Shown here: positions 1-45,269 of the stretch, piece after piece
Numbering within the stretch: position 1 is the stretch's first letter
How the letters are laid out: every line of letters starts with the position of its first letter
NCBI RefSeq assembly: GCF_017312725.1
Contig: NZ_BOPO01000126.1
Coordinates: forward strand, 1 to 45,269
Source of the DNA: Actinocatenispora comari
GTDB taxonomy: Bacteria > Actinomycetota > Actinomycetes > Mycobacteriales > Micromonosporaceae
Reading direction: 5' to 3'
Length of the DNA stretch: 45,269 nucleotides
Program-made: the position numbers and the translations under genes
Notes under the pieces: model-generated
Seen by the model: only the letters and a program-made list of their open reading frames with translations
Told to the model about the DNA's origin: nothing
The model's database searches: none

Positions 1-50
1 CGCCGGCCGCGCGATCCGTGGCCCCGCAGCCGCCGGCCGCGCGATCCGTG
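1..50 (+). repeat. 30-bp tandem repeat coding for a ten-residue Pro/Ala repeat
   Basis: A 20-bp segment at 1-20 recurs exactly at 31-50, with a period of 30 bp, in frame with the membrane protein gene. A third, decayed unit follows from about 61. It encodes PAARSVAPQP, PAARSVPPQS and then PAAQLPVSAP. More copies may lie to the left of the window. Confidence 0.8.
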
Positions 51-962
51 CCGCCGCAGTCGCCGGCGGCGCAACTCCCGGTTTCGGCACCGCGGCGTGG
101 TTCTGCCGGCGGTGACCGGGCCGGTACGCCGGAGACCGCGGCGACCCGACGGATGCCGACGCCGCCGGGATCGAGCGGGCGGTCGGCGAACGGCGGCGCC
201 GGCCGGGCGTACCTGAGCAAGCGCGGCCGGACCCGCCAGGCGGTGCTGGCCGGGGTGCTGGTGCTGCTGCTGGCCGGCGGCGGGCTCGCCGCCTGGTACG
301 GCTTCCAGCGCGCCACCGCGTCCGACGGCGGCGGGGGCGGTGGCGGACCCACGTCGTCGCCGTCGGCGAGCGACGGGCGGCCCGGGTTCGTCCCGGCGAG
401 CTGGCAGGTGGCGGTGCGCTCGCTGGACGCGCAGAACGGCTGGCACGACAACACCGGCACGTCCGGCTCGTGCCACCTCGACGGCGGCGAGCTGACCGCC
501 ACCCGCACCCGGGACGACGACTCCGGTACCGGCATGTTCAGCTGCGGTGGCGCCCAGACCCACTACCGGAACGTGGCGCTGGACGCCACGGTGCAGGTCG
601 ACGCCGGTTGCGCCGGGATCTGGCTGCGCACCGGCGACGTGCACGGGTACTTCGTCGAGGTCTGCTCGGACTCGATCACGCTGCACCGGGTCAAGGACAC
701 CGATCCGTCCGACCGCACCGCCCTGCACAGCTGGCCGCTGAGCACGTCGGCGTCCGACGGCCCGATCGAGGTCGGCGTGCTCGCCGTCAACGACAGCATC
801 TCCGTGTACGTGGACCGCAAGCAGCTCGGCGGTCCGGTCACCGACGACACGGACGACAAGGTCACCACCGGCCGGCTCGATCTCGGCGTGTTCGCCCCCG
901 ACCAGAGCGCCACCGCGATCTTCACCGACGCCGAAGCCTGGCACCCCGCCAACTCCGGCTGA
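3..962 (+). CDS. Single-pass membrane protein with extracellular beta-rich domain, 5' end outside window
   Basis: The frame is open to the left window edge, so the gene starts upstream; the GTG at 18 is only an internal codon candidate. Visible order: a Pro/Ala-rich low-complexity stretch with a ten-residue repeat (PAARSVxPQ), a basic segment (SKRGRTRQ), one hydrophobic helix (AVLAGVLVLLLAGGGLAAW), a Gly/Ser/Pro linker, then about 200 residues of beta-rich sequence with conserved Cys and Trp residues. The end resembles extracellular sensor or LamG-like domains attached to actinobacterial Ser/Thr kinases or secreted-substrate proteins, but no kinase core lies within the window. Orientation is cytoplasmic N-terminus and extracellular C-terminus by the positive-inside rule. 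It converges with the exporter gene at 1041. Function is not assigned. Confidence 0.75.
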   Translation, partial: PAARSVAPQPPAARSVPPQSPAAQLPVSAPRRGSAGGDRAGTPETAATRRMPTPPGSSGRSANGGAGRAYLSKRGRTRQAVLAGVLVLLLAGGGLAAWYGFQRATASDGGGGGGGPTSSPSASDGRPGFVPASWQVAVRSLDAQNGWHDNTGTSGSCHLDGGELTATRTRDDDSGTGMFSCGGAQTHYRNVALDATVQVDAGCAGIWLRTGDVHGYFVEVCSDSITLHRVKDTDPSDRTALHSWPLSTSASDGPIEVGVLAVNDSISVYVDRKQLGGPVTDDTDDKVTTGRLDLGVFAPDQSATAIFTDAEAWHPANSG

Positions 963-1040
963 CCCCGGCTCCGCCCCGAGGTGGCCCTGTGCCGCCAACC
1001 CGACTGCGGAGGCACGGCCTTCGTCGACGGAGGCGCGGCG

Positions 1041-2477
1041 TCAGCGCGGCTGCGGGAGGCGGCGGCCCAGGGCGGCGATGAGGGCGCAGGCGGCGAGCTG
1101 GGCGGCCAGTACGGCGGCCATCCCGTGCGCCGCACCAGCGCCGCCACCGGAGCCGGCGACCGTGGCGTAGAGGCTGCCGAGCAGGGCGGTACCGAGGGCG
1201 ATGGCGGTCTGCTGGGTGGTGGTGAGGATGCCGCTGCCGGCGCCGGCCCGGTCGGCGGGTACCTCGGCGAGCACGATCCGGAAGATGGACAGCGCGGCCA
1301 CCGCCTGCCCGGCGCCGGCGACCACCAGCGGCACGATCAGCAGCAGCGGCGCCCGATCCGACCAGCCGAACAGCACGACCGGGATCATCGCCGCGACGCC
1401 GAGCCCCTGTACCGCCACGCCGAGCGGCAACGCGCGCCGGCCGAACCGGCCGATCAGCCGCGGGCTGAGCATCGAGAAGGCGAAGAACGACACGGCGAGC
1501 GGGCTGATCGCGAGGCCGGCGCCGAGCGGGCCGAGCCCGAGTCCCTGCTGCATGGCCAGGGCGTAGACGAACATGAAGCCGCCGAAGCCGACGAAGAACG
1601 GGACCGCGGCGAGCAGCCCGCCGCGTACCCCGGTCAACCGCAGCAGCGACGGGGGCAGCAGCGGCAGCCGGCCGGACCGTTCGATCCGCCGCTCGGTCAG
1701 GAAGAAGGCGACGGCGGCGACGGGCGCCACGGCGAACAGCGCGAGCAGCCAGCCGGGCCAGCCGAGCGCGCCGCCCTCGGTCAGCGGTACCAGCACGGCG
1801 GCGACGGTGACCGCGAGCAGCACCGTACCGGCGAGGTCGGCGCGGGTCGGCCGGTCGGACCGGGTCGCCGGGACGGTCCGCACCGCGAGCAGCAGTGCGG
1901 TGAGCCCGATCGGCACGTTGATCAGGAAGATCGGCCGCCAGCCGGTGTCGGCGACGTTCGCGGCGAGCAGCAGCCCGCCGCCGACCTGGCCGATCAGGCT
2001 GGCGATACCGGAGGTGGCGCCGAAGCGGCCGATCGCCCGGGCCCGGCGGGTCCCGGTGGTGGTGGCCTGGATGGTGGCGAGCACCTGCGGCAGCATCAGC
2101 GCGCCGGCCGCGCCCTGCGCGATCCGGGCCACGATCAGCGTCGCGACGTTCGGGGCGAGGCCGCAGACCAGCGAGGTCAGGGTGAACGCGGCGAGCCCGG
2201 TGAGGAACAGCCGGCGGCGGCCGAACGCGTCGCCGAGCCGGCCGCCGAGCACCAGCAGCAGCGCGTAGCTGATGCCGTAGCCGGCGACGATCATCTCCAG
2301 GGTGGCGGTGGAGGCGTGCAGGTCCCGGTCGATGGTGGGCAGTGCCACGTTGACGACCATGAAGTCGATCGGGGCCAGCGCGGCGCCGATCAGCAGGGTG
2401 GTCAGACCGGCGGCGGTCAGCCCGCCGGGTGTCGCGCGCCGCTGCCGGGTGGGCCGGGTGGCGAGGGTGTTGGTCAT
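1041..2477 (-). CDS. DHA2-type MFS drug exporter
   Basis: About 478 residues with the 14-helix pattern of the DHA2 drug:H+ antiporter branch (QacA/EmrB type). The first helix carries LAPIDFMVVNVALPTIDRDL, which contains the DHA2 motif D1. The loop between helices 2 and 3 carries GGRLGDAFGRRR (MFS motif A). Motif C-like GASSGI is replaced by GATSGIASLIGQ. The ATG at 2477 was chosen because it places this first helix at the expected distance; the frame stays open further upstream but only as a shadow of the divergent gene. It is divergent from the XRE-type regulator at 2580, with a shared 100-bp intergenic region holding a palindrome and repeated CTGGTA boxes, so control by that regulator is likely. 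The substrate cannot be inferred. Confidence 0.9.
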   Translation of the reverse strand: MTNTLATRPTRQRRATPGGLTAAGLTTLLIGAALAPIDFMVVNVALPTIDRDLHASTATLEMIVAGYGISYALLLVLGGRLGDAFGRRRLFLTGLAAFTLTSLVCGLAPNVATLIVARIAQGAAGALMLPQVLATIQATTTGTRRARAIGRFGATSGIASLIGQVGGGLLLAANVADTGWRPIFLINVPIGLTALLLAVRTVPATRSDRPTRADLAGTVLLAVTVAAVLVPLTEGGALGWPGWLLALFAVAPVAAVAFFLTERRIERSGRLPLLPPSLLRLTGVRGGLLAAVPFFVGFGGFMFVYALAMQQGLGLGPLGAGLAISPLAVSFFAFSMLSPRLIGRFGRRALPLGVAVQGLGVAAMIPVVLFGWSDRAPLLLIVPLVVAGAGQAVAALSIFRIVLAEVPADRAGAGSGILTTTQQTAIALGTALLGSLYATVAGSGGGAGAAHGMAAVLAAQLAACALIAALGRRLPQPR

Positions 2478-2502
2478 GACCACCACGCTCCGCCGGCGCC
2501 CA

Positions 2503-2548
2503 ACCTGGTACCAGAGTGTGTTTATCCGGGTATCGGCACTACCTGGTA
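2503..2548. promoter_or_regulatory. Candidate operator between MFS exporter and XRE regulator
   Basis: ACCTGGTA occurs at 2503-2510 and again at 2541-2548, 38 bp apart. The first copy sits in a perfect 10-bp palindrome, CTGGTACCAG, at 2505-2514. The region lies between the two divergent starts (2477 and 2580) and includes the only AT-richer stretch, GTGTTTAT, a plausible -10 zone. Binding by the adjacent regulator is inference. Confidence 0.45.
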
Positions 2549-2579
2549 ACGGGCTGGTGGGCGCGGCACAGTGGGGAGC

Positions 2580-3461
2580 ATGGCAGAGCTGGTGGGCACG
2601 GACACCCGGAGCACGGCCGCGGTGCGCCGGCGCGAGCTGTCCGATTTCCTGCGTACCCGGCGGGAACGTCTGGTCCCGGCCCAGGTGGGGTTGCCGCCCG
2701 GCCGGCGCCGCCGCACCCCCGGGCTGCGCCGGGAGGAGGTCGCGCAGCTCGCCGGCGTCGGGGTCACCTGGTACACGTGGCTGGAGCAGGGACGTGACAT
2801 CCAGCCGTCGCGGCAGGTGCTGGAGGCGGTCGCCCGGACGCTGCGGCTGGATCCGCACGAGCGGTCGCACCTGTTCCGGCTGGCGAACGTGCCGGCGCCG
2901 GAGGTGACGAAGGACTGCGCCGCGGTGCCGCCGGAGATCCAGCTGATGCTCACCCAGCTGGAGCCGTTCCCGGCGTGCGTGAAGAACGCCCGCAGCGACA
3001 TCCTGGCCTACAACCGGACCTACGACCGGATGCTGGGCGGGCTGTCCGCGGTGCCGGTGGAGCGGCGGAACACCACGCTGCTGCTGTTCACCGATCCGGG
3101 GCTGCGGGAACGCAGCGTCGACTGGGAGACGAAGGCACCGATGCTGGTGGCGCAGTTCCGCGCGGCGATGTCCCGGCACGTCGGCGAACCGGCGTGGAAG
3201 GAGCTGCTGCGCACGCTGCAGCGGGAGTCCCCGGAGTTCGCCGAGCTGTGGACCCGGCACGACGTGCGGGAGCCGGAGAACCTGACCAAGGAGTTCCTGG
3301 CCACCGACGTCGGCCTGATCCGGCTGCGGTACACGCACCTCTGGTTCGGCCCGCGCAGCGAGACGCTGCTGACCACCTACACCCCCGCCGACCCGGAGAC
3401 CGCGGTCCGGCTGGAGCGGCTGTACGAGTCCGCGGTCGACGCCGCGGTCCCGCGAACCTGA
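2580..3461 (+). CDS. XRE-type regulator with MmyB-like ligand-binding domain
   Basis: About 293 residues. An N-terminal helix-turn-helix spans roughly residues 12-80, with the family signature RRTPGLRREEVAQLAGVGVT followed by WYTWLEQGRDIQPS. The C-terminal 180 residues match the MmyB-type ligand-binding domain common in actinomycetes (NTTLLLFTDPGLRE, VAQFRAA, ELWTRHDV). The ATG at 2580 has GGGGAG almost touching it. An in-frame GTG at 2571 is an alternative that has no better ribosome binding site. It is divergent from the DHA2 exporter, a common local-regulator arrangement. The ligand is unknown. Confidence 0.9.
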   Translation: MAELVGTDTRSTAAVRRRELSDFLRTRRERLVPAQVGLPPGRRRRTPGLRREEVAQLAGVGVTWYTWLEQGRDIQPSRQVLEAVARTLRLDPHERSHLFRLANVPAPEVTKDCAAVPPEIQLMLTQLEPFPACVKNARSDILAYNRTYDRMLGGLSAVPVERRNTTLLLFTDPGLRERSVDWETKAPMLVAQFRAAMSRHVGEPAWKELLRTLQRESPEFAELWTRHDVREPENLTKEFLATDVGLIRLRYTHLWFGPRSETLLTTYTPADPETAVRLERLYESAVDAAVPRT

Positions 3462-3489
3462 GAGCTGGCCCACAGCAAGACTGATTTTG

Positions 3490-3501
3490 TTAGCTAAGTA
3501 A
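3490..3501. promoter_or_regulatory. TTAGCTAA palindrome abutting the MFS start codon
   Basis: The 8-bp palindrome TTAGCTAA at 3490-3497 plus a trailing GTAA forms TTAGCTAAGTAA, immediately in front of the ATG at 3502. This AT-rich box stands out in a GC-rich region and resembles MarR-type half-sites (TTAGC). No Shine-Dalgarno sequence fits between it and the ATG, so a leaderless transcript or a later start is possible. Confidence 0.4.
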
Positions 3502-4830
3502 ATGACTTCTGCGCCAGAATGGAGGCTGGCGTGGAAGGTGGGTGCGGCAGGAGTGGTTGCAGGGTTCGGCACGTGGGCCGGTGGCACGTTCCGTTCGCTG
3601 CGCGTCCGCAACTACCGGCTCTTCGCGACCGGCCAGATCGTCTCCAACACCGGTACCTGGATGCAGCGCATCGCGCAGGACTGGCTGGTGCTGAGCCTGA
3701 CCAACTCGTCCACCGCGGTCGGCGTCACCACGGCACTGCAGTTCCTGCCGATGTTGCTGTTCGGGCTGTGGGGCGGCGTGCTCGCCGACCGCTATCCCAA
3801 GCGCCGCACGCTGATCTTCACCCAGTCGGTGATGGGATTGCTCGCCGCGGCGCTCGCGGTGCTCACCCTCACCGGCACCGTCCGCGTCTGGTACGTGTAC
3901 CTGATCGCGCTGCTGCTCGGGTTCGCCACCGTGGTGGACAACCCGACCCGGCAGTCGTTCGTCACCGAGATGGTCGGCGAGAAGGACCTGCGCAACGCGG
4001 TGTCGCTCAACTCGGCGATCTTCCAGTCGGCCCGGCTGATCGGCCCCGCGGTCGCCGGCATCCTGATCAACGCGGTCGGCGCCGGCTGGGCGTTCGGGCT
4101 CAACGCGCTCAGCTTCGGCGGCGTACTCACCGGGCTGGTCCTGATGCGACCGCACGAGCTGTTCCCGGCGCCGCGCATCGCCCGCGCCAAGGGGCAGCTG
4201 CGGGAGGGGTTGCGCTACATCGCCGGCCGCAAGGAGCTGATCTGGCCGATCGTGCTGGTCGGGTTCGTCGGCACGTTCGGGTACAACTGGGCGATCGTGC
4301 TGTCCGCCTTCGCGAAGAACGTGTTCCATCACGGCGCCGGCACGTACGGGCTGTTCAACACGCTGATGGCGCTCGGCTCGCTGGTCGGCGCGCTGCTCGC
4401 GGCCCGCCGCACCACCACCCGGCTGCGGCTGCTGGTGCTCGCCGCGGTCGGGTTCGGCGCGCTGGAGATCGTCGCCGCGCTGGCCCCGTGGTTCGCCGTC
4501 TTCGCGCCGCTGCTGCTGGTGATCGGGCTGGTGGGGATGACGTTCAACAACGCCGCCAACACCACCGTGCAGCTGGCCGCGGCACCGGAGATGCGCGGCC
4601 GGGTGATGGGCGTGTACATGCTGGTGTTCACCGGCGGCACCCCGATCGGCGGCCCGCTGATCGGCTGGATCACCGAGACCTACGGCGCGCGCGTCGGCCT
4701 GGTCGTCGGTGGCGGCGTGGCCGCGCTCGCCGCGGCGGCCGTCGGCGGCATCCTCTACCGCACCCGGCGCGCGGCGCCGCCGGCCCGGCTCCCGGACGCG
4801 GTCGAGGCGCCGGCCGCGCACCGCGCCTGA
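3502..4830 (+). CDS. MFS exporter, EntS/MFS_3-like
   Basis: About 442 residues with 12 predicted helices. The segment FRSLRVRNYRLFATGQIVSN followed by GTWMQRIAQDWLVL is the hallmark start of the actinobacterial MFS_3/EntS-like exporters. GGVLADRYPKRR is motif A, and DNPTRQSFVTEMV is also typical. The first 28 residues (to TWAGG) precede the conserved part and the ATG at 3502 lacks a ribosome binding site; in-frame GTGs at 3538 and 3553 are alternatives. The gene follows the XRE regulator by 40 bp in the same direction but has its own AT-rich box, so it may be regulated separately. Substrate unknown. Confidence 0.88.
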   Translation: MTSAPEWRLAWKVGAAGVVAGFGTWAGGTFRSLRVRNYRLFATGQIVSNTGTWMQRIAQDWLVLSLTNSSTAVGVTTALQFLPMLLFGLWGGVLADRYPKRRTLIFTQSVMGLLAAALAVLTLTGTVRVWYVYLIALLLGFATVVDNPTRQSFVTEMVGEKDLRNAVSLNSAIFQSARLIGPAVAGILINAVGAGWAFGLNALSFGGVLTGLVLMRPHELFPAPRIARAKGQLREGLRYIAGRKELIWPIVLVGFVGTFGYNWAIVLSAFAKNVFHHGAGTYGLFNTLMALGSLVGALLAARRTTTRLRLLVLAAVGFGALEIVAALAPWFAVFAPLLLVIGLVGMTFNNAANTTVQLAAAPEMRGRVMGVYMLVFTGGTPIGGPLIGWITETYGARVGLVVGGGVAALAAAAVGGILYRTRRAAPPARLPDAVEAPAAHRA

Positions 4831-4860
4831 TCCGACCCGCCGGCTCCCGTCGGCCGCGCA

Positions 4861-4912
4861 CCGGGCCCGATCCCGCTCAGCCCTGCCGGCCGGGCCCGAT
4901 CCCGCTCAGCCC
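4861..4912. repeat. 29-bp tandem duplication over the AraC gene stop codon
   Basis: The segment beginning CCGGGCCCGATCCCGCTCAG at 4861 is repeated from 4890, a period of 29 bp with one difference. The stop codon of the minus-strand AraC gene (4906-4908) lies in the second copy. It sits between two convergent genes and may also help termination. Confidence 0.75.
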
Positions 4913-5730
4913 GGCCGGCCGGGCGCGGTGTGGGCCTCCCCCGGTTCGGCTGCTCCGGCCGGCGGGGTCAGCAGCCGGCGCAGCGCGGTCGGCGTGTGCC
5001 CCAGCTGCGCCCGGACCGTCCGGGTCAGGTGCGCCTGGTCGGCGAAGCCGAGCCGGGCGGCGAGGCCGGCCAGGTCGCACTCGCCCGCGCCGAGCCGCTC
5101 CAGCGCCCGACCGACCCGCACCCGGTTCCGGTAGCGGGTCAGCGACACGCCCATCCGGGCCGAGAACCCCCGGCTCAGACGGTACGGCGAGACCCGCAGC
5201 AGGGCGGCCAGCGAGCACAGCCGCGCCGCCTCCGGCGCGTCGTCCAGGACCGCCGCCCGGGCCGCCGCCACCAGCGCCTCGTCCCGCACCCCCGGCCGCG
5301 GCGCCGGATGCCCCGCCGCGACCGCGACGAGGCCCAGCAGCTCCTCGACCAGCGCGTAGTCGACATCGCCGCCGCGCGCCGCGACCAGCAGCCGCCGGTG
5401 CGCCAGCTCGACCCGGGCGTCGACGTACACCGAACGGCCGGCGACCCGGCCGTCCCACAGCCCGGCGGCGAACGTCACCGAGGTGCACGCATCACCGCCG
5501 GCCGGGTGCGCGAACCGCTCCTCCTCGTGCGGCGCGCCCAGATAGCCGACGGTGCGGTCGAGATCGGCGGCGGTGCCGTCGGCCGCCCGGCGGAACCGGC
5601 CGCGGCGCACCAGCACCAGCCGGTGGTCGCCCCGGGCCGCCGGCGGTGTCCAGCGCACCTGCTCGTCCCGGCAGGTCACCGCGGTCACGGCGAACTCGGC
5701 CCGGGCAGCGAGGGTCACGGTGGCCAGCAC
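4906..5730 (-). CDS. AraC-family transcriptional regulator
   Basis: About 274 residues. The N-terminal 150 residues form a cupin-like effector domain (RGDHRLVLVRRGRFRR, YLGAPHEEERFAHP). The C-terminal pair of helix-turn-helix motifs spans roughly residues 165-255: LAALLRVSPYRLSRGFSARM, then LAGLAARLGFADQAHLTRTV ending in LGHTPTALRR. This is the standard AraC/XylS layout. It is divergent from the VOC/SRPBCC pair at 5870-6672, and the 139-bp intergenic region holds a perfect 12-bp inverted repeat. Control of the VOC pair is therefore likely but inferred. The C-terminal tail and stop lie in a 29-bp duplication. Confidence 0.9.
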   Translation of the reverse strand: MLATVTLAARAEFAVTAVTCRDEQVRWTPPAARGDHRLVLVRRGRFRRAADGTAADLDRTVGYLGAPHEEERFAHPAGGDACTSVTFAAGLWDGRVAGRSVYVDARVELAHRRLLVAARGGDVDYALVEELLGLVAVAAGHPAPRPGVRDEALVAAARAAVLDDAPEAARLCSLAALLRVSPYRLSRGFSARMGVSLTRYRNRVRVGRALERLGAGECDLAGLAARLGFADQAHLTRTVRAQLGHTPTALRRLLTPPAGAAEPGEAHTAPGRPG

Positions 5731-5814
5731 GCGCCGAACCGTACGCCGGGGGTACGACGGCGGCGCGCCGCAAGGATGTTCAAGACGCCGCCGGGACGTC
5801 GACCGGATGCTGGG

Positions 5815-5844
5815 GCGTGTCCTCGGCCAGTTCCGAGGACACGC
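5815..5844. promoter_or_regulatory. Perfect 12-bp inverted repeat upstream of VOC gene
   Basis: GCGTGTCCTCGG (5815-5826) and its exact reverse complement (5833-5844) flank a 6-nt spacer. The repeat ends 25 bp before the VOC start codon, in the untranslated region between the divergent AraC and VOC genes. It may be an operator or a 5'-leader hairpin that affects ribosome access. It has no T-tract, so it is unlikely to be a terminator. Confidence 0.6.
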
Positions 5845-5869
5845 ACGAGATCACCCGAGGGAGCAACCC

Positions 5870-6226
5870 ATGTCAGTCCAGGCAACGCCCACCGCGATCA
5901 TCCTCGACTGCGCCGACCCGAAGGGGTTGGCCGAGTTCTACCGGAACGCGACCGGATGGCGGATCACCGACAGCGACGCCGATTCGGCCTACCTGGGCGA
6001 GGGGCCGGTGCAGCTCGCGTTCCAGCGGGTCGACGGCTACCAGGGGCCCGGCTGGCCGGACGCCGGCAAGCACGCGCATCTGGACTTCGCGGTCGCCGAC
6101 GTGGCCGCCGCGGTCACCGAACTGCTCGCCCTCGGCGCCACGAAGCCGGACTTCCAGCCCGGCGGCGACCAGTGGACGGTACTCACCGACCCCGAGGGCC
6201 ACCCGTTCTGCCTCGCCACCGCCTGA
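5870..6226 (+). CDS. VOC (glyoxalase/bleomycin-resistance fold) protein
   Basis: About 118 residues, one vicinal-oxygen-chelate domain: DCADPKGLAEFYRNATGWRI at the start of the first beta-alpha-beta unit, KHAHLDFAVADVAAAVTEL in the second, and TVLTDPEGHPFCL at the end, where Glu and His positions would bind metal or shape the pocket. The ATG at 5870 has GAGGGAG at a proper distance; the longer open frame upstream is a shadow. It is followed after 14 bp by the SRPBCC gene, so the two are likely one transcript under the divergent AraC regulator. Single-domain VOC proteins of this type work as dimers. Substrate not predictable. Confidence 0.88.
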   Translation: MSVQATPTAIILDCADPKGLAEFYRNATGWRITDSDADSAYLGEGPVQLAFQRVDGYQGPGWPDAGKHAHLDFAVADVAAAVTELLALGATKPDFQPGGDQWTVLTDPEGHPFCLATA

Positions 6227-6240
6227 CCAGGGAGTACCGA

Positions 6241-6672
6241 ATGGCCGCCATCCATCAGGAGTTCGTCGTCGACGCCCGTCCCGAGGCCGTCTGGGACGTC
6301 CTCGCCGACTACGGCGCGGTGCACCGCCGCCTCGCGCCGGGCTTCGTGATCGACACGCAGCTGCACGACGACACCCGCACCGTCACGTTCGCCGACGGAA
6401 CCATCGTGTACGAGCGGCTCGTCGATCTCGACGCGGCGAGCCGCCGGGTCGCGTACACCGTCGTCGGCGGCAGCCTGCATCCGTCGCACCACCATGCCTG
6501 GATGCAGGCGGTCCCCGAGGCGGACGGAACGACCCGGTTCGTCTGGCACACCGACGTCATCCCGGCCGAGCTCGCCGGCCCGATCGCCGAGTTCGTCGAG
6601 CGCGGCTCGGCAGTGATCCAGGCCGCGCTGTCCGCCGCCGGTACCGTGGGGCAGGCGCACGGGTCGAGCTGA
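6241..6672 (+). CDS. SRPBCC-fold (polyketide cyclase/START-like) protein
   Basis: About 143 residues covering one SRPBCC domain: HQEFVVDARPEAVWDVLADY at the first strand and helix, VTFADGTIVYERLVDLDAAS and VAYTVVGGSLHPSHHHAWMQ in the sheet, and a long C-terminal helix (GPIAEFVERGSAVIQAAL). Proteins of this fold bind hydrophobic ligands; few have known reactions. It lies 14 bp after the VOC gene in a probable two-gene operon opposite the AraC regulator. The start has GGGAG 8 bp upstream. Confidence 0.88.
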   Translation: MAAIHQEFVVDARPEAVWDVLADYGAVHRRLAPGFVIDTQLHDDTRTVTFADGTIVYERLVDLDAASRRVAYTVVGGSLHPSHHHAWMQAVPEADGTTRFVWHTDVIPAELAGPIAEFVERGSAVIQAALSAAGTVGQAHGSS

Positions 6673-6737
6673 CCGCGGCGTGGGTCAGCGGGTTCGACAC
6701 GGTCGCGTCGAACCCGCCGGCCGCTACCCGTCGCCGG

Positions 6738-7562
6738 TCAGGAGGCCGGGACGGCAGGCTGGTCCAGCAGGAAGCCGGCGAGCTTCGCGACGAAACCCGC
6801 CGGATCCTCGGCCGGCGCGCCGTGCCCGGCGTCGATCTCCGCGTACCGGGCGTGCGCGATCCCGGCGAGCAGCGCCTGCTGCTGCTCCGGCGGGATGATC
6901 TGGTCGTGCGCGCTGGCCAGCACCAGGGTCGGCGCGGTGATCGCGGACAGCTCGGCGGTGAGGTCGACGGTCAGGTCCACCTCGGTCTGCCGGTCGGTGC
7001 CCGGCGCGAGGCCGGCCGCGAACTCGGCGAGTACCAGCGCGTACTGCTCCGGCGTCACCGACCGCCAGAACCCCGGGCCGAGCGCGGTGAGCAGCAGCAG
7101 CTCGCAGAACAGCGTGCTGCCGTGCGCGGCGTCGAGCCGCAACAGGGTCAGCCAGTACCGCAGTTCGATCGCCATCCGGGTGGTGGTGCGCACCCAGCCG
7201 GCGTGCAGGGCGAGCGACCGGACCCGGTCCGGGTGGGTCGCGGCGAGCCGGGTGGCCACCGCCGCACCGAGCGAGTGGCCGACCAGGTGGAAGTCGACCA
7301 GCCCGGCGTGGTCGGCCGCGGCCAGGACCTCGTCGGCCAGGTCGGCGAGGCCGACCGGACCACCGTGGTCGGTGGTGGCGCCGGACCCGGCGTAGTCCGG
7401 CGCCACGATGGTGAACCGGCCGGCGAGGTGGTCGATCAGCGGCTGCCACTGGCGCCGGTCGGCGCCGGTACCGTGCACCAGGACCAGGCCCGGCCCGGTA
7501 CCGGTGATGTCGTAGCCGACGCTGGCGGGCCGGCCGCCGATCATGGTCGGGGCGTGGGGCAT
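6738..7562 (-). CDS. Alpha/beta hydrolase
   Basis: About 274 residues with the alpha/beta-hydrolase fold. Visible motifs: the oxyanion HGTG (LVLVHGTGADRRQW), the nucleophile elbow GHSLG (catalytic Ser), an acid in ASAHDQIIPPE, and the catalytic His in IDAGHGAPAEDP. These make a complete Ser-Asp-His triad. It is 25 bp downstream of another hydrolase gene on the same strand, with no hairpin between, so the two are probably co-transcribed. Their sequences differ enough that they look like distinct family members rather than a recent duplication. Substrate unknown. Confidence 0.9.
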   Translation of the reverse strand: MPHAPTMIGGRPASVGYDITGTGPGLVLVHGTGADRRQWQPLIDHLAGRFTIVAPDYAGSGATTDHGGPVGLADLADEVLAAADHAGLVDFHLVGHSLGAAVATRLAATHPDRVRSLALHAGWVRTTTRMAIELRYWLTLLRLDAAHGSTLFCELLLLTALGPGFWRSVTPEQYALVLAEFAAGLAPGTDRQTEVDLTVDLTAELSAITAPTLVLASAHDQIIPPEQQQALLAGIAHARYAEIDAGHGAPAEDPAGFVAKLAGFLLDQPAVPAS

Positions 7563-7587
7563 CGCGGTTCTCCGTTCCCGGTGACGT

Positions 7588-8367
7588 TCAGACGGTGGCG
7601 AGCATCCGGTCCAGCACGACGCGCAGCGCCGCGTTGAACTCGGCCGGGCGTTCCTGGTGCGGCAGGTGGCCGGCGCCGGGGATCACCGTGACGGTGGCCC
7701 CGGGGGTACGGGCGGCGCAGGCCTCGGCCACCGCGACCGGCGTCTCGGTGTCCAGCTCGCCGTGCAGGTAGTGGATCCGTACCTGCAGGTCGGGCAGCAC
7801 CGGCCGCGGGTCGTACGTGGCGAACTGGGCGAACTGGGCGTCGGCGAAGGTGCCGGAGTCGAGGATCTGCCGCACCGTCCAGTCGATCAGCGCCCGGGAC
7901 GTGCCCGGCGCGTACCAGTGGGCGACCCAGGACGCGACGAAACCGGCGCGGTCGCCCCGGATCGCGGACATGATCGCGGGCAGGTCCATGCCCTGCGCGG
8001 GCCAGTACCCGGGGCTGTCGACCGAGACGACGCCGCCGACCAGGTCGGGGCGGCGCAGCGCCAGTTCGGTGGCGAACGCGCCGCCCATCGAGGAGCCGAC
8101 GACGACCGGCCGGGTCAGGCCCAGGGCGCCGATCAGTCCGATCAGGTCGCCGACCACGCCGTCGATGTCGTTGCCGGTGGCGGGCCGGTCGGACCGGCCG
8201 CAGCCGCGCCAGTCGGGTACGACCACCCGGTGGTCGGCAGCGAACTCGGGGACCTGCGCGCCCCACACCCGGCCGCTGGTACCCCAGCCGTGCAGGAACA
8301 GGATCGGCGCGCCGGCACCGGCGTCCTCGTAGTAGAGCGTGGTGTCTTCGACGGTCAGGTACGGCAT
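7588..8367 (-). CDS. Alpha/beta hydrolase (esterase/haloperoxidase-like)
   Basis: About 259 residues. Motifs: LFLHGWGTSGRVW (oxyanion hole), DWRGCGRSDRP, the nucleophile elbow GSSMGG with catalytic Ser, an acid in HGELDTETPV, and His in PGAGHLPHQERP. The pattern fits non-haem haloperoxidase-like or ester hydrolases. The ATG at 8367 was chosen over an upstream open frame because it is preceded by a very strong GGAGGAGGAG ribosome binding site. It is divergent from the LysR gene at 8493, the usual arrangement in which the LysR protein controls the divergent enzyme gene, and is followed by a second hydrolase. Confidence 0.9.
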   Translation of the reverse strand: MPYLTVEDTTLYYEDAGAGAPILFLHGWGTSGRVWGAQVPEFAADHRVVVPDWRGCGRSDRPATGNDIDGVVGDLIGLIGALGLTRPVVVGSSMGGAFATELALRRPDLVGGVVSVDSPGYWPAQGMDLPAIMSAIRGDRAGFVASWVAHWYAPGTSRALIDWTVRQILDSGTFADAQFAQFATYDPRPVLPDLQVRIHYLHGELDTETPVAVAEACAARTPGATVTVIPGAGHLPHQERPAEFNAALRVVLDRMLATV

Positions 8368-8459
8368 CTCGGCTCCTCCTCCTTCGATGAGCTCACCCCG
8401 TTCGGTGAAGCCAGCCAACCGCCGACGACGCCGGCGATCAACGCGTGACCTGCGACTAC

Positions 8460-8491
8460 ACTGATCACGAAAACTGATCGAACGGGGTGAT
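8460..8491. promoter_or_regulatory. Repeated TGATC boxes upstream of LysR gene
   Basis: ACTGATC at 8460-8466 is repeated exactly at 8473-8479 (13-bp period), and a third TGATC overlaps the lysR start at 8488-8492. They lie in the intergenic region between the divergent LysR regulator and hydrolase genes, where a LysR-type operator is expected. LysR sites are usually T-N11-A dyads, so the direct-repeat form is only suggestive. Confidence 0.4.
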
Positions 8492-8492
8492 C

Positions 8493-9425
8493 GTGGAGCT
8501 GCGGCAGCTGCGCTACTTCCTGACGCTGGCCGATGAACTGCACTTCGGCCGCGCCGCGGAGCGGCTGAACATCGTCCAGTCGGCGGTCAGCCAGCAACTG
8601 CGCCGGCTGGAACGCGAGCTGGGCGTCGACCTGTTCGACCGCAGTACCCGGACCGTCCGGCTCACCGAGGCCGGGCACCGGCTGCTGCCGTACGCCGAGC
8701 GGGTGCTCGCCGACGTGGACGCGGCCCGGGCGGCGATCGACGACCTGCGCACCCGGCGCGACGGTACGGTGCGGCTGGGTACCAGCACCGGGCTCGGCTC
8801 GCGGCTGGAGGCGCTGCTGGCCCGGTTCCGCGAGCTGGCCCCGGAGGCGACGCTCGACCTCGTCACCGCACCGGTCGCGGACCGGCTGCGCCGGGTGCGT
8901 TCCGGCGAGCTGGACGCCACCCTGGTCCGCGGCGAGCAGCGGGACGCCGGGCTGGAACTGCTCGCGGTCTGGCACGATCCGCTGGTGGTGGCGCTGCCGG
9001 CCCGGCACGACCTCGCGGTCCGGTCCCGGATCGAGCTGGCGGCGCTGGCCGACCTGCCGCTGCGGCTGGCCAACCGGCAGCGCAATCCCCCGCTGTACGA
9101 CCTGGTCCTGGACTGCTGCCGGCGAGCCGGATTCAGCCCGACGCTCGGACCCGAGTTCACCACCGACCAGGACACCCTGGCCGCGATCGGCTTCGGTGCG
9201 CCCTCCTGGACGGTGTACTACGCGGCGCAGGCCGGCCAGATCGCCCCACCCGGCGTGGTGTTCCGGCCGCTCGCCGCGCCGGCCCCCGCGATGCCGACCT
9301 ACCTCGCGGTACGGCCGGACCCGCCGCGCGCGGAACTGCGCGCCCTCATCGAGGCCTGCATGTCCACAGTGGACGAACCCGGGGCCGGCCGGGCTGCACC
9401 GCCGGACTCGACCGACCCCGAGTGA
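8493..9425 (+). CDS. LysR-family transcriptional regulator
   Basis: About 310 residues. The N-terminal winged helix is canonical: ELRQLRYFLTLADELHFGRA, then AERLNIVQSAVSQQLRRLER and FDRSTRTVRLTEAG. The rest is a periplasmic-binding-protein-like effector domain (TVRLGTSTGLGSRLEALL). GTG at 8493 fits the family start, in which ELRQLRYF follows directly; GTG at 8487 adds two residues. Divergent from two hydrolase genes that it probably controls. Its 3' end carries the palindrome-like box GTCCACAGTGGAC, which recurs in pntAA. Confidence 0.92.
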   Translation: MELRQLRYFLTLADELHFGRAAERLNIVQSAVSQQLRRLERELGVDLFDRSTRTVRLTEAGHRLLPYAERVLADVDAARAAIDDLRTRRDGTVRLGTSTGLGSRLEALLARFRELAPEATLDLVTAPVADRLRRVRSGELDATLVRGEQRDAGLELLAVWHDPLVVALPARHDLAVRSRIELAALADLPLRLANRQRNPPLYDLVLDCCRRAGFSPTLGPEFTTDQDTLAAIGFGAPSWTVYYAAQAGQIAPPGVVFRPLAAPAPAMPTYLAVRPDPPRAELRALIEACMSTVDEPGAGRAAPPDSTDPE

Positions 9426-9749
9426 CGGCCCGGCTCGACCCTCCGACCCGACGGTCGACGGTCCGGCTCGACCGGCTCGGTGTGGCGGCTTCGTGTTCGG
9501 TCGGCGCAGCGCGCACGTCCTCGGGACGCTTCGAACGGCTGATCCTTCGCACCGAAACGCCGGATCGAGAAGTTCCGGCATGGCGCGGACCACCCGCGAC
9601 GCGCTAGCGTGACAAGCGTCACGCAAAGACGGCAGGAGGTTGTCCGAGCCGGCGGCGACGCGACCCGTCGAGCCTGCCCGGGCAGCCCCGGAGCGGTACC
9701 GAGGGCCCCGCCGCGTCAACGCGCCCGCGGCCCGGATCGGGAGGCGCGG
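9426..9749 (+). promoter_or_regulatory. Untranslated region upstream of pnt operon with Crp-like palindrome at 9607-9624
   Basis: No convincing gene lies in these 324 bases. GCGTGAC (9607-9613) and its reverse complement GTCACGC (9618-9624) are separated by 4 bp. The core GTGACAAGCGTCAC fits the GTG-N6-GNCAC consensus described for Streptomyces Crp. An AGGAGG at about 9634-9639 has only a touching TTG after it, in a different frame from pntAA. The operon probably starts near here. Regulation by a Crp/FNR protein is inference. Confidence 0.5.
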
Positions 9750-10862
9750 GTGCGCATCGGCGTGGTGCGGGAGACGGCGGCCGGCGAGCGCCGGGTGGCC
9801 ATGGTGCCGGAGGTGGTGTCCCGGCTGGCGCGGCTGCCCGCCGAGGTGCTGGTGGCCAGCGGTGCGGGCGAGGCGGCGCTGTTCGCCGACGCGGACTACA
9901 CGCAGGCCGGCGCCCAGGTGGTCGAGCCCGACACGGTGTACGGCACGGCCGACGTGCTGCTGTCCGTCGGCCCACCGCCCGACGACCTGCCCGACAGAGT
10001 CCACAGTGGACAGACGCTGATCGGGCTGTACCGCCCGGCGACCTGCCCGGAGCTGGTCGACCGGCTGGCCGCCGCCGGCGTCACGCTGGTCAGCCTGGAC
10101 CGGCTGCCGCGCACGCTGAGCCGGGCGCAGGCCGCCGACGCGCTGACCTCCCAGGCGAACGTCGCCGGGTACCGCGCGGTGCTGGTCGCCGCCGCGGCGT
10201 ACCCGCGGTTCTTCCCGATGCTCGTCACCGCCGCCGGCACGGTACGGCCGGCCGAGGTGCTGGTGCTCGGCGCCGGCGTGGCCGGGCTGCAGGCCATCGG
10301 CACCGCCCGCCGGCTCGGCGCCCAGGTCCGGGCGTACGACGTGCGCCCGGAGACGCGCGAGCAGGTCGAGTCGGTCGGCGGTACGTTCGTCACCCTCGAC
10401 GACGTCGGCCCGGCCGCGGGCACCGGCGGGTACGCCCGGGCGCTGTCCGACGACGAGCAGCGGGTGCAGCAGGAGCGGCTGGCCGCGCAGATCGCCCGGC
10501 AGGACGTGGTGATCACGACCGCGCAGGTGCCGGGTGCGGCTCCGCCGCTGCTGGTCACCGCCGAGGCGGTGAAGGCGATGCGGCCCGGCTCGGTCATCGT
10601 CGACCTGGCCGCCGGCCCGTACGGCGGGAACGTCGCGGTGTCGGTGCCGGACAGCACGATCCGCACCGACAACGGCGTCACGGTGATCGGCGCCGGCAAC
10701 CTCGCGTCGGACATGGCGCCGGCGGCGTCCACCGCGTACGCCCGGAACGTCAGCGCGGTGCTGGCCGTACTGGTCTTCGACGGCGCCGTGCACGTCGACC
10801 TCGACGACGAGATCCAGGCCGGCATCGTGATCACCCACGCCGGCGAGAGGACCAACCCATGA
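9750..10862 (+). CDS. pntAA: NAD(P) transhydrogenase subunit alpha part 1
   Basis: About 370 residues, the soluble NAD(H)-binding component (domain I) of proton-translocating transhydrogenase, which moves hydride between NADH and NADP+ using the proton gradient. Visible: RIGVVRETAAGERRVAMVPE at the N-terminus, SRAQAADALTSQANVAGYRA, and the NAD-binding Rossmann turn VLGAGVAGLQAIGTARRLGA, then AYDVRPETREQVES. The GTG at 9750 has GGGAGGCG upstream and matches the family start (VRIGVVRET). The longer open frame from 9609 has no such support. Its stop TGA overlaps a mini-ORF start (ATGA at 10859). The split alpha subunit matches the Rhodospirillum-type three-gene arrangement. Confidence 0.95.
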   Translation: MRIGVVRETAAGERRVAMVPEVVSRLARLPAEVLVASGAGEAALFADADYTQAGAQVVEPDTVYGTADVLLSVGPPPDDLPDRVHSGQTLIGLYRPATCPELVDRLAAAGVTLVSLDRLPRTLSRAQAADALTSQANVAGYRAVLVAAAAYPRFFPMLVTAAGTVRPAEVLVLGAGVAGLQAIGTARRLGAQVRAYDVRPETREQVESVGGTFVTLDDVGPAAGTGGYARALSDDEQRVQQERLAAQIARQDVVITTAQVPGAAPPLLVTAEAVKAMRPGSVIVDLAAGPYGGNVAVSVPDSTIRTDNGVTVIGAGNLASDMAPAASTAYARNVSAVLAVLVFDGAVHVDLDDEIQAGIVITHAGERTNP

Positions 10863-10942
10863 GCGAGCGGCAGCGAGCGAATCGTGGGCACTGCGCGTTC
10901 GTGCATCAGGCCCGGCCGGAGCGAAGCGGAGGCCGGGCATGA
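10859..10942 (+). CDS. Mini-ORF 1 in pnt operon (27 codons)
   Basis: ATG at 10859 overlaps the pntAA stop (ATGA) and is preceded by GAGAGG at 8 bp. It codes for 27 residues beginning MSERQRANRGHCAFV and ends in TGA at 10940-10942, overlapping the next ATG. Its last codons include GGAGG (10928-10932), placed 6 bp before that ATG. It may be translated as part of a coupling chain or may be only a repeat element compatible with translation. No known domain. Confidence 0.5.
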   Translation: MSERQRANRGHCAFVHQARPERSGGRA

Positions 10943-11012
10943 GCGAGCGGGAGCGAGCGAATCGTGGGCACTGCGCGTTCGTGCCTCAGGCCCGGCGAAG
11001 CGGAGGGCGGGC
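10859..11012 (+). repeat. Tandem spacer duplication (80 bp + 74 bp) between pntAA and pntAB
   Basis: Copy 1 is 10859-10938 and copy 2 is 10939-11012. Both start ATGAGCGAGCGG and contain AATCGTGGGCACTGCGCGTT. They differ by a few substitutions and one 6-bp deletion. A diverged copy of the same layout lies at 11393-11469 between pntAB and pntB. Similar ATGAGCGAGCG-type spacers are, from memory, frequent in Micromonosporaceae genomes; this could not be checked. Confidence 0.8.
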
Positions 11013-11016
11013 ATGA
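10939..11016 (+). CDS. Mini-ORF 2 in pnt operon (25 codons), near-copy of mini-ORF 1
   Basis: It starts at ATG 10939 inside the stop of mini-ORF 1 and stops at TGA 11014-11016 inside the ATGA that begins pntAB. The product begins MSERERANRGHCAFV. Compared with mini-ORF 1 it has a few substitutions and a 6-bp in-frame deletion, so reading frame and junctions are kept. GGAGG at 11002-11006 lies 6 bp before the pntAB start. Confidence 0.5.
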   Translation: MSERERANRGHCAFVPQARRSGGRA

Positions 11017-11396
11017 GTGGCGGTCTGGTCACCGACGTGACGATGTTCGTGCTGGCGGTGCTGGTCGGGTTCGAGGTGATCAGCAAGGTGCCGGCCACCC
11101 TGCACACGCCGCTGATGTCCGGCGCCAACTCGATCCACGGCATCATCCTGCTCGGCGTGGTGATCGTCGCCGGTTCAGCCCGCACCCCACTGGAGTACGC
11201 GCTGGTGGCGGTCGCCGCGGCCTTCGCCACCGCGAACGTGGTCGGCGGGTACCTGGTCACCGACCGGATGCTGGAGATGTTCCGCACCCGGGACGGCCGC
11301 CGCGGCCAAGCGGCGCGCGGCGGCTCGACACCGCAGACAGCCGGCGGGAAGGTACCGGCGCCGCGCGGCGCGACCGGCTCGGAGGTGGCGCGATGA
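11013..11396 (+). CDS. pntAB: NAD(P) transhydrogenase subunit alpha part 2
   Basis: About 127 residues. It is the small membrane component (first part of domain II) that helps form the proton channel. Three hydrophobic helices are visible: VTMFVLAVLVGFEVISKVPA, SIHGIILLGVVIVAG and YALVAVAAAFATANVVGGYL. HTPLMSGANSIHGI is the family signature after the first helix. An unusual Gly/Arg/Ala-rich tail of about 35 residues follows (RRGQAARGGSTPQTAGGKVP), longer than in most homologues. The start at 11013 has GGAGG at 6 bp and overlaps the mini-ORF stop. The stop TGA at 11394 overlaps the next mini-ORF start. Confidence 0.93.
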   Translation: MSGGLVTDVTMFVLAVLVGFEVISKVPATLHTPLMSGANSIHGIILLGVVIVAGSARTPLEYALVAVAAAFATANVVGGYLVTDRMLEMFRTRDGRRGQAARGGSTPQTAGGKVPAPRGATGSEVAR

Positions 11397-11473
11397 GCAG
11401 GCGTGCGCGAGTGATTCGGCGGTACTGCGCGTCGTGTCTCGTCGTCGTTCGGGCGAAGGAGGAACGGCGATGA
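11393..11473 (+). CDS. Mini-ORF 3 in pnt operon (26 codons)
   Basis: ATG at 11393 overlaps the pntAB stop (ATGA) and has GGAGG at 7 bp. It codes for 26 residues starting MSRRARVIRRYCAS and ends at TGA 11471-11473, inside the ATGA that begins pntB. It looks like a diverged relative of mini-ORFs 1 and 2: same start, same length class, ACTGCGCGT in the middle, and a GGAGG-containing end (11458-11462) that serves pntB. Confidence 0.45.
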   Translation: MSRRARVIRRYCASCLVVVRAKEERR

Positions 11474-12861
11474 GCGCGGTGGAGCAGCTCGGCTACCTGG
11501 CCGCGGCGGTGGCGTTCGTGCTCGGCCTGCGCCTGATGAACTCGCCGGCCACCGCGCGCCGCGGCAACCTGCTGTCCGCGGCCGGGATGGTGCTGGCGCT
11601 GGCGATCACCGCGGTACGGCTCGCCGGAAACACCGAGACGCTGACCGGCCCGGTGGTGCTGCTGGCCGGGGTGGCGGTCGGTGCGGCCGGCGGCGCGCTG
11701 CTGGCCCGGCGGGTACCGATGACCGGGATGCCGCAGCTGGTCAGCCTGTTCAACGCGGTCGGCGGCGGCGCGGCGGCGCTGGTCGCGGTCACCGAGTACG
11801 TCCGGCTCGCCCCCGCGGTCGGTGCGCAGACCACGGTCAGCGCGCTGCTGGACGTGGTGATCGGCGGCGTCACGTTCACCGGTTCGCTGATCGCGGCCGG
11901 CAAGCTGCAGGGCTGGGTGACCGGCAACCCGGTGCTGTTCCCGGGTCGCCGGGCGGTCAGCGTCGCGCTGGTCGCGATCGTCGTCGCCGGCGCCGTCTGG
12001 CTGCTGATCACGCCGAACGTGCCGGTGCTGGTCGTGGTGATCGTGGCCGCGGCGGCGTTCGGGGTGGCGATGGTGCTGCCGATCGGCGGTGCCGACATGC
12101 CGGTGGTGATCTCGCTGCTGAACGCGTTCACCGGTACCGCGGTGGCGATGGCCGGGTTCGTGCTGAACTCGGTGGCGTTGATCATCGCCGGTGCGCTGGT
12201 CGGCGCGTCCGGCACGATCCTGACCAAGCTGATGGCCGACGCGATGAACCGGTCGGTGGTCGCGGTGCTGGTCGGCGGCTTCGGCACCGGTGACGCCGGG
12301 CCGGCCGCGGTCGGCTCGGCCGACGCCTCGGTACGGTCGGTGACCGCCGAGGACGCCGCGATCCAGCTGGCGTACGCGCGCAAGGTGATCGTGGTGCCCG
12401 GCTACGGGCTGGCCGCGGCGCAGGCGCAGCACGAGCTGAGTGCGCTGGCCGAGCTGCTGATCGAGCGCGGCGTCGACGTCTGCTACGCGATCCACCCCGT
12501 GGCGGGCCGGATGCCCGGCCACATGAACGTGCTGCTCGCCGAAGCGAACGTGCCGTACCCGATGCTCAAGGAGATGGACGAGGTCAACGACGAGTTCGCG
12601 GTGACCGACGTGGCGCTGGTGGTCGGCGCGAACGACGTGACCAACCCGGCCGCCCGCCGGCCCGGCAATCCGGTGTCCGGCATGCCGATCCTCAACGTGG
12701 ACGCGGCCCGCAGCGTCATCGTGATCAAGCGTTCGATGGGCCACGGGTACGCCGGGATCGACAACGAGCTCTACACCGCGCCGGCGACCGGCATGCTGTT
12801 CGCCGACGCCAGGTCGGCGCTCGCCGAGCTGACCACCTCGGTACGCAGCCTGGTCGGCTGA
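11470..12861 (+). CDS. pntB: NAD(P) transhydrogenase subunit beta
   Basis: About 463 residues, close to the usual length of PntB. The N-terminal 270 residues hold eight or nine membrane helices that complete the proton channel (signature GNLLSAAGM, then PMTGMPQLVSLFNAVGGGAA). The C-terminal domain III binds NADP(H): VPGYGLAAAQAQHELSALAE, HPVAGRMPGHMNVLLAEA, VGANDVTNPAARR and KRSMGHGYAGIDNELY are all present and intact. The ATG at 11470 has GGAGG at 7 bp and overlaps mini-ORF 3; a GTG at 11434 is an in-frame alternative lacking family support. With pntAA and pntAB it forms a complete energy-linked transhydrogenase for NADPH supply. Confidence 0.96.
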   Translation: MSAVEQLGYLAAAVAFVLGLRLMNSPATARRGNLLSAAGMVLALAITAVRLAGNTETLTGPVVLLAGVAVGAAGGALLARRVPMTGMPQLVSLFNAVGGGAAALVAVTEYVRLAPAVGAQTTVSALLDVVIGGVTFTGSLIAAGKLQGWVTGNPVLFPGRRAVSVALVAIVVAGAVWLLITPNVPVLVVVIVAAAAFGVAMVLPIGGADMPVVISLLNAFTGTAVAMAGFVLNSVALIIAGALVGASGTILTKLMADAMNRSVVAVLVGGFGTGDAGPAAVGSADASVRSVTAEDAAIQLAYARKVIVVPGYGLAAAQAQHELSALAELLIERGVDVCYAIHPVAGRMPGHMNVLLAEANVPYPMLKEMDEVNDEFAVTDVALVVGANDVTNPAARRPGNPVSGMPILNVDAARSVIVIKRSMGHGYAGIDNELYTAPATGMLFADARSALAELTTSVRSLVG

Positions 12862-12937
12862 CCGTCAGCGGGGGGCCGGGAGCGAGCGCGACCCCGGTCG
12901 GCGCCGCCGGGGTGCGGGGGTGCGCTCCGGCCCGCCG

Positions 12938-13315
12938 TCACGCCCGCTGGCGGGTCGGCTGCGGGTCCGCGCCGGCCCGCTCGCGCGCTTCGAGGATCTC
13001 GGGGACGTGGCTCTCCGCCCACTCGCGGACGGCGCGCAGCGGGACCAGCAGGGACCGGCCGAGGTCGGTGAGCCCGTACTCGACGTGTGGCGGCTGCTCG
13101 CCGTAGTCGACGCGGGTGAGCAGGCCGTCCTCCTCCATCGAGCGCAGCGTTTCGGTCAGCACCTTCGGGGTGACGCCCTGGATCCTCGCCACCAGGGCGG
13201 TGAACCGCAGCGGGCCGTCCTCCAGCGCGTTGACCACGAACACCGTCCAGCGCGCGCCGATGCGGTGCAGCACCAGCCGGGACGGGCAGGTGACGGACAT
13301 GACGTTGTAGCCCAC
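12938..13315 (-). CDS. HxlR-family transcriptional regulator
   Basis: About 125 residues with the winged helix of the HxlR family: VLHRIGARWTVFVVNALEDG, LRFTALVARIQGVTPKVLTE, TLRSMEEDGLLTRVDY and VEYGLTDLGRSLL. Single-domain HxlR proteins act as dimers and often sense electrophiles or redox stress. GTG at 13315 was chosen, with GGAGG about 11 bp upstream; an internal ATG at 13300 is possible. It is divergent from the SDR gene at 13406, and the intergenic region contains an AAGTA-N6-TACTT dyad within a recognisable promoter. Control of the SDR gene is the natural inference. Confidence 0.9.
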   Translation of the reverse strand: MGYNVMSVTCPSRLVLHRIGARWTVFVVNALEDGPLRFTALVARIQGVTPKVLTETLRSMEEDGLLTRVDYGEQPPHVEYGLTDLGRSLLVPLRAVREWAESHVPEILEARERAGADPQPTRQRA

Positions 13316-13338
13316 GGCGACCGCTGCCTCCGGTTACG

Positions 13339-13368
13339 TTGAAGTACCTGGTTACTTTTCCATAGCAT
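13339..13368 (+). promoter_or_regulatory. Promoter with HxlR-type operator for the SDR gene
   Basis: TTGAAG (13339-13344) and TAGCAT (13363-13368) are 18 bp apart and fit a vegetative -35/-10 pair directed at the SDR gene. The inverted repeat AAGTA-CCTGGT-TACTT (13342-13357) sits in the spacer, where a bound HxlR protein would block RNA polymerase. The sequence is clear; binding is inferred from the divergent HxlR gene. Confidence 0.6.
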
Positions 13369-13405
13369 ACGCCGGCAGTGACAGTCGACGGAGCGGAGCG
13401 GAACC

Positions 13406-14062
13406 ATGGGCAACGGACTGACCGGTCAGACAGTGCTCGTACTGGGCGGGCGGCACCTCGGTGCGGCCATCGCGGCGGCGGCGATCGCCGAGGGCGCGCG
13501 GGTGCACGTCGCGTCCCACCGGCCCGGCGGGCTGCACATCGACCTGCACGACGAGACGACCATCGCCGCCGCGGCCGCGGAGCTCGGCCCGGTCGACCAT
13601 GTGGTCAACACGGCGAACTCGCCGCACGCGGGACCGATCGGCGAGCTCGACCGGGACCGTACCGTCGATGCCTTCACCGCCAAGGTGATCGGCCCGCTGC
13701 TGCTCGCGAAGCACTTCACGATCCGACGCTCGCTGCTGCTGTTCTCCGGCCAGGTCGGCTGGCGGCCGGCCCGCGGCAAGATCGTGACGGGCGTGACCAA
13801 CGGCGCCGCCGCGTTCGCCGCCCGGCACCTCGCCGTCGAACTCGCGCCGGTACGGGTCAACGCGCTGTCGCCGGGGATCATCGACTCCGGCGCCTGGGAC
13901 GGCAAGGGCGACGGCAAGCCGGACTTCCTCGCGACCGCCGCGCAGCAGACCCTGGTGGGCCGCACCGGCACCGTCACCGACGTGACCGACGCGGTGCTGT
14001 GGCTGCTCCGGGCCGAGTTCCTCACCGGCGAGACCATCCACCTCGACGGTGGCCGGCCCTGA
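13406..14062 (+). CDS. SDR-family protein with degenerate active site
   Basis: About 218 residues, a short Rossmann-fold protein. The cofactor turn is VLGGRHLGAAIAAAAIAEGA instead of the usual TGxxxGIG. VNTANSPHAGPIGEL occupies the NNAG position, and VRVNALSPGIIDSGAW and LTGETIHLDGG are typical of the family. The catalytic YxxxK is missing: at the position of YSASKAA the protein has TGVTNGA. The Ser region (LFSGQVGWRP) is partly kept. Oxidoreductase activity by the classical mechanism is therefore doubtful. The ATG at 13406 has a GGAG motif. It is divergent from, and probably repressed by, the HxlR protein. Confidence 0.85.
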   Translation: MGNGLTGQTVLVLGGRHLGAAIAAAAIAEGARVHVASHRPGGLHIDLHDETTIAAAAAELGPVDHVVNTANSPHAGPIGELDRDRTVDAFTAKVIGPLLLAKHFTIRRSLLLFSGQVGWRPARGKIVTGVTNGAAAFAARHLAVELAPVRVNALSPGIIDSGAWDGKGDGKPDFLATAAQQTLVGRTGTVTDVTDAVLWLLRAEFLTGETIHLDGGRP

Positions 14063-14185
14063 CCCCGCCCGGCCGCGGCAGAATCGGGAGCTGGCCAGCA
14101 CCACCGTGCGGCCGGCCCTGATCCGCACGGCCGCGGCACCCGACGATCCGCCGTACCCGGCCGGGGAGCCCGACCCGCCGCCGCG

Positions 14186-15094
14186 TCAGGGCGAGAGGCG
14201 GGCGGCGAGCTCGGCGGCGGTGGGTGGGTCGGCTCCGGGCCGGCCGCAGGTGATCGCGGCCGCGGTCAGGGCCCGGTGCAGTACCTGCCGGGCGGTGTCC
14301 GCGGGCAGCGACGGCAGCGCGTCGAGGGTCAGCGCACCGGCCCGGTACAGCCCGTCCAGCAGCGCGGACATGCACGCGTCGCCGGCGCCGACGGTGTCCA
14401 CCACGTCGACCGGCGGCGCCGCGCACCGCAGCTGGTACCCGGTGGTGGCGAGGAACCCGCCGTCGGCACCGAGCGTCACGACGACCAGGTCGGGGCCGGC
14501 GGCGAGCCAGCGCGCCGCGACCGTCTCGACCGGCTCGCCCGGGTACAGCCAGGCCAGGTCGTCGGCGGACGCCTTGACCAGGTGCGCCAGCGCCACGAAC
14601 CGGGCCACCTGGTCGCGGGCGTGCTCGACCGGGCCGTGCAGCGTCGGCCGCACGTTCGGGTCGTACGACACGACGGTCGTGCCGCGCACCCCGGCCAGCA
14701 TGTCCGCCAGTACCTCGTCACCCGGGGCGAGCGTGGCGAGCGAGCCGGCGTGCACCGCCACCGAGCCGGGGTAGGGCGTCAGGTCCTTCGGCGCCCAGCT
14801 CAGGTCGAACTCGTACGCCGCGGCGCCGTCCGCGCCCAGCCGCGCCGTCGCCGTGGCGGTACGGGAAGCGCCCGCGTCGCTGCGGTCCAACGCGACGCCG
14901 GCGGCGCCGAGCCGGGCCGCGATCCGGGCGCCGCGCTCGTCCGGCCCGTACTGGGTGATCAGGCCGGCCGGGTCGCCGAGCCGGGCCAGCCCGAGCGCCA
15001 CGTTCGCCGGCGAACCGCCGACGAGCTCGACCGGTGCGGCGGCCCCGGGCCGCCACACCACATCCACCAGCGCCTCGCCGATCACCGTGAACAC
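14186..15094 (-). CDS. PfkB-family carbohydrate kinase (fructokinase-like)
   Basis: About 302 residues with the ribokinase/PfkB fold. IGEALVDVVWRPG and ELVGGSPANVALGLARLG form the N-terminal substrate region (PfkB signature 1). The C-terminal signature DVVDTVGAGDACMSALLDGL contains the anion hole GAGD and the catalytic Asp. VSYDPNVRPTL, with DPNxR, is typical of fructokinases. The GTG at 15094 matches the family start (VFTVIGEALVD); a longer open frame upstream has no support. It would phosphorylate a sugar with ATP in the cytosol. The closest look is fructokinase, but specificity is inferred only. Confidence 0.9.
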   Translation of the reverse strand: MFTVIGEALVDVVWRPGAAAPVELVGGSPANVALGLARLGDPAGLITQYGPDERGARIAARLGAAGVALDRSDAGASRTATATARLGADGAAAYEFDLSWAPKDLTPYPGSVAVHAGSLATLAPGDEVLADMLAGVRGTTVVSYDPNVRPTLHGPVEHARDQVARFVALAHLVKASADDLAWLYPGEPVETVAARWLAAGPDLVVVTLGADGGFLATTGYQLRCAAPPVDVVDTVGAGDACMSALLDGLYRAGALTLDALPSLPADTARQVLHRALTAAAITCGRPGADPPTAAELAARLSP

Positions 15095-15332
15095 GGTTGC
15101 CGATCGTATCCGCCGCCCGGTGCGGCGACCGCCGCGCCGCGGGTCGGATCGCCCCCGCCCTGCAAACGGGCACCGCACCGGCCCGATCCGGGCACCGGCC
15201 GCCGCCGGCGCCGACCCGGCCGATCCGCCCGCGGCGTCGCTTCCGTCCCGGCCGGGGGCCCTACCGATCCGGGGGTTCCGGCGGCAGGATCGGGGGCAGC
15301 GCTCGATAGTGGGGTGGGAAGGGAGGCCAACG

Positions 15333-15899
15333 ATGCCCAAGGTGATCATCCTGACCGGCGACGCGGCCGAGTCGTTGGAGGTGATGTACCCGTACCAGCG
15401 GCTCCAGGAGGAGGGGTACGAGGTCGACATCGCCGCGCCGGCGGTGAAGAAGCTGCAGTTCGTCGTGCACGACTTCGTGGACGGCTTCGACACGTACACC
15501 GAGAAGCCCGGCTACACCTGGCCGGCGAACGTGGCGTTCGCGGACGTCGACCCGAACGACTACGTCGCGATGGTGGTGCCGGGCGGCCGCGCACCCGAGT
15601 ACATCCGGAACGACCCGGACTTCCAGCGCATCGTCCGGCACTTCTTCGAGGCCGACCTGCCGGTGGCGCACCTGTGCCACGCCGCGCAGGGCCTGGCCGC
15701 GTCCGGGGTACTGGAGGGCCGCCGCACCGCCGCCTACCCGGCGCTGAAGCCGGACGTCGAGGCCGCCGGTGCCGAGTTCGTGGACGCCTCGGCGGTGGTG
15801 GACGGGCAGATGGTGTCGGCGCGGGCCTGGCCGGACCACCCGTCCTGGTTCGGCGAGTTCATGACGCTGCTGCGCAAGAAGGCACCCGCCAGTACGTGA
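15333..15899 (+). CDS. DJ-1/PfpI-family protein
   Basis: About 188 residues. The family core is complete: KVIILTGDAAESLEVMYPYQ, where a conserved acid follows the first strand; MVVPGGRAPEYIRNDPDFQR; and the nucleophile elbow VAHLCHAAQGLAASG with the reactive Cys followed by His. VSARAWPDHPSWFGEFM is the typical C-terminal end of PfpI-like members. Such proteins act as glyoxalase III or deglycase-type enzymes or as class I glutamine-amidotransferase-like hydrolases. The ATG at 15333 has GGGAGG at 7 bp. It is divergent from the PfkB gene. Confidence 0.92.
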   Translation: MPKVIILTGDAAESLEVMYPYQRLQEEGYEVDIAAPAVKKLQFVVHDFVDGFDTYTEKPGYTWPANVAFADVDPNDYVAMVVPGGRAPEYIRNDPDFQRIVRHFFEADLPVAHLCHAAQGLAASGVLEGRRTAAYPALKPDVEAAGAEFVDASAVVDGQMVSARAWPDHPSWFGEFMTLLRKKAPAST

Positions 15900-15978
15900 C
15901 CCGCCCCGGTTGCGGCGGCGCCGCGGTGACCGGGCATCCTGTCATGCGTGCGCCGCCGGCGCACGGACTACCAGCACC

Positions 15979-16009
15979 TGTCCCGCCATCGAGCCACGGT
16001 GGCGGGACA
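15979..16009. repeat. 10-bp inverted repeat between pfpI and ppa
   Basis: TGTCCCGCCA (15979-15988) and TGGCGGGACA (16000-16009) can form a perfect 10-bp stem with an 11-nt loop, 80 bp after the PfpI stop and 89 bp before the ppa start. It has no T-tract. It could end the upstream transcript or be a control site for ppa. Confidence 0.55.
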
Positions 16010-16097
16010 ACTGGCTGCCCTCCCCGGTCCGTCCGACCGCCGTTTCCCCGCCGAACCGCCCGCGCCGGGTGATGATGGTGCGCGAGGAGGTCGGCGG

Positions 16098-16589
16098 ATG
16101 GAATTCGACATGGTGGTGGAGATCCCCGCGGGCTCGCGGAACAAGTACGAGATGGACCACAGGACCGGGCGCATCCGGCTCGACCGCACGCTGTTCACCG
16201 CGACGCGGTACCCGGCCGACTACGGCTTCGTCCCGGACTCGCTCGGCGAGGACGACGATCCGCTCGACGCGATGGTGCTGTTGCTGGACGAGCCGACCTT
16301 CCCCGGCTGCGTCATCGCGGTACGGCCGGTCGCGGTGTTCTGGATGCGCGACGAGCACGGCCCGGACGCGAAGGTGATGTGCGTACCGGCGGGCGACGAC
16401 CGGTTCGACCACATCCGGGACATCGGTGACCTGCCGCGCCACCTGCGGGACGAGATCAGCCACTTCTTCGACGTGTACAAGGCGCTGGAGCCCGGCAAGG
16501 ACACCGAGATCCGCGGCTGGCAGGGCCGGCTGCACGCCGAGGCCGAGGTCAACGCCGCCTGGGAACGCGCCGCCGGCGAGCACCTCTGA
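16098..16589 (+). CDS. ppa: Inorganic pyrophosphatase, family I
   Basis: About 163 residues, the normal length for bacterial hexameric family I pyrophosphatases. The metal-binding signature is present as EDDDPLDAMVLL, and IPAGSRNKYEMDHRTGRIRL and YPADYGFVPDSL carry the substrate-binding Lys, Arg and Tyr residues. HFFDVYKALEPGKDTEIRGW is the conserved C-terminal helix region. The enzyme hydrolyses pyrophosphate in the cytosol with Mg2+ and so drives biosynthetic reactions. The ATG at 16098 follows GAGGAGG; an ORF reading from 15948 has no family support. It is monocistronic and convergent with the next gene. Confidence 0.96.
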   Translation: MEFDMVVEIPAGSRNKYEMDHRTGRIRLDRTLFTATRYPADYGFVPDSLGEDDDPLDAMVLLLDEPTFPGCVIAVRPVAVFWMRDEHGPDAKVMCVPAGDDRFDHIRDIGDLPRHLRDEISHFFDVYKALEPGKDTEIRGWQGRLHAEAEVNAAWERAAGEHL

Positions 16590-16607
16590 CCGCCACCCGG
16601 CCGGGAG

Positions 16608-16633
16608 GCGGCGGGCCCGCAGCGGGCCGCCGC
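16608..16633. terminator. GC-rich hairpin between convergent ppa and membrane-protein genes
   Basis: GCGGCGGGCCCGC (16608-16620) can pair with GCGGGCCGCCGC (16622-16633), with one bulged base and a very short loop. It lies 20-45 bp after ppa and just after the end of the opposite gene. It has no T-tract, as is usual in high-GC actinomycetes. Bidirectional termination is likely but inferred. Confidence 0.45.
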
Positions 16634-16653
16634 AGCCGATGCGCGCGGGAGCC

Positions 16654-17253
16654 CTAGGCGAACGTGATCGCGGTGGCGTGCAGGGTGCCGTCCCGGTCGG
16701 CTCGCCCGCTGACCACCAGCGTCGTACCGACGGTGATCGCACCGAGCGACGGGAAGCCGTCGACGGCGGTACCGTCGTCCGCCTCGATCCCGATCGTCGC
16801 GCCGTTGTCCATGGTGAGCGTCAGCTGCCAGCCGTGCTTGATCGGATGGATCGAGTAGAGCGTGCCGGTGCACACCGTCGTGATGCCGACCGCGCCGTAG
16901 CCGTCCACGTACCGGCAGGTCGCGGCGTCCGGCGAGGGCACCGCGAACTCCGGCTGGCGGACCGGGATCTGGGTCGTGCTGGCGGTGGTCGCGGTGTCCT
17001 CCGCCGGTGGTGCGCTCGCGCGCTGCGCCACCATGCCGCCGGCGAACCCGATCGCGAGCAGAACGACCGCCCCGCCCACCAGGTACCGCCGGGGCAGCGA
17101 CAGCGACCGCCGGCGAGACGGTGGCTCCGCCTCGTCCTCGGTGAGCTGGTCGACGGTGCCCTCGTCGTCGACGTCGTCGGTCAGCTCGATCAGCGGCATC
17201 GGCTCGTCGTCGTCGCCCGGGTCGTCGTCGCGCCACCGGTGGGTACTGCGCAT
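16654..17253 (-). CDS. Single-pass membrane protein with extracytoplasmic domain
   Basis: About 199 residues. An acidic N-terminus (DDDPGDDDEPMPLIELTDDV) is followed by a basic patch (PPSRRRSLSLPRR), one transmembrane helix (YLVGGAVVLLAIGFAGGMVA), a Ser/Thr/Pro linker and an exported C-terminal domain of about 110 residues. That domain has Cys residues (ATCRYVDGYGAVGITTVCTG) that could form a disulfide. The ATG at 17253 has a strong GGGGAGGAG site; the longer open frame upstream lacks one. No family is recognised. It converges with ppa. Confidence 0.8.
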   Translation of the reverse strand: MRSTHRWRDDDPGDDDEPMPLIELTDDVDDEGTVDQLTEDEAEPPSRRRSLSLPRRYLVGGAVVLLAIGFAGGMVAQRASAPPAEDTATTASTTQIPVRQPEFAVPSPDAATCRYVDGYGAVGITTVCTGTLYSIHPIKHGWQLTLTMDNGATIGIEADDGTAVDGFPSLGAITVGTTLVVSGRADRDGTLHATAITFA

Positions 17254-17443
17254 CGCTCCTCCCCGGTGGCACGGACGCCAACGCCGGTGCCACAAGCGAA
17301 TTGTGGCACCGGCGGGCGGGCCACGCCGGCCGGTCGGCGGGTCCCTGCCCGCAAGGGGACGTCCGGCGTGGGTACCGGGCGTTCCGGCGGGCAGTGCGGC
17401 CGGCGTGGCGGTGGGAGTAACGCTGTCGGGACCGCGGCGCGGG

Positions 17444-17638
17444 TCAGCGGCGGGTCGGGCGCCAGAACCGGCGCGCCCACAGGGCGCGGATGCTCCGGTC
17501 CGCGGGCGGCCCGGCCGCCGACGAGGTCGTCGGGGTCGGCTGCTCGGTGGTGGTCGTGGTGAGCGAATTGACCAGTGACATCACCCCGTCGGTGCTGGTG
17601 CGCACCTCGTGGGCCAGGTCGCGGATCGTGTTGGCCAT
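17444..17638 (-). CDS. Small hypothetical protein with H-box-like segment
   Basis: About 64 residues from ATG 17638, which has AAGGAG at 6-7 bp; a longer version would start at 17749. The N-terminal half (ANTIRDLAHEVRTSTDGVMS) recalls the histidine-kinase H-box (SHELRTPL), with the His in the same place, but no kinase domain follows. The remainder is Thr/Pro/Ser-rich with a basic Trp-containing tail (ARRFWRPTRR). It could be a peripheral membrane or signalling mini-protein, or the resemblance may be chance. Coding bias supports a real gene moderately. Confidence 0.5.
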   Translation of the reverse strand: MANTIRDLAHEVRTSTDGVMSLVNSLTTTTTEQPTPTTSSAAGPPADRSIRALWARRFWRPTRR

Positions 17639-17776
17639 CCCCGCTCCTTGGGTCGGGCTCCTGGGGTCGAGCAATCCACGCTCATCCCCAGTAGGCATCA
17701 AACGCAGCGCGTTGTCACCCCTACCCGGGGCAGTTTCGCCGTGCTCCATACCACTTTCCGGTTTGACGCTCGTCCG

Positions 17777-18409
17777 TCAGGGGAAGTCGACGCGCATCAC
17801 GACCCGGCGCAGGCTGGGCGTGCTCACCTCGCGGAAGCCCGCTTCGGCGAACACCTGCACGCTGCCCACGTGCAGCTCGCCCCAGGTGATCTCCTTGCCC
17901 GGTTCGGTGCGCATCGGGTACCCCTCGACCGCGCGGGCGCCCTGGCCCCGGGCGTACCCGACGGTCGCCGCGGCCAGCGGGTAGGTCAGGCCTCGTTTGC
18001 GGAATCCCTTGCGTACCACGAAACAGGTGACCGCCCAGACCGTGTCGTCCCGCTTGTCCTCGTCCCGGCCGCGCCACACGATGCGGCTGGTGTGGAGCTT
18101 CGGATAGGCGGTGCGCGGCTGGACCGCCACCCAGCCGACCGGCTCGCCGTCCAGGTAGCCGACCAGGCCGCTGGTGGGCCCGGCACCGGGCTCGCCGCAC
18201 CGGGTCTGCTGGTACAGCCGGTCGCGGCGCTGCTCGTCGGTCAGCTCGGTCCAGAGCCAGCCGCGCACCTTGAACCGCTGGCAGTTGCACCGGCCGGAGT
18301 AGTCCGCCGTGCCGAACACCGCGCGCAGGTCGGCCCGGCTCGCCTCGTTCGCCGGTACGACCGTCACCGCCGCCGGGTCGATCGCCGGCTCCGTCGTCCT
18401 GCTGGTCAT
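17777..18409 (-). CDS. GNAT-family N-acetyltransferase
   Basis: About 210 residues. It belongs to the GNAT subgroup marked by a Cys-rich segment near the start (DYSGRCNCQRFKVRGW), then YLDGEPVGWVAVQPRTAYPK, and the acetyl-CoA loop region VWAVTCFVVRKGFRKRGLTY with LAAATVGYARGQGARAVEGY. In the motif A position KGFRKRGL fits the Q/RxxGxG/A pattern loosely. Start ATG at 18409. It probably transfers an acetyl group from acetyl-CoA to an unknown amine. It is divergent from the VOC gene at 18574. Confidence 0.85.
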   Translation of the reverse strand: MTSRTTEPAIDPAAVTVVPANEASRADLRAVFGTADYSGRCNCQRFKVRGWLWTELTDEQRRDRLYQQTRCGEPGAGPTSGLVGYLDGEPVGWVAVQPRTAYPKLHTSRIVWRGRDEDKRDDTVWAVTCFVVRKGFRKRGLTYPLAAATVGYARGQGARAVEGYPMRTEPGKEITWGELHVGSVQVFAEAGFREVSTPSLRRVVMRVDFP

Positions 18410-18536
18410 GCGGCACGGTAACCCGGATCGCAGCCGTACGGGGTGGTGGAGTCCCGCGTGCGGGCCGCTCGGCCGGGGGTTCCCCGACACGCTCTGCGCG
18501 GGTGGTTCGTCCCCGCGCGGGATCGTTGTCCGGCGC

Positions 18537-18574
18537 TTGACCCTGACGTCGCAGGAGGCTCCACGATCGGGGCA
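18537..18574 (+). promoter_or_regulatory. MerR-type promoter (19-bp spacer) of the VOC gene
   Basis: TTGACC (18537-18542) and CACGAT (18562-18567) are separated by exactly 19 bp, the long spacer typical of MerR-activated promoters. The spacer starts CTGACGTCGC, which matches the left arm of common MerR operators, while the right arm is degraded to AGGAGGCTC. With a start point about 7 bp after the -10, the transcript would begin at or next to the ATG at 18574 and be leaderless. The TipA-like MerR gene at 19227 is the obvious candidate activator. Confidence 0.6.
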
Positions 18575-19098
18575 TGACCGAGAACAGCGTGTCCGAGCGC
18601 ACCGACGAACAGCACTACCTCAGCCCGGTACCGGTGCCGGCCGAGGACGCCGCCGCACCGGGGATCAGCCGCCAGATCTACGGCATGCCCGCGTACCTGA
18701 GCGTGCCGACCGGCGACCTCACCGCGTCGACCGACTTCTGGGTACGCGGGCTCGGCTTCGTCGAGCTGTTCGCCGTGCCGGGCCAGGTGGTACACCTGCG
18801 CCGGTGGGCCTTCCAGGACGTCCTGCTGGTACCGGGCGAGCCGGCCACCGCGCCGTCCGCCGGGCGGATCGGTTTCTCCTGCGTGCTCGGCGAGATCGGG
18901 CCGACCCGGGACCGGTGCGAGCAGCTCGCGCCCGGCTGCACCAGCGGCCCGGACGAGAAGCCGTGGAACTGCGTCGAGCTGACCGTCGTCACGCCGGAAC
19001 GGCAGCAGGTCGTGTTCACCGCCGCGCGCCCGCTCGACCCGGCGAGCCCGACCGCGGACTACCTGCGCGACAGCGGCTTCGACATCCCGCAACCGTGA
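18574..19098 (+). CDS. VOC-family protein
   Basis: About 174 residues with one glyoxalase-like domain: YGMPAYLSVPTGDLTASTDF then WVRGLGFVELFAVPG, and FQDVLLVPGEPA. The C-terminal half (CVLGEIGPTRDRCEQLAPGC, WNCVELTVVTPERQQVVFTA) is Cys-rich. The first about 30 residues form an extension before the domain. The -10 of a MerR-type promoter lies only 6 bp before the ATG, suggesting leaderless translation. A TipA-like MerR gene follows 128 bp downstream, so this is a likely target of that drug- or stress-sensing regulator, possibly a small-molecule binding or resistance protein. Confidence 0.85.
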   Translation: MTENSVSERTDEQHYLSPVPVPAEDAAAPGISRQIYGMPAYLSVPTGDLTASTDFWVRGLGFVELFAVPGQVVHLRRWAFQDVLLVPGEPATAPSAGRIGFSCVLGEIGPTRDRCEQLAPGCTSGPDEKPWNCVELTVVTPERQQVVFTAARPLDPASPTADYLRDSGFDIPQP

Positions 19099-19226
19099 CG
19101 GCCGCCCGCCGCGGTCCGCTCGCCGGCCCGGCCCACGCGTACGGGCCCGGATCGGTCCAACACCGTGACCCGGCCGCCGGCACCGCCCGGTACGGCCGGG
19201 CCGCGGCGCCGCGCCACACTGGGCGG

Positions 19227-20030
19227 ATGAGCTCCGAGGAACGGGCGGACGGGTACACGGTGGGGCCGGCGGCGGCGCTGGTCGGCGTCAGCGTGAAGAC
19301 GCTGCACCACTGGGACGCCATCGGGCTGGTCCGGCCGAGCGGGCGCACCCCCGGCGGCTACCGCGTCTACTCGGCCGACGACGTGGCCCGGATCCACCGG
19401 GTGCTGGTCTACCGCGAGCTCGGCTTCCCGCTCGCCGAGATCGGCCCGATCCTGGACGATCCCGGTACCGATCCGCGCGACCAGCTGCGCCGGCAGCGCG
19501 ACGAGCTGGCGGCACGGCGGTCCCGGATCGACGAGATGATCACCGCGGTCGACCGGATGCTCGACGCCACCCGGCGCGGCATCCGGTTGACCGCCGAGGA
19601 ACAGGTCGAGATCTTCGGTACGGACTGGCAGCCGGGGCGGGTCGACGAGGCCGAGCAGCGGTGGGGCGACACCGTGCAGTGGCAGCAGTACACCGAACGG
19701 GCCGGCGCGCTCGACGCCGACGACTGGCGGAACGTGGCGGCCTCGATCGAGGAGCTGACCGGCGAGCTGGCCGCTGCCTGCCGTACCGGCGTGGTGGCCG
19801 GCTCCGCCGAGGCGAACGCCCTGGCCGAGCGGCACCGCACGATGATGGAGACGTACTTCGACTGCACCCACTCGATGCACGTGTGCCTGGGCCGGATGAT
19901 GGCCGCCGACCCCGGCTACGTCGAGTACTACGAGCGGTTCGCGCCCGGCCTCGCCGGCTGGCTGTCCGAGGCGATCGCCGCCAACGCCGCCGCCCACGGC
20001 GTCGACCCCGCCACCGCGACCTGGCAGTGA
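19227..20030 (+). CDS. TipA-like MerR-family regulator
   Basis: About 267 residues. The N-terminal MerR winged helix is clear: YTVGPAAALVGVSVKTLHHW, DAIGLVRPSGRTPGGYRVYS, then ADDVARIHRVLVYRELGFPL. A coiled-coil dimerisation helix follows (LRRQRDELAARRSRIDEMIT). The C-terminal half matches the TipAS antibiotic-recognition domain: HRTMMETYFDCTHSMHVCLG, YVEYYERFAPGLAGWLSEAI and AANAA. In TipAL this domain binds thiopeptides, in part through Cys; Cys residues are present here in FDCTHSMHVC. The ATG at 19227 has GGGCGGATG and a modest ribosome site. It probably activates the upstream VOC gene. Confidence 0.9.
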   Translation: MSSEERADGYTVGPAAALVGVSVKTLHHWDAIGLVRPSGRTPGGYRVYSADDVARIHRVLVYRELGFPLAEIGPILDDPGTDPRDQLRRQRDELAARRSRIDEMITAVDRMLDATRRGIRLTAEEQVEIFGTDWQPGRVDEAEQRWGDTVQWQQYTERAGALDADDWRNVAASIEELTGELAAACRTGVVAGSAEANALAERHRTMMETYFDCTHSMHVCLGRMMAADPGYVEYYERFAPGLAGWLSEAIAANAAAHGVDPATATWQ

Positions 20031-20073
20031 ACTCGGGGCGCGGTGGTGCTGGGCGAGACGCGGCCGAGCGGTG

Positions 20074-20799
20074 TCAGGGTGCTGTGAGGTGCGCGCCGAT
20101 GCGCTGGACGAACGCGGCGACCGCGGCCGGATGCAGCCGCACGGCAGCCTCGCGTCGCTGCCGCGCCAGCGCGGCAGCGATCAGCGCGCGGTCGGCGGCA
20201 CCGACCCGATCCCGGGCCCACCGCCCACCGTCTACTTTGGATACCAGGGCACCGTCGACGGCGAACCGCCAGGCCCGGCAGGCGTTGAGGACCGCGTACT
20301 CGCCGGTGGCGTGGCCGACCGCCCAGCCCAGCTCGGCGACCAGCTGCGCCAGCACCAGCGCGGCCGGCACCGGAGCGAACACGGCCGCCGCGGCCGGCCC
20401 CGGGCCCACCACCCGGCCGGCGCGGCAGCAGACCGCGAAGTGCAGCACGAGATCTGGGTCGCCACCCCGGGCATGGCCGTCGACCACCTTCGGGTCGTCC
20501 CGCGCGGTGGTCAGGTGCAGCTCGAACCGCGGCGCCGCGGTCGGTCCGGCGGCCGCGGCGCGGGTCACCACGCTCAGTTCCAAGCCGACCGCCGGGCAGG
20601 GCAGCGCCGCCAACCCCGCAGTCAGCGAGGCCCGCTGCGCCGCACTCGTCGCACCGGCCGCGACCACGAGCACGTCGACGTCGCTGTGCCGGGCATCGAA
20701 CCCGCCCAGTACCGCCGAGCCGTGCAGGTAGCAGCCGACGAGGTCGTCACCGAGCGCTCGCGCGGCCGCCGCCGCGAGCCCCGACAGGTACCGCTCCAT
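20074..20799 (-). CDS. AadA-like nucleotidyltransferase
   Basis: About 241 residues. The nucleotidyltransferase signature GSAVLGGFDARHSDVDVLVV contains the G-S...DxD metal and NTP site. The C-terminal helical part (VAELGWAVGHATGEYAVLNA then CRAWRFAVDGALVSKVDGGR, and WARDRV) matches the DUF4111 domain found in aminoglycoside 3''-adenylyltransferases such as AadA. It may adenylylate a small molecule, possibly an aminoglycoside, but resistance cannot be claimed from sequence alone. ATG at 20799 was chosen; an in-frame GTG at 20811 is equally weak in ribosome site. It is divergent from the GNAT gene at 20920 and convergent with the TipA-like gene. Confidence 0.82.
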   Translation of the reverse strand: MERYLSGLAAAAARALGDDLVGCYLHGSAVLGGFDARHSDVDVLVVAAGATSAAQRASLTAGLAALPCPAVGLELSVVTRAAAAGPTAAPRFELHLTTARDDPKVVDGHARGGDPDLVLHFAVCCRAGRVVGPGPAAAAVFAPVPAALVLAQLVAELGWAVGHATGEYAVLNACRAWRFAVDGALVSKVDGGRWARDRVGAADRALIAAALARQRREAAVRLHPAAVAAFVQRIGAHLTAP

Positions 20800-20919
20800 C
20801 GCCTCGTCCACCGCGACGAATCTAGCCGTCCCCTCCGCCCCCGCGCGGCCGGGAAACCGGGTGAGGGGCGCCGGACCGCCGGCTACGCTGCCGGGGCTCG
20901 ACCACGCCGGGAGGATGTC

Positions 20920-21444
20920 ATGGACCGCGAAGCCCGCACCCCGCCGCCGACCGCACGGCTCACGTTCCGGCCGATGACCAGCGACGACCTGGACGACCTG
21001 GCCGCGCTGCTCGGCGACCCGGCCGTGATGCGGTACTACCCGCGACCCAAGACGCGCGACGAGGCCCGCGGCTGGATCGACTGGAACCAGCGGCTGTACC
21101 GCGACGAAGGGTACGGGCTGTGGGTGGTCCAGCTGCGCGGGACCGGCGAGTTCGTCGGCGACTGCGGCCTCACCCCGCAGCAGGTGGACGGGGTCACCGA
21201 GCTGGAGGTCGGCTACCACGTACGGACCGAGCTGCAGGGCCGCGGCCTCGCCACCGAGGCCGCGACGGCCTGCCGCGACTTCGCCCGGGACGTACTCGGC
21301 GCGACCCGGCTGGTCGCGATCATCCGCCCGGACAACGTGCCCTCCCAGCGCGTCGCCACCAAGATCGGGCTCCCCTTCGAACGCACCGCGACCTCGCACG
21401 ACCTCCCCGTCCACCTGCACGCCGCCGACTGGCCGGCCCGCTAG
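20920..21444 (+). CDS. GNAT-family N-acetyltransferase (RimJ/RimL type)
   Basis: About 174 residues. The RimJ/RimL-like acetyltransferase pattern is complete: RLTFRPMTSDDLDDLAALLG then DPAVMRYYPRPKTRDEARGW, GEFVGDCGLTPQQVDG, and the acetyl-CoA motif YHVRTELQGRGLATEAATAC (RTELQGRGLA = Q/RxxGxG/A). IIRPDNVPSQRVATKIGLPF is the typical C-terminal signature. The ATG at 20920 has GGGAGG at 7 bp. Substrate unknown: protein N-terminus or small amine. Confidence 0.9.
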   Translation: MDREARTPPPTARLTFRPMTSDDLDDLAALLGDPAVMRYYPRPKTRDEARGWIDWNQRLYRDEGYGLWVVQLRGTGEFVGDCGLTPQQVDGVTELEVGYHVRTELQGRGLATEAATACRDFARDVLGATRLVAIIRPDNVPSQRVATKIGLPFERTATSHDLPVHLHAADWPAR

Positions 21445-21658
21445 CGAGGCCCCGAGCCGCCGGCCGGCCGGACCATGCGAACGTTGAGCGGCTCCCTCCT
21501 CCGTGCCGAGATGCCCGAGGCGCTGCGCGATCCACCCGGCGTCGACTTCCACCCGTCCCGGTCGTACGCCTCGTACCAGGCCCGCAAGTGCACCCGAGCC
21601 GCACCGCCGCCTCGCCGACCTGCGGCACCTCGATGGGGTAGGGCGCCGGGGACGTCAC
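21445..21658 (-). pseudogene. Probable frameshifted small gene coupled to DUF4240 gene
   Basis: A GTG at 21658 overlaps the stop of the DUF4240 gene (GTGA) and opens MTSPAPYPIEVPQVGEAAVR, which looks like a real N-terminus. Sequence typical of protein (VHLRAWYEAYDRDGW) then continues in another frame, and a third frame carries VDAGWIAQRLGHLG. No single frame keeps this character. I read it as a decayed or frameshifted short gene, but a chance open frame is possible. Confidence 0.35.
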
Positions 21659-22260
21659 GGGCGCCGCCGGCGTGATGCGAAGAGAGCGTCGAGTTCAGGC
21701 AGCCGGCGACGCCACTCCGACCGGTCCCGAAGGTCCCAACGGTCCTCGGCCAACGGATCCCGCGCCGGAACGACCGTGACGTGCTGCGCCGACTCGACCG
21801 CTTCCCAGAACGCGTCGGCGTCACCGGAAACGTTCTCGTAGGCCTTCGCAGCCGCGAACAGGAGCTGCTCGTCACCGATCCACCGGTCACCGTCGCCGAC
21901 GCTGACCTCCCGCACCGCCGGATGTGCGGCAAGCGAGTCCGGATCGAGGACAGCCTGATCGAATGCAGCTCTACCCAGCCTGATCAGGCCGGCTCGGAAC
22001 GAGGAGAACCCATCGTCGGACAGGAACCCGTACTCGATGAGCCAGCACGCCGCGCACAGGTTCCACCTGTTCGCCCGGTCGCAGATCTCGTCGAGCAGGC
22101 GCCCGAACACCGCGATCTCAGCCAGCGGCAGCCGCATCAGCTCCGTCACGAGCGCCTCGGCGACGGCACTGGATCGACCTTCCGTCACGGCACGGTCGGC
22201 CTCGCCGCCGGCCGCCGCGCGAGCTTGCCCCACGACCTGCCAGAACCTCTCGACATCCAC
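21655..22260 (-). CDS. DUF4240-like protein
   Basis: About 201 residues. The start VDVERFWQVVGQARAAAGG and the central WNLCAACWLIEYGFLSDDGF with SSFRAGLIRLGRAAFDQAVL match the DUF4240 family, whose members are small cytosolic proteins of unknown function, often near polymorphic-toxin or immunity-like genes in actinomycetes. The later segment AKAYENVSGDADAFWEAVES is also typical. GTG at 22260 was chosen because GGAAAGG lies 8 bp upstream. The stop overlaps a possible small gene. Function not assigned. Confidence 0.78.
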   Translation of the reverse strand: MDVERFWQVVGQARAAAGGEADRAVTEGRSSAVAEALVTELMRLPLAEIAVFGRLLDEICDRANRWNLCAACWLIEYGFLSDDGFSSFRAGLIRLGRAAFDQAVLDPDSLAAHPAVREVSVGDGDRWIGDEQLLFAAAKAYENVSGDADAFWEAVESAQHVTVVPARDPLAEDRWDLRDRSEWRRRLPELDALFASRRRRP

Positions 22261-22364
22261 CTGAACGCCTTTCCGCCGCGGCCGGCCGGAACGGTACTCC
22301 GTTCTCGGCATTCCGCCGCGCGGGTCCCGCAATCGCGGCCCCCGGGCGGGATCGCGCCGACGCG

Positions 22365-22886
22365 CTACAGGTCGACGGTGTAGCGGTGGAGGGGGCCGGA
22401 GCGGTCCTGGTCGGTGGCGGCGAGGTGCATGCCGAGTCGTTCGACGACGCGGCGGGACGCGACGTTGTCCGGGCGGATGGTGGCCCAGACCCGGTGGAGC
22501 CCGGCGCGCCGACACTCGTCGACGACCGCCGTCGCGGCCTCGGTCGCCAGGCCGCGGCGGCGGTAGCGCGCGGCGATCCGGTAGCCGAGCTCGGGTTCCG
22601 TGGCGGCCGGCCCGCGCCGTACCCCGCAGGTACCGACGAGGCCACCGGTCACCCGGTCGCGCAGCACGTACGAGCAGAGCCCGTCGCTGTCCCGCTCCTC
22701 GATCCGGCGCCCGACCCACCGCTCGGACAGCTCCCGCGACCGGAACGCCCCGGTCCTCGCACCGGGCGGCACCGGCTCGACGAACGCCTCGTACAACCGG
22801 GCCGCGTCCGCCGCGACGACCGCCTCCAGCCGCAATCGCCCACTGAGCAACAACCCCTGCAACACACCAACACCTCCGGCCTCCAT
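22365..22886 (-). CDS. GNAT-family N-acetyltransferase
   Basis: About 173 residues with the RimJ/RimL-like pattern: LLLSGRLRLEAVVAADAARL, GLVGTCGVRRGPAATEPELG, then YRIAARYRRRGLATEAATAV (acetyl-CoA loop RYRRRGLA) and WATIRPDNVASRRVVERLGM. Start ATG 22886. It lies 22 bp after the phosphotransferase gene on the same strand, so the two probably form a transcript. It is a different family member from the GNAT at 20920, with similar acetyl-CoA loops only. Confidence 0.9.
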   Translation of the reverse strand: MEAGGVGVLQGLLLSGRLRLEAVVAADAARLYEAFVEPVPPGARTGAFRSRELSERWVGRRIEERDSDGLCSYVLRDRVTGGLVGTCGVRRGPAATEPELGYRIAARYRRRGLATEAATAVVDECRRAGLHRVWATIRPDNVASRRVVERLGMHLAATDQDRSGPLHRYTVDL

Positions 22887-22908
22887 CGTCGCATCGGCCC
22901 CGGCCGGC

Positions 22909-23796
22909 TCAGGGCAGTCGGGTGGCGGCGAAGGCGAGTTGATGGTCCACATCGGACGGTCCGTGCTGCCGGATCGTCCAGTCGACCATGCGCAGGCTCA
23001 GGTGCGCCCAGTACCGGCGCAGCGTGGACGGCGGGATCGAGTCGAGCAGGGCGTCGAGTCGTTCGACCGCGTCCGGATCGACCGGCGGGTACCGCGGGTC
23101 GAGGGCCGTGCCCCAGGCGAGGTCGAACCGCAACGTGACCAGCCCGAACCGCCGATCACCCCGCGCCAACCCGTTGTACCCGTGCCAGTCGACGACGCCG
23201 GTGATCCCGCCCGCGTCGTCGACCAGGATGTTTCCCGGCGTGAGGTCGAGGTGCACCACGTCGTCGCCGGTCATCCGGTCGCCGCCGGTCGCGCCGACCG
23301 CACGGATCCGGGCCAGCAGCCGCCTGCTCCGGTCGTCGTACCGGGCGAGGCTGTCGTGCCGGCACAGCACCCGCCCGCCGATCCGGAGATGCAGGTCGGG
23401 GTTGGGCACCTCGGGATGCTCCGCGAGCAGCCCGACGAACCGCCGGGACAGCTCGTCGATCGCGTCGACGATGCCGCGCGTGATGTGCCGCGCCGGCTGG
23501 CCGGGGAGCCGTTCCTGCACCACGACGGTGCGCCCGCCGGTGACCGTGACCAGTTCGTACCGCGGCACCGGGATGCCGTTCGTGCGCATCAGGTCGAGGA
23601 TCCGGCCGATCCGCCGCAGCCGGTCGGGTGTACCGGGCGCCACGGTCAGGACGCCCGGCCGACCGTCCGGCCAGCGAACGTACGCGGCGCCACCGGAGTC
23701 GCCGTGCTCGGCCCGGGACAGCACGGTGAGCCCGACACCCGTGTCGGCGTTCAGCTGTTCCACCCACCGTTCCGCGTCCAGCCGCGGTACCGCCAT
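22909..23796 (-). CDS. Aminoglycoside phosphotransferase (APH)-family protein
   Basis: About 295 residues with a kinase-like fold. The catalytic loop is intact as VVHLDLTPGNILVDD (HxDxxxxN), followed by the metal-binding Asp in ITGVVDWHGYNGLARGDRR. ITRGIVDAIDELSRRFVGLL and WTIRQHG match the helical C-lobe. The nucleotide-loop end (LSRAEHGDSGGAAYVRWPDG) is Gly-rich as in APH enzymes. Members phosphorylate hydroxyls of aminoglycosides, macrolides or cellular metabolites. The substrate here is unknown, and a metabolic role is at least as likely as resistance. It is followed by a GNAT gene. Confidence 0.88.
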   Translation of the reverse strand: MAVPRLDAERWVEQLNADTGVGLTVLSRAEHGDSGGAAYVRWPDGRPGVLTVAPGTPDRLRRIGRILDLMRTNGIPVPRYELVTVTGGRTVVVQERLPGQPARHITRGIVDAIDELSRRFVGLLAEHPEVPNPDLHLRIGGRVLCRHDSLARYDDRSRRLLARIRAVGATGGDRMTGDDVVHLDLTPGNILVDDAGGITGVVDWHGYNGLARGDRRFGLVTLRFDLAWGTALDPRYPPVDPDAVERLDALLDSIPPSTLRRYWAHLSLRMVDWTIRQHGPSDVDHQLAFAATRLP

Positions 23797-23821
23797 CCCG
23801 GCACGGTACCGCCGCCAGCGG

Positions 23822-24400
23822 CTAGGAACCGGCGTACGGGAGGGGGCAGCGGGGGGTTGCGGCGCAGCTGGTGAGGTCGTCGCAGCCGGCGGCGACCGCC
23901 TCCCGCAGCGTGTCGCGGATCTCCGTCTGGTCGGCTATGCGCTGCTCGACCTCGGCCAGTTTGGTGGCGGCGAGCCGGTGCGGCCCGGCGTGCCGCCGCC
24001 CCACCGCAACGAGGTCGGCGATCTCGTCGAGCGTGAAGCCGAGACGCTGCGCCGACTTGATGGTGCGCAGCAACTGTACGGTCTCGGCCGGGTACTGCCG
24101 GTGCCCGCCCAGCGTCCGCGCCGGCTCGGCGACCAGCCCGCGGCGCTCGTAGTACCGCAGGGTCTGCTGGTTGACCCCGGCCGCCGCGGCAACCTCTCCG
24201 GACCGCAGCGTCTGCTGTTCGGAGCCGCCCCGCCCGAACCGCTGGCCCCGCTGATCGACGCCGGCCTGCCCGGACCGCGGGGTCTGCTCGTCGGAGCCGA
24301 CCCGCCCGGATCGCTCGGCCCGCTGGGCGATGCCGACCTGCCGGAGCTGCGGGGTCTGCTGGTGGACGCCGAGTTGCGTGAGTCGAAGCGGGCCGGTCAT
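23822..24400 (-). CDS. MerR-family metal-type regulator with N-terminal repeat expansion
   Basis: About 192 residues. The MerR helix-turn-helix begins only at about residue 66: LRSGEVAAAAGVNQQTLRYY, ERRGLVAEPARTLGGHRQYP and LRTIKSAQRLGFTLDEIADL. A dimerisation helix follows, and a C-terminal Cys-rich tail (GCDDLTSCAATPRCPLPYAG) resembles metal-binding loops of mercury/heavy-metal MerR proteins. Residues 9-68 are five degenerate 12-residue repeats that resemble the second helix of the HTH itself (consensus xxGVxQQTxRSG). Normal family members begin a few residues before LRSGEVA. The ATG at 24400 overlaps the stop of the upstream gene (ATGA), so translation is coupled. Confidence 0.88.
   Translation of the reverse strand: MTGPLRLTQLGVHQQTPQLRQVGIAQRAERSGRVGSDEQTPRSGQAGVDQRGQRFGRGGSEQQTLRSGEVAAAAGVNQQTLRYYERRGLVAEPARTLGGHRQYPAETVQLLRTIKSAQRLGFTLDEIADLVAVGRRHAGPHRLAATKLAEVEQRIADQTEIRDTLREAVAAGCDDLTSCAATPRCPLPYAGS
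24212..24382 (-). repeat. 36-bp (72-bp higher-order) tandem repeat inside the MerR gene
   Basis: On the plus strand, 72-bp units begin CTGCTGTTCGGAGCC at 24212 and CTGCTCGTCGGAGCC at 24284, and a partial third begins CTGCTGGTGGACGCC at 24356. Each 72-bp unit contains two related 36-bp halves. The period is a multiple of three, so the MerR frame is kept. The opposite strand is also open through the repeat (LLxGAxPPxxL pattern). Confidence 0.85.
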
Positions 24401-24744
24401 GCCCGTTCGCCCGCCATCGCTTCGGCGGCGCGGGCGGCGAGCGCGTCCAGCACCGGGACGTGCGCGGCCGGTACCTCGACGTCGAGAAGCAGCCGGGCGT
24501 CCGACATCCGCAGCGTGAAGTCGAAGAACGAGCAGCAGGAACTCTCCCGCATCGCGAGGTCGGCGAGCCGCGCCGCCACCGTCGAGGCCGGCTCGAACTC
24601 GACCCGTACCGCCGTCTCGGCCGACCGCTCGACGGACCGCCCGGACTCGGCGAACACGTCGTCGAACTCCGCCAGCCGCAACGGCTGGTCCACGGTCGGC
24701 AGCGTGCACGCGTCCGGTACCCACGTCATGACCCGGTCCTTCAT
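24397..24744 (-). CDS. Small Cys-pair protein paired with MerR regulator
   Basis: About 115 residues from ATG 24744; an ATG at 24729 is favoured by an AAGGA site 7 bp upstream. Sequence: VPDACTLPTVDQPLRLAEFD, then VAARLADLAMRESSCCSFFD with a conserved-looking Cys-Cys pair, and a C-terminal helix (AAHVPVLDALAARAAEAM). I recall homologues next to heavy-metal MerR genes in actinomycetes, which fits metal binding through the Cys pair; that is inference. It is the first gene of a two-gene unit with the MerR gene (ATGA overlap at 24397-24400), behind a MerR-type promoter. Confidence 0.78.
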   Translation of the reverse strand: MKDRVMTWVPDACTLPTVDQPLRLAEFDDVFAESGRSVERSAETAVRVEFEPASTVAARLADLAMRESSCCSFFDFTLRMSDARLLLDVEVPAAHVPVLDALAARAAEAMAGERA

Positions 24745-24751
24745 ACCTCGA

Positions 24752-24782
24752 CGGTAAACCCGTACCCAGGTACCGACTGCAA
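24752..24782 (-). promoter_or_regulatory. MerR-type promoter with 19-bp spacer and GTACC-TG-GGTAC dyad
   Basis: Reading the minus strand, TTGCAG (24782-24777) and TTACCG (24757-24752) are separated by exactly 19 bp. The inverted repeat GTACC-TG-GGTAC (24773-24762) is centred in that spacer. This is the architecture of MerR-activated promoters. Transcription would start about 7 bp downstream, next to the ATG at 24744, and the regulator is encoded by the second gene of the same transcript. Confidence 0.72.
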
Positions 24783-24823
24783 CCCGAGAACCGGACTGAT
24801 CTTCCGCCGGATAGGTTCCGAAG

Positions 24824-25026
24824 GTGCCGATCACCGGGACCACACGGACCGGCCTCGTCGTACTCCGGGGCAACTCGGGGTCCGGACTTCGCCACCGGTT
24901 CCGCTCGACTTCGTGGCTGAACAGATCGTCCCGGCCATCTGGTCCCTGGAACGGACCGTGGATGGGATCCTGGCCAGCGTCGCCCTGGGCCCGCCCCCGA
25001 TCGGCACCTCGGGCGCCCTGCTCTGA
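24824..25026 (+). pseudogene. Remnant of a P-loop kinase/ATPase gene
   Basis: From GTG 24824 the frame reads MPITGTTRTGLVVLRGNSGS, the start of a P-loop NTPase (usual form LRGNSGSGKS). The Lys-Ser of the Walker A motif is missing: the next codons give GLRHRF, and no kinase body follows. Another frame then carries DFVAEQIVPAIWSLERTV up to a stop at 25024-25026. I read this as a deleted and frameshifted relic. The functional gene of this type would be about 180-200 residues. Confidence 0.5.
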
Positions 25027-25049
25027 GCACCCGCGGCCCGCATTCGGAC

Positions 25050-25673
25050 ATGATGTACCCGGCTAACGTCGCACGGATGATCCCGACGCTGGCCGGTCTC
25101 ACGCTGGAACTGGTGCCGCACTGCGCTTCGGTACGTCCCGCCGACTGGCCCGGCGACCCCATCGCACGTCCTCTGGCGGAGACGGGACACCGGCAGGCTG
25201 TGGACCTGGCCAGCAGGATCGGAACGGACGTCGTGGCGATCTGGTCGAGTCCGATGCTGCGCTGCATCCAGACGGTCCGGCCCTTGGCGCGCGCCGCCGG
25301 GCTGTCCGTCGAGCAACTGCCGGAGCTCCGTGACACCCAGGACTTCGCCGAACCGCGTACCTGGAAACACGGCATCCTCGCGCCGGTCGCCGAACCGGTC
25401 GCCGGCGCCTGGGCCGCAGGTCGAGGTGTACGCGCCCTGCTGACCATCGCGGAGCACCACCCGGGCGGACGCGTGGTGGCCACATCCCACGGCGACCTGA
25501 TTCCGGTACTCCTGTCGACGCTCTGCGCGATCTACGCCGTACCACCGCCGAGCGCCACGCCCGACCGCGGCGGTTGGTGGAACCTCCACTTCACCCCCAC
25601 GGCCCTCACCATCACACCGCGCGCCCCACTCCTCGACGAGAAAAGGGACGGGCAGCAAGCTCGGTGTCCGTGA
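25050..25673 (+). CDS. Histidine-phosphatase-superfamily protein with altered RH motif
   Basis: About 207 residues. The branch-1 histidine phosphatase layout is visible: LELVPHCASVRPADW then ARPLAETGHRQAVDLASRIG, WSSPMLRCIQTVRPLARAAG, and VVATSHGDLIPVL with the second His. The usual first motif is (V/L)RHG; here the Arg before the catalytic His is Pro (VPHC), which would remove a phosphate-binding residue. SixA-like or phosphoglycerate-mutase-like folds remain the best assignment, with reduced or altered activity likely. ATGs at 25050, 25053 and 25077 are all possible starts. Its stop overlaps the next GTG (GTGA). Confidence 0.75.
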   Translation: MMYPANVARMIPTLAGLTLELVPHCASVRPADWPGDPIARPLAETGHRQAVDLASRIGTDVVAIWSSPMLRCIQTVRPLARAAGLSVEQLPELRDTQDFAEPRTWKHGILAPVAEPVAGAWAAGRGVRALLTIAEHHPGGRVVATSHGDLIPVLLSTLCAIYAVPPPSATPDRGGWWNLHFTPTALTITPRAPLLDEKRDGQQARCP

Positions 25674-26050
25674 GCTACGACCTGGCGGTCTGGGAAGGAG
25701 ACCAACCTGCCGACGGTGACGCGGCACAAGCAGCTTTCGAACGGCTGGCGGAGGCATACCTGGAGTTCGATGGTCAGGGGCACGCACCGAGAGACCGCAT
25801 CCGTACCTACGTCGAAGCGCTGGTCGCGCGGCATGGCGACCTCGCTGACACGGCATCGGCACCATGGGCGGTTGGCGATCTGATCACCGAGGTGCACGGG
25901 CCAATCGTCTGTCTACCCATCACTTCGGCTCACGCCGTTGCGATCTCCGCCGACGCTGCTCGACTCGCCTCTGAGATGAGCCTCGGGTGCTTCGATCTCC
26001 AGCAAGGTCGCACTCGTTCCGGCATCGGCAAGGCAGGGCCCACGGGCTGA
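25670..26050 (+). CDS. Conserved hypothetical protein, SYDLAVWEG type
   Basis: About 126 residues from GTG 25670, which overlaps the previous stop (GTGA); GTG 25664 is an alternative. SYDLAVWEGDQPADGDAAQA followed by AFERLAEAYLEF is a start I recognise from small Streptomyces-type hypothetical proteins. Further conserved-looking parts: RIRTYVEALVARHGDL, SAPWAVGDLITEVHGPIVCL and AISADAARLASEMSLGCFDL. No catalytic motif is seen. The local base composition is less GC-rich than the neighbours from here to about 26340. Confidence 0.65.
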   Translation: MSYDLAVWEGDQPADGDAAQAAFERLAEAYLEFDGQGHAPRDRIRTYVEALVARHGDLADTASAPWAVGDLITEVHGPIVCLPITSAHAVAISADAARLASEMSLGCFDLQQGRTRSGIGKAGPTG

Positions 26051-26374
26051 TCGTTCGACAAGCGCTCAGAACCGCCAACCGATGATGGCGAGGTCGAGGG
26101 ATCGTGGAGGCCAGCAGCCAGCGTCGACTCGTACAGCCAAGACAGCGGCATGGCGGGCCGTCGGCCAGCAACGGCGGTCACCGCATGCGATAGACCGACG
26201 CCGTCACACACCCGACCATGATCAGCATGGACCTTGCAAGACCAAGGTCGGCGTGCCCTCCGCGTGTCCCAAGGGCAGATGATCAAGCGGAATCACCGTC
26301 GTCCACAGGCACTCGCAACGCGGTTCATGAGCGCCTAGAGACCAAAAGGACCAGGCAAAACACCTGGTCCTTCG
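26051..26374. other. Gene-free region beside tRNA-Phe, lower GC
   Basis: I find no convincing gene in these 324 bases; open frames are short and lack coding character. The composition is less GC-rich than elsewhere and there are stops in all frames. Being next to the 3' end of tRNA-Phe, it is a place where integrative elements could insert, but I see no repeat of the tRNA 3' end and no integrase. It contains the tRNA-Phe terminator at its right end. Confidence 0.5.
26344..26372 (-). terminator. Intrinsic terminator of tRNA-Phe
   Basis: On the minus strand AAGGACCAGG pairs perfectly with CCTGGTCCTT around a 7-nt loop (26372-26346) and is followed by a further run of T. It starts 3 nt after the CCA end of tRNA-Phe. 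This is a textbook rho-independent terminator. Confidence 0.9.
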
Positions 26375-26451
26375 TGGTGGTCAGGGGCGGGGTCGAACCG
26401 CCGACCTTCCGCTTTTCAGGCGGACGCTCGTACCAACTGAGCTACCTGACC
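26375..26451 (-). tRNA. tRNA-Phe (anticodon GAA)
   Basis: Cloverleaf on the minus strand: acceptor GGTCAGG/CCTGACC, D-arm with TAGCTCAGTTGGTA, anticodon stem CCGCC-like around CTGAAAA giving anticodon GAA, and T-arm GGTTCGACC. The discriminator is A, and CCA is encoded (26377-26375). It is 77 nt with CCA. It charges phenylalanine for UUU/UUC codons. It is followed directly by a strong terminator. Confidence 0.97.
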
Positions 26452-26568
26452 GCAGCATGCTCGCCACATCGTACCCGCCCACCCCGTCGGCCTCCCACCC
26501 GGTTCCCGCACCCACCGAGAGCCCCGGCCCCACCACGCCCACACACCAGCCCGACGCACAGCCCCCGG

Positions 26569-26698
26569 GAACAAGCCGACAGCGAACGGCGACACGAGCT
26601 CAGGGGGGCCGGGGGGGCGAAGCCCCTCCGGCGAACAAGCCGACAGCGAACGGTGACACGAGCCCGGGGGGTGCCGGGGGGCGGAGCCCCCTCCGGCG
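26569..26698. repeat. Two tandem GC-rich repeats between tRNA-Phe and tRNA-Asp
   Basis: A unit of 64-66 bp starting GAACAAGCCGACAGCGAACG occurs at 26569-26632 and 26633-26698. Each copy contains a GGGGGG...CCCCC hairpin-forming segment (for example GGGGGGCGGAGCCCCC). A further hairpin CTGGGGGC-TGC-GCCCCCAG follows at about 26705-26723. The region between the tRNAs is non-coding and highly structured. Confidence 0.75.
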
Positions 26699-26728
26699 CG
26701 GGGTCTGGGGGCTGCGCCCCCAGAAAAC

Positions 26729-26771
26729 ACCAAGCCGGCGCACGTTCGCGCTTTCCGCGAACATGCGCCGG
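26729..26771 (-). terminator. Terminator after tRNA-Glu/tRNA-Asp
   Basis: On the minus strand the segments 26771-26756 and 26750-26735 form a 16-bp stem with a 5-nt loop. The single C/A mismatch on the plus strand becomes a G-U pair on the minus strand. It is followed by TTGGTGTTTTC, a fair T-rich tail. It starts 8 nt after tRNA-Asp and so most likely ends the tRNA-Glu-tRNA-Asp transcript. Confidence 0.75.
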
Positions 26772-26779
26772 CCAGTCGG

Positions 26780-26853
26780 CGGTCCCGACGGGACTTGAAC
26801 CCGCGACCTCCGCCTTGACAGGGCGGCGAGCACTCCAACTGCTCCACGGGACC
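26780..26853 (-). tRNA. tRNA-Asp (anticodon GTC)
   Basis: Minus-strand cloverleaf: acceptor GGTCCCG/CGGGACC, D-loop GGAGCAGTTGGAGTGCTC, anticodon loop CTGTCAA giving GTC, T-arm GCGGGTTCAAGTCCCGT. Length 74 nt, discriminator G, CCA not encoded. It lies 20 bp downstream of tRNA-Glu in the order typical of actinobacteria. Confidence 0.97.
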
Positions 26854-26873
26854 TGGTCCGGAAGACCCGGTCG

Positions 26874-26946
26874 TGCCCCCAACGGGATTCGAACCCGTGC
26901 TACCGCCTTGAAAGGGCGGCGTCCTGGGCCACTAGACGATGAGGGC
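26874..26946 (-). tRNA. tRNA-Glu (anticodon TTC)
   Basis: Minus-strand cloverleaf: acceptor GCCCTCA/TGGGGGC with one G-U pair, D-arm TCGTCTAGTGGCCCAGGACG, anticodon loop CTTTCAA giving TTC, T-arm ACGGGTTCGAATCCCGT. Length 73 nt, discriminator A, CCA not encoded. It is the first gene of the Glu-Asp-Phe cluster. Confidence 0.96.
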
Positions 26947-27094
26947 GCTTGGCTGTTGCTGAACCATGATGGCAGAACCACCACGGCACCTTGCAACCGG
27001 TCCCAGCACCTCCGCCGGCCTGCCGTTGGAAGCGACGCAAGCATACGTGACGCCGCCCCACCGTCCAAATCCGATCCCCGACACCCGCAAACCG

Positions 27095-27185
27095 AGGGCG
27101 TGTCTGCATAGCCAGCGACCCGGATAGCCAGCCACCCGGCTGCGCCGGGCCCGTTTGCCCGGGCGGAGTCATGAAGACACGCCCT
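27095..27185. mobile_element. 91-bp MITE-like element with 15-bp terminal inverted repeats
   Basis: AGGGCGTGTCTGCAT (27095-27109) and ATGAAGACACGCCCT (27171-27185) are inverted repeats matching at 14 of 15 positions. The interior holds two ATAGCCAGC-type repeats and short GC hairpins and codes for nothing visible. The ends resemble those of small inverted-repeat elements or IS remnants in actinomycetes, from memory. I do not see a clear target duplication. The right end includes bases of the stop codon of the deacetylase gene. Confidence 0.5.
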
Positions 27186-27969
27186 AGAGCCGAATCAGGT
27201 CGTACCGGCGGGAAAGGTACGGCAGCAGGGTGCGCAGCGCGGCGTACGTGTGGGAGCGGTCGCCGCCGCCGTCGTGCATCAGCACGATCGACCCGTGTCC
27301 GGTGTTGGATTTCACGTTCGCGACGATCGAACTGGCCGGCGGGCGCTTCCAGTCGGAGGGGTCGACGGACCAGTCGAGCGGCGCCATGCCGAGCTGACGG
27401 GACACCCGGACGATGCGCTTCGACCAGTTCCCGCCGGGCTGCCGGTAGTAACGCACGGTGGCGCCGGGCGCGGCCTTCCGGATGGCCTTGTCGGTCCGGG
27501 TCAGCTCGGACCGGATGTACGTGGTGGAGCGCTGGTACATGAACTCGTCGTGGTCCCAGGAGTGGTTGCACAGGGTGTGGCCGCCGGCGACGATCCGGGC
27601 GACGAGCTTCGGGTACTCCTTGACCTGCTCGCCGATCAGGCAGAACGTCGCGTGCAGGTGGTAGCGCTTCAGCAACGCGAGCACCTTCGGCGTCCACACC
27701 GGGCTGGGGCCGTCGTCGAAGGTGAGCGCGACCGCGGAGGTCCCGGTGGTGCGCAGCGACCCGCTGGGGCCGTCGCCGCCGCCGGGCAGCGCCGTCGATC
27801 TGACCAGCTCGGCCTGCACGCTCGGTGACGGGCTCGCGGTCGGCGACGGCGAGTGCGACCGGGGCCGGGCGGCGGCCGGCCCACCGGCCCGCGCGGGTGC
27901 GCTTCCGCATCCCGCGGGCAGCAGCGTCAGCCCCAGCGCCGCCACCACCAATCGCCAACGGTGCCGCAT
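27184..27969 (-). CDS. Polysaccharide deacetylase lipoprotein (NodB homology domain)
   Basis: About 261 residues. The N-terminus has a lipoprotein signal with lipobox LLPAGCGS, so it is exported and anchored outside the membrane. A Ser/Pro linker precedes a NodB/CE4 domain: ALTFDDGPSPVWTPKVLALL carries the catalytic Asp-Asp motif 1, AGGHTLCNHSWDHDEFM carries the metal-binding HSxxH motif 2, YYRQPGGNWSKRI is motif 3, and IVLMHDGGGDRS is the C-terminal His motif. All key residues are present. It probably removes acetyl groups from peptidoglycan or another N-acetylated polymer. ATG 27969 was taken; GTG 27978 is possible. The TAG stop is supplied by the right end of a small inverted-repeat element. 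Confidence 0.92.
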   Translation of the reverse strand: MRHRWRLVVAALGLTLLPAGCGSAPARAGGPAAARPRSHSPSPTASPSPSVQAELVRSTALPGGGDGPSGSLRTTGTSAVALTFDDGPSPVWTPKVLALLKRYHLHATFCLIGEQVKEYPKLVARIVAGGHTLCNHSWDHDEFMYQRSTTYIRSELTRTDKAIRKAAPGATVRYYRQPGGNWSKRIVRVSRQLGMAPLDWSVDPSDWKRPPASSIVANVKSNTGHGSIVLMHDGGGDRSHTYAALRTLLPYLSRRYDLIRL

Positions 27970-28216
27970 CTGCCCCACCCCGTCCGGTTAGCCATCCCCG
28001 GGGTCAGGTTAGAACGCGTCGGCACGCGACCGACGTGCCGGAATGTTTGGCTGCTGGCACGCCGGATGCGTCGTGTGGCAGGGAAACCGCGCAGCGTCAG
28101 CAGCGCCCGCGACGCACGCCGGACGACGCGGGGGTACTCGGGTGGCCAGCGCCTCAGGTGTTCCGCACCTCAGCCGCGCGCCGCCGCGGGGGTACGGCGC
28201 GGCCGGAGTGCCGGGC

Positions 28217-28759
28217 TCAGGTGTTGAGGACGGCGGGTTCAGCGAGGTGCAGGACGCCGGGCAGCCACGGCGTGTACGAGTCGGGGTCGGCCTCGACGGC
28301 CGCCCGCAGTTCCGGCAGCGGCACCCAGCGCCACTGCCCCACCTCGGCCGGGTCCGGCTCCGGGGTCGCGCCGTCGACGTAGCCGACGAGGACGTGGTCG
28401 TGCTCGTCCTCGACCCGGTTGGTGGCGGCGTCCTCGGCCCGGTAGTCGAACTCGCCGACCTCGTGCAGCTCGACCCCGGTGACGCCCATCTCCTCGGCGA
28501 GCCGCTGCGCCGCCGACGCGGCCAGGTCGCCGTTCGGTGCCGGATGGCCGCAGCAGGTGTTCGACCAGCGCAGCGGGAACCGGGTCTTCGCCGCGGCGCG
28601 GCGCTGCAGCAGCACCCCGTCCGGCCCGGCGAGCAGTACCGAGTAGGCGCGGTGATGCCGGCCGGGCAGGGTGTGCGCCTCGGCCACGGTGCACGTGCCG
28701 ATCGCCCGGCCTGCCGCGTCGACCAGTTCGACGGGGTGTACTTCCCGGTTTTCCGGCAT
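28217..28759 (-). CDS. idi: Isopentenyl-diphosphate delta-isomerase, type I
   Basis: About 180 residues of the Nudix-fold type I isomerase, which interconverts IPP and DMAPP. The catalytic Cys lies in RWSNTCCGHPAPNGDL and the catalytic Glu in ATNRVEDEHDHVLVG, and the Nudix-like segment AAQRLAEEMGVTGVELHEVG is intact. Start ATG 28759. It is divergent from the phytoene/squalene synthase gene at 28909, so both probably serve isoprenoid or carotenoid synthesis. Genes for the prenyl synthase and desaturase are not in the window. Confidence 0.95.
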   Translation of the reverse strand: MPENREVHPVELVDAAGRAIGTCTVAEAHTLPGRHHRAYSVLLAGPDGVLLQRRAAAKTRFPLRWSNTCCGHPAPNGDLAASAAQRLAEEMGVTGVELHEVGEFDYRAEDAATNRVEDEHDHVLVGYVDGATPEPDPAEVGQWRWVPLPELRAAVEADPDSYTPWLPGVLHLAEPAVLNT

Positions 28760-28908
28760 GCTCGCTCCCGGCTCGTCGCGCGGCGCGCCGGGCCCGGCCC
28801 GACGCCTGGTACCGGAGGCGACGTTACCGCCCGCGCCGGGCCGGGGGCCGCAACACCGATCCGGCGGGTACGTGAGAATCGTCGGGGGCGACGGGAGGGC
28901 CGGGCGAG

Positions 28909-29853
28909 GTGTCGGTACGCGGGCTGGAGCCGGACGGCACGTCAGGGGACGTGCCGGGGCCGGGCGGCGGGGAGCCGTTGGACGCCGCGTACCGGCGGTG
29001 CCGGGCGCTGCACCGGCGGCACGGCCGGACGTACTACCTGGCCACGATGCTGCTGCCGGGGTGGAAGCGGCGGCACGTGCACGCGCTGTACGGGTTCAGC
29101 CGGTACGCGGACGACGCGGTGGACCGCGGCGGCCCGGTCGCGGCGCGGGAGGCGGCGCTGCGCGGGTTCACCGCCCGGTTCGAGGCGGGCCTGGCCGGCG
29201 GGCCGGTGACCGATCCGATCCTGCCGGCGGTGCTGCACACCATCCGGGTGTTCGACCTGGACGTCACCGACTTCCGGACGTTCCTGGCCAGCATGGCGAT
29301 GGACCTGACCGTGACCGACTACCCGAGCTGGGCCGACGTGTGCGGGTACATGGCGGGGTCGGCTGCGGCGATCGGGTCGATGATGCTGCCGATCCTCGGT
29401 ACCGAGCGGGTCCCGGTCGCCGAGGCGCGGGAGGCGGCGCGCGGGCTCGGGGTGGCGTTCCAGCTGACGAACTTCATCCGGGACGTGCGCGAGGACGTCG
29501 ACCGCGGCCGGGTGTACCTGCCGGGCGAGGACCTGGCCCGGTTCGGGGTGACCCGGCCGATGCTGGCCGCGCCGACCGCGAACGAGCCGGTACGGGCGCT
29601 GATCGCGTTCGAGGTCGCCCGCGCGCACGAGCTGTACGAGGCGGCGATGCCCGGAATCGAGCTGCTGAGCCGGTCGGCGCGGCCCGGCATCCGCGCCGCT
29701 GCCGTGCTGTACCGGGGGATCCTGGACGAGGTGGCCCGCGCGGACTTCGACGTCCTGTCCCGTCGCGCCCGGGTCCCCCGCCGGCACCGCGCCGCCGTCG
29801 CCGCCCGCGAGCTCGCCCGCCTCGCCGCCGGGACGAACCTGGCGGGTTGGTGA
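28909..29853 (+). CDS. crtB: Phytoene/squalene synthase
   Basis: About 314 residues of the trans-isoprenyl-diphosphate head-to-head synthase family. The first Asp-rich motif is in ALYGFSRYADDAVDRGGP and the second in FQLTNFIRDVREDVDRGRVY. SSMAMDLxxxxY is present as LASMAMDLTVTDYPSW, and the N-terminal RRHGRTYYLATMLLPGWKRR is typical. The product is most likely phytoene from two GGPP, with squalene-type products as an alternative. GTG 28909 has GGGAGG at a longer distance and GCGAG close by. It is divergent from idi and followed by the fusion gene at 29907. Confidence 0.9.
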   Translation: MSVRGLEPDGTSGDVPGPGGGEPLDAAYRRCRALHRRHGRTYYLATMLLPGWKRRHVHALYGFSRYADDAVDRGGPVAAREAALRGFTARFEAGLAGGPVTDPILPAVLHTIRVFDLDVTDFRTFLASMAMDLTVTDYPSWADVCGYMAGSAAAIGSMMLPILGTERVPVAEAREAARGLGVAFQLTNFIRDVREDVDRGRVYLPGEDLARFGVTRPMLAAPTANEPVRALIAFEVARAHELYEAAMPGIELLSRSARPGIRAAAVLYRGILDEVARADFDVLSRRARVPRRHRAAVAARELARLAAGTNLAGW

Positions 29854-29906
29854 TCGGGCGGGGCCGGGAGCGGGCAGACTGAGAAGTCCGCGGTTGGGGG
29901 TTTGCT

Positions 29907-31289
29907 GTGCACAGGTTCACTGCCGAGACGTCGCTGCCACATCCGGTGCGGGAGGTGTTCGACTGGCACACCCGGCCGGGCGCGATCCGTCGGCTGCTGC
30001 CGCCGTGGGAGCCGGTCACGGTGGCGCAGGAGGCGCCGGATCTGACCGAGGGCGCTGAGGCGATCCTCCGGCTCGCGGGCCCGCCGGCCTCGATCGCGCC
30101 GCGCTGGGTGGCCCGGCACACCGGGCTGGAACCGCCGCACGAGTTCACCGACGTGCAGATCTCCGGGCCGTTCGACAGCTGGCGGCACCGGCACGTGTTC
30201 GACGACGCCGAGGGTGGCACCGGGCTGCGCGACGAGGTGTCGTACCAGCTGCCGCTCGGGTCGGCGGGCGAGCTCGCCGCCGGGCAGGTGCAGGCGCGGC
30301 TGCGCCGGATGTTCGCGTACCGGCACCGGCAGCTCGCCGACGATCTCGCCGCGCACGCCGCAGCCGGCAGCCCGCCGCTCACGGTGGCGGTGGCCGGGGC
30401 GTCCGGGCTGATCGGGCAGGCTCTCACCGCGTTCCTGACCACCGGCGGGCACCGGGTGATCCGGCTGGTCCGGCGCACCCCGCGGGTCCCCGACGAGGTG
30501 TACTGGGACCCCGAACGCGCCTCGCTCGACCCGGCCGCGCTGCGGTCGGCGGACGCGGTGGTCAACCTCGCCGGCGCGCCGATCGCCGGCCGGTTCACCC
30601 ACGCGCACAAGGATGCGGTGCGCCGCAGCCGGATCCTCGGTACCGGGCTGCTCGCCCGGACGCTCGTCACGCTGCGGCGCGAGGGCACCGGGCCGCGGGT
30701 GTTCGTGTCCGGCTCGGCGATCGGGTACTACGGCGCGGACCGCGGCGCCGAGCGGGTCGACGAGCAGTCCGGCCCCGGTACCGACTTCCTCGCCACCCTG
30801 GTCCGGGAGTGGGAGGCGGCGGCCGGGCCGGCGCGCGAGGCCGGCGTCCGCGTCGTGCAGGTACGCACCGGCGTGGTGCAGTCACCGGCCGGCGGGATGC
30901 TCCGGTACCAGCTGCCGCAGTTCCTGGCCGCGGCCGGGGGCCGGCTCGGCCCGGGCGACCAGTGGCTGTCCTGGGTGTCGATCGACGACATCGTCGGGAT
31001 CTTCCACCACGCGCTGACCAACGACGAGGTGTCCGGCGCGGTGAACGGCGTCGCGCCGGCACCGGTCACGAACGCCTCGCACACCGCCACGCTGGCCGGT
31101 GTGCTGCACCGGCCGGCGGTGCTGCCGGTACCGGCGTTCGCGCCGCGGCTGCTGCTCGGCGGCGAGGGTGCGAAGCTGACCGTGCTGGCCAGCCAGAACG
31201 TGCGGCCCGACGTGCTGACACACACCGGCTACCGGTTCCGCCAGCCCGACCTGGAGTCGTGCCTGCGCCACGTCCTCGGCCGTACCTGA
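29907..31289 (+). CDS. SRPBCC - epimerase (TIGR01777) fusion protein
   Basis: About 460 residues. Residues 1-150 are an SRPBCC lipid-binding-like domain (FTAETSLPHPVREVFDWHTR, FDSWRHRHVFDD). Residues 158-460 are an NAD-dependent epimerase of the TIGR01777/SDR39U1 type: VAVAGASGLIGQALTAFLTT (Rossmann turn), ADAVVNLAGAPIAGRFT, FVSGSAIGYYGADRGAERVD, VRTGVVQSPAGGMLRYQLPQ and WLSWVSIDDIVGIFHHAL. The fusion is known from actinobacteria and cyanobacteria; the exact reaction is not. GTG start 29907. It lies 53 bp after crtB, so co-transcription is possible, but its role there is unclear. Confidence 0.9.
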   Translation: MHRFTAETSLPHPVREVFDWHTRPGAIRRLLPPWEPVTVAQEAPDLTEGAEAILRLAGPPASIAPRWVARHTGLEPPHEFTDVQISGPFDSWRHRHVFDDAEGGTGLRDEVSYQLPLGSAGELAAGQVQARLRRMFAYRHRQLADDLAAHAAAGSPPLTVAVAGASGLIGQALTAFLTTGGHRVIRLVRRTPRVPDEVYWDPERASLDPAALRSADAVVNLAGAPIAGRFTHAHKDAVRRSRILGTGLLARTLVTLRREGTGPRVFVSGSAIGYYGADRGAERVDEQSGPGTDFLATLVREWEAAAGPAREAGVRVVQVRTGVVQSPAGGMLRYQLPQFLAAAGGRLGPGDQWLSWVSIDDIVGIFHHALTNDEVSGAVNGVAPAPVTNASHTATLAGVLHRPAVLPVPAFAPRLLLGGEGAKLTVLASQNVRPDVLTHTGYRFRQPDLESCLRHVLGRT

Positions 31290-31359
31290 CCGCCCGCGCC
31301 GCTGGTGCCGGCCCCGCCCGGCCGCGCGTGCCCGCGCCGGGCCCGGCCGCGCGGCGCGG

Positions 31360-31692
31360 TCAGCGCAGCGGTACCGCGGTGAGGAGGATGGCGGAGTCCT
31401 CCAGGGCGGTGACGTTGTGGCGGGCGTGCGGGACGTTGATCAGGTCGCCCTCCGCACCGTCCCAGGACACCTCGTCGGCGGCGAGCCGGATCCGGCCGGA
31501 CAGCACCAGCACGGTCGCCTCGCCGGGGTTGTCGTGGTCGCTGAGCACCTCGCCGGCGGCCAGCCCGATCACCGTCTGGCGCAGCCGCCGCTCGTGCCCG
31601 CCGTACACGGTGGACGCGCTGCGGCCGTTCGCCGACCGCAGCGCGGCGGCCAGCTGCTCGCGGGCCAGGGCGGTGAGTGACGACTTCTCCAT
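31360..31692 (-). CDS. Small cupin-domain protein
   Basis: About 110 residues, one cupin barrel: TVIGLAAGEVLSDHDNPGEA then TVLVLSGRIRLAADEVSW (motif 1, with GEA and a Gly-Arg turn) and GDLINVPHARHNVTALEDSA (motif 2, with His). It has metal-ligand-like His and Glu residues, suggesting a small redox or sensing role, but function is unknown. ATG at 31692 with GGGAGT upstream. It lies downstream of the ABC permease on the same strand, separated by about 100 bp. Confidence 0.85.
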   Translation of the reverse strand: MEKSSLTALAREQLAAALRSANGRSASTVYGGHERRLRQTVIGLAAGEVLSDHDNPGEATVLVLSGRIRLAADEVSWDGAEGDLINVPHARHNVTALEDSAILLTAVPLR

Positions 31693-31794
31693 GCCCGACT
31701 CCCTCCGGCGGTCCGACGCCGACCGTACCGGCCGCGACCGGCCGCCGCACGCCGAACGCGGCCAACTGCCCGCCGGCCGCGCGGCGCGCCGGGG

Positions 31795-32727
31795 TCAGGT
31801 CATGCCGCGGCGGCGGCGGATCGCACCGTTGACGGCGCCGAACCCGGCGTCCACCATCAGGCCGATCGCCAGTACGACGAGCATGATGCCGATCAGGTGC
31901 AGCGAGTCGGACTGGTCCCGGTAGACGCCGAGCAGCTGGCCGAGCGCCGGCCGGTTCGCGATCGTGACCAGCAGCTCGCCGGCCATCAGGCTGTGCCAGG
32001 CGAACGCCCAGCCCTGCTTCATCCCGGCCAGTACCGACGGCAGCGCGGCCGGCGCGATCACGTGCCGGTACAGGCCGACGCCGCGGGCGCCGAGGTTGCG
32101 GCCGACCCGCACCAGCACCGGCGGTACGTAGTCGACGCCGGCGATGACGCCGTTGGCGATGGCGGGCGCGGCGCCGAGCACGATGACGAACTCGATCGCC
32201 CCCTCGGTCAGCTGGTACAGCAGGATCGCCAGCGGGAACCAGGCGATCGACGGCATGGTCTGCAGCGCGGTGATCATCGAGCCGATCGCGGCGCGCAGCA
32301 CCCGGATCCGGGCGACCAGGATGCCCAGCACGAAGCCGACCACCGCGGCGAACGCGAACCCGGTCACCGCGCGGCGCATCGTGGTGGCGACCGCGGACGC
32401 GAAGTCGGCGGTCGGCACGATGTCGGCCAGCCCGCGGGCCACCGCCACCGGGCCGGGGAGCAGGTAGTCGGGCTTCCACCCGGACCAGACGACGAGCTGC
32501 CAGCCGACCAGTACCAGGGCCAGGGCCAGCAGCTTCGGCCAGGCGCCGCGGCCGACCCGGGCCCACCACCGGTCCCGGCCGGCACCGGCCAGCTCCAGCG
32601 CGTCCAGCCCGGACAGCTCCTGCCCGGACCCGCCCGCGGTACCTCCGGGGGTCGCCGCACGGCCGGCGGAGGCGGCGGGACCGACCGGGGACGGGCGGAC
32701 GCCGTCGTGGTTGGTGTCAGTGGCCAT
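31795..32727 (-). CDS. ABC transporter permease, SsuC/TauC-like
   Basis: About 310 residues. A cytoplasmic, low-complexity N-terminus of about 60 residues precedes six membrane helices. The EAA-loop-like segment YRHVIAPAALPSVLAGMKQG with WAFAWHSLMAGELL is characteristic of the nitrate/sulfonate/taurine permease branch. LPGPVAVARGLADIV and ALQTMPSIAWFPLAILLY are also typical. Its start overlaps the ATPase gene by 11 bp. With that ATPase and the binding protein it forms a complete importer. Confidence 0.92.
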   Translation of the reverse strand: MATDTNHDGVRPSPVGPAASAGRAATPGGTAGGSGQELSGLDALELAGAGRDRWWARVGRGAWPKLLALALVLVGWQLVVWSGWKPDYLLPGPVAVARGLADIVPTADFASAVATTMRRAVTGFAFAAVVGFVLGILVARIRVLRAAIGSMITALQTMPSIAWFPLAILLYQLTEGAIEFVIVLGAAPAIANGVIAGVDYVPPVLVRVGRNLGARGVGLYRHVIAPAALPSVLAGMKQGWAFAWHSLMAGELLVTIANRPALGQLLGVYRDQSDSLHLIGIMLVVLAIGLMVDAGFGAVNGAIRRRRGMT

Positions 32728-33550
32728 GGCGACGTACCTCCGCGCGCAGCCGGTCGGTCACCTCGGCGGCGACCGCGGCGGTCTCCGGCGAGTCCATCCG
32801 GCGCGGCCGCGGCGCGTCGACCGTGGTCTGCCAGACGACCCGGCCGGGACGGCTGGACAGCAGCACGATGCGATCGCCGAGCCGGGCTGCCTCCCGTACG
32901 TTGTGGGTCACGAAGACCACCGCCGGCCGGCGCTGCCGCCAGAGCGTCTCCAGCTCGTCGTGCAGCAGGTCGCGGGTCATCGCGTCGAGCGCACCGAACG
33001 GCTCGTCCATCAGCAGTACCGGGCTGTCCAGCGCCAGGGTGCGGGCGAGCGCCACGCGCTGCCGCATCCCGCCGGACAGCTGGTGCGGCCGCCGCTGCGC
33101 GAACTCGGCCAGGTGGACGGAGGCGAGCAGCTCGCGGGCGCGCTCACGGCGCTCGGCGCGGCCCACGCCGGCGAGCCGGAGCGGGAGTTCGACGTTGCCG
33201 GCGACGGTGAGCCACGGGTACAGCGCGGATTCCTGGAACATCAGCGCCGGCCGGCCCGGCACGGTGAGCGTGCGGGCGGTCGGCGCGTCCAGCCCGGCGA
33301 CCAGCGACAGCAGGGTCGACTTGCCGCAGCCGGAGGCGCCGACCACGCAGACGAACTCACCGGGCGCCACGTCGAGCGAGATCGCGTCCAGCGCGAGTAC
33401 CGCGCCGGCGCCGCGTCCGTGCACCTTGCTCACCGCCTCGATCCGTACCGCCGGAACCGCCGTGCCGTTCGCGGGGCCCGGGCCGGCACCGGCCGGGCCC
33501 GGGTCGGTCTGCCGGACGTCGGGGGCGCTGGTACCGCGGGTGGCGGTCAC
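32717..33550 (-). CDS. ABC transporter ATP-binding protein, SsuB/TauB-like
   Basis: About 277 residues. Walker A GASGCGKST, Q-loop in PALMFQESALYPWLTV, signature LSGGMRQRVALARTL, Walker B LLMDEPFGALDAMTRD and H-loop VFVTHNVREAARLGDRI are all intact. DEPFGALDAMTR is typical of nitrate/sulfonate/taurine importers. A 35-residue Pro/Gly-rich N-terminal stretch precedes the domain. The GTG at 33550 overlaps the binding-protein stop (GTGA), so the genes are translationally coupled. It energises uptake of an organosulfur or related anion; the exact substrate is not deducible. Confidence 0.94.
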   Translation of the reverse strand: MTATRGTSAPDVRQTDPGPAGAGPGPANGTAVPAVRIEAVSKVHGRGAGAVLALDAISLDVAPGEFVCVVGASGCGKSTLLSLVAGLDAPTARTLTVPGRPALMFQESALYPWLTVAGNVELPLRLAGVGRAERRERARELLASVHLAEFAQRRPHQLSGGMRQRVALARTLALDSPVLLMDEPFGALDAMTRDLLHDELETLWRQRRPAVVFVTHNVREAARLGDRIVLLSSRPGRVVWQTTVDAPRPRRMDSPETAAVAAEVTDRLRAEVRRHGH

Positions 33551-34596
33551 GAGGTGCCTGCCGAGACGGTGGGTTCGCCGGCGGCCCTGAGCACCTTGTT
33601 CAGCGGGTCGAGCTGGTAGATGCCCTTCAGGTCGACCGGGTCGAGCAGGTCGACGGACTCGGCGTGCCTGGCGCCGGCGACCAGCGTGTCGGCGAGCGGG
33701 TCGTTGGTGAACTCGATCTTCGGCCAGGCCTGCTTGACCAGCGCGGGGTCGAGCGGCTTGCCGGACACCGTGCCGATCTGCTCGGACACCACCTGCTGCG
33801 CGGCGGCCGGCTCCTTCTTCAGGTAGTCGACGGTCTGCACCTGGCCGCGCAGCAGCCGGGTCACCACGTCCGGGTGCGCCTTGGCGAAGTCCTTGCGTAC
33901 CAGCAGGTCGGTGACGACGAACTTGCCGCCGGGCCACAGCGAACGTTCGTCGACCAGCACGTGGCCGCCCGCCCCGACGAGCTGCGACGCGTACGGCTCG
34001 GGGATCCAGGCGCCGTCGATCGCCCCCGACTTGTACGCGGTGACCGCGTCGCCGTTGGCCATCGGCTTGATGTGCACGTCGCCGCCGCCGGACTTGGTGG
34101 TGGACAGCCCGTGCTGCTTGAGGAAGTACCGGGCGGACACGTCCTGCGTGTTGCCGAGCTGCGGGGTGGCGATGTCGGCGCCCGTCAGCTCCGACCAGCT
34201 CTTGATCTTGGGGTCGACCACCAGTGCGGCGCCGCCGGACGCGGCGCCGGCGATCACCTCGACCGCGCTGCCGTGGCTCTGCGCCCAGGCGTTGACGGTC
34301 GGGTTGGGCCCGACGTACGCGGCGTCGATGGAGCCGGACAGCAGCGCGGTGACCGCGTCCGGCCCGGCGTTGAACGAGGTCGGCTTGAGGGTGGCGGTGG
34401 AGCCGAGCGCCTTGGCGTACCGGCCGGTGCCGATGCCGACGAGCGGCACCGCGTGCGTGACGTTCGGGAAGTAGCCGAGGCGCAGGGTGGTCTTGCCGTC
34501 GGTGGCGGAGCCGGAACCGGAGGAGCAGCCGGCCAGTCCGGCGAGCCCGAGCAGTCCGGCGGCGGTCACGGCGAACAGGCGACGGCGTGCGGTCAT
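33547..34596 (-). CDS. ABC transporter substrate-binding lipoprotein, SsuA/TauA-like
   Basis: About 349 residues. The signal peptide ends in the lipobox LAGLAGCSSG, so it is a membrane-anchored extracytoplasmic binding protein. LRLGYFPNVTHAVPLVGIGT followed by VTALLSGSIDAAYVGPNPTV is typical of the nitrate/sulfonate/taurine family. SGAIDGAWIPEPYASQLV is also present. The ATG at 34596 has GAGGGA at 9 bp; a TTG at 34611 is less likely. It is the first gene of a three-gene importer operon (binding protein, ATPase, permease). No monooxygenase (ssuD or tauD) gene is next to it. Confidence 0.93.
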   Translation of the reverse strand: MTARRRLFAVTAAGLLGLAGLAGCSSGSGSATDGKTTLRLGYFPNVTHAVPLVGIGTGRYAKALGSTATLKPTSFNAGPDAVTALLSGSIDAAYVGPNPTVNAWAQSHGSAVEVIAGAASGGAALVVDPKIKSWSELTGADIATPQLGNTQDVSARYFLKQHGLSTTKSGGGDVHIKPMANGDAVTAYKSGAIDGAWIPEPYASQLVGAGGHVLVDERSLWPGGKFVVTDLLVRKDFAKAHPDVVTRLLRGQVQTVDYLKKEPAAAQQVVSEQIGTVSGKPLDPALVKQAWPKIEFTNDPLADTLVAGARHAESVDLLDPVDLKGIYQLDPLNKVLRAAGEPTVSAGTS

Positions 34597-34609
34597 CGGC
34601 TTATCCCTC

Positions 34610-34658
34610 AAACTCGATCGGTTTTATAGAGAATGCGCGACCGGGCGCTGCTCGTCAA
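34610..34658 (-). promoter_or_regulatory. Promoter and palindrome upstream of the importer operon
   Basis: On the minus strand TTGACG (34658-34653) and CATTCT (34635-34630) are 17 bp apart. The imperfect palindrome AAACTCGATCGGTTT (34610-34624, centred on CGATCG) covers the expected start point, where a repressor would block transcription. The regulator is not identified in the window. Confidence 0.6.
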
Positions 34659-34980
34659 CCGGACATCGGCGTGGTCTCGGCGACACGCCCGAGCAACCGA
34701 ACGACGACCGAAGTGTGGCCCAGCTCATAGGCAATTCACAAGAAGCGAAAAGAATCCGCCGGACCAATCAACTTTTCAGGCACTTTGTGCGTCTGGACAG
34801 GTGACGGCACGATCGCGACGCGACTCCACGGCGGCCCGAGGTGGAGCGCTCGGCGACCCGTGCCCGTCGCTGCCTCGACGGCGGGATCCGTTGTCCTACA
34901 AGGGTTTTCTTGCCCATCTATGGTTCCGTTACCACTACCCGGCAGCGACCTGTCGTCGCTCGACACACGGGGAAGGACTC
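34659..34980. other. Intergenic region upstream of the secreted-protein unit
   Basis: I see no gene in these 322 bases. The left half is AT-richer (for example AAGAAGCGAAAAGAATCC). An 18-bp segment, CGACGGCGGGATCCGTTG, at 34876-34893 recurs exactly at 39055-39072, upstream of the small DUF2795-like gene. A CTCCAC/GTGGAG mini-hairpin lies at about 34824-34846. It presumably holds the promoter of the 680-residue protein. Confidence 0.55.
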
Positions 34981-37023
34981 ATGCCAGCACACACCACCCC
35001 AGCACGCAGACCGCACCGCGGCCGACGAGCCGCCACCGTGGCGACCCTGGCCGCGGCGGCAGCGCTCGGCACCACCGCCGCGGCCCTACCCGCCGTCGCC
35101 GGGCCGACCGCGCGACCGGCCCTCACCATCGACCGCACCGGCGCCGGGCACGCCCGTACCACCCGGGTCACCCTGCCCACCGGCGACCGGGTCGTCGTCG
35201 GCACCGACGCGCGGGGCCGGGTCCGCACCGCGCATCCGGCCGGCACCGCGCACCGCACGTACCTGACCCAGCGGTACGGCGCCGACACCTACGTGGTGCC
35301 GGCGACCGCGCTGCACGAGTTGGGTACCGGCAGCTACCGGCTGGCGCAGTTCGACGTGTCGGCACTGGTGGCGGGGCGGCCCGGGGTGACGCCGGGCAGC
35401 GGAGTCGCGCACCCGGACTTCCCGATGCGTACGGCCACGATCAAGGTCACCGACCCGCAGGGCAAGCCGGTCGACGACGCCAGCCTGAGCGTGATCAACG
35501 TCGACGACTCCCGCAAGTACGTCGCGTTCCCGGAGGCGGTGAACGGCGAGGCGCGGATCAGCGTGCCGGACGGCCACTACGCGCTGATGGCGTACTACTA
35601 CACCGCCGACGACCAGGGTGAGCTGACCGGCGAGTGGATGTCGTTCGGGCAGTTCACCGTGGCCGGCAAGGCCACCAGTACGGCGGTCGACCTGCGCCGG
35701 GCCACCCACGAGGTGTCGGTGACGACACCGAAACCGGCCGAGGCGCAGTCCGTCGACTTCACCTGGGCCCGCGGCTCCAGCGAGGACTACTCGCTCGAGT
35801 CCGGCGTCAGCACCTACGCCGGGCACCCGATCCGCCTCTCCACCAGTCCGGCCGGCGTCGGCATCCAGCACTTCTACGTGCACGAGACGTCGACCTCGCC
35901 CGCCTCGGCGGCCAAACCGTACCTGTACGACGTGATCTTCCCGAGCGATCGCGCGATCGGTGCGAACCAGCACTACCAGGCCACCGCCGGCAGCCTGGCC
36001 ACGCTGAACACCAGTTACTACGCCGACAAGCCGCGCACCGGGGACAGCGTCTGGTTCGACTCGCCGTCCTGGGAACTGTTCCAGTTCCGGACGGGGATCC
36101 CGCTGCCGCAGCCGATGCGCCGCACCGAGTACCTGACCGGCGGCTCCGACCTGACCTACTCGGCGATCATGGACGCGTCGATGTCCGACGAGTCGTTCGG
36201 CGGCACGTTCCAGTCCGGCTCGTACGTGTTCCGGGGCGGCCAGCACGAGAGGGTGGACTGGCTGCGCGGGCCGCTGGCGCCGACGATCCCGGCCGACACC
36301 GGCGTCGGGCCGTACTTCTGCGGCGCCTGCCGGATCGACGACACGCTGTCGATCGCGCTGGCCCCGGTCGGCGACTCCACCCCCGACCACGCCGGCTACC
36401 TGGACGACCCGAGCCAGCCCGGTACCGTCTCCACCTCGCGCTTCCAGCTGTTCTCCGGCGGTACCCGGCTGGTCGACCAGAAGGACGTGACCGGCGCGGA
36501 CATCGCCGTACCGGCGGCGCGCAAGAACTACCGGATCTCGTACGACCAGACCCGGAAGGCGCCGTGGACCGGCCAGTCGACGGCGTCGCACAGCGAGTGG
36601 ACGTTCAGCTCCGCGCACTCCGGCACGACCACCGTGCCCACCGACCGGTGGGGCTGCGGCGCGGACGGCGACACCACGCATTGCTCGCCGGTGTCCCTGC
36701 TGCTCCCGCACTACCAGCTGACGCAGGGGTTGGACGGGCGGATCCCGTTGGGCCGCAACACCCTCACGCTGACCGTCGACCACTCCGCCGGTGCCCCCCG
36801 GGTACCGGTCGAGTCGGCCACCGTGTCGGTCTCGTTCGACGACGGCAAGACCTGGACCACGGCCAAGGTCAACGACCTGGGCGCCGGCACCTTCCGCGCG
36901 CACTGGAACAACCCCGCCACCACCGCCGGACACCCCATGACCCTCAAGGTCACCGCATCCGACTCCACCCACGCCACCGTCACCCAGATCGTGCACGCCG
37001 CGGCCACCGTCGCGCAGTCCTGA
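34981..37023 (+). CDS. Secreted protein with S8-proregion-like N-terminus, no visible protease core
   Basis: About 680 residues. A signal peptide (RRAATVATLAAAAALGTTAA) ends near ALPAVAG. The next 100 residues resemble the N-terminal region of actinobacterial S8 peptidases: VTLPTGDRVVVGTDARGRVR, YGADTYVVPATALHELGTGS and YRLAQFDVSALVAG. The rest is a series of beta-rich domains: TATIKVTDPQGKPVDDASLS (carboxypeptidase-regulatory-like), a central region with a CGAC pair (YFCGACRID), and a C-terminal Ig/FN3-like piece (SVSFDDGKTWTTAKVNDLGA). I find no Asp-His-Ser subtilase motifs. ATG 34981 has GGGGAAGGA upstream. The S53 protease gene follows after 16 bp with its own GGAGGG site, so the two are an operon. 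Confidence 0.85.
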   Translation: MPAHTTPARRPHRGRRAATVATLAAAAALGTTAAALPAVAGPTARPALTIDRTGAGHARTTRVTLPTGDRVVVGTDARGRVRTAHPAGTAHRTYLTQRYGADTYVVPATALHELGTGSYRLAQFDVSALVAGRPGVTPGSGVAHPDFPMRTATIKVTDPQGKPVDDASLSVINVDDSRKYVAFPEAVNGEARISVPDGHYALMAYYYTADDQGELTGEWMSFGQFTVAGKATSTAVDLRRATHEVSVTTPKPAEAQSVDFTWARGSSEDYSLESGVSTYAGHPIRLSTSPAGVGIQHFYVHETSTSPASAAKPYLYDVIFPSDRAIGANQHYQATAGSLATLNTSYYADKPRTGDSVWFDSPSWELFQFRTGIPLPQPMRRTEYLTGGSDLTYSAIMDASMSDESFGGTFQSGSYVFRGGQHERVDWLRGPLAPTIPADTGVGPYFCGACRIDDTLSIALAPVGDSTPDHAGYLDDPSQPGTVSTSRFQLFSGGTRLVDQKDVTGADIAVPAARKNYRISYDQTRKAPWTGQSTASHSEWTFSSAHSGTTTVPTDRWGCGADGDTTHCSPVSLLLPHYQLTQGLDGRIPLGRNTLTLTVDHSAGAPRVPVESATVSVSFDDGKTWTTAKVNDLGAGTFRAHWNNPATTAGHPMTLKVTASDSTHATVTQIVHAAATVAQS

Positions 37024-37039
37024 GTTCGAGGAGGGATCG

Positions 37040-38230
37040 ATGATCAGAACGGTTCGCCGCACGCTGGCGGGCGCCGCGCTCGCCGCGCTGGCCGTCGGGA
37101 TGGTCGCCGCGGCCAACCCGGCCTCGGCGCAGACACCGACCACCGGGCTGCGCGCGGCGTGCTCGGTGGCCGGCCCGGGCGAGGCCCGCTGCCTCGCCGA
37201 GTACCGCAGCACCGGGCGGATGCAGCGCAACGCGGTGCACGCCGACGCGACCCCGGACGGGTTCGGCGCGAAGGACCTGCGCGCCGCGTACGGGCTGCCC
37301 GCCAAGGGCGGCACCGGCACGGTGGCGATCGTCGACGCGTACGGCTATCCGACCGCCGAGAAGGACCTCGCCATCTACCGCAAGCAGTACGGGTTGCCCG
37401 CGTGCACGGTGAAGTCGGGCTGCCTGCGCATCGTCAACCAGCGGGGCAAGACGTCGCCGCTGCCCGAGCCGGACTCCGGCTGGGGCGTGGAGTCGGCGCT
37501 GGACCTGCAGATGGCGTCCGCCGCCTGCCCCAGCTGCAAGCTGCTGCTGGTGCAGGGCGACGACGCCAGCCTGGACGCGCTCGGTACCTCGGTGGACACC
37601 GCGGTCAAGCTCGGCGCCTCGGTGGTGTCCAACAGCTACGGCACCGACGAGTTCAACGGCATGGCCGACTACGCGCACTACTACACGCACAAGGGTGTGC
37701 CGATCACGGTGTCGTCCGGGGACGACGGGTTCGTCGCCGCGGCGTTCCCGGCGGTACTGCCGGCGACGATCGCGGTCGGCGGCACCTCGCTGAAGAAGGC
37801 GAAGAACGCGCGTGGGTGGAAGGAGAGCGCCTGGTCCGGCGCCGGTAGCGGCTGCTCCGCGTACCTCGACAAGCCGTCCTGGCAGAAGGACCGGAACTGT
37901 TCGATGCGCACCGTCGCGGACGTGTCCGCGGTCGCCGACCCGGACACCGGCGTCGCCGTCTACGACACGTACGAGCTGGGCGAGGACGCCGGCTGGCTGG
38001 TCGTCGGCGGTACCAGTGCCGCGTCGCCGTTCGTCGCCGGCGTGATCGCGCTGGCCGGTCACCCGTCCACCGTCACCCCGAAGCGGCTGTACGGCGAGCC
38101 GAAGGCGTTCCACGACGCCGTCGGCGGGTCGAACGGGTACTGCGGCGGCGACTACCTGTGCACCGGCGTCAAGGGGTACGACGGGCCGACCGGCCTCGGT
38201 ACCCCGAAGGGCATCACGCCCTTCCAGTGA
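37040..38230 (+). CDS. Secreted S53-family (sedolisin-like) serine peptidase
   Basis: About 396 residues. A signal peptide (AGAALAALAVGMVAAANPAS) is followed after about 40 residues by the mature-type fold. The catalytic triad is visible: Glu151 and Asp155 in GVESALDLQMAS, and Ser326 in VVGGTSAASPFVAG; Asp228 in SSGDDG is the oxyanion Asp. AVGGTSL and GPTGLGTPKGITPF are typical of the family end. Full-length S53 enzymes carry a pro-kumamolisin activation domain of about 180 residues; here only about 40 residues precede the catalytic start (FGAKDLRAAYGLP). Several Cys pairs suggest disulfides. It is in an operon with the proregion-like protein upstream and is ended by two strong hairpins. Confidence 0.93.
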   Translation: MIRTVRRTLAGAALAALAVGMVAAANPASAQTPTTGLRAACSVAGPGEARCLAEYRSTGRMQRNAVHADATPDGFGAKDLRAAYGLPAKGGTGTVAIVDAYGYPTAEKDLAIYRKQYGLPACTVKSGCLRIVNQRGKTSPLPEPDSGWGVESALDLQMASAACPSCKLLLVQGDDASLDALGTSVDTAVKLGASVVSNSYGTDEFNGMADYAHYYTHKGVPITVSSGDDGFVAAAFPAVLPATIAVGGTSLKKAKNARGWKESAWSGAGSGCSAYLDKPSWQKDRNCSMRTVADVSAVADPDTGVAVYDTYELGEDAGWLVVGGTSAASPFVAGVIALAGHPSTVTPKRLYGEPKAFHDAVGGSNGYCGGDYLCTGVKGYDGPTGLGTPKGITPFQ

Positions 38231-38232
38231 CC

Positions 38233-38323
38233 GCACGGTGCGGTGCCGCTGGGGCACCGCACCGTGCCGCAACCACACACCGCACCAGGCGGCCCCGGTC
38301 CCCTCGCCAGGACCGGGGCCGCC
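38233..38323. terminator. Two tandem perfect hairpins after the S53 gene
   Basis: Hairpin 1: GCACGGTGCGGTGCC (38233-38247) pairs perfectly with 38253-38267 around 5 nt, beginning 2 nt after the stop codon. Hairpin 2: GGCGGCCCCGGTCC (38288-38301) pairs perfectly with 38310-38323 around 8 nt. Neither has a T-tract. They lie between convergent genes and probably stop transcription from both sides. Confidence 0.8.
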
Positions 38324-38373
38324 CCACGTCGGCGGTACGGCGCGGGCGCCGCAGGGGCGCCAGACCCGAGCCG

Positions 38374-38838
38374 TCAGGCGGTGGCGGCGCGGTGGCGGCG
38401 CAGGTGGTCGAGCGGGATCGCGATCGTCGCGGCGAGGAACACCAGCTGCATCAGGGTGCGCGGCAGCAGCGCGTCCTCGGGGGCGTCGCTGAGCCCGGCC
38501 AGGGCGGCGTGCACGTTCGCCGGGAACAGCGCGAGCAGCAGCACGGCGAGACAACCCGCTGCGAGCGGTGCGGTCCGCCGCCACAGCACGCCCGCCGCGC
38601 CGAGCAACTCCAGCACCCCGGAGACGGTGACGAGCAGGCCGGGCGCCGGCAGCCCGGCCGGCACCATCTCGATCAGCTCGGCCCGCATCCCGACGAAGTG
38701 CGAGACGCCGGTCAGTACGAACATCGCGGCCACGCCACCGCGCAGCGCGACGAGCCAGGACCGGGCCGGCCGTACTCCGAGGGCGCCGGCGAGGCGCACC
38801 GCCAGGGTCACGACCAGCAGTACGACGAACGGTGCCAC
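38374..38838 (-). CDS. DoxX-like membrane protein
   Basis: About 154 residues with four hydrophobic helices: VAPFVVLLVVTLAVRLAGAL, WLVALRGGVAAMFVLTGVSH, APGLLVTVSGVLELLGAAGV and PLAAGCLAVLLLALFPANVH. LRGGVAAMFVLTGVSHFVGM with the Gly-Val-Ser-His segment and GVLELLGAAGVLWRR match the DoxX/DoxX-like family. GTG 38838 was chosen for its strong GGAGGGGGAGAG site. It is preceded by a promoter with two AATCTAGCCA repeats. Role unknown; family members are linked to redox or quinone processes. Confidence 0.85.
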   Translation of the reverse strand: MAPFVVLLVVTLAVRLAGALGVRPARSWLVALRGGVAAMFVLTGVSHFVGMRAELIEMVPAGLPAPGLLVTVSGVLELLGAAGVLWRRTAPLAAGCLAVLLLALFPANVHAALAGLSDAPEDALLPRTLMQLVFLAATIAIPLDHLRRHRAATA

Positions 38839-38870
38839 GACTCTCCCCCTCCGACGAGCGATCTTTACAC

Positions 38871-38914
38871 TGGCTAGATTCCCCGATCGACTACATCTTG
38901 TCAATGGCTAGATT
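38871..38914 (-). promoter_or_regulatory. Promoter with duplicated AATCTAGCCA boxes for the DoxX-like gene
   Basis: On the minus strand AATCTAGCCA occurs at 38914-38905 and again at 38880-38871, 34 bp apart. TTGACA (38904-38899) follows the first box directly, and AATCTA of the second box is 18 bp further, at the -10 position. The boxes thus flank and overlap the core promoter, an arrangement that fits an operator pair for a repressor. The regulator is not in the window. Confidence 0.55.
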
Positions 38915-39089
38915 GCGGTGTCCGCCGTCACGCCGGGGACGCCGGCACTCCGATCGGGCGAACCCCCGCGCGTCCAAAACCGCTGGCACGTCGTTGATCC
39001 CGGCAGTACGGCCACCGACCCGCGCCGCACTCCCCCACCCACCGTCGCCCGCTACGACGGCGGGATCCGTTGCTACGTACGGAGTTCCG

Positions 39090-39323
39090 ATGACGCTTGC
39101 GCTCGCCACCGACGCCACCACGGTCACCCGGATCGAGATCGCCGACCACGTCGAACCCGCGTTCGTCGCCGGCCCGGCGACCCGCGACGACCTGCTCGCC
39201 GCCGCCCGTACCGCCGGGGCCCGGCCCGCCCTGCTCGCGGTGCTCGGCGACCTGCCCGACCGCCCGTACGCCGAACTGCGCCAGCTCTGGACCGACCTCC
39301 CCGAGGTCCCGATCACCCGCTGA
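39090..39323 (+). CDS. Small DUF2795-like protein
   Basis: About 77 residues. The second half (GPATRDDLLAAARTAGARPA, then LLAVLGDLPDRPYAELRQLW) follows the DUF2795 pattern (Pro-Ala...DLL..Ar..gA...vl..LpdrxY). The first half is different from typical members. ATG 39090 has GGAG at 6 bp. Family function is unknown. Upstream is an 18-bp segment shared with the region in front of the 680-residue secreted protein. Confidence 0.7.
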   Translation: MTLALATDATTVTRIEIADHVEPAFVAGPATRDDLLAAARTAGARPALLAVLGDLPDRPYAELRQLWTDLPEVPITR

Positions 39324-39493
39324 GCCCCGCAACCCGCCGGCGGCAACACCGCCGCACGCCCGGACGTCCTTCGGCTCGGCCGTAGCGGGCCCCCGGGCGG
39401 TCGGGGAACCGCGCCCGGCCGGCGGGAGCGCGGGAGCCAGCCAGCCCGGATTGGCTCTTGGCGGCCTCGGAGCCGGCCGTCAGGATCGGCGCC

Positions 39494-40609
39494 ATGGCAC
39501 GGTTTCCGCTCAGTACGATGTCGAACCTGATCGACACCTCGGTCCGGTACGACCTGGCCGAGAGCACCTGTCCCGCGCTGCGGGTCGACGAGATCGTCGA
39601 CCCGGCCGAACTCGCCGCGCTGACGCTCGGCTACGGCACCTCGCCCGGCGACGCCGAGCTGCGCGCGCTCATCGCCGCCGACACCGGAGTACGGCCGGAG
39701 CAGGTCCTGGTGACGACCGGTGCCGCCGGCGCGATGTCGCTGCTCGCCCTCGATCGCGCCCCCGGCCGGGTCCTCGTCGTCGGCCCCTGCTTCCCGCCCA
39801 CCAGTACGGTGCCGGCCGGGCTCGGCGCCGAGGTCGAGGTGGTGTCCGGCCGGTTCGACGACGGGTACCGGCTGCCGATCGGCGCCGTCGCCGACCGGCT
39901 CACCGAGGCGACCCGGCTGGTCTCGCTCGCCTCCCCGCAGAACCCCGCCGGCGTGCGCTACACCGACGACGAGCTGGCCGCGCTGCTCGCCGCCGTCGCC
40001 GAGCGCGCCGCACCCGACGCGGTCGTGCTGCTCGACGAGACGTACCGCGCCTCCACCTACGGCACCGCGCCCGTCCCGCCGTCCGCGGCGACGCGCTCGC
40101 CCCGGGTGCTCACCTGCTCGTCGCTGTCCAAGGCGCACGGCGCACCGGGGCTCCGGCTCGGCTGGCTCACCTGCACCGACCCCGACCTGTACGAGCAGCT
40201 GCGGAACGCGAAGTTCGTCACCGCGCTGTCCGGCGCCCGGATCGACGAGGTGCTCGGCGCCGCGGTACTGCGCCGGCAGCGCGAACTGCTGGCGCCGCGC
40301 GCCGCGTTCCTCGCCGGCACCCTCGCGATGCTGTCGAGCTGGGTCGACACCGTGCCGGTCGATCTGGTCCGGCCGGACGGCGGCGCGCTGTGCTGCGTCC
40401 GGCTGTCCCCGGAACGGATCCCGGACGCCGCGGTACCCGCGTTCCACGCGCGGCTGGCCGAACTGGACACCCGCGTCGAGCCGGGCGCCACCTTCGGCGA
40501 GCCGGACCGGGTGTTCCGGCTCGGCTTCGGCAACCTGCCCGAGCCCGACTTCGCCGAGGCGCTGTCCCGCCTCGCCGACGCCGTCGACGTCGCGGCGGCC
40601 AGCGCCTGA
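39494..40609 (+). CDS. PLP-dependent aminotransferase, class I/II
   Basis: About 371 residues with fold-type I signatures: LGYGTSPGDAELRALIAADT (substrate entry), TTGAAGAMSLLALDR, ASPQNPAGVRYTDDELAALL, VLLDETYRAS with the PLP-pyridine Asp, and CSSLSKAHGAPGLRLGWLTC, where Lys binds PLP and Arg holds the phosphate. The amino acid substrate is not obvious; the enzyme resembles generic aspartate-type aminotransferases. ATG 39494 has AGGAT close by; an upstream GTG at 39458 is less likely. It is followed by tRNA-Ser. Confidence 0.9.
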   Translation: MARFPLSTMSNLIDTSVRYDLAESTCPALRVDEIVDPAELAALTLGYGTSPGDAELRALIAADTGVRPEQVLVTTGAAGAMSLLALDRAPGRVLVVGPCFPPTSTVPAGLGAEVEVVSGRFDDGYRLPIGAVADRLTEATRLVSLASPQNPAGVRYTDDELAALLAAVAERAAPDAVVLLDETYRASTYGTAPVPPSAATRSPRVLTCSSLSKAHGAPGLRLGWLTCTDPDLYEQLRNAKFVTALSGARIDEVLGAAVLRRQRELLAPRAAFLAGTLAMLSSWVDTVPVDLVRPDGGALCCVRLSPERIPDAAVPAFHARLAELDTRVEPGATFGEPDRVFRLGFGNLPEPDFAEALSRLADAVDVAAASA

Positions 40610-40654
40610 CGGGGGATTGGAGCCGGCTCGGACCCATCCGGTACAGTCCTTCGC

Positions 40655-40741
40655 GGTGGTGTGTCCGAGCGGCCTAAGGAGCACGCCTCGAAAGCGTGTG
40701 AGGGTTCACGCCCTCCGTGGGTTCAAATCCCACCACCACCG
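40655..40741 (+). tRNA. tRNA-Ser (anticodon CGA)
   Basis: Cloverleaf with acceptor GGTGGTG/CACCACC, D-arm TCCGAGCGGCCTAAGGA, anticodon loop CTCGAAA giving CGA, a long variable arm (GTGAGGGTTCACGCCCTCC), and T-arm GTGGGTTCAAATCCCAC. Length 87 nt, typical of serine tRNAs; discriminator G, CCA not encoded. It reads UCG codons. Confidence 0.97.
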
Positions 40742-40839
40742 CCGGTCGGCCGGCGTGCGGTTGCGGTGATTCCGCGGCGGTGCGCCGGCCTTCTGCTTTC
40801 CGGTCGGCGGCGCCGACCAGCGCGAGGACTGGAGTGATC

Positions 40840-41553
40840 ATGAGTACGCACATCGGGGCGGAGCGCGGGCAGATCGCCGAACGGGTGCTGATGCCCGGCG
40901 ACCCGCTGCGGGCGAAGTGGATCGCGGAGACCTTCCTCACCGACGCGACCTGCTATTCGACCGTGCGCAACATGTTCGGCTTCACCGGTACGTACCGCGG
41001 GGTGCCGGTGTCGGTGCAGGGATCCGGGATGGGCATCCCGTCGATCTCCATCTACGCGCACGAGCTGATCAACGACTACGGCGCGACGACGCTGGTACGG
41101 GTCGGCAGCTGCGGCGCGCTGGCCGACTCGCTGCAGCTGCGGGACGTGATCGCGGCGATCGGCGCGAGTACCGACTCGGCGATCAACCGGCAGCGGTTCG
41201 ACGGCATGATCGACTACGCCCCGGTGGCCGACTTCGGCCTGCTGCGCGGCGCGGTGGACGCGGCGGCCGGACGTGACATCGACGTCAAGGTCGGCCAGGT
41301 GCTGTCCGCGGACGTGTTCTACACCGACCGGCCGGACCTGCCGGAACGCCTCGCCGGCTACGGCGTGCTGGCGGTGGAGATGGAGGCGGCGGCGCTGTAC
41401 ACGCTGGCCGCGAAGTTCGACGTGCGGGCACTGGCGCTGCTGACCGTGTCCGACCACATCGTCCGCGGCGAGGCACTGCCGGCCGCCGACCGGGAGCGCT
41501 CGTTCTCCCAGATGGTCGAGATCGCCCTCGACACGGTCACCGCCGAGTCCTGA
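40840..41553 (+). CDS. deoD: Purine-nucleoside phosphorylase, DeoD type
   Basis: About 237 residues, the length of bacterial hexameric PNP. Key segments are intact: [20 protein letters not shown] (phosphate-binding Gly and Arg), [60 protein letters not shown] (ribose-binding Met and Glu) and [14 protein letters not shown] (base-binding Asp). It cleaves purine nucleosides with phosphate in salvage. ATG 40840 has GGAG at 6 bp. It converges with aroA. Confidence 0.95.
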
Positions 41554-41656
41554 CCGCCGAGCCTCGCCCGGCACGCCGACGGCCGGGCGAGGTGAGTCGA
41601 CGGCCGGGCGCGATGACCGCCGCACGGCTCGGCCAGCCAGCGAGGCGGCGGACCGG

Positions 41657-42949
41657 TCAGCGGAGCGAGTCGAGCACCTCGAAGTAGGTCGGGAAGGTCT
41701 TGGCGACGCAGCCCGGGTCGGCGATCGCCACGCCCGGGCTGCGCAGGCCCAGCAGTGCCAGGCTCATCGCCATCCGGTGATCGTCGTAGGTCTCGAACGT
41801 CGTCGGCCGCGGCCGCCCGGGATGGATGGTGAAGCCGTCCTCGTCCTCGGTGGCGTCGAGGCCGGCCCGGCGCAGTTCGGTGACCACGGCGGCGATCCGG
41901 TCGGTCTCCTTGCCCCGGATGAAGCCGATCCCGCGCACCCGGGTCGGCGAGTCCGCGTACACCGCGACCGCCGCCAGGGTCTGCGCGGTGTCGGAGATGT
42001 CGGCCATGTCGACGTCGATGCCGTGCAGCGTGCCGGTGCCGCGCACGGTGATCGCGTCCGCGCCGCGCTCCACCTGCGCACCCATCTTCGCCAGCAGGTC
42101 GACGAACGCCACGTCCCCCTGCAGCGGGTCGGCGCCGAACCCCGGCACGGTGATCCGCCCGCCGGTCAGCGCCGCCGCCGCGAACAGGTACGAGGCGGCA
42201 CTCGCGTCCGGCTCGACCGGGTACTCGCTCGCCGTGTACGCACCGGCCGGCACCGACACCAGCGTCTCGGTGACGTCGGCCGCCGCACCGAACGCGGCCA
42301 TCACCCGGCCGGTCATCCGCACGTACGGCACGGACACCAGCGGCGTGGCCACCCGGACGGTGAGTCCGTCCGGCAGCAGTGGCGCGGCGAGCATCAGCCC
42401 GGACAGGAACTGGCTGGACAGGTGGCCCGGGATGGTCACCTCCCGCGCCGTCAGCGGACCGGCGACCTCGACCGGCAGGTACCCGGGGCGATCCAGCGGC
42501 CGCACCGAGGCACCGAGCTCGACCAGCGCATCCAGCAGCGGGCCGAACGGCCGGGCCCGCAGCTGCGCCGACCCGTCCACCACCACCGGTGTCACGGTCA
42601 GCGCCGCCGCCGGCAGCACGAACCGCGAGGTGGTACCGGACTGCCGGGCGTCCACCGTGACGGCCGGGGCACCGGCCCCCGCACCGGCCCCGATCGCCGC
42701 GCCGACGCCGTGCACCACCATCCGGGCGGCGGACTCGTCGGTGTCCACCGCGACGCCGAGATCGCGTAGCGCGCCGACCATGGCCGCGGTGTCGTCGGCG
42801 AACAGGGCGCCGGTCAACGTGCTGGTACCGGTGGCGAGCGCGGCGCACAGCAGCGCCCGGTTCGTCACGCTCTTGGAGCCGGGTGCCGGCACCTCGGCGT
42901 CCGGCGGCGCGGACAGCGGTACGACGGCCCGTACCTCGCGGTCGGTCAT
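41657..42949 (-). CDS. aroA: 3-phosphoshikimate 1-carboxyvinyltransferase (EPSP synthase)
   Basis: About 430 residues. VPAPGSKSVTNRALLCAALA (Lys and Ser of the shikimate-3-phosphate site), SSQFLSGLMLAAPLL, PDASAASYLFAAAALTG, RGIGFIRGKETDRI and TYDDHRMAMSLALLGL (catalytic Asp and His-Arg) identify the enzyme. The usual LGNAGTAxRP motif is here ARQSGTTSRF, as in a diverged bacterial class, which may alter inhibitor sensitivity. A short Gly/Ala insert (IGAGAGAGAP) is present. The ATG at 42949 was selected. The reaction makes EPSP in the aromatic amino acid pathway; no other aro gene is adjacent. It is upstream-coupled by about 70 bp to tadA. Confidence 0.95.
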   Translation of the reverse strand: MTDREVRAVVPLSAPPDAEVPAPGSKSVTNRALLCAALATGTSTLTGALFADDTAAMVGALRDLGVAVDTDESAARMVVHGVGAAIGAGAGAGAPAVTVDARQSGTTSRFVLPAAALTVTPVVVDGSAQLRARPFGPLLDALVELGASVRPLDRPGYLPVEVAGPLTAREVTIPGHLSSQFLSGLMLAAPLLPDGLTVRVATPLVSVPYVRMTGRVMAAFGAAADVTETLVSVPAGAYTASEYPVEPDASAASYLFAAAALTGGRITVPGFGADPLQGDVAFVDLLAKMGAQVERGADAITVRGTGTLHGIDVDMADISDTAQTLAAVAVYADSPTRVRGIGFIRGKETDRIAAVVTELRRAGLDATEDEDGFTIHPGRPRPTTFETYDDHRMAMSLALLGLRSPGVAIADPGCVAKTFPTYFEVLDSLR

Positions 42950-43019
42950 GCACCCATGGTGCCGCCGGCACCGGACCCGGCCCGCACCGGCCCCGCGACG
43001 TCCCACGTGGGGACGCAGG

Positions 43020-43442
43020 TCAGCGGCCGAAGAAGGCGCGCAGCAGGGCGCCGCACTCGTCCGCCAGTACCTCGGGGTAGACCTCGGGGCGGTGGTTGAG
43101 GCGGCGGTCGCGGACCACGTCCCAGAGCGAACCGACCGCGCCGGCCTTCGGGTCCCAGGCGCCGAACACCAGCGTGTCGACCCGGGCCAGGACCAGCGCG
43201 CCGGCACACATCGTGCACGGCTCCAGGGTCACGACGAGCGTGCAGCCGGTCAGCCGCCACTCGCCGGCCACCGCCGCGGCCCGGCGCAACGCGAGTACCT
43301 CGGCGTGCGCGGTGGGGTCGCCGACCGCCTCCCGCTCGTTGGCCGCCGCGGCGAGCTCGACCCCGTCCGCGTCGACGACGACGGCCCCGATCGGTACGTC
43401 GCCGGCCGGTGCGGCCGCCGCCACCGCGAGCGCGCGTCGCAT
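43020..43442 (-). CDS. tadA: tRNA(adenine34) deaminase
   Basis: About 140 residues. The zinc and catalytic motif HAE is in DPTAHAEVLALRRAAAV and PCxxC in VTLEPCTMCAGALVLARVDT, both intact. GDVPIGAVVVD and VFGAWDPKAGAVGSLWDVVR match the TadA family. It converts A34 to inosine in tRNA-Arg(ACG). ATG 43442 was chosen; the frame is open further upstream but overlaps the neighbour's end. The gene lies 29 bp after the TadA-associated protein gene and upstream of aroA, and close to tRNA-Ser, a grouping usual in actinomycetes. Confidence 0.95.
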   Translation of the reverse strand: MRRALAVAAAAPAGDVPIGAVVVDADGVELAAAANEREAVGDPTAHAEVLALRRAAAVAGEWRLTGCTLVVTLEPCTMCAGALVLARVDTLVFGAWDPKAGAVGSLWDVVRDRRLNHRPEVYPEVLADECGALLRAFFGR

Positions 43443-43471
43443 CAGCGCCGGATGACGGGCGGGCGGCAGGC

Positions 43472-43990
43472 TCAGCGCAGCTCCTCGACCGCGTCGGCGC
43501 AGCCGAGCACCGCGCAGATCTCGGTCGTCACGTCGCTCGGCATCATGCCCTCGCCGGCGCACAGCTCGACCAGCTTCTGCCCGGAGATGCCCAGGTCGGC
43601 GAGCAGGTCGGAGTCGCCGACCGGCTCGATGTCGTCGGCGTTGCCGGCCGGCTGCTCCGGCGCCTCGTAGTCGTCGTCCTCGTCCGGCAGCTCGATCGTG
43701 TCGTGCCGGTCCTGGTCACCCAGCAGCACGGCGCCGAGCGGCGACTCGTCCACGAACGCCGCGTCCGAGCCGAAGACCCGCAGGTCCTCGCCCTCGTCCA
43801 GGCGCAGCACCGCCAGGTACTCGTCGTCGACCTCGACGAACAGCAGCGACACGGACGCGTCGACGTCCACGTCGCGCAGCAGGTCGGCGACGTCCTCCAC
43901 GTCCGCCAGGTCGGCCGGCCGACCCAGATCCAACTCGGAGACAGCCCAGTCGCGTGGTCCGCGAGCCGCCGCGACAGCGAAGTACGACAC
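43472..43990 (-). CDS. tRNA adenosine deaminase-associated protein
   Basis: About 172 residues, acidic. SYFAVAAARGPRDWAVSELD, VEDVADLLRDVDVDASVSLL and FVEVDDEYLAVLRLDEGEDL with VFGSDAAFVDESPLGAVLLG match the family of proteins found directly upstream of tadA in actinobacteria (TIGR03941). Its mechanism is unknown. An acidic stretch (PDEDDDYEAPEQPAGNADDI) links to a C-terminal helix-rich tail (DLLADLGISGQKLVELCAGE). GTG 43990 has GGGGGGAT at 1-7 bp and fits the family start; longer open frames have no support. Confidence 0.9.
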   Translation of the reverse strand: MSYFAVAAARGPRDWAVSELDLGRPADLADVEDVADLLRDVDVDASVSLLFVEVDDEYLAVLRLDEGEDLRVFGSDAAFVDESPLGAVLLGDQDRHDTIELPDEDDDYEAPEQPAGNADDIEPVGDSDLLADLGISGQKLVELCAGEGMMPSDVTTEICAVLGCADAVEELR

Positions 43991-44375
43991 GATCCCCCCG
44001 GGGCACGTGTAGGAGATGATCGACGCCCGGCCCGGCGGAACACCGAGTCGACGTCTCACGGAGATTGTGTGTGGGCGCCCGGTGCCGTCAGCAGCCCGGC
44101 CGTCGGATGTACGGCAGGTCACTGACCGGCGGTGCGACCACAGCGAAATCGTAGACCGAAGCGCGGGGAACGCAGACCCCGCGCCGGGTTCTGTTTCGCC
44201 GGCGACCCGACGCGGTCGACGACGGTACCGGCGGCCGACCGGCGGACCGGCGAACCGCGGGTACGAGGATGCCCGCGTCCGGGCCGAACGACGGACACGG
44301 TGCGGCCGGCGACGGTGGCCGGCCGAGAGACGACGCCCGTGGCCGCGAGGCCGCGGGCCGGGCCTCGGCGGGGCC
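43991..44375. other. Intergenic region upstream of the TadA-associated gene
   Basis: I see no gene in these 385 bases. A GCGCGGGG/CCCCGCGC hairpin lies at 44161-44184 (8-bp stem, 8-nt loop) and is followed by CGGGTTCTGTTT on the plus strand. Promoters for the minus-strand gene should lie at about 44000-44160. Base composition is normal for the genome. Confidence 0.5.
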
Positions 44376-44549
44376 CTAGACGGCCTCGCGGCGGCGACGG
44401 GTGGCGATCAGTTCGCGCAGCCGGTCGACCTGGGCCCGACGGGGGGCGACCCGGTCCCGGAGCGCCTTCGCGTCGGACAGCTCGGCGAGCAGTTGGAGTC
44501 GCCGGCGCCGCCGCTCAGGGTCGAGCCGCTGCAACTTCATGGGGGGCAT
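44376..44549 (-). CDS. Small basic coiled-coil-like protein
   Basis: About 57 residues from ATG 44549; ATG 44540 is also possible. The sequence is strongly charged and helical: LQRLDPERRRRRLQLLAELS and DRLRELIATRRRREAV, with heptad-like Leu spacing. Arg richness suggests nucleic-acid or membrane-surface binding, but no family is recognised. The ribosome site (GCGGA) is weak. Coding status is only moderately certain. Confidence 0.45.
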   Translation of the reverse strand: MPPMKLQRLDPERRRRRLQLLAELSDAKALRDRVAPRRAQVDRLRELIATRRRREAV

Positions 44550-44882
44550 TCCGCGAATGTGCCGGGCCGGCGCGGCCAGCGTCAAGTCCGGGCGTGGTTT
44601 TGCAGTCGACCCCACACGGTGGGTACGCATCCGGCAACCTGCCGGGTTGGTTCCGGTACCGTCCGTCGCGGTCCCGGCCGGACACGGCCGTTCCACTGAC
44701 ACCTCCGAATAGCGGTCCGCGAGGTCCGCGCGGGAAAGGCCGCCGCACACGGCGCGGCGCTGCTGCCAGAACGTGCTTCACAGCGCAGCCGGCTGGCTGC
44801 GAGGACACGCTCGACGACCCCCGCGCGCAGGACCTCCCCAGAACCGCGACCTTAGAGGGTGCAACGGATCAGCGCGGCAAAA
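44550..44882. other. Intergenic region, no gene seen
   Basis: These 333 bases show no good open frame or RNA gene. A GTGGTTTTGCAGTCG stretch at about 44592-44607 and ACCTTAGAGGGTGC at about 44849-44862 are the only AT-richer spots and may be promoter parts. The right part abuts the end of the minus-strand membrane gene, so this is also its terminator region. Confidence 0.45.
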
Positions 44883-45269
44883 TCACCAAAGCAGCCAGTG
44901 CCCGGTGAAAGCGCTGACGACCACCACGATCCCGGCGATACCCAGGCAGCAGCCGGCGGTGGCGGCCACCCCGACCGCGACACCGCGGTCGCCGTACCGC
45001 AGCAGCGCGATGGCGGCCAGCAGGGCGAGCGCCGCGGCGCCGAGCGTGCTCCACGCGTACGCCCGGGCCGACCAGCTGATCGCGGCGAACATGCCGAACC
45101 AGACCACGGTCGACCCGATGCCGGCCCACACCGAGCGGGCCCGGATCGGATGCGGCTCGCGATAGTACGGCCGGGGCGGGCCGATCGCCACCGGCGTCCA
45201 GGGCACCCCGGGGCGCGGCCACGCCGGGCGGGCGCTGCGCGGGTCGACGCCGGGGCCGGGCGCCGGCCA
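44883..45269 (-). CDS. Small multi-pass membrane protein, 5' end outside window
   Basis: The frame is open to the right edge (45269), where it reads Pro/Ala/Arg-rich sequence, so the gene probably starts outside the window; the GTG at 45206 would give about 107 residues. After a Pro-rich segment (TPVAIGPPRPYYREPHPIRA) it has three hydrophobic helices: SVWAGIGSTVVWFGMFAAIS, AYAWSTLGAAALALLAAIAL and GVAATAGCCLGIAGIVVVVS. The pattern recalls DUF4190-like small membrane proteins with a Pro-rich cytoplasmic N-terminus. Function unknown. Confidence 0.72.
   Translation of the reverse strand, partial: WPAPGPGVDPRSARPAWPRPGVPWTPVAIGPPRPYYREPHPIRARSVWAGIGSTVVWFGMFAAISWSARAYAWSTLGAAALALLAAIALLRYGDRGVAVGVAATAGCCLGIAGIVVVVSAFTGHWLLW

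Follow-up and report, generated by a model that had tools for sequence, protein, structure and literature searches.

Why should the genes of a transhydrogenase operon be joined to one another by a chain of very short open reading frames? The question is raised by a 45,269-nt stretch of Actinocatenispora comari DNA (contig NZ_BOPO01000126.1; hereafter the window), the forward strand of which carries pntAA, encoding a transhydrogenase subunit (9750..10862, with the GTG at 9750 being our choice of start), pntAB (11013..11396) and pntB (11470..12861). The gene identities given in the initial annotation were confirmed by Pfam domains, namely AlaDh_PNT_N and AlaDh_PNT_C in PntAA, PNTB_4TM in PntAB and PNTB in PntB. 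Between pntAA and pntAB lie, on the same strand, unit 1 of 80 bp (10859..10938; mini-ORF 10859-10942, 27 codons plus stop) and unit 2 of 74 bp (10939..11012; mini-ORF 10939-11016, 25 codons plus stop), and a third unit of 77 bp, belonging to another subtype (11393..11469; mini-ORF 11393-11473, 26 codons plus stop), lies between pntAB and pntB. The TGA of pntAA overlaps the ATG of unit 1, and ATGA junctions are found at 10859, 10939, 11013, 11393 and 11470, with GAGG or GGAGG located 8, 6, 6, 7 and 7 nt 5' of the five ATGs, respectively. Each unit contains a forward-strand GGAGG ribosome site of its own: at 10928..10932 in unit 1, 6 nt 5' of the unit 2 ATG; at 11002..11006 in unit 2, 6 nt 5' of the pntAB ATG; and at 11458..11462 in unit 3, 7 nt 5' of the pntB ATG. 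The five overlaps, the three mini-ORFs and the 6-8 nt spacing of the ribosome sites that had been annotated are therefore all present in the sequence.

The pnt mini-ORF units are copies of a dispersed repeat family. Units 1 and 2 are 97% identical over 59 nt, unit 3 is 78% identical to unit 2 over 40 nt, and unit 3 scores E 4e-16 with R1, the covariance model of the family, whose training set included unit 3. R1 was built from 37 full copies, which were chosen for having an in-frame ORF. In the window's own genome, 32 matches were obtained with a 166-bp stretch covering units 1 and 2, and R1, with 150 candidates scored per genome, gave 73 matches at E<=0.01 in that genome and 24, 69 and 83 in three congeners, one of which is Actinocatenispora rupis. 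Since the own genome alone contains 73 family matches, and since 126 of 141 scorable copies are closed in frame (see below), the pnt mini-ORFs are more than a product of chance. A device specific to pnt was considered and is ruled out, because at least 112 sites were found from the 150 best-listed matches, pnt accounting for two of them.

Members of the family are 65-83 bp in length, mostly 80, 77 or 74 bp, and tandem copies are spaced by 77 or 80 bp in the genus search and by 74 or 77 bp in the family-wide search with the 5' core. A pattern describing the 3' end has 23, 7, 11 and 22 occurrences across the four congeneric genomes and was absent from the other 37 genomes searched. Its reversed control gave no occurrence, and in the named-genome collection the pattern was found only on contigs of A. 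rupis NBRC 107355. The 5' core, ATGAGCGAGCGN{1,2}AGCGAGCGAAYC, a pattern that carries no information on the 3' end of the unit, was found in 33 of 81 genomes of the host family and 18 of its 44 genera, own genus included (control 0), and in 18 of 394 genomes of a class-wide sample. R1 matched 21 of the 150 genomes in an order-wide sample, own again included. L011 and L012 (G000:C124 and C1, 28368-31441) have the same match, coordinates and printed stretch and are possibly duplicate contigs of the assembly. At L007 (G000:C8:73910-74429) a tandem array is interrupted by a stretch of Ns, which may be an assembly gap arising from the repeat.

The repeat occupies an ATGA/GTGA gene start, with a 4-nt stop-start overlap on both sides. 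Gene context was scored with a GC3 heuristic on the listed matches, which undercounts: the AA-AB site of the window, for example, was placed in the 31-300 nt class, unit 1 being absent from the matches listed. The first unit begins in an ATGA/GTGA common to an upstream coding ORF at 46 of the at least 112 sites, with an upstream coding ORF lying within 30 nt at 19 and at 31-300 nt at 34. On the downstream side, 106 of 111 ORFs of 60 or more codons look coding, and the genes are diverse. In a Pfam scan of ten proteins, three from pnt and seven of our choosing, the seven non-pnt proteins matched Amidase, GatB, ADK, CPSase small chain, M16 peptidase and two ABC permease families. In one operon (L101, G000:C63:60364-62018), units precede an Amidase (GatA-like) gene as well as a GatB gene. 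At 13 of the 112 sites there is no co-directional gene within 300 nt upstream. This means that coupling to an upstream gene is impossible there, leaving only initiation at the mini-ORF itself. These 13 sites could be taken to indicate that the units are promoters or terminators placed between genes. We consider this most unlikely, as it leaves frame closure unexplained and as a consensus search of 10700-11600 returned no sigma-70-like and no terminator-like site (a weak test in an actinomycete). Searches of the same interval against Rfam gave no match at E<=5, the three mini-ORF peptides had no match in PHROGs (25-27 residues being short for such a search), and no blastn match pointing to a plasmid or phage origin was obtained in the plasmid or phage collection.

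Closure of the reading frame was scored in the own genus on 150 listed R1 matches with flanks from four genomes, of which nine without xTGA at one end were dropped. In 126 of the 141 scorable copies the length is 2 modulo 3 and the mini-ORF stop falls exactly in the 3' xTGA. The outside-genus set comprised 76 loci (16 plus 60 of the further places listed) with 84 core matches found by the 5' core alone. Here 83 of the 84 end at an xTGA and 79 have the next unit or an ORF of 60 or more codons at that xTGA, against 34 and 18 in frame +2, which was the only control since frame +1 meets the element's own ATGA and is unusable. The initial annotation had proposed that copies elsewhere be checked for a link to ATGA, and this link holds outside the genus, where 79 of 84 close within 125 nt compared with 17 of 84 in the control frame. 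In the order-wide R1 search, all 28 non-genus loci were likewise closed at ATGA. At L307 (G089:C38) an internal insert enlarges the unit to 122 bp, and the frame still closes at ATGA.

The remaining 15 of the 141 own-genus copies are not closed at their own junction. Five of them form a single 78-bp tandem array that reads through to the last unit, and another (G000:C8:27705) continues to a later ATGA. The array (L150, G002:C1:4021821-4022292) consists of six tandem units. The five of 78 bp (0 modulo 3) make up a single ORF of 156 codons, and this ORF is closed in the sixth unit, of 77 bp. Outside the genus, the units at L320 and at the second core of L321, both counted among the 83, and at the stop-less L316 run in frame into the gene behind. 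Where cores are in frame with the gene, as at L321, L316, L320, L343 and L349, it acquires an N-terminal extension of the MSER, MSEA or MSEP type; the gene at L321 we take to be hisB.

Closure on this scale might simply reflect a neutral repeat that spread recently and whose length has yet to drift. The copies are related, and 80 bp (72 copies) and 77 bp (48 copies) together account for 120 of the 141 in the own genus. Nevertheless, we regard this as very unlikely, since the 78 short closed copies outside the genus have lengths of 65, 68, 71, 74, 77 and 80 bp, all 2 modulo 3, since one-base shifts in the 5' part of the unit are compensated elsewhere, and since closure also holds for two remnants (56 and 128 bp) and for a 62-bp spacer of dissimilar sequence.

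If the closed frame is maintained, is it for the sake of the peptide? The initial annotation had allowed that the mini-ORFs might code for functional tiny proteins, which would then be micropeptides (an MSER... family) co-translated with their neighbours by coincidence. Retention of the ORF in most copies and a widely common N-terminus, MSER(Q/S)R, are consistent with this. However, the GCCTCA block lies in frame 1, 2 or 0 in 75, 10 and 3, respectively, of the 88 own-genus copies, from a total of 126, in which it could be located; outside the genus it lies in frame 2 or 0 in 26 and 7 of 33 copies (of 78), with closure maintained despite the shifted internal frames. Since copies differ in which of the three frames they read this block, there is little support for functional tiny proteins. 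Furthermore, the middles and ends of the peptides are wholly different between subtypes, and their length varies by whole codons. The comparison of the dN/dS type that had been suggested gave a divided answer. Over the whole unit the N/S-like ratio was 0.70-0.79 in the true frame and higher, 0.92-1.02, in the wrong frames, in favour of the peptide, but over the 43 bases that follow the ATG the true-frame values (0.64-0.78) fell inside the wrong-frame range (0.58-1.22). Because of the whole-unit ratio, a weak constraint on the mini-ORF peptide is possible. As a full explanation, micropeptides appear improbable to us, and selection seems to see mainly the closed frame rather than the peptide.

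Empty and filled junctions were compared at two chosen sites across three congeners (G001, G002 and G003), and at pnt. The M16-peptidase junction has a 74-bp unit in the window's genome and a bare GTGA overlap in G002, and it holds a 128-bp stretch in G003 and a 62-bp stretch in G001, both closed in frame. The permease junction contains an 80-bp unit in the own genome and in G002, a bare ATGA in G003 and a bare GTGA in G001. At pnt, G002 has one 80-bp unit at AA-AB, where the window has two, and its AB-B junction retains a closed remnant of 56 bp. In G001, pntAB and pntB meet in a bare ATGA, and at a contig edge pntAB is immediately preceded by the 3' end of a unit. A relative of PntAB is present in 27 of 61 genomes of the host family. 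Outside the genus (11 of the first 14 loci) there were no units at AA-AB, and one of seven readable AB-B junctions (in G061) had a related unit. Together with the closure counts, the empty ATGA/GTGA junctions in congeners support the view, put forward in the initial annotation, that these are insertion-tolerated elements that may be able to pass ribosomes on. The units could instead be adaptive translational regulators that tune the subunit ratios of particular operons. They do occur in operons for multi-subunit enzymes (pnt, and before the Amidase (GatA-like) and GatB genes), and the number of units per junction differs between species. However, the same junction is filled or empty among congeners, pnt is mostly without a unit in other genera and the downstream genes are diverse, and we therefore think such tuning unlikely.

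How, then, might a tolerated insertion affect the gene behind it? The 3' bases of the unit together with ATGAG are complementary to CTCAT... further upstream, and the resulting hairpin, which was absent from the initial annotation, covaries and is predicted to bury the downstream AUG. Across the 14 pairs in 37 copies, pairing is possible in 88.3% of cells compared with 76.2% in shuffles, both sides have changed in 56 cells compared with 20.9, and the covariation score is 0.321 compared with 0.136; none of 500 shuffles reached any of these values, although kinship of the copies inflates the covariation counts. Pairs showing a double change numbered 6 compared with 5.0 in shuffles, which was not outstanding (123/500). 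When the partner was slid along, pairing dropped to 38-55%. Four units were folded whole: three had lower fold energies than most shuffles (z -2.4, -3.5 and -2.6), and the energy of unit 3 of the window was unexceptional (z -0.88).

In local folds, the AUG at the 3' junction had a median predicted probability of being unpaired of 0.001, both in the genus (n=111) and outside it (n=78). This probability was below 0.2 in 79% and 71% of copies, respectively, leaving 21% and 29% unlocked (0.2 or above). The median for the AUG at the 5' junction was about 0.6 (n=82 in the genus and n=84 outside), with 7% and 14% below 0.2, and shuffles gave 0.59-0.69. Within the window, forward-strand hairpins are predicted at the end of unit 1 over the unit 2 ATG (10906..10942; probability of an unpaired AUG 0.28), at the end of unit 2 over the pntAB start (10970..11024; 0.001) and, with 13 pairs, at the end of unit 3 over the pntB start (11438..11474; 0.001). 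The two window AUGs at which a unit begins after a gene had values of 0.97 and 0.68. A site resembling a Shine-Dalgarno sequence precedes the 3' ATG in 123 of 126 genus copies and 70 of 78 outside copies, compared with about 20 and 14 when the units are shuffled.

Other bacteria, too, have short non-autonomous repeats that form a hairpin. They include the REP/RAYT palindromes, which are extragenic, and the Rickettsia palindromic elements, which lie inside proteins and preserve the reading frame on insertion. The repeat described here differs from both in sitting at stop-start junctions and making an ORF of its own. The closest likeness is to the mycobacterial MIRUs, which are described as elements of 40-100 bp at 41 places in the genome with variable tandem number (PMC2734929), those at senX3-regX3 being 77 and 53 bp (PMC4213456). 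A 2025 review states that MIRUs appear mobile and insert at start codons with an internal ORF coupled at -4 nt, and that insertion is likely of little effect on the gene (PMC12548453), and the MIRU-bearing interval between senX3 and regX3 is reported to have promoter activity (PMC4213456). Measured against these descriptions, the present family is similarly dispersed (tens of places per genome for MIRUs; here 73, 24, 69 and 83 matches and at least 112 sites) and is likewise inserted at start codons with an internal ORF that shares 4 nt with the gene (126/141, 79/84, and the empty sites). Tandem number also varies, here between species only (two units at pntAA-pntAB compared with one in G002). 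The host, by contrast, is Actinocatenispora rather than Mycobacterium, the sequence appears mostly different, the lengths are 80, 77 and 74 bp, and a covarying hairpin over the downstream AUG was not met in these MIRU descriptions. On those descriptions, the window units are MIRU-like, and are novel by host and by the start-locking hairpin. The bicistronic designs, or leader-ORF couplers, of synthetic biology are comparable: as the review outlines, they use a short ORF to bring ribosomes to a start codon that overlaps it and to cancel the effect of RNA structure (PMC12548453). The arrangement seen here is natural, repeated and mobile-looking.

Related sequences were also found in a genus (g29) taken to be Mycobacterium on the strength of a PPE domain in 16 of 17 genomes. 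R1 matched 3 of 20 of its genomes (E 6e-4 to 0.04) and a 5'-core pattern occurred in 14 of 198. Among 16 related units, six were closed at an ATGA that begins a long ORF (65 bp in four cases, 23 bp in two) and ten were not. At two loci in this presumed Mycobacterium (L337 and L344), 65-bp related units lie directly 5' of a gene starting MSPRVGVTLSGRYRLQRLIA, presumably pknA. In the open-licence PMC literature we found no relevant report of such repeats in Micromonospora, the Micromonosporaceae or Actinocatenispora.

We propose, as the probable explanation, that the units are short, non-autonomous, MIRU-like mobile repeats, the mini-ORF of which relays ribosomes through the unit's own start-blocking predicted hairpin. 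At the sequence level this builds on a dispersed family, its presence or absence at given junctions, changes in tandem number, frame closure, the embedded ribosome site and a conserved predicted hairpin, and it is the distribution of the copies that suggests mobility. A ribosome arriving from the upstream gene, or initiating at the exposed first ATG, would translate the mini-ORF and in doing so would melt the hairpin. It would then halt on the TGA overlapping the next ATG and re-initiate there with the help of the internal GGAGG. The main role of the mini-ORF would thus be to carry ribosomes across an insert that might otherwise weaken the gene behind. In this way the repeat could spread in operons at low cost, with the downstream gene made dependent on upstream translation. 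A bolder form of this proposal, which we put forward only tentatively and hold to be somewhat doubtful, is that the hairpin is a mobility signal. Because such a hairpin buries the start codon of the gene behind, the element would carry the mini-ORF as an antidote, with selection acting on the closed frame and not on the peptide, and the repeats would represent a widespread actinobacterial class of couplers that are hairpin-locked and opened by ribosomes.

These results extend the MIRU idea from mycobacteria to another actinobacterial family, in which 33 of 81 genomes, from 18 of 44 genera, contain the 5' core, with the own genus included. In practical terms, gene callers may attach peptides of the element to the N-termini of genes. 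Since the family contains many insertions, translational coupling, stop-start re-initiation and start-codon unfolding can be tested on natural pairs of junctions with and without the repeat. If the bolder proposal is true, hairpin-locked couplers would be a natural, transposable bicistronic design that makes independent genes obligately coupled.
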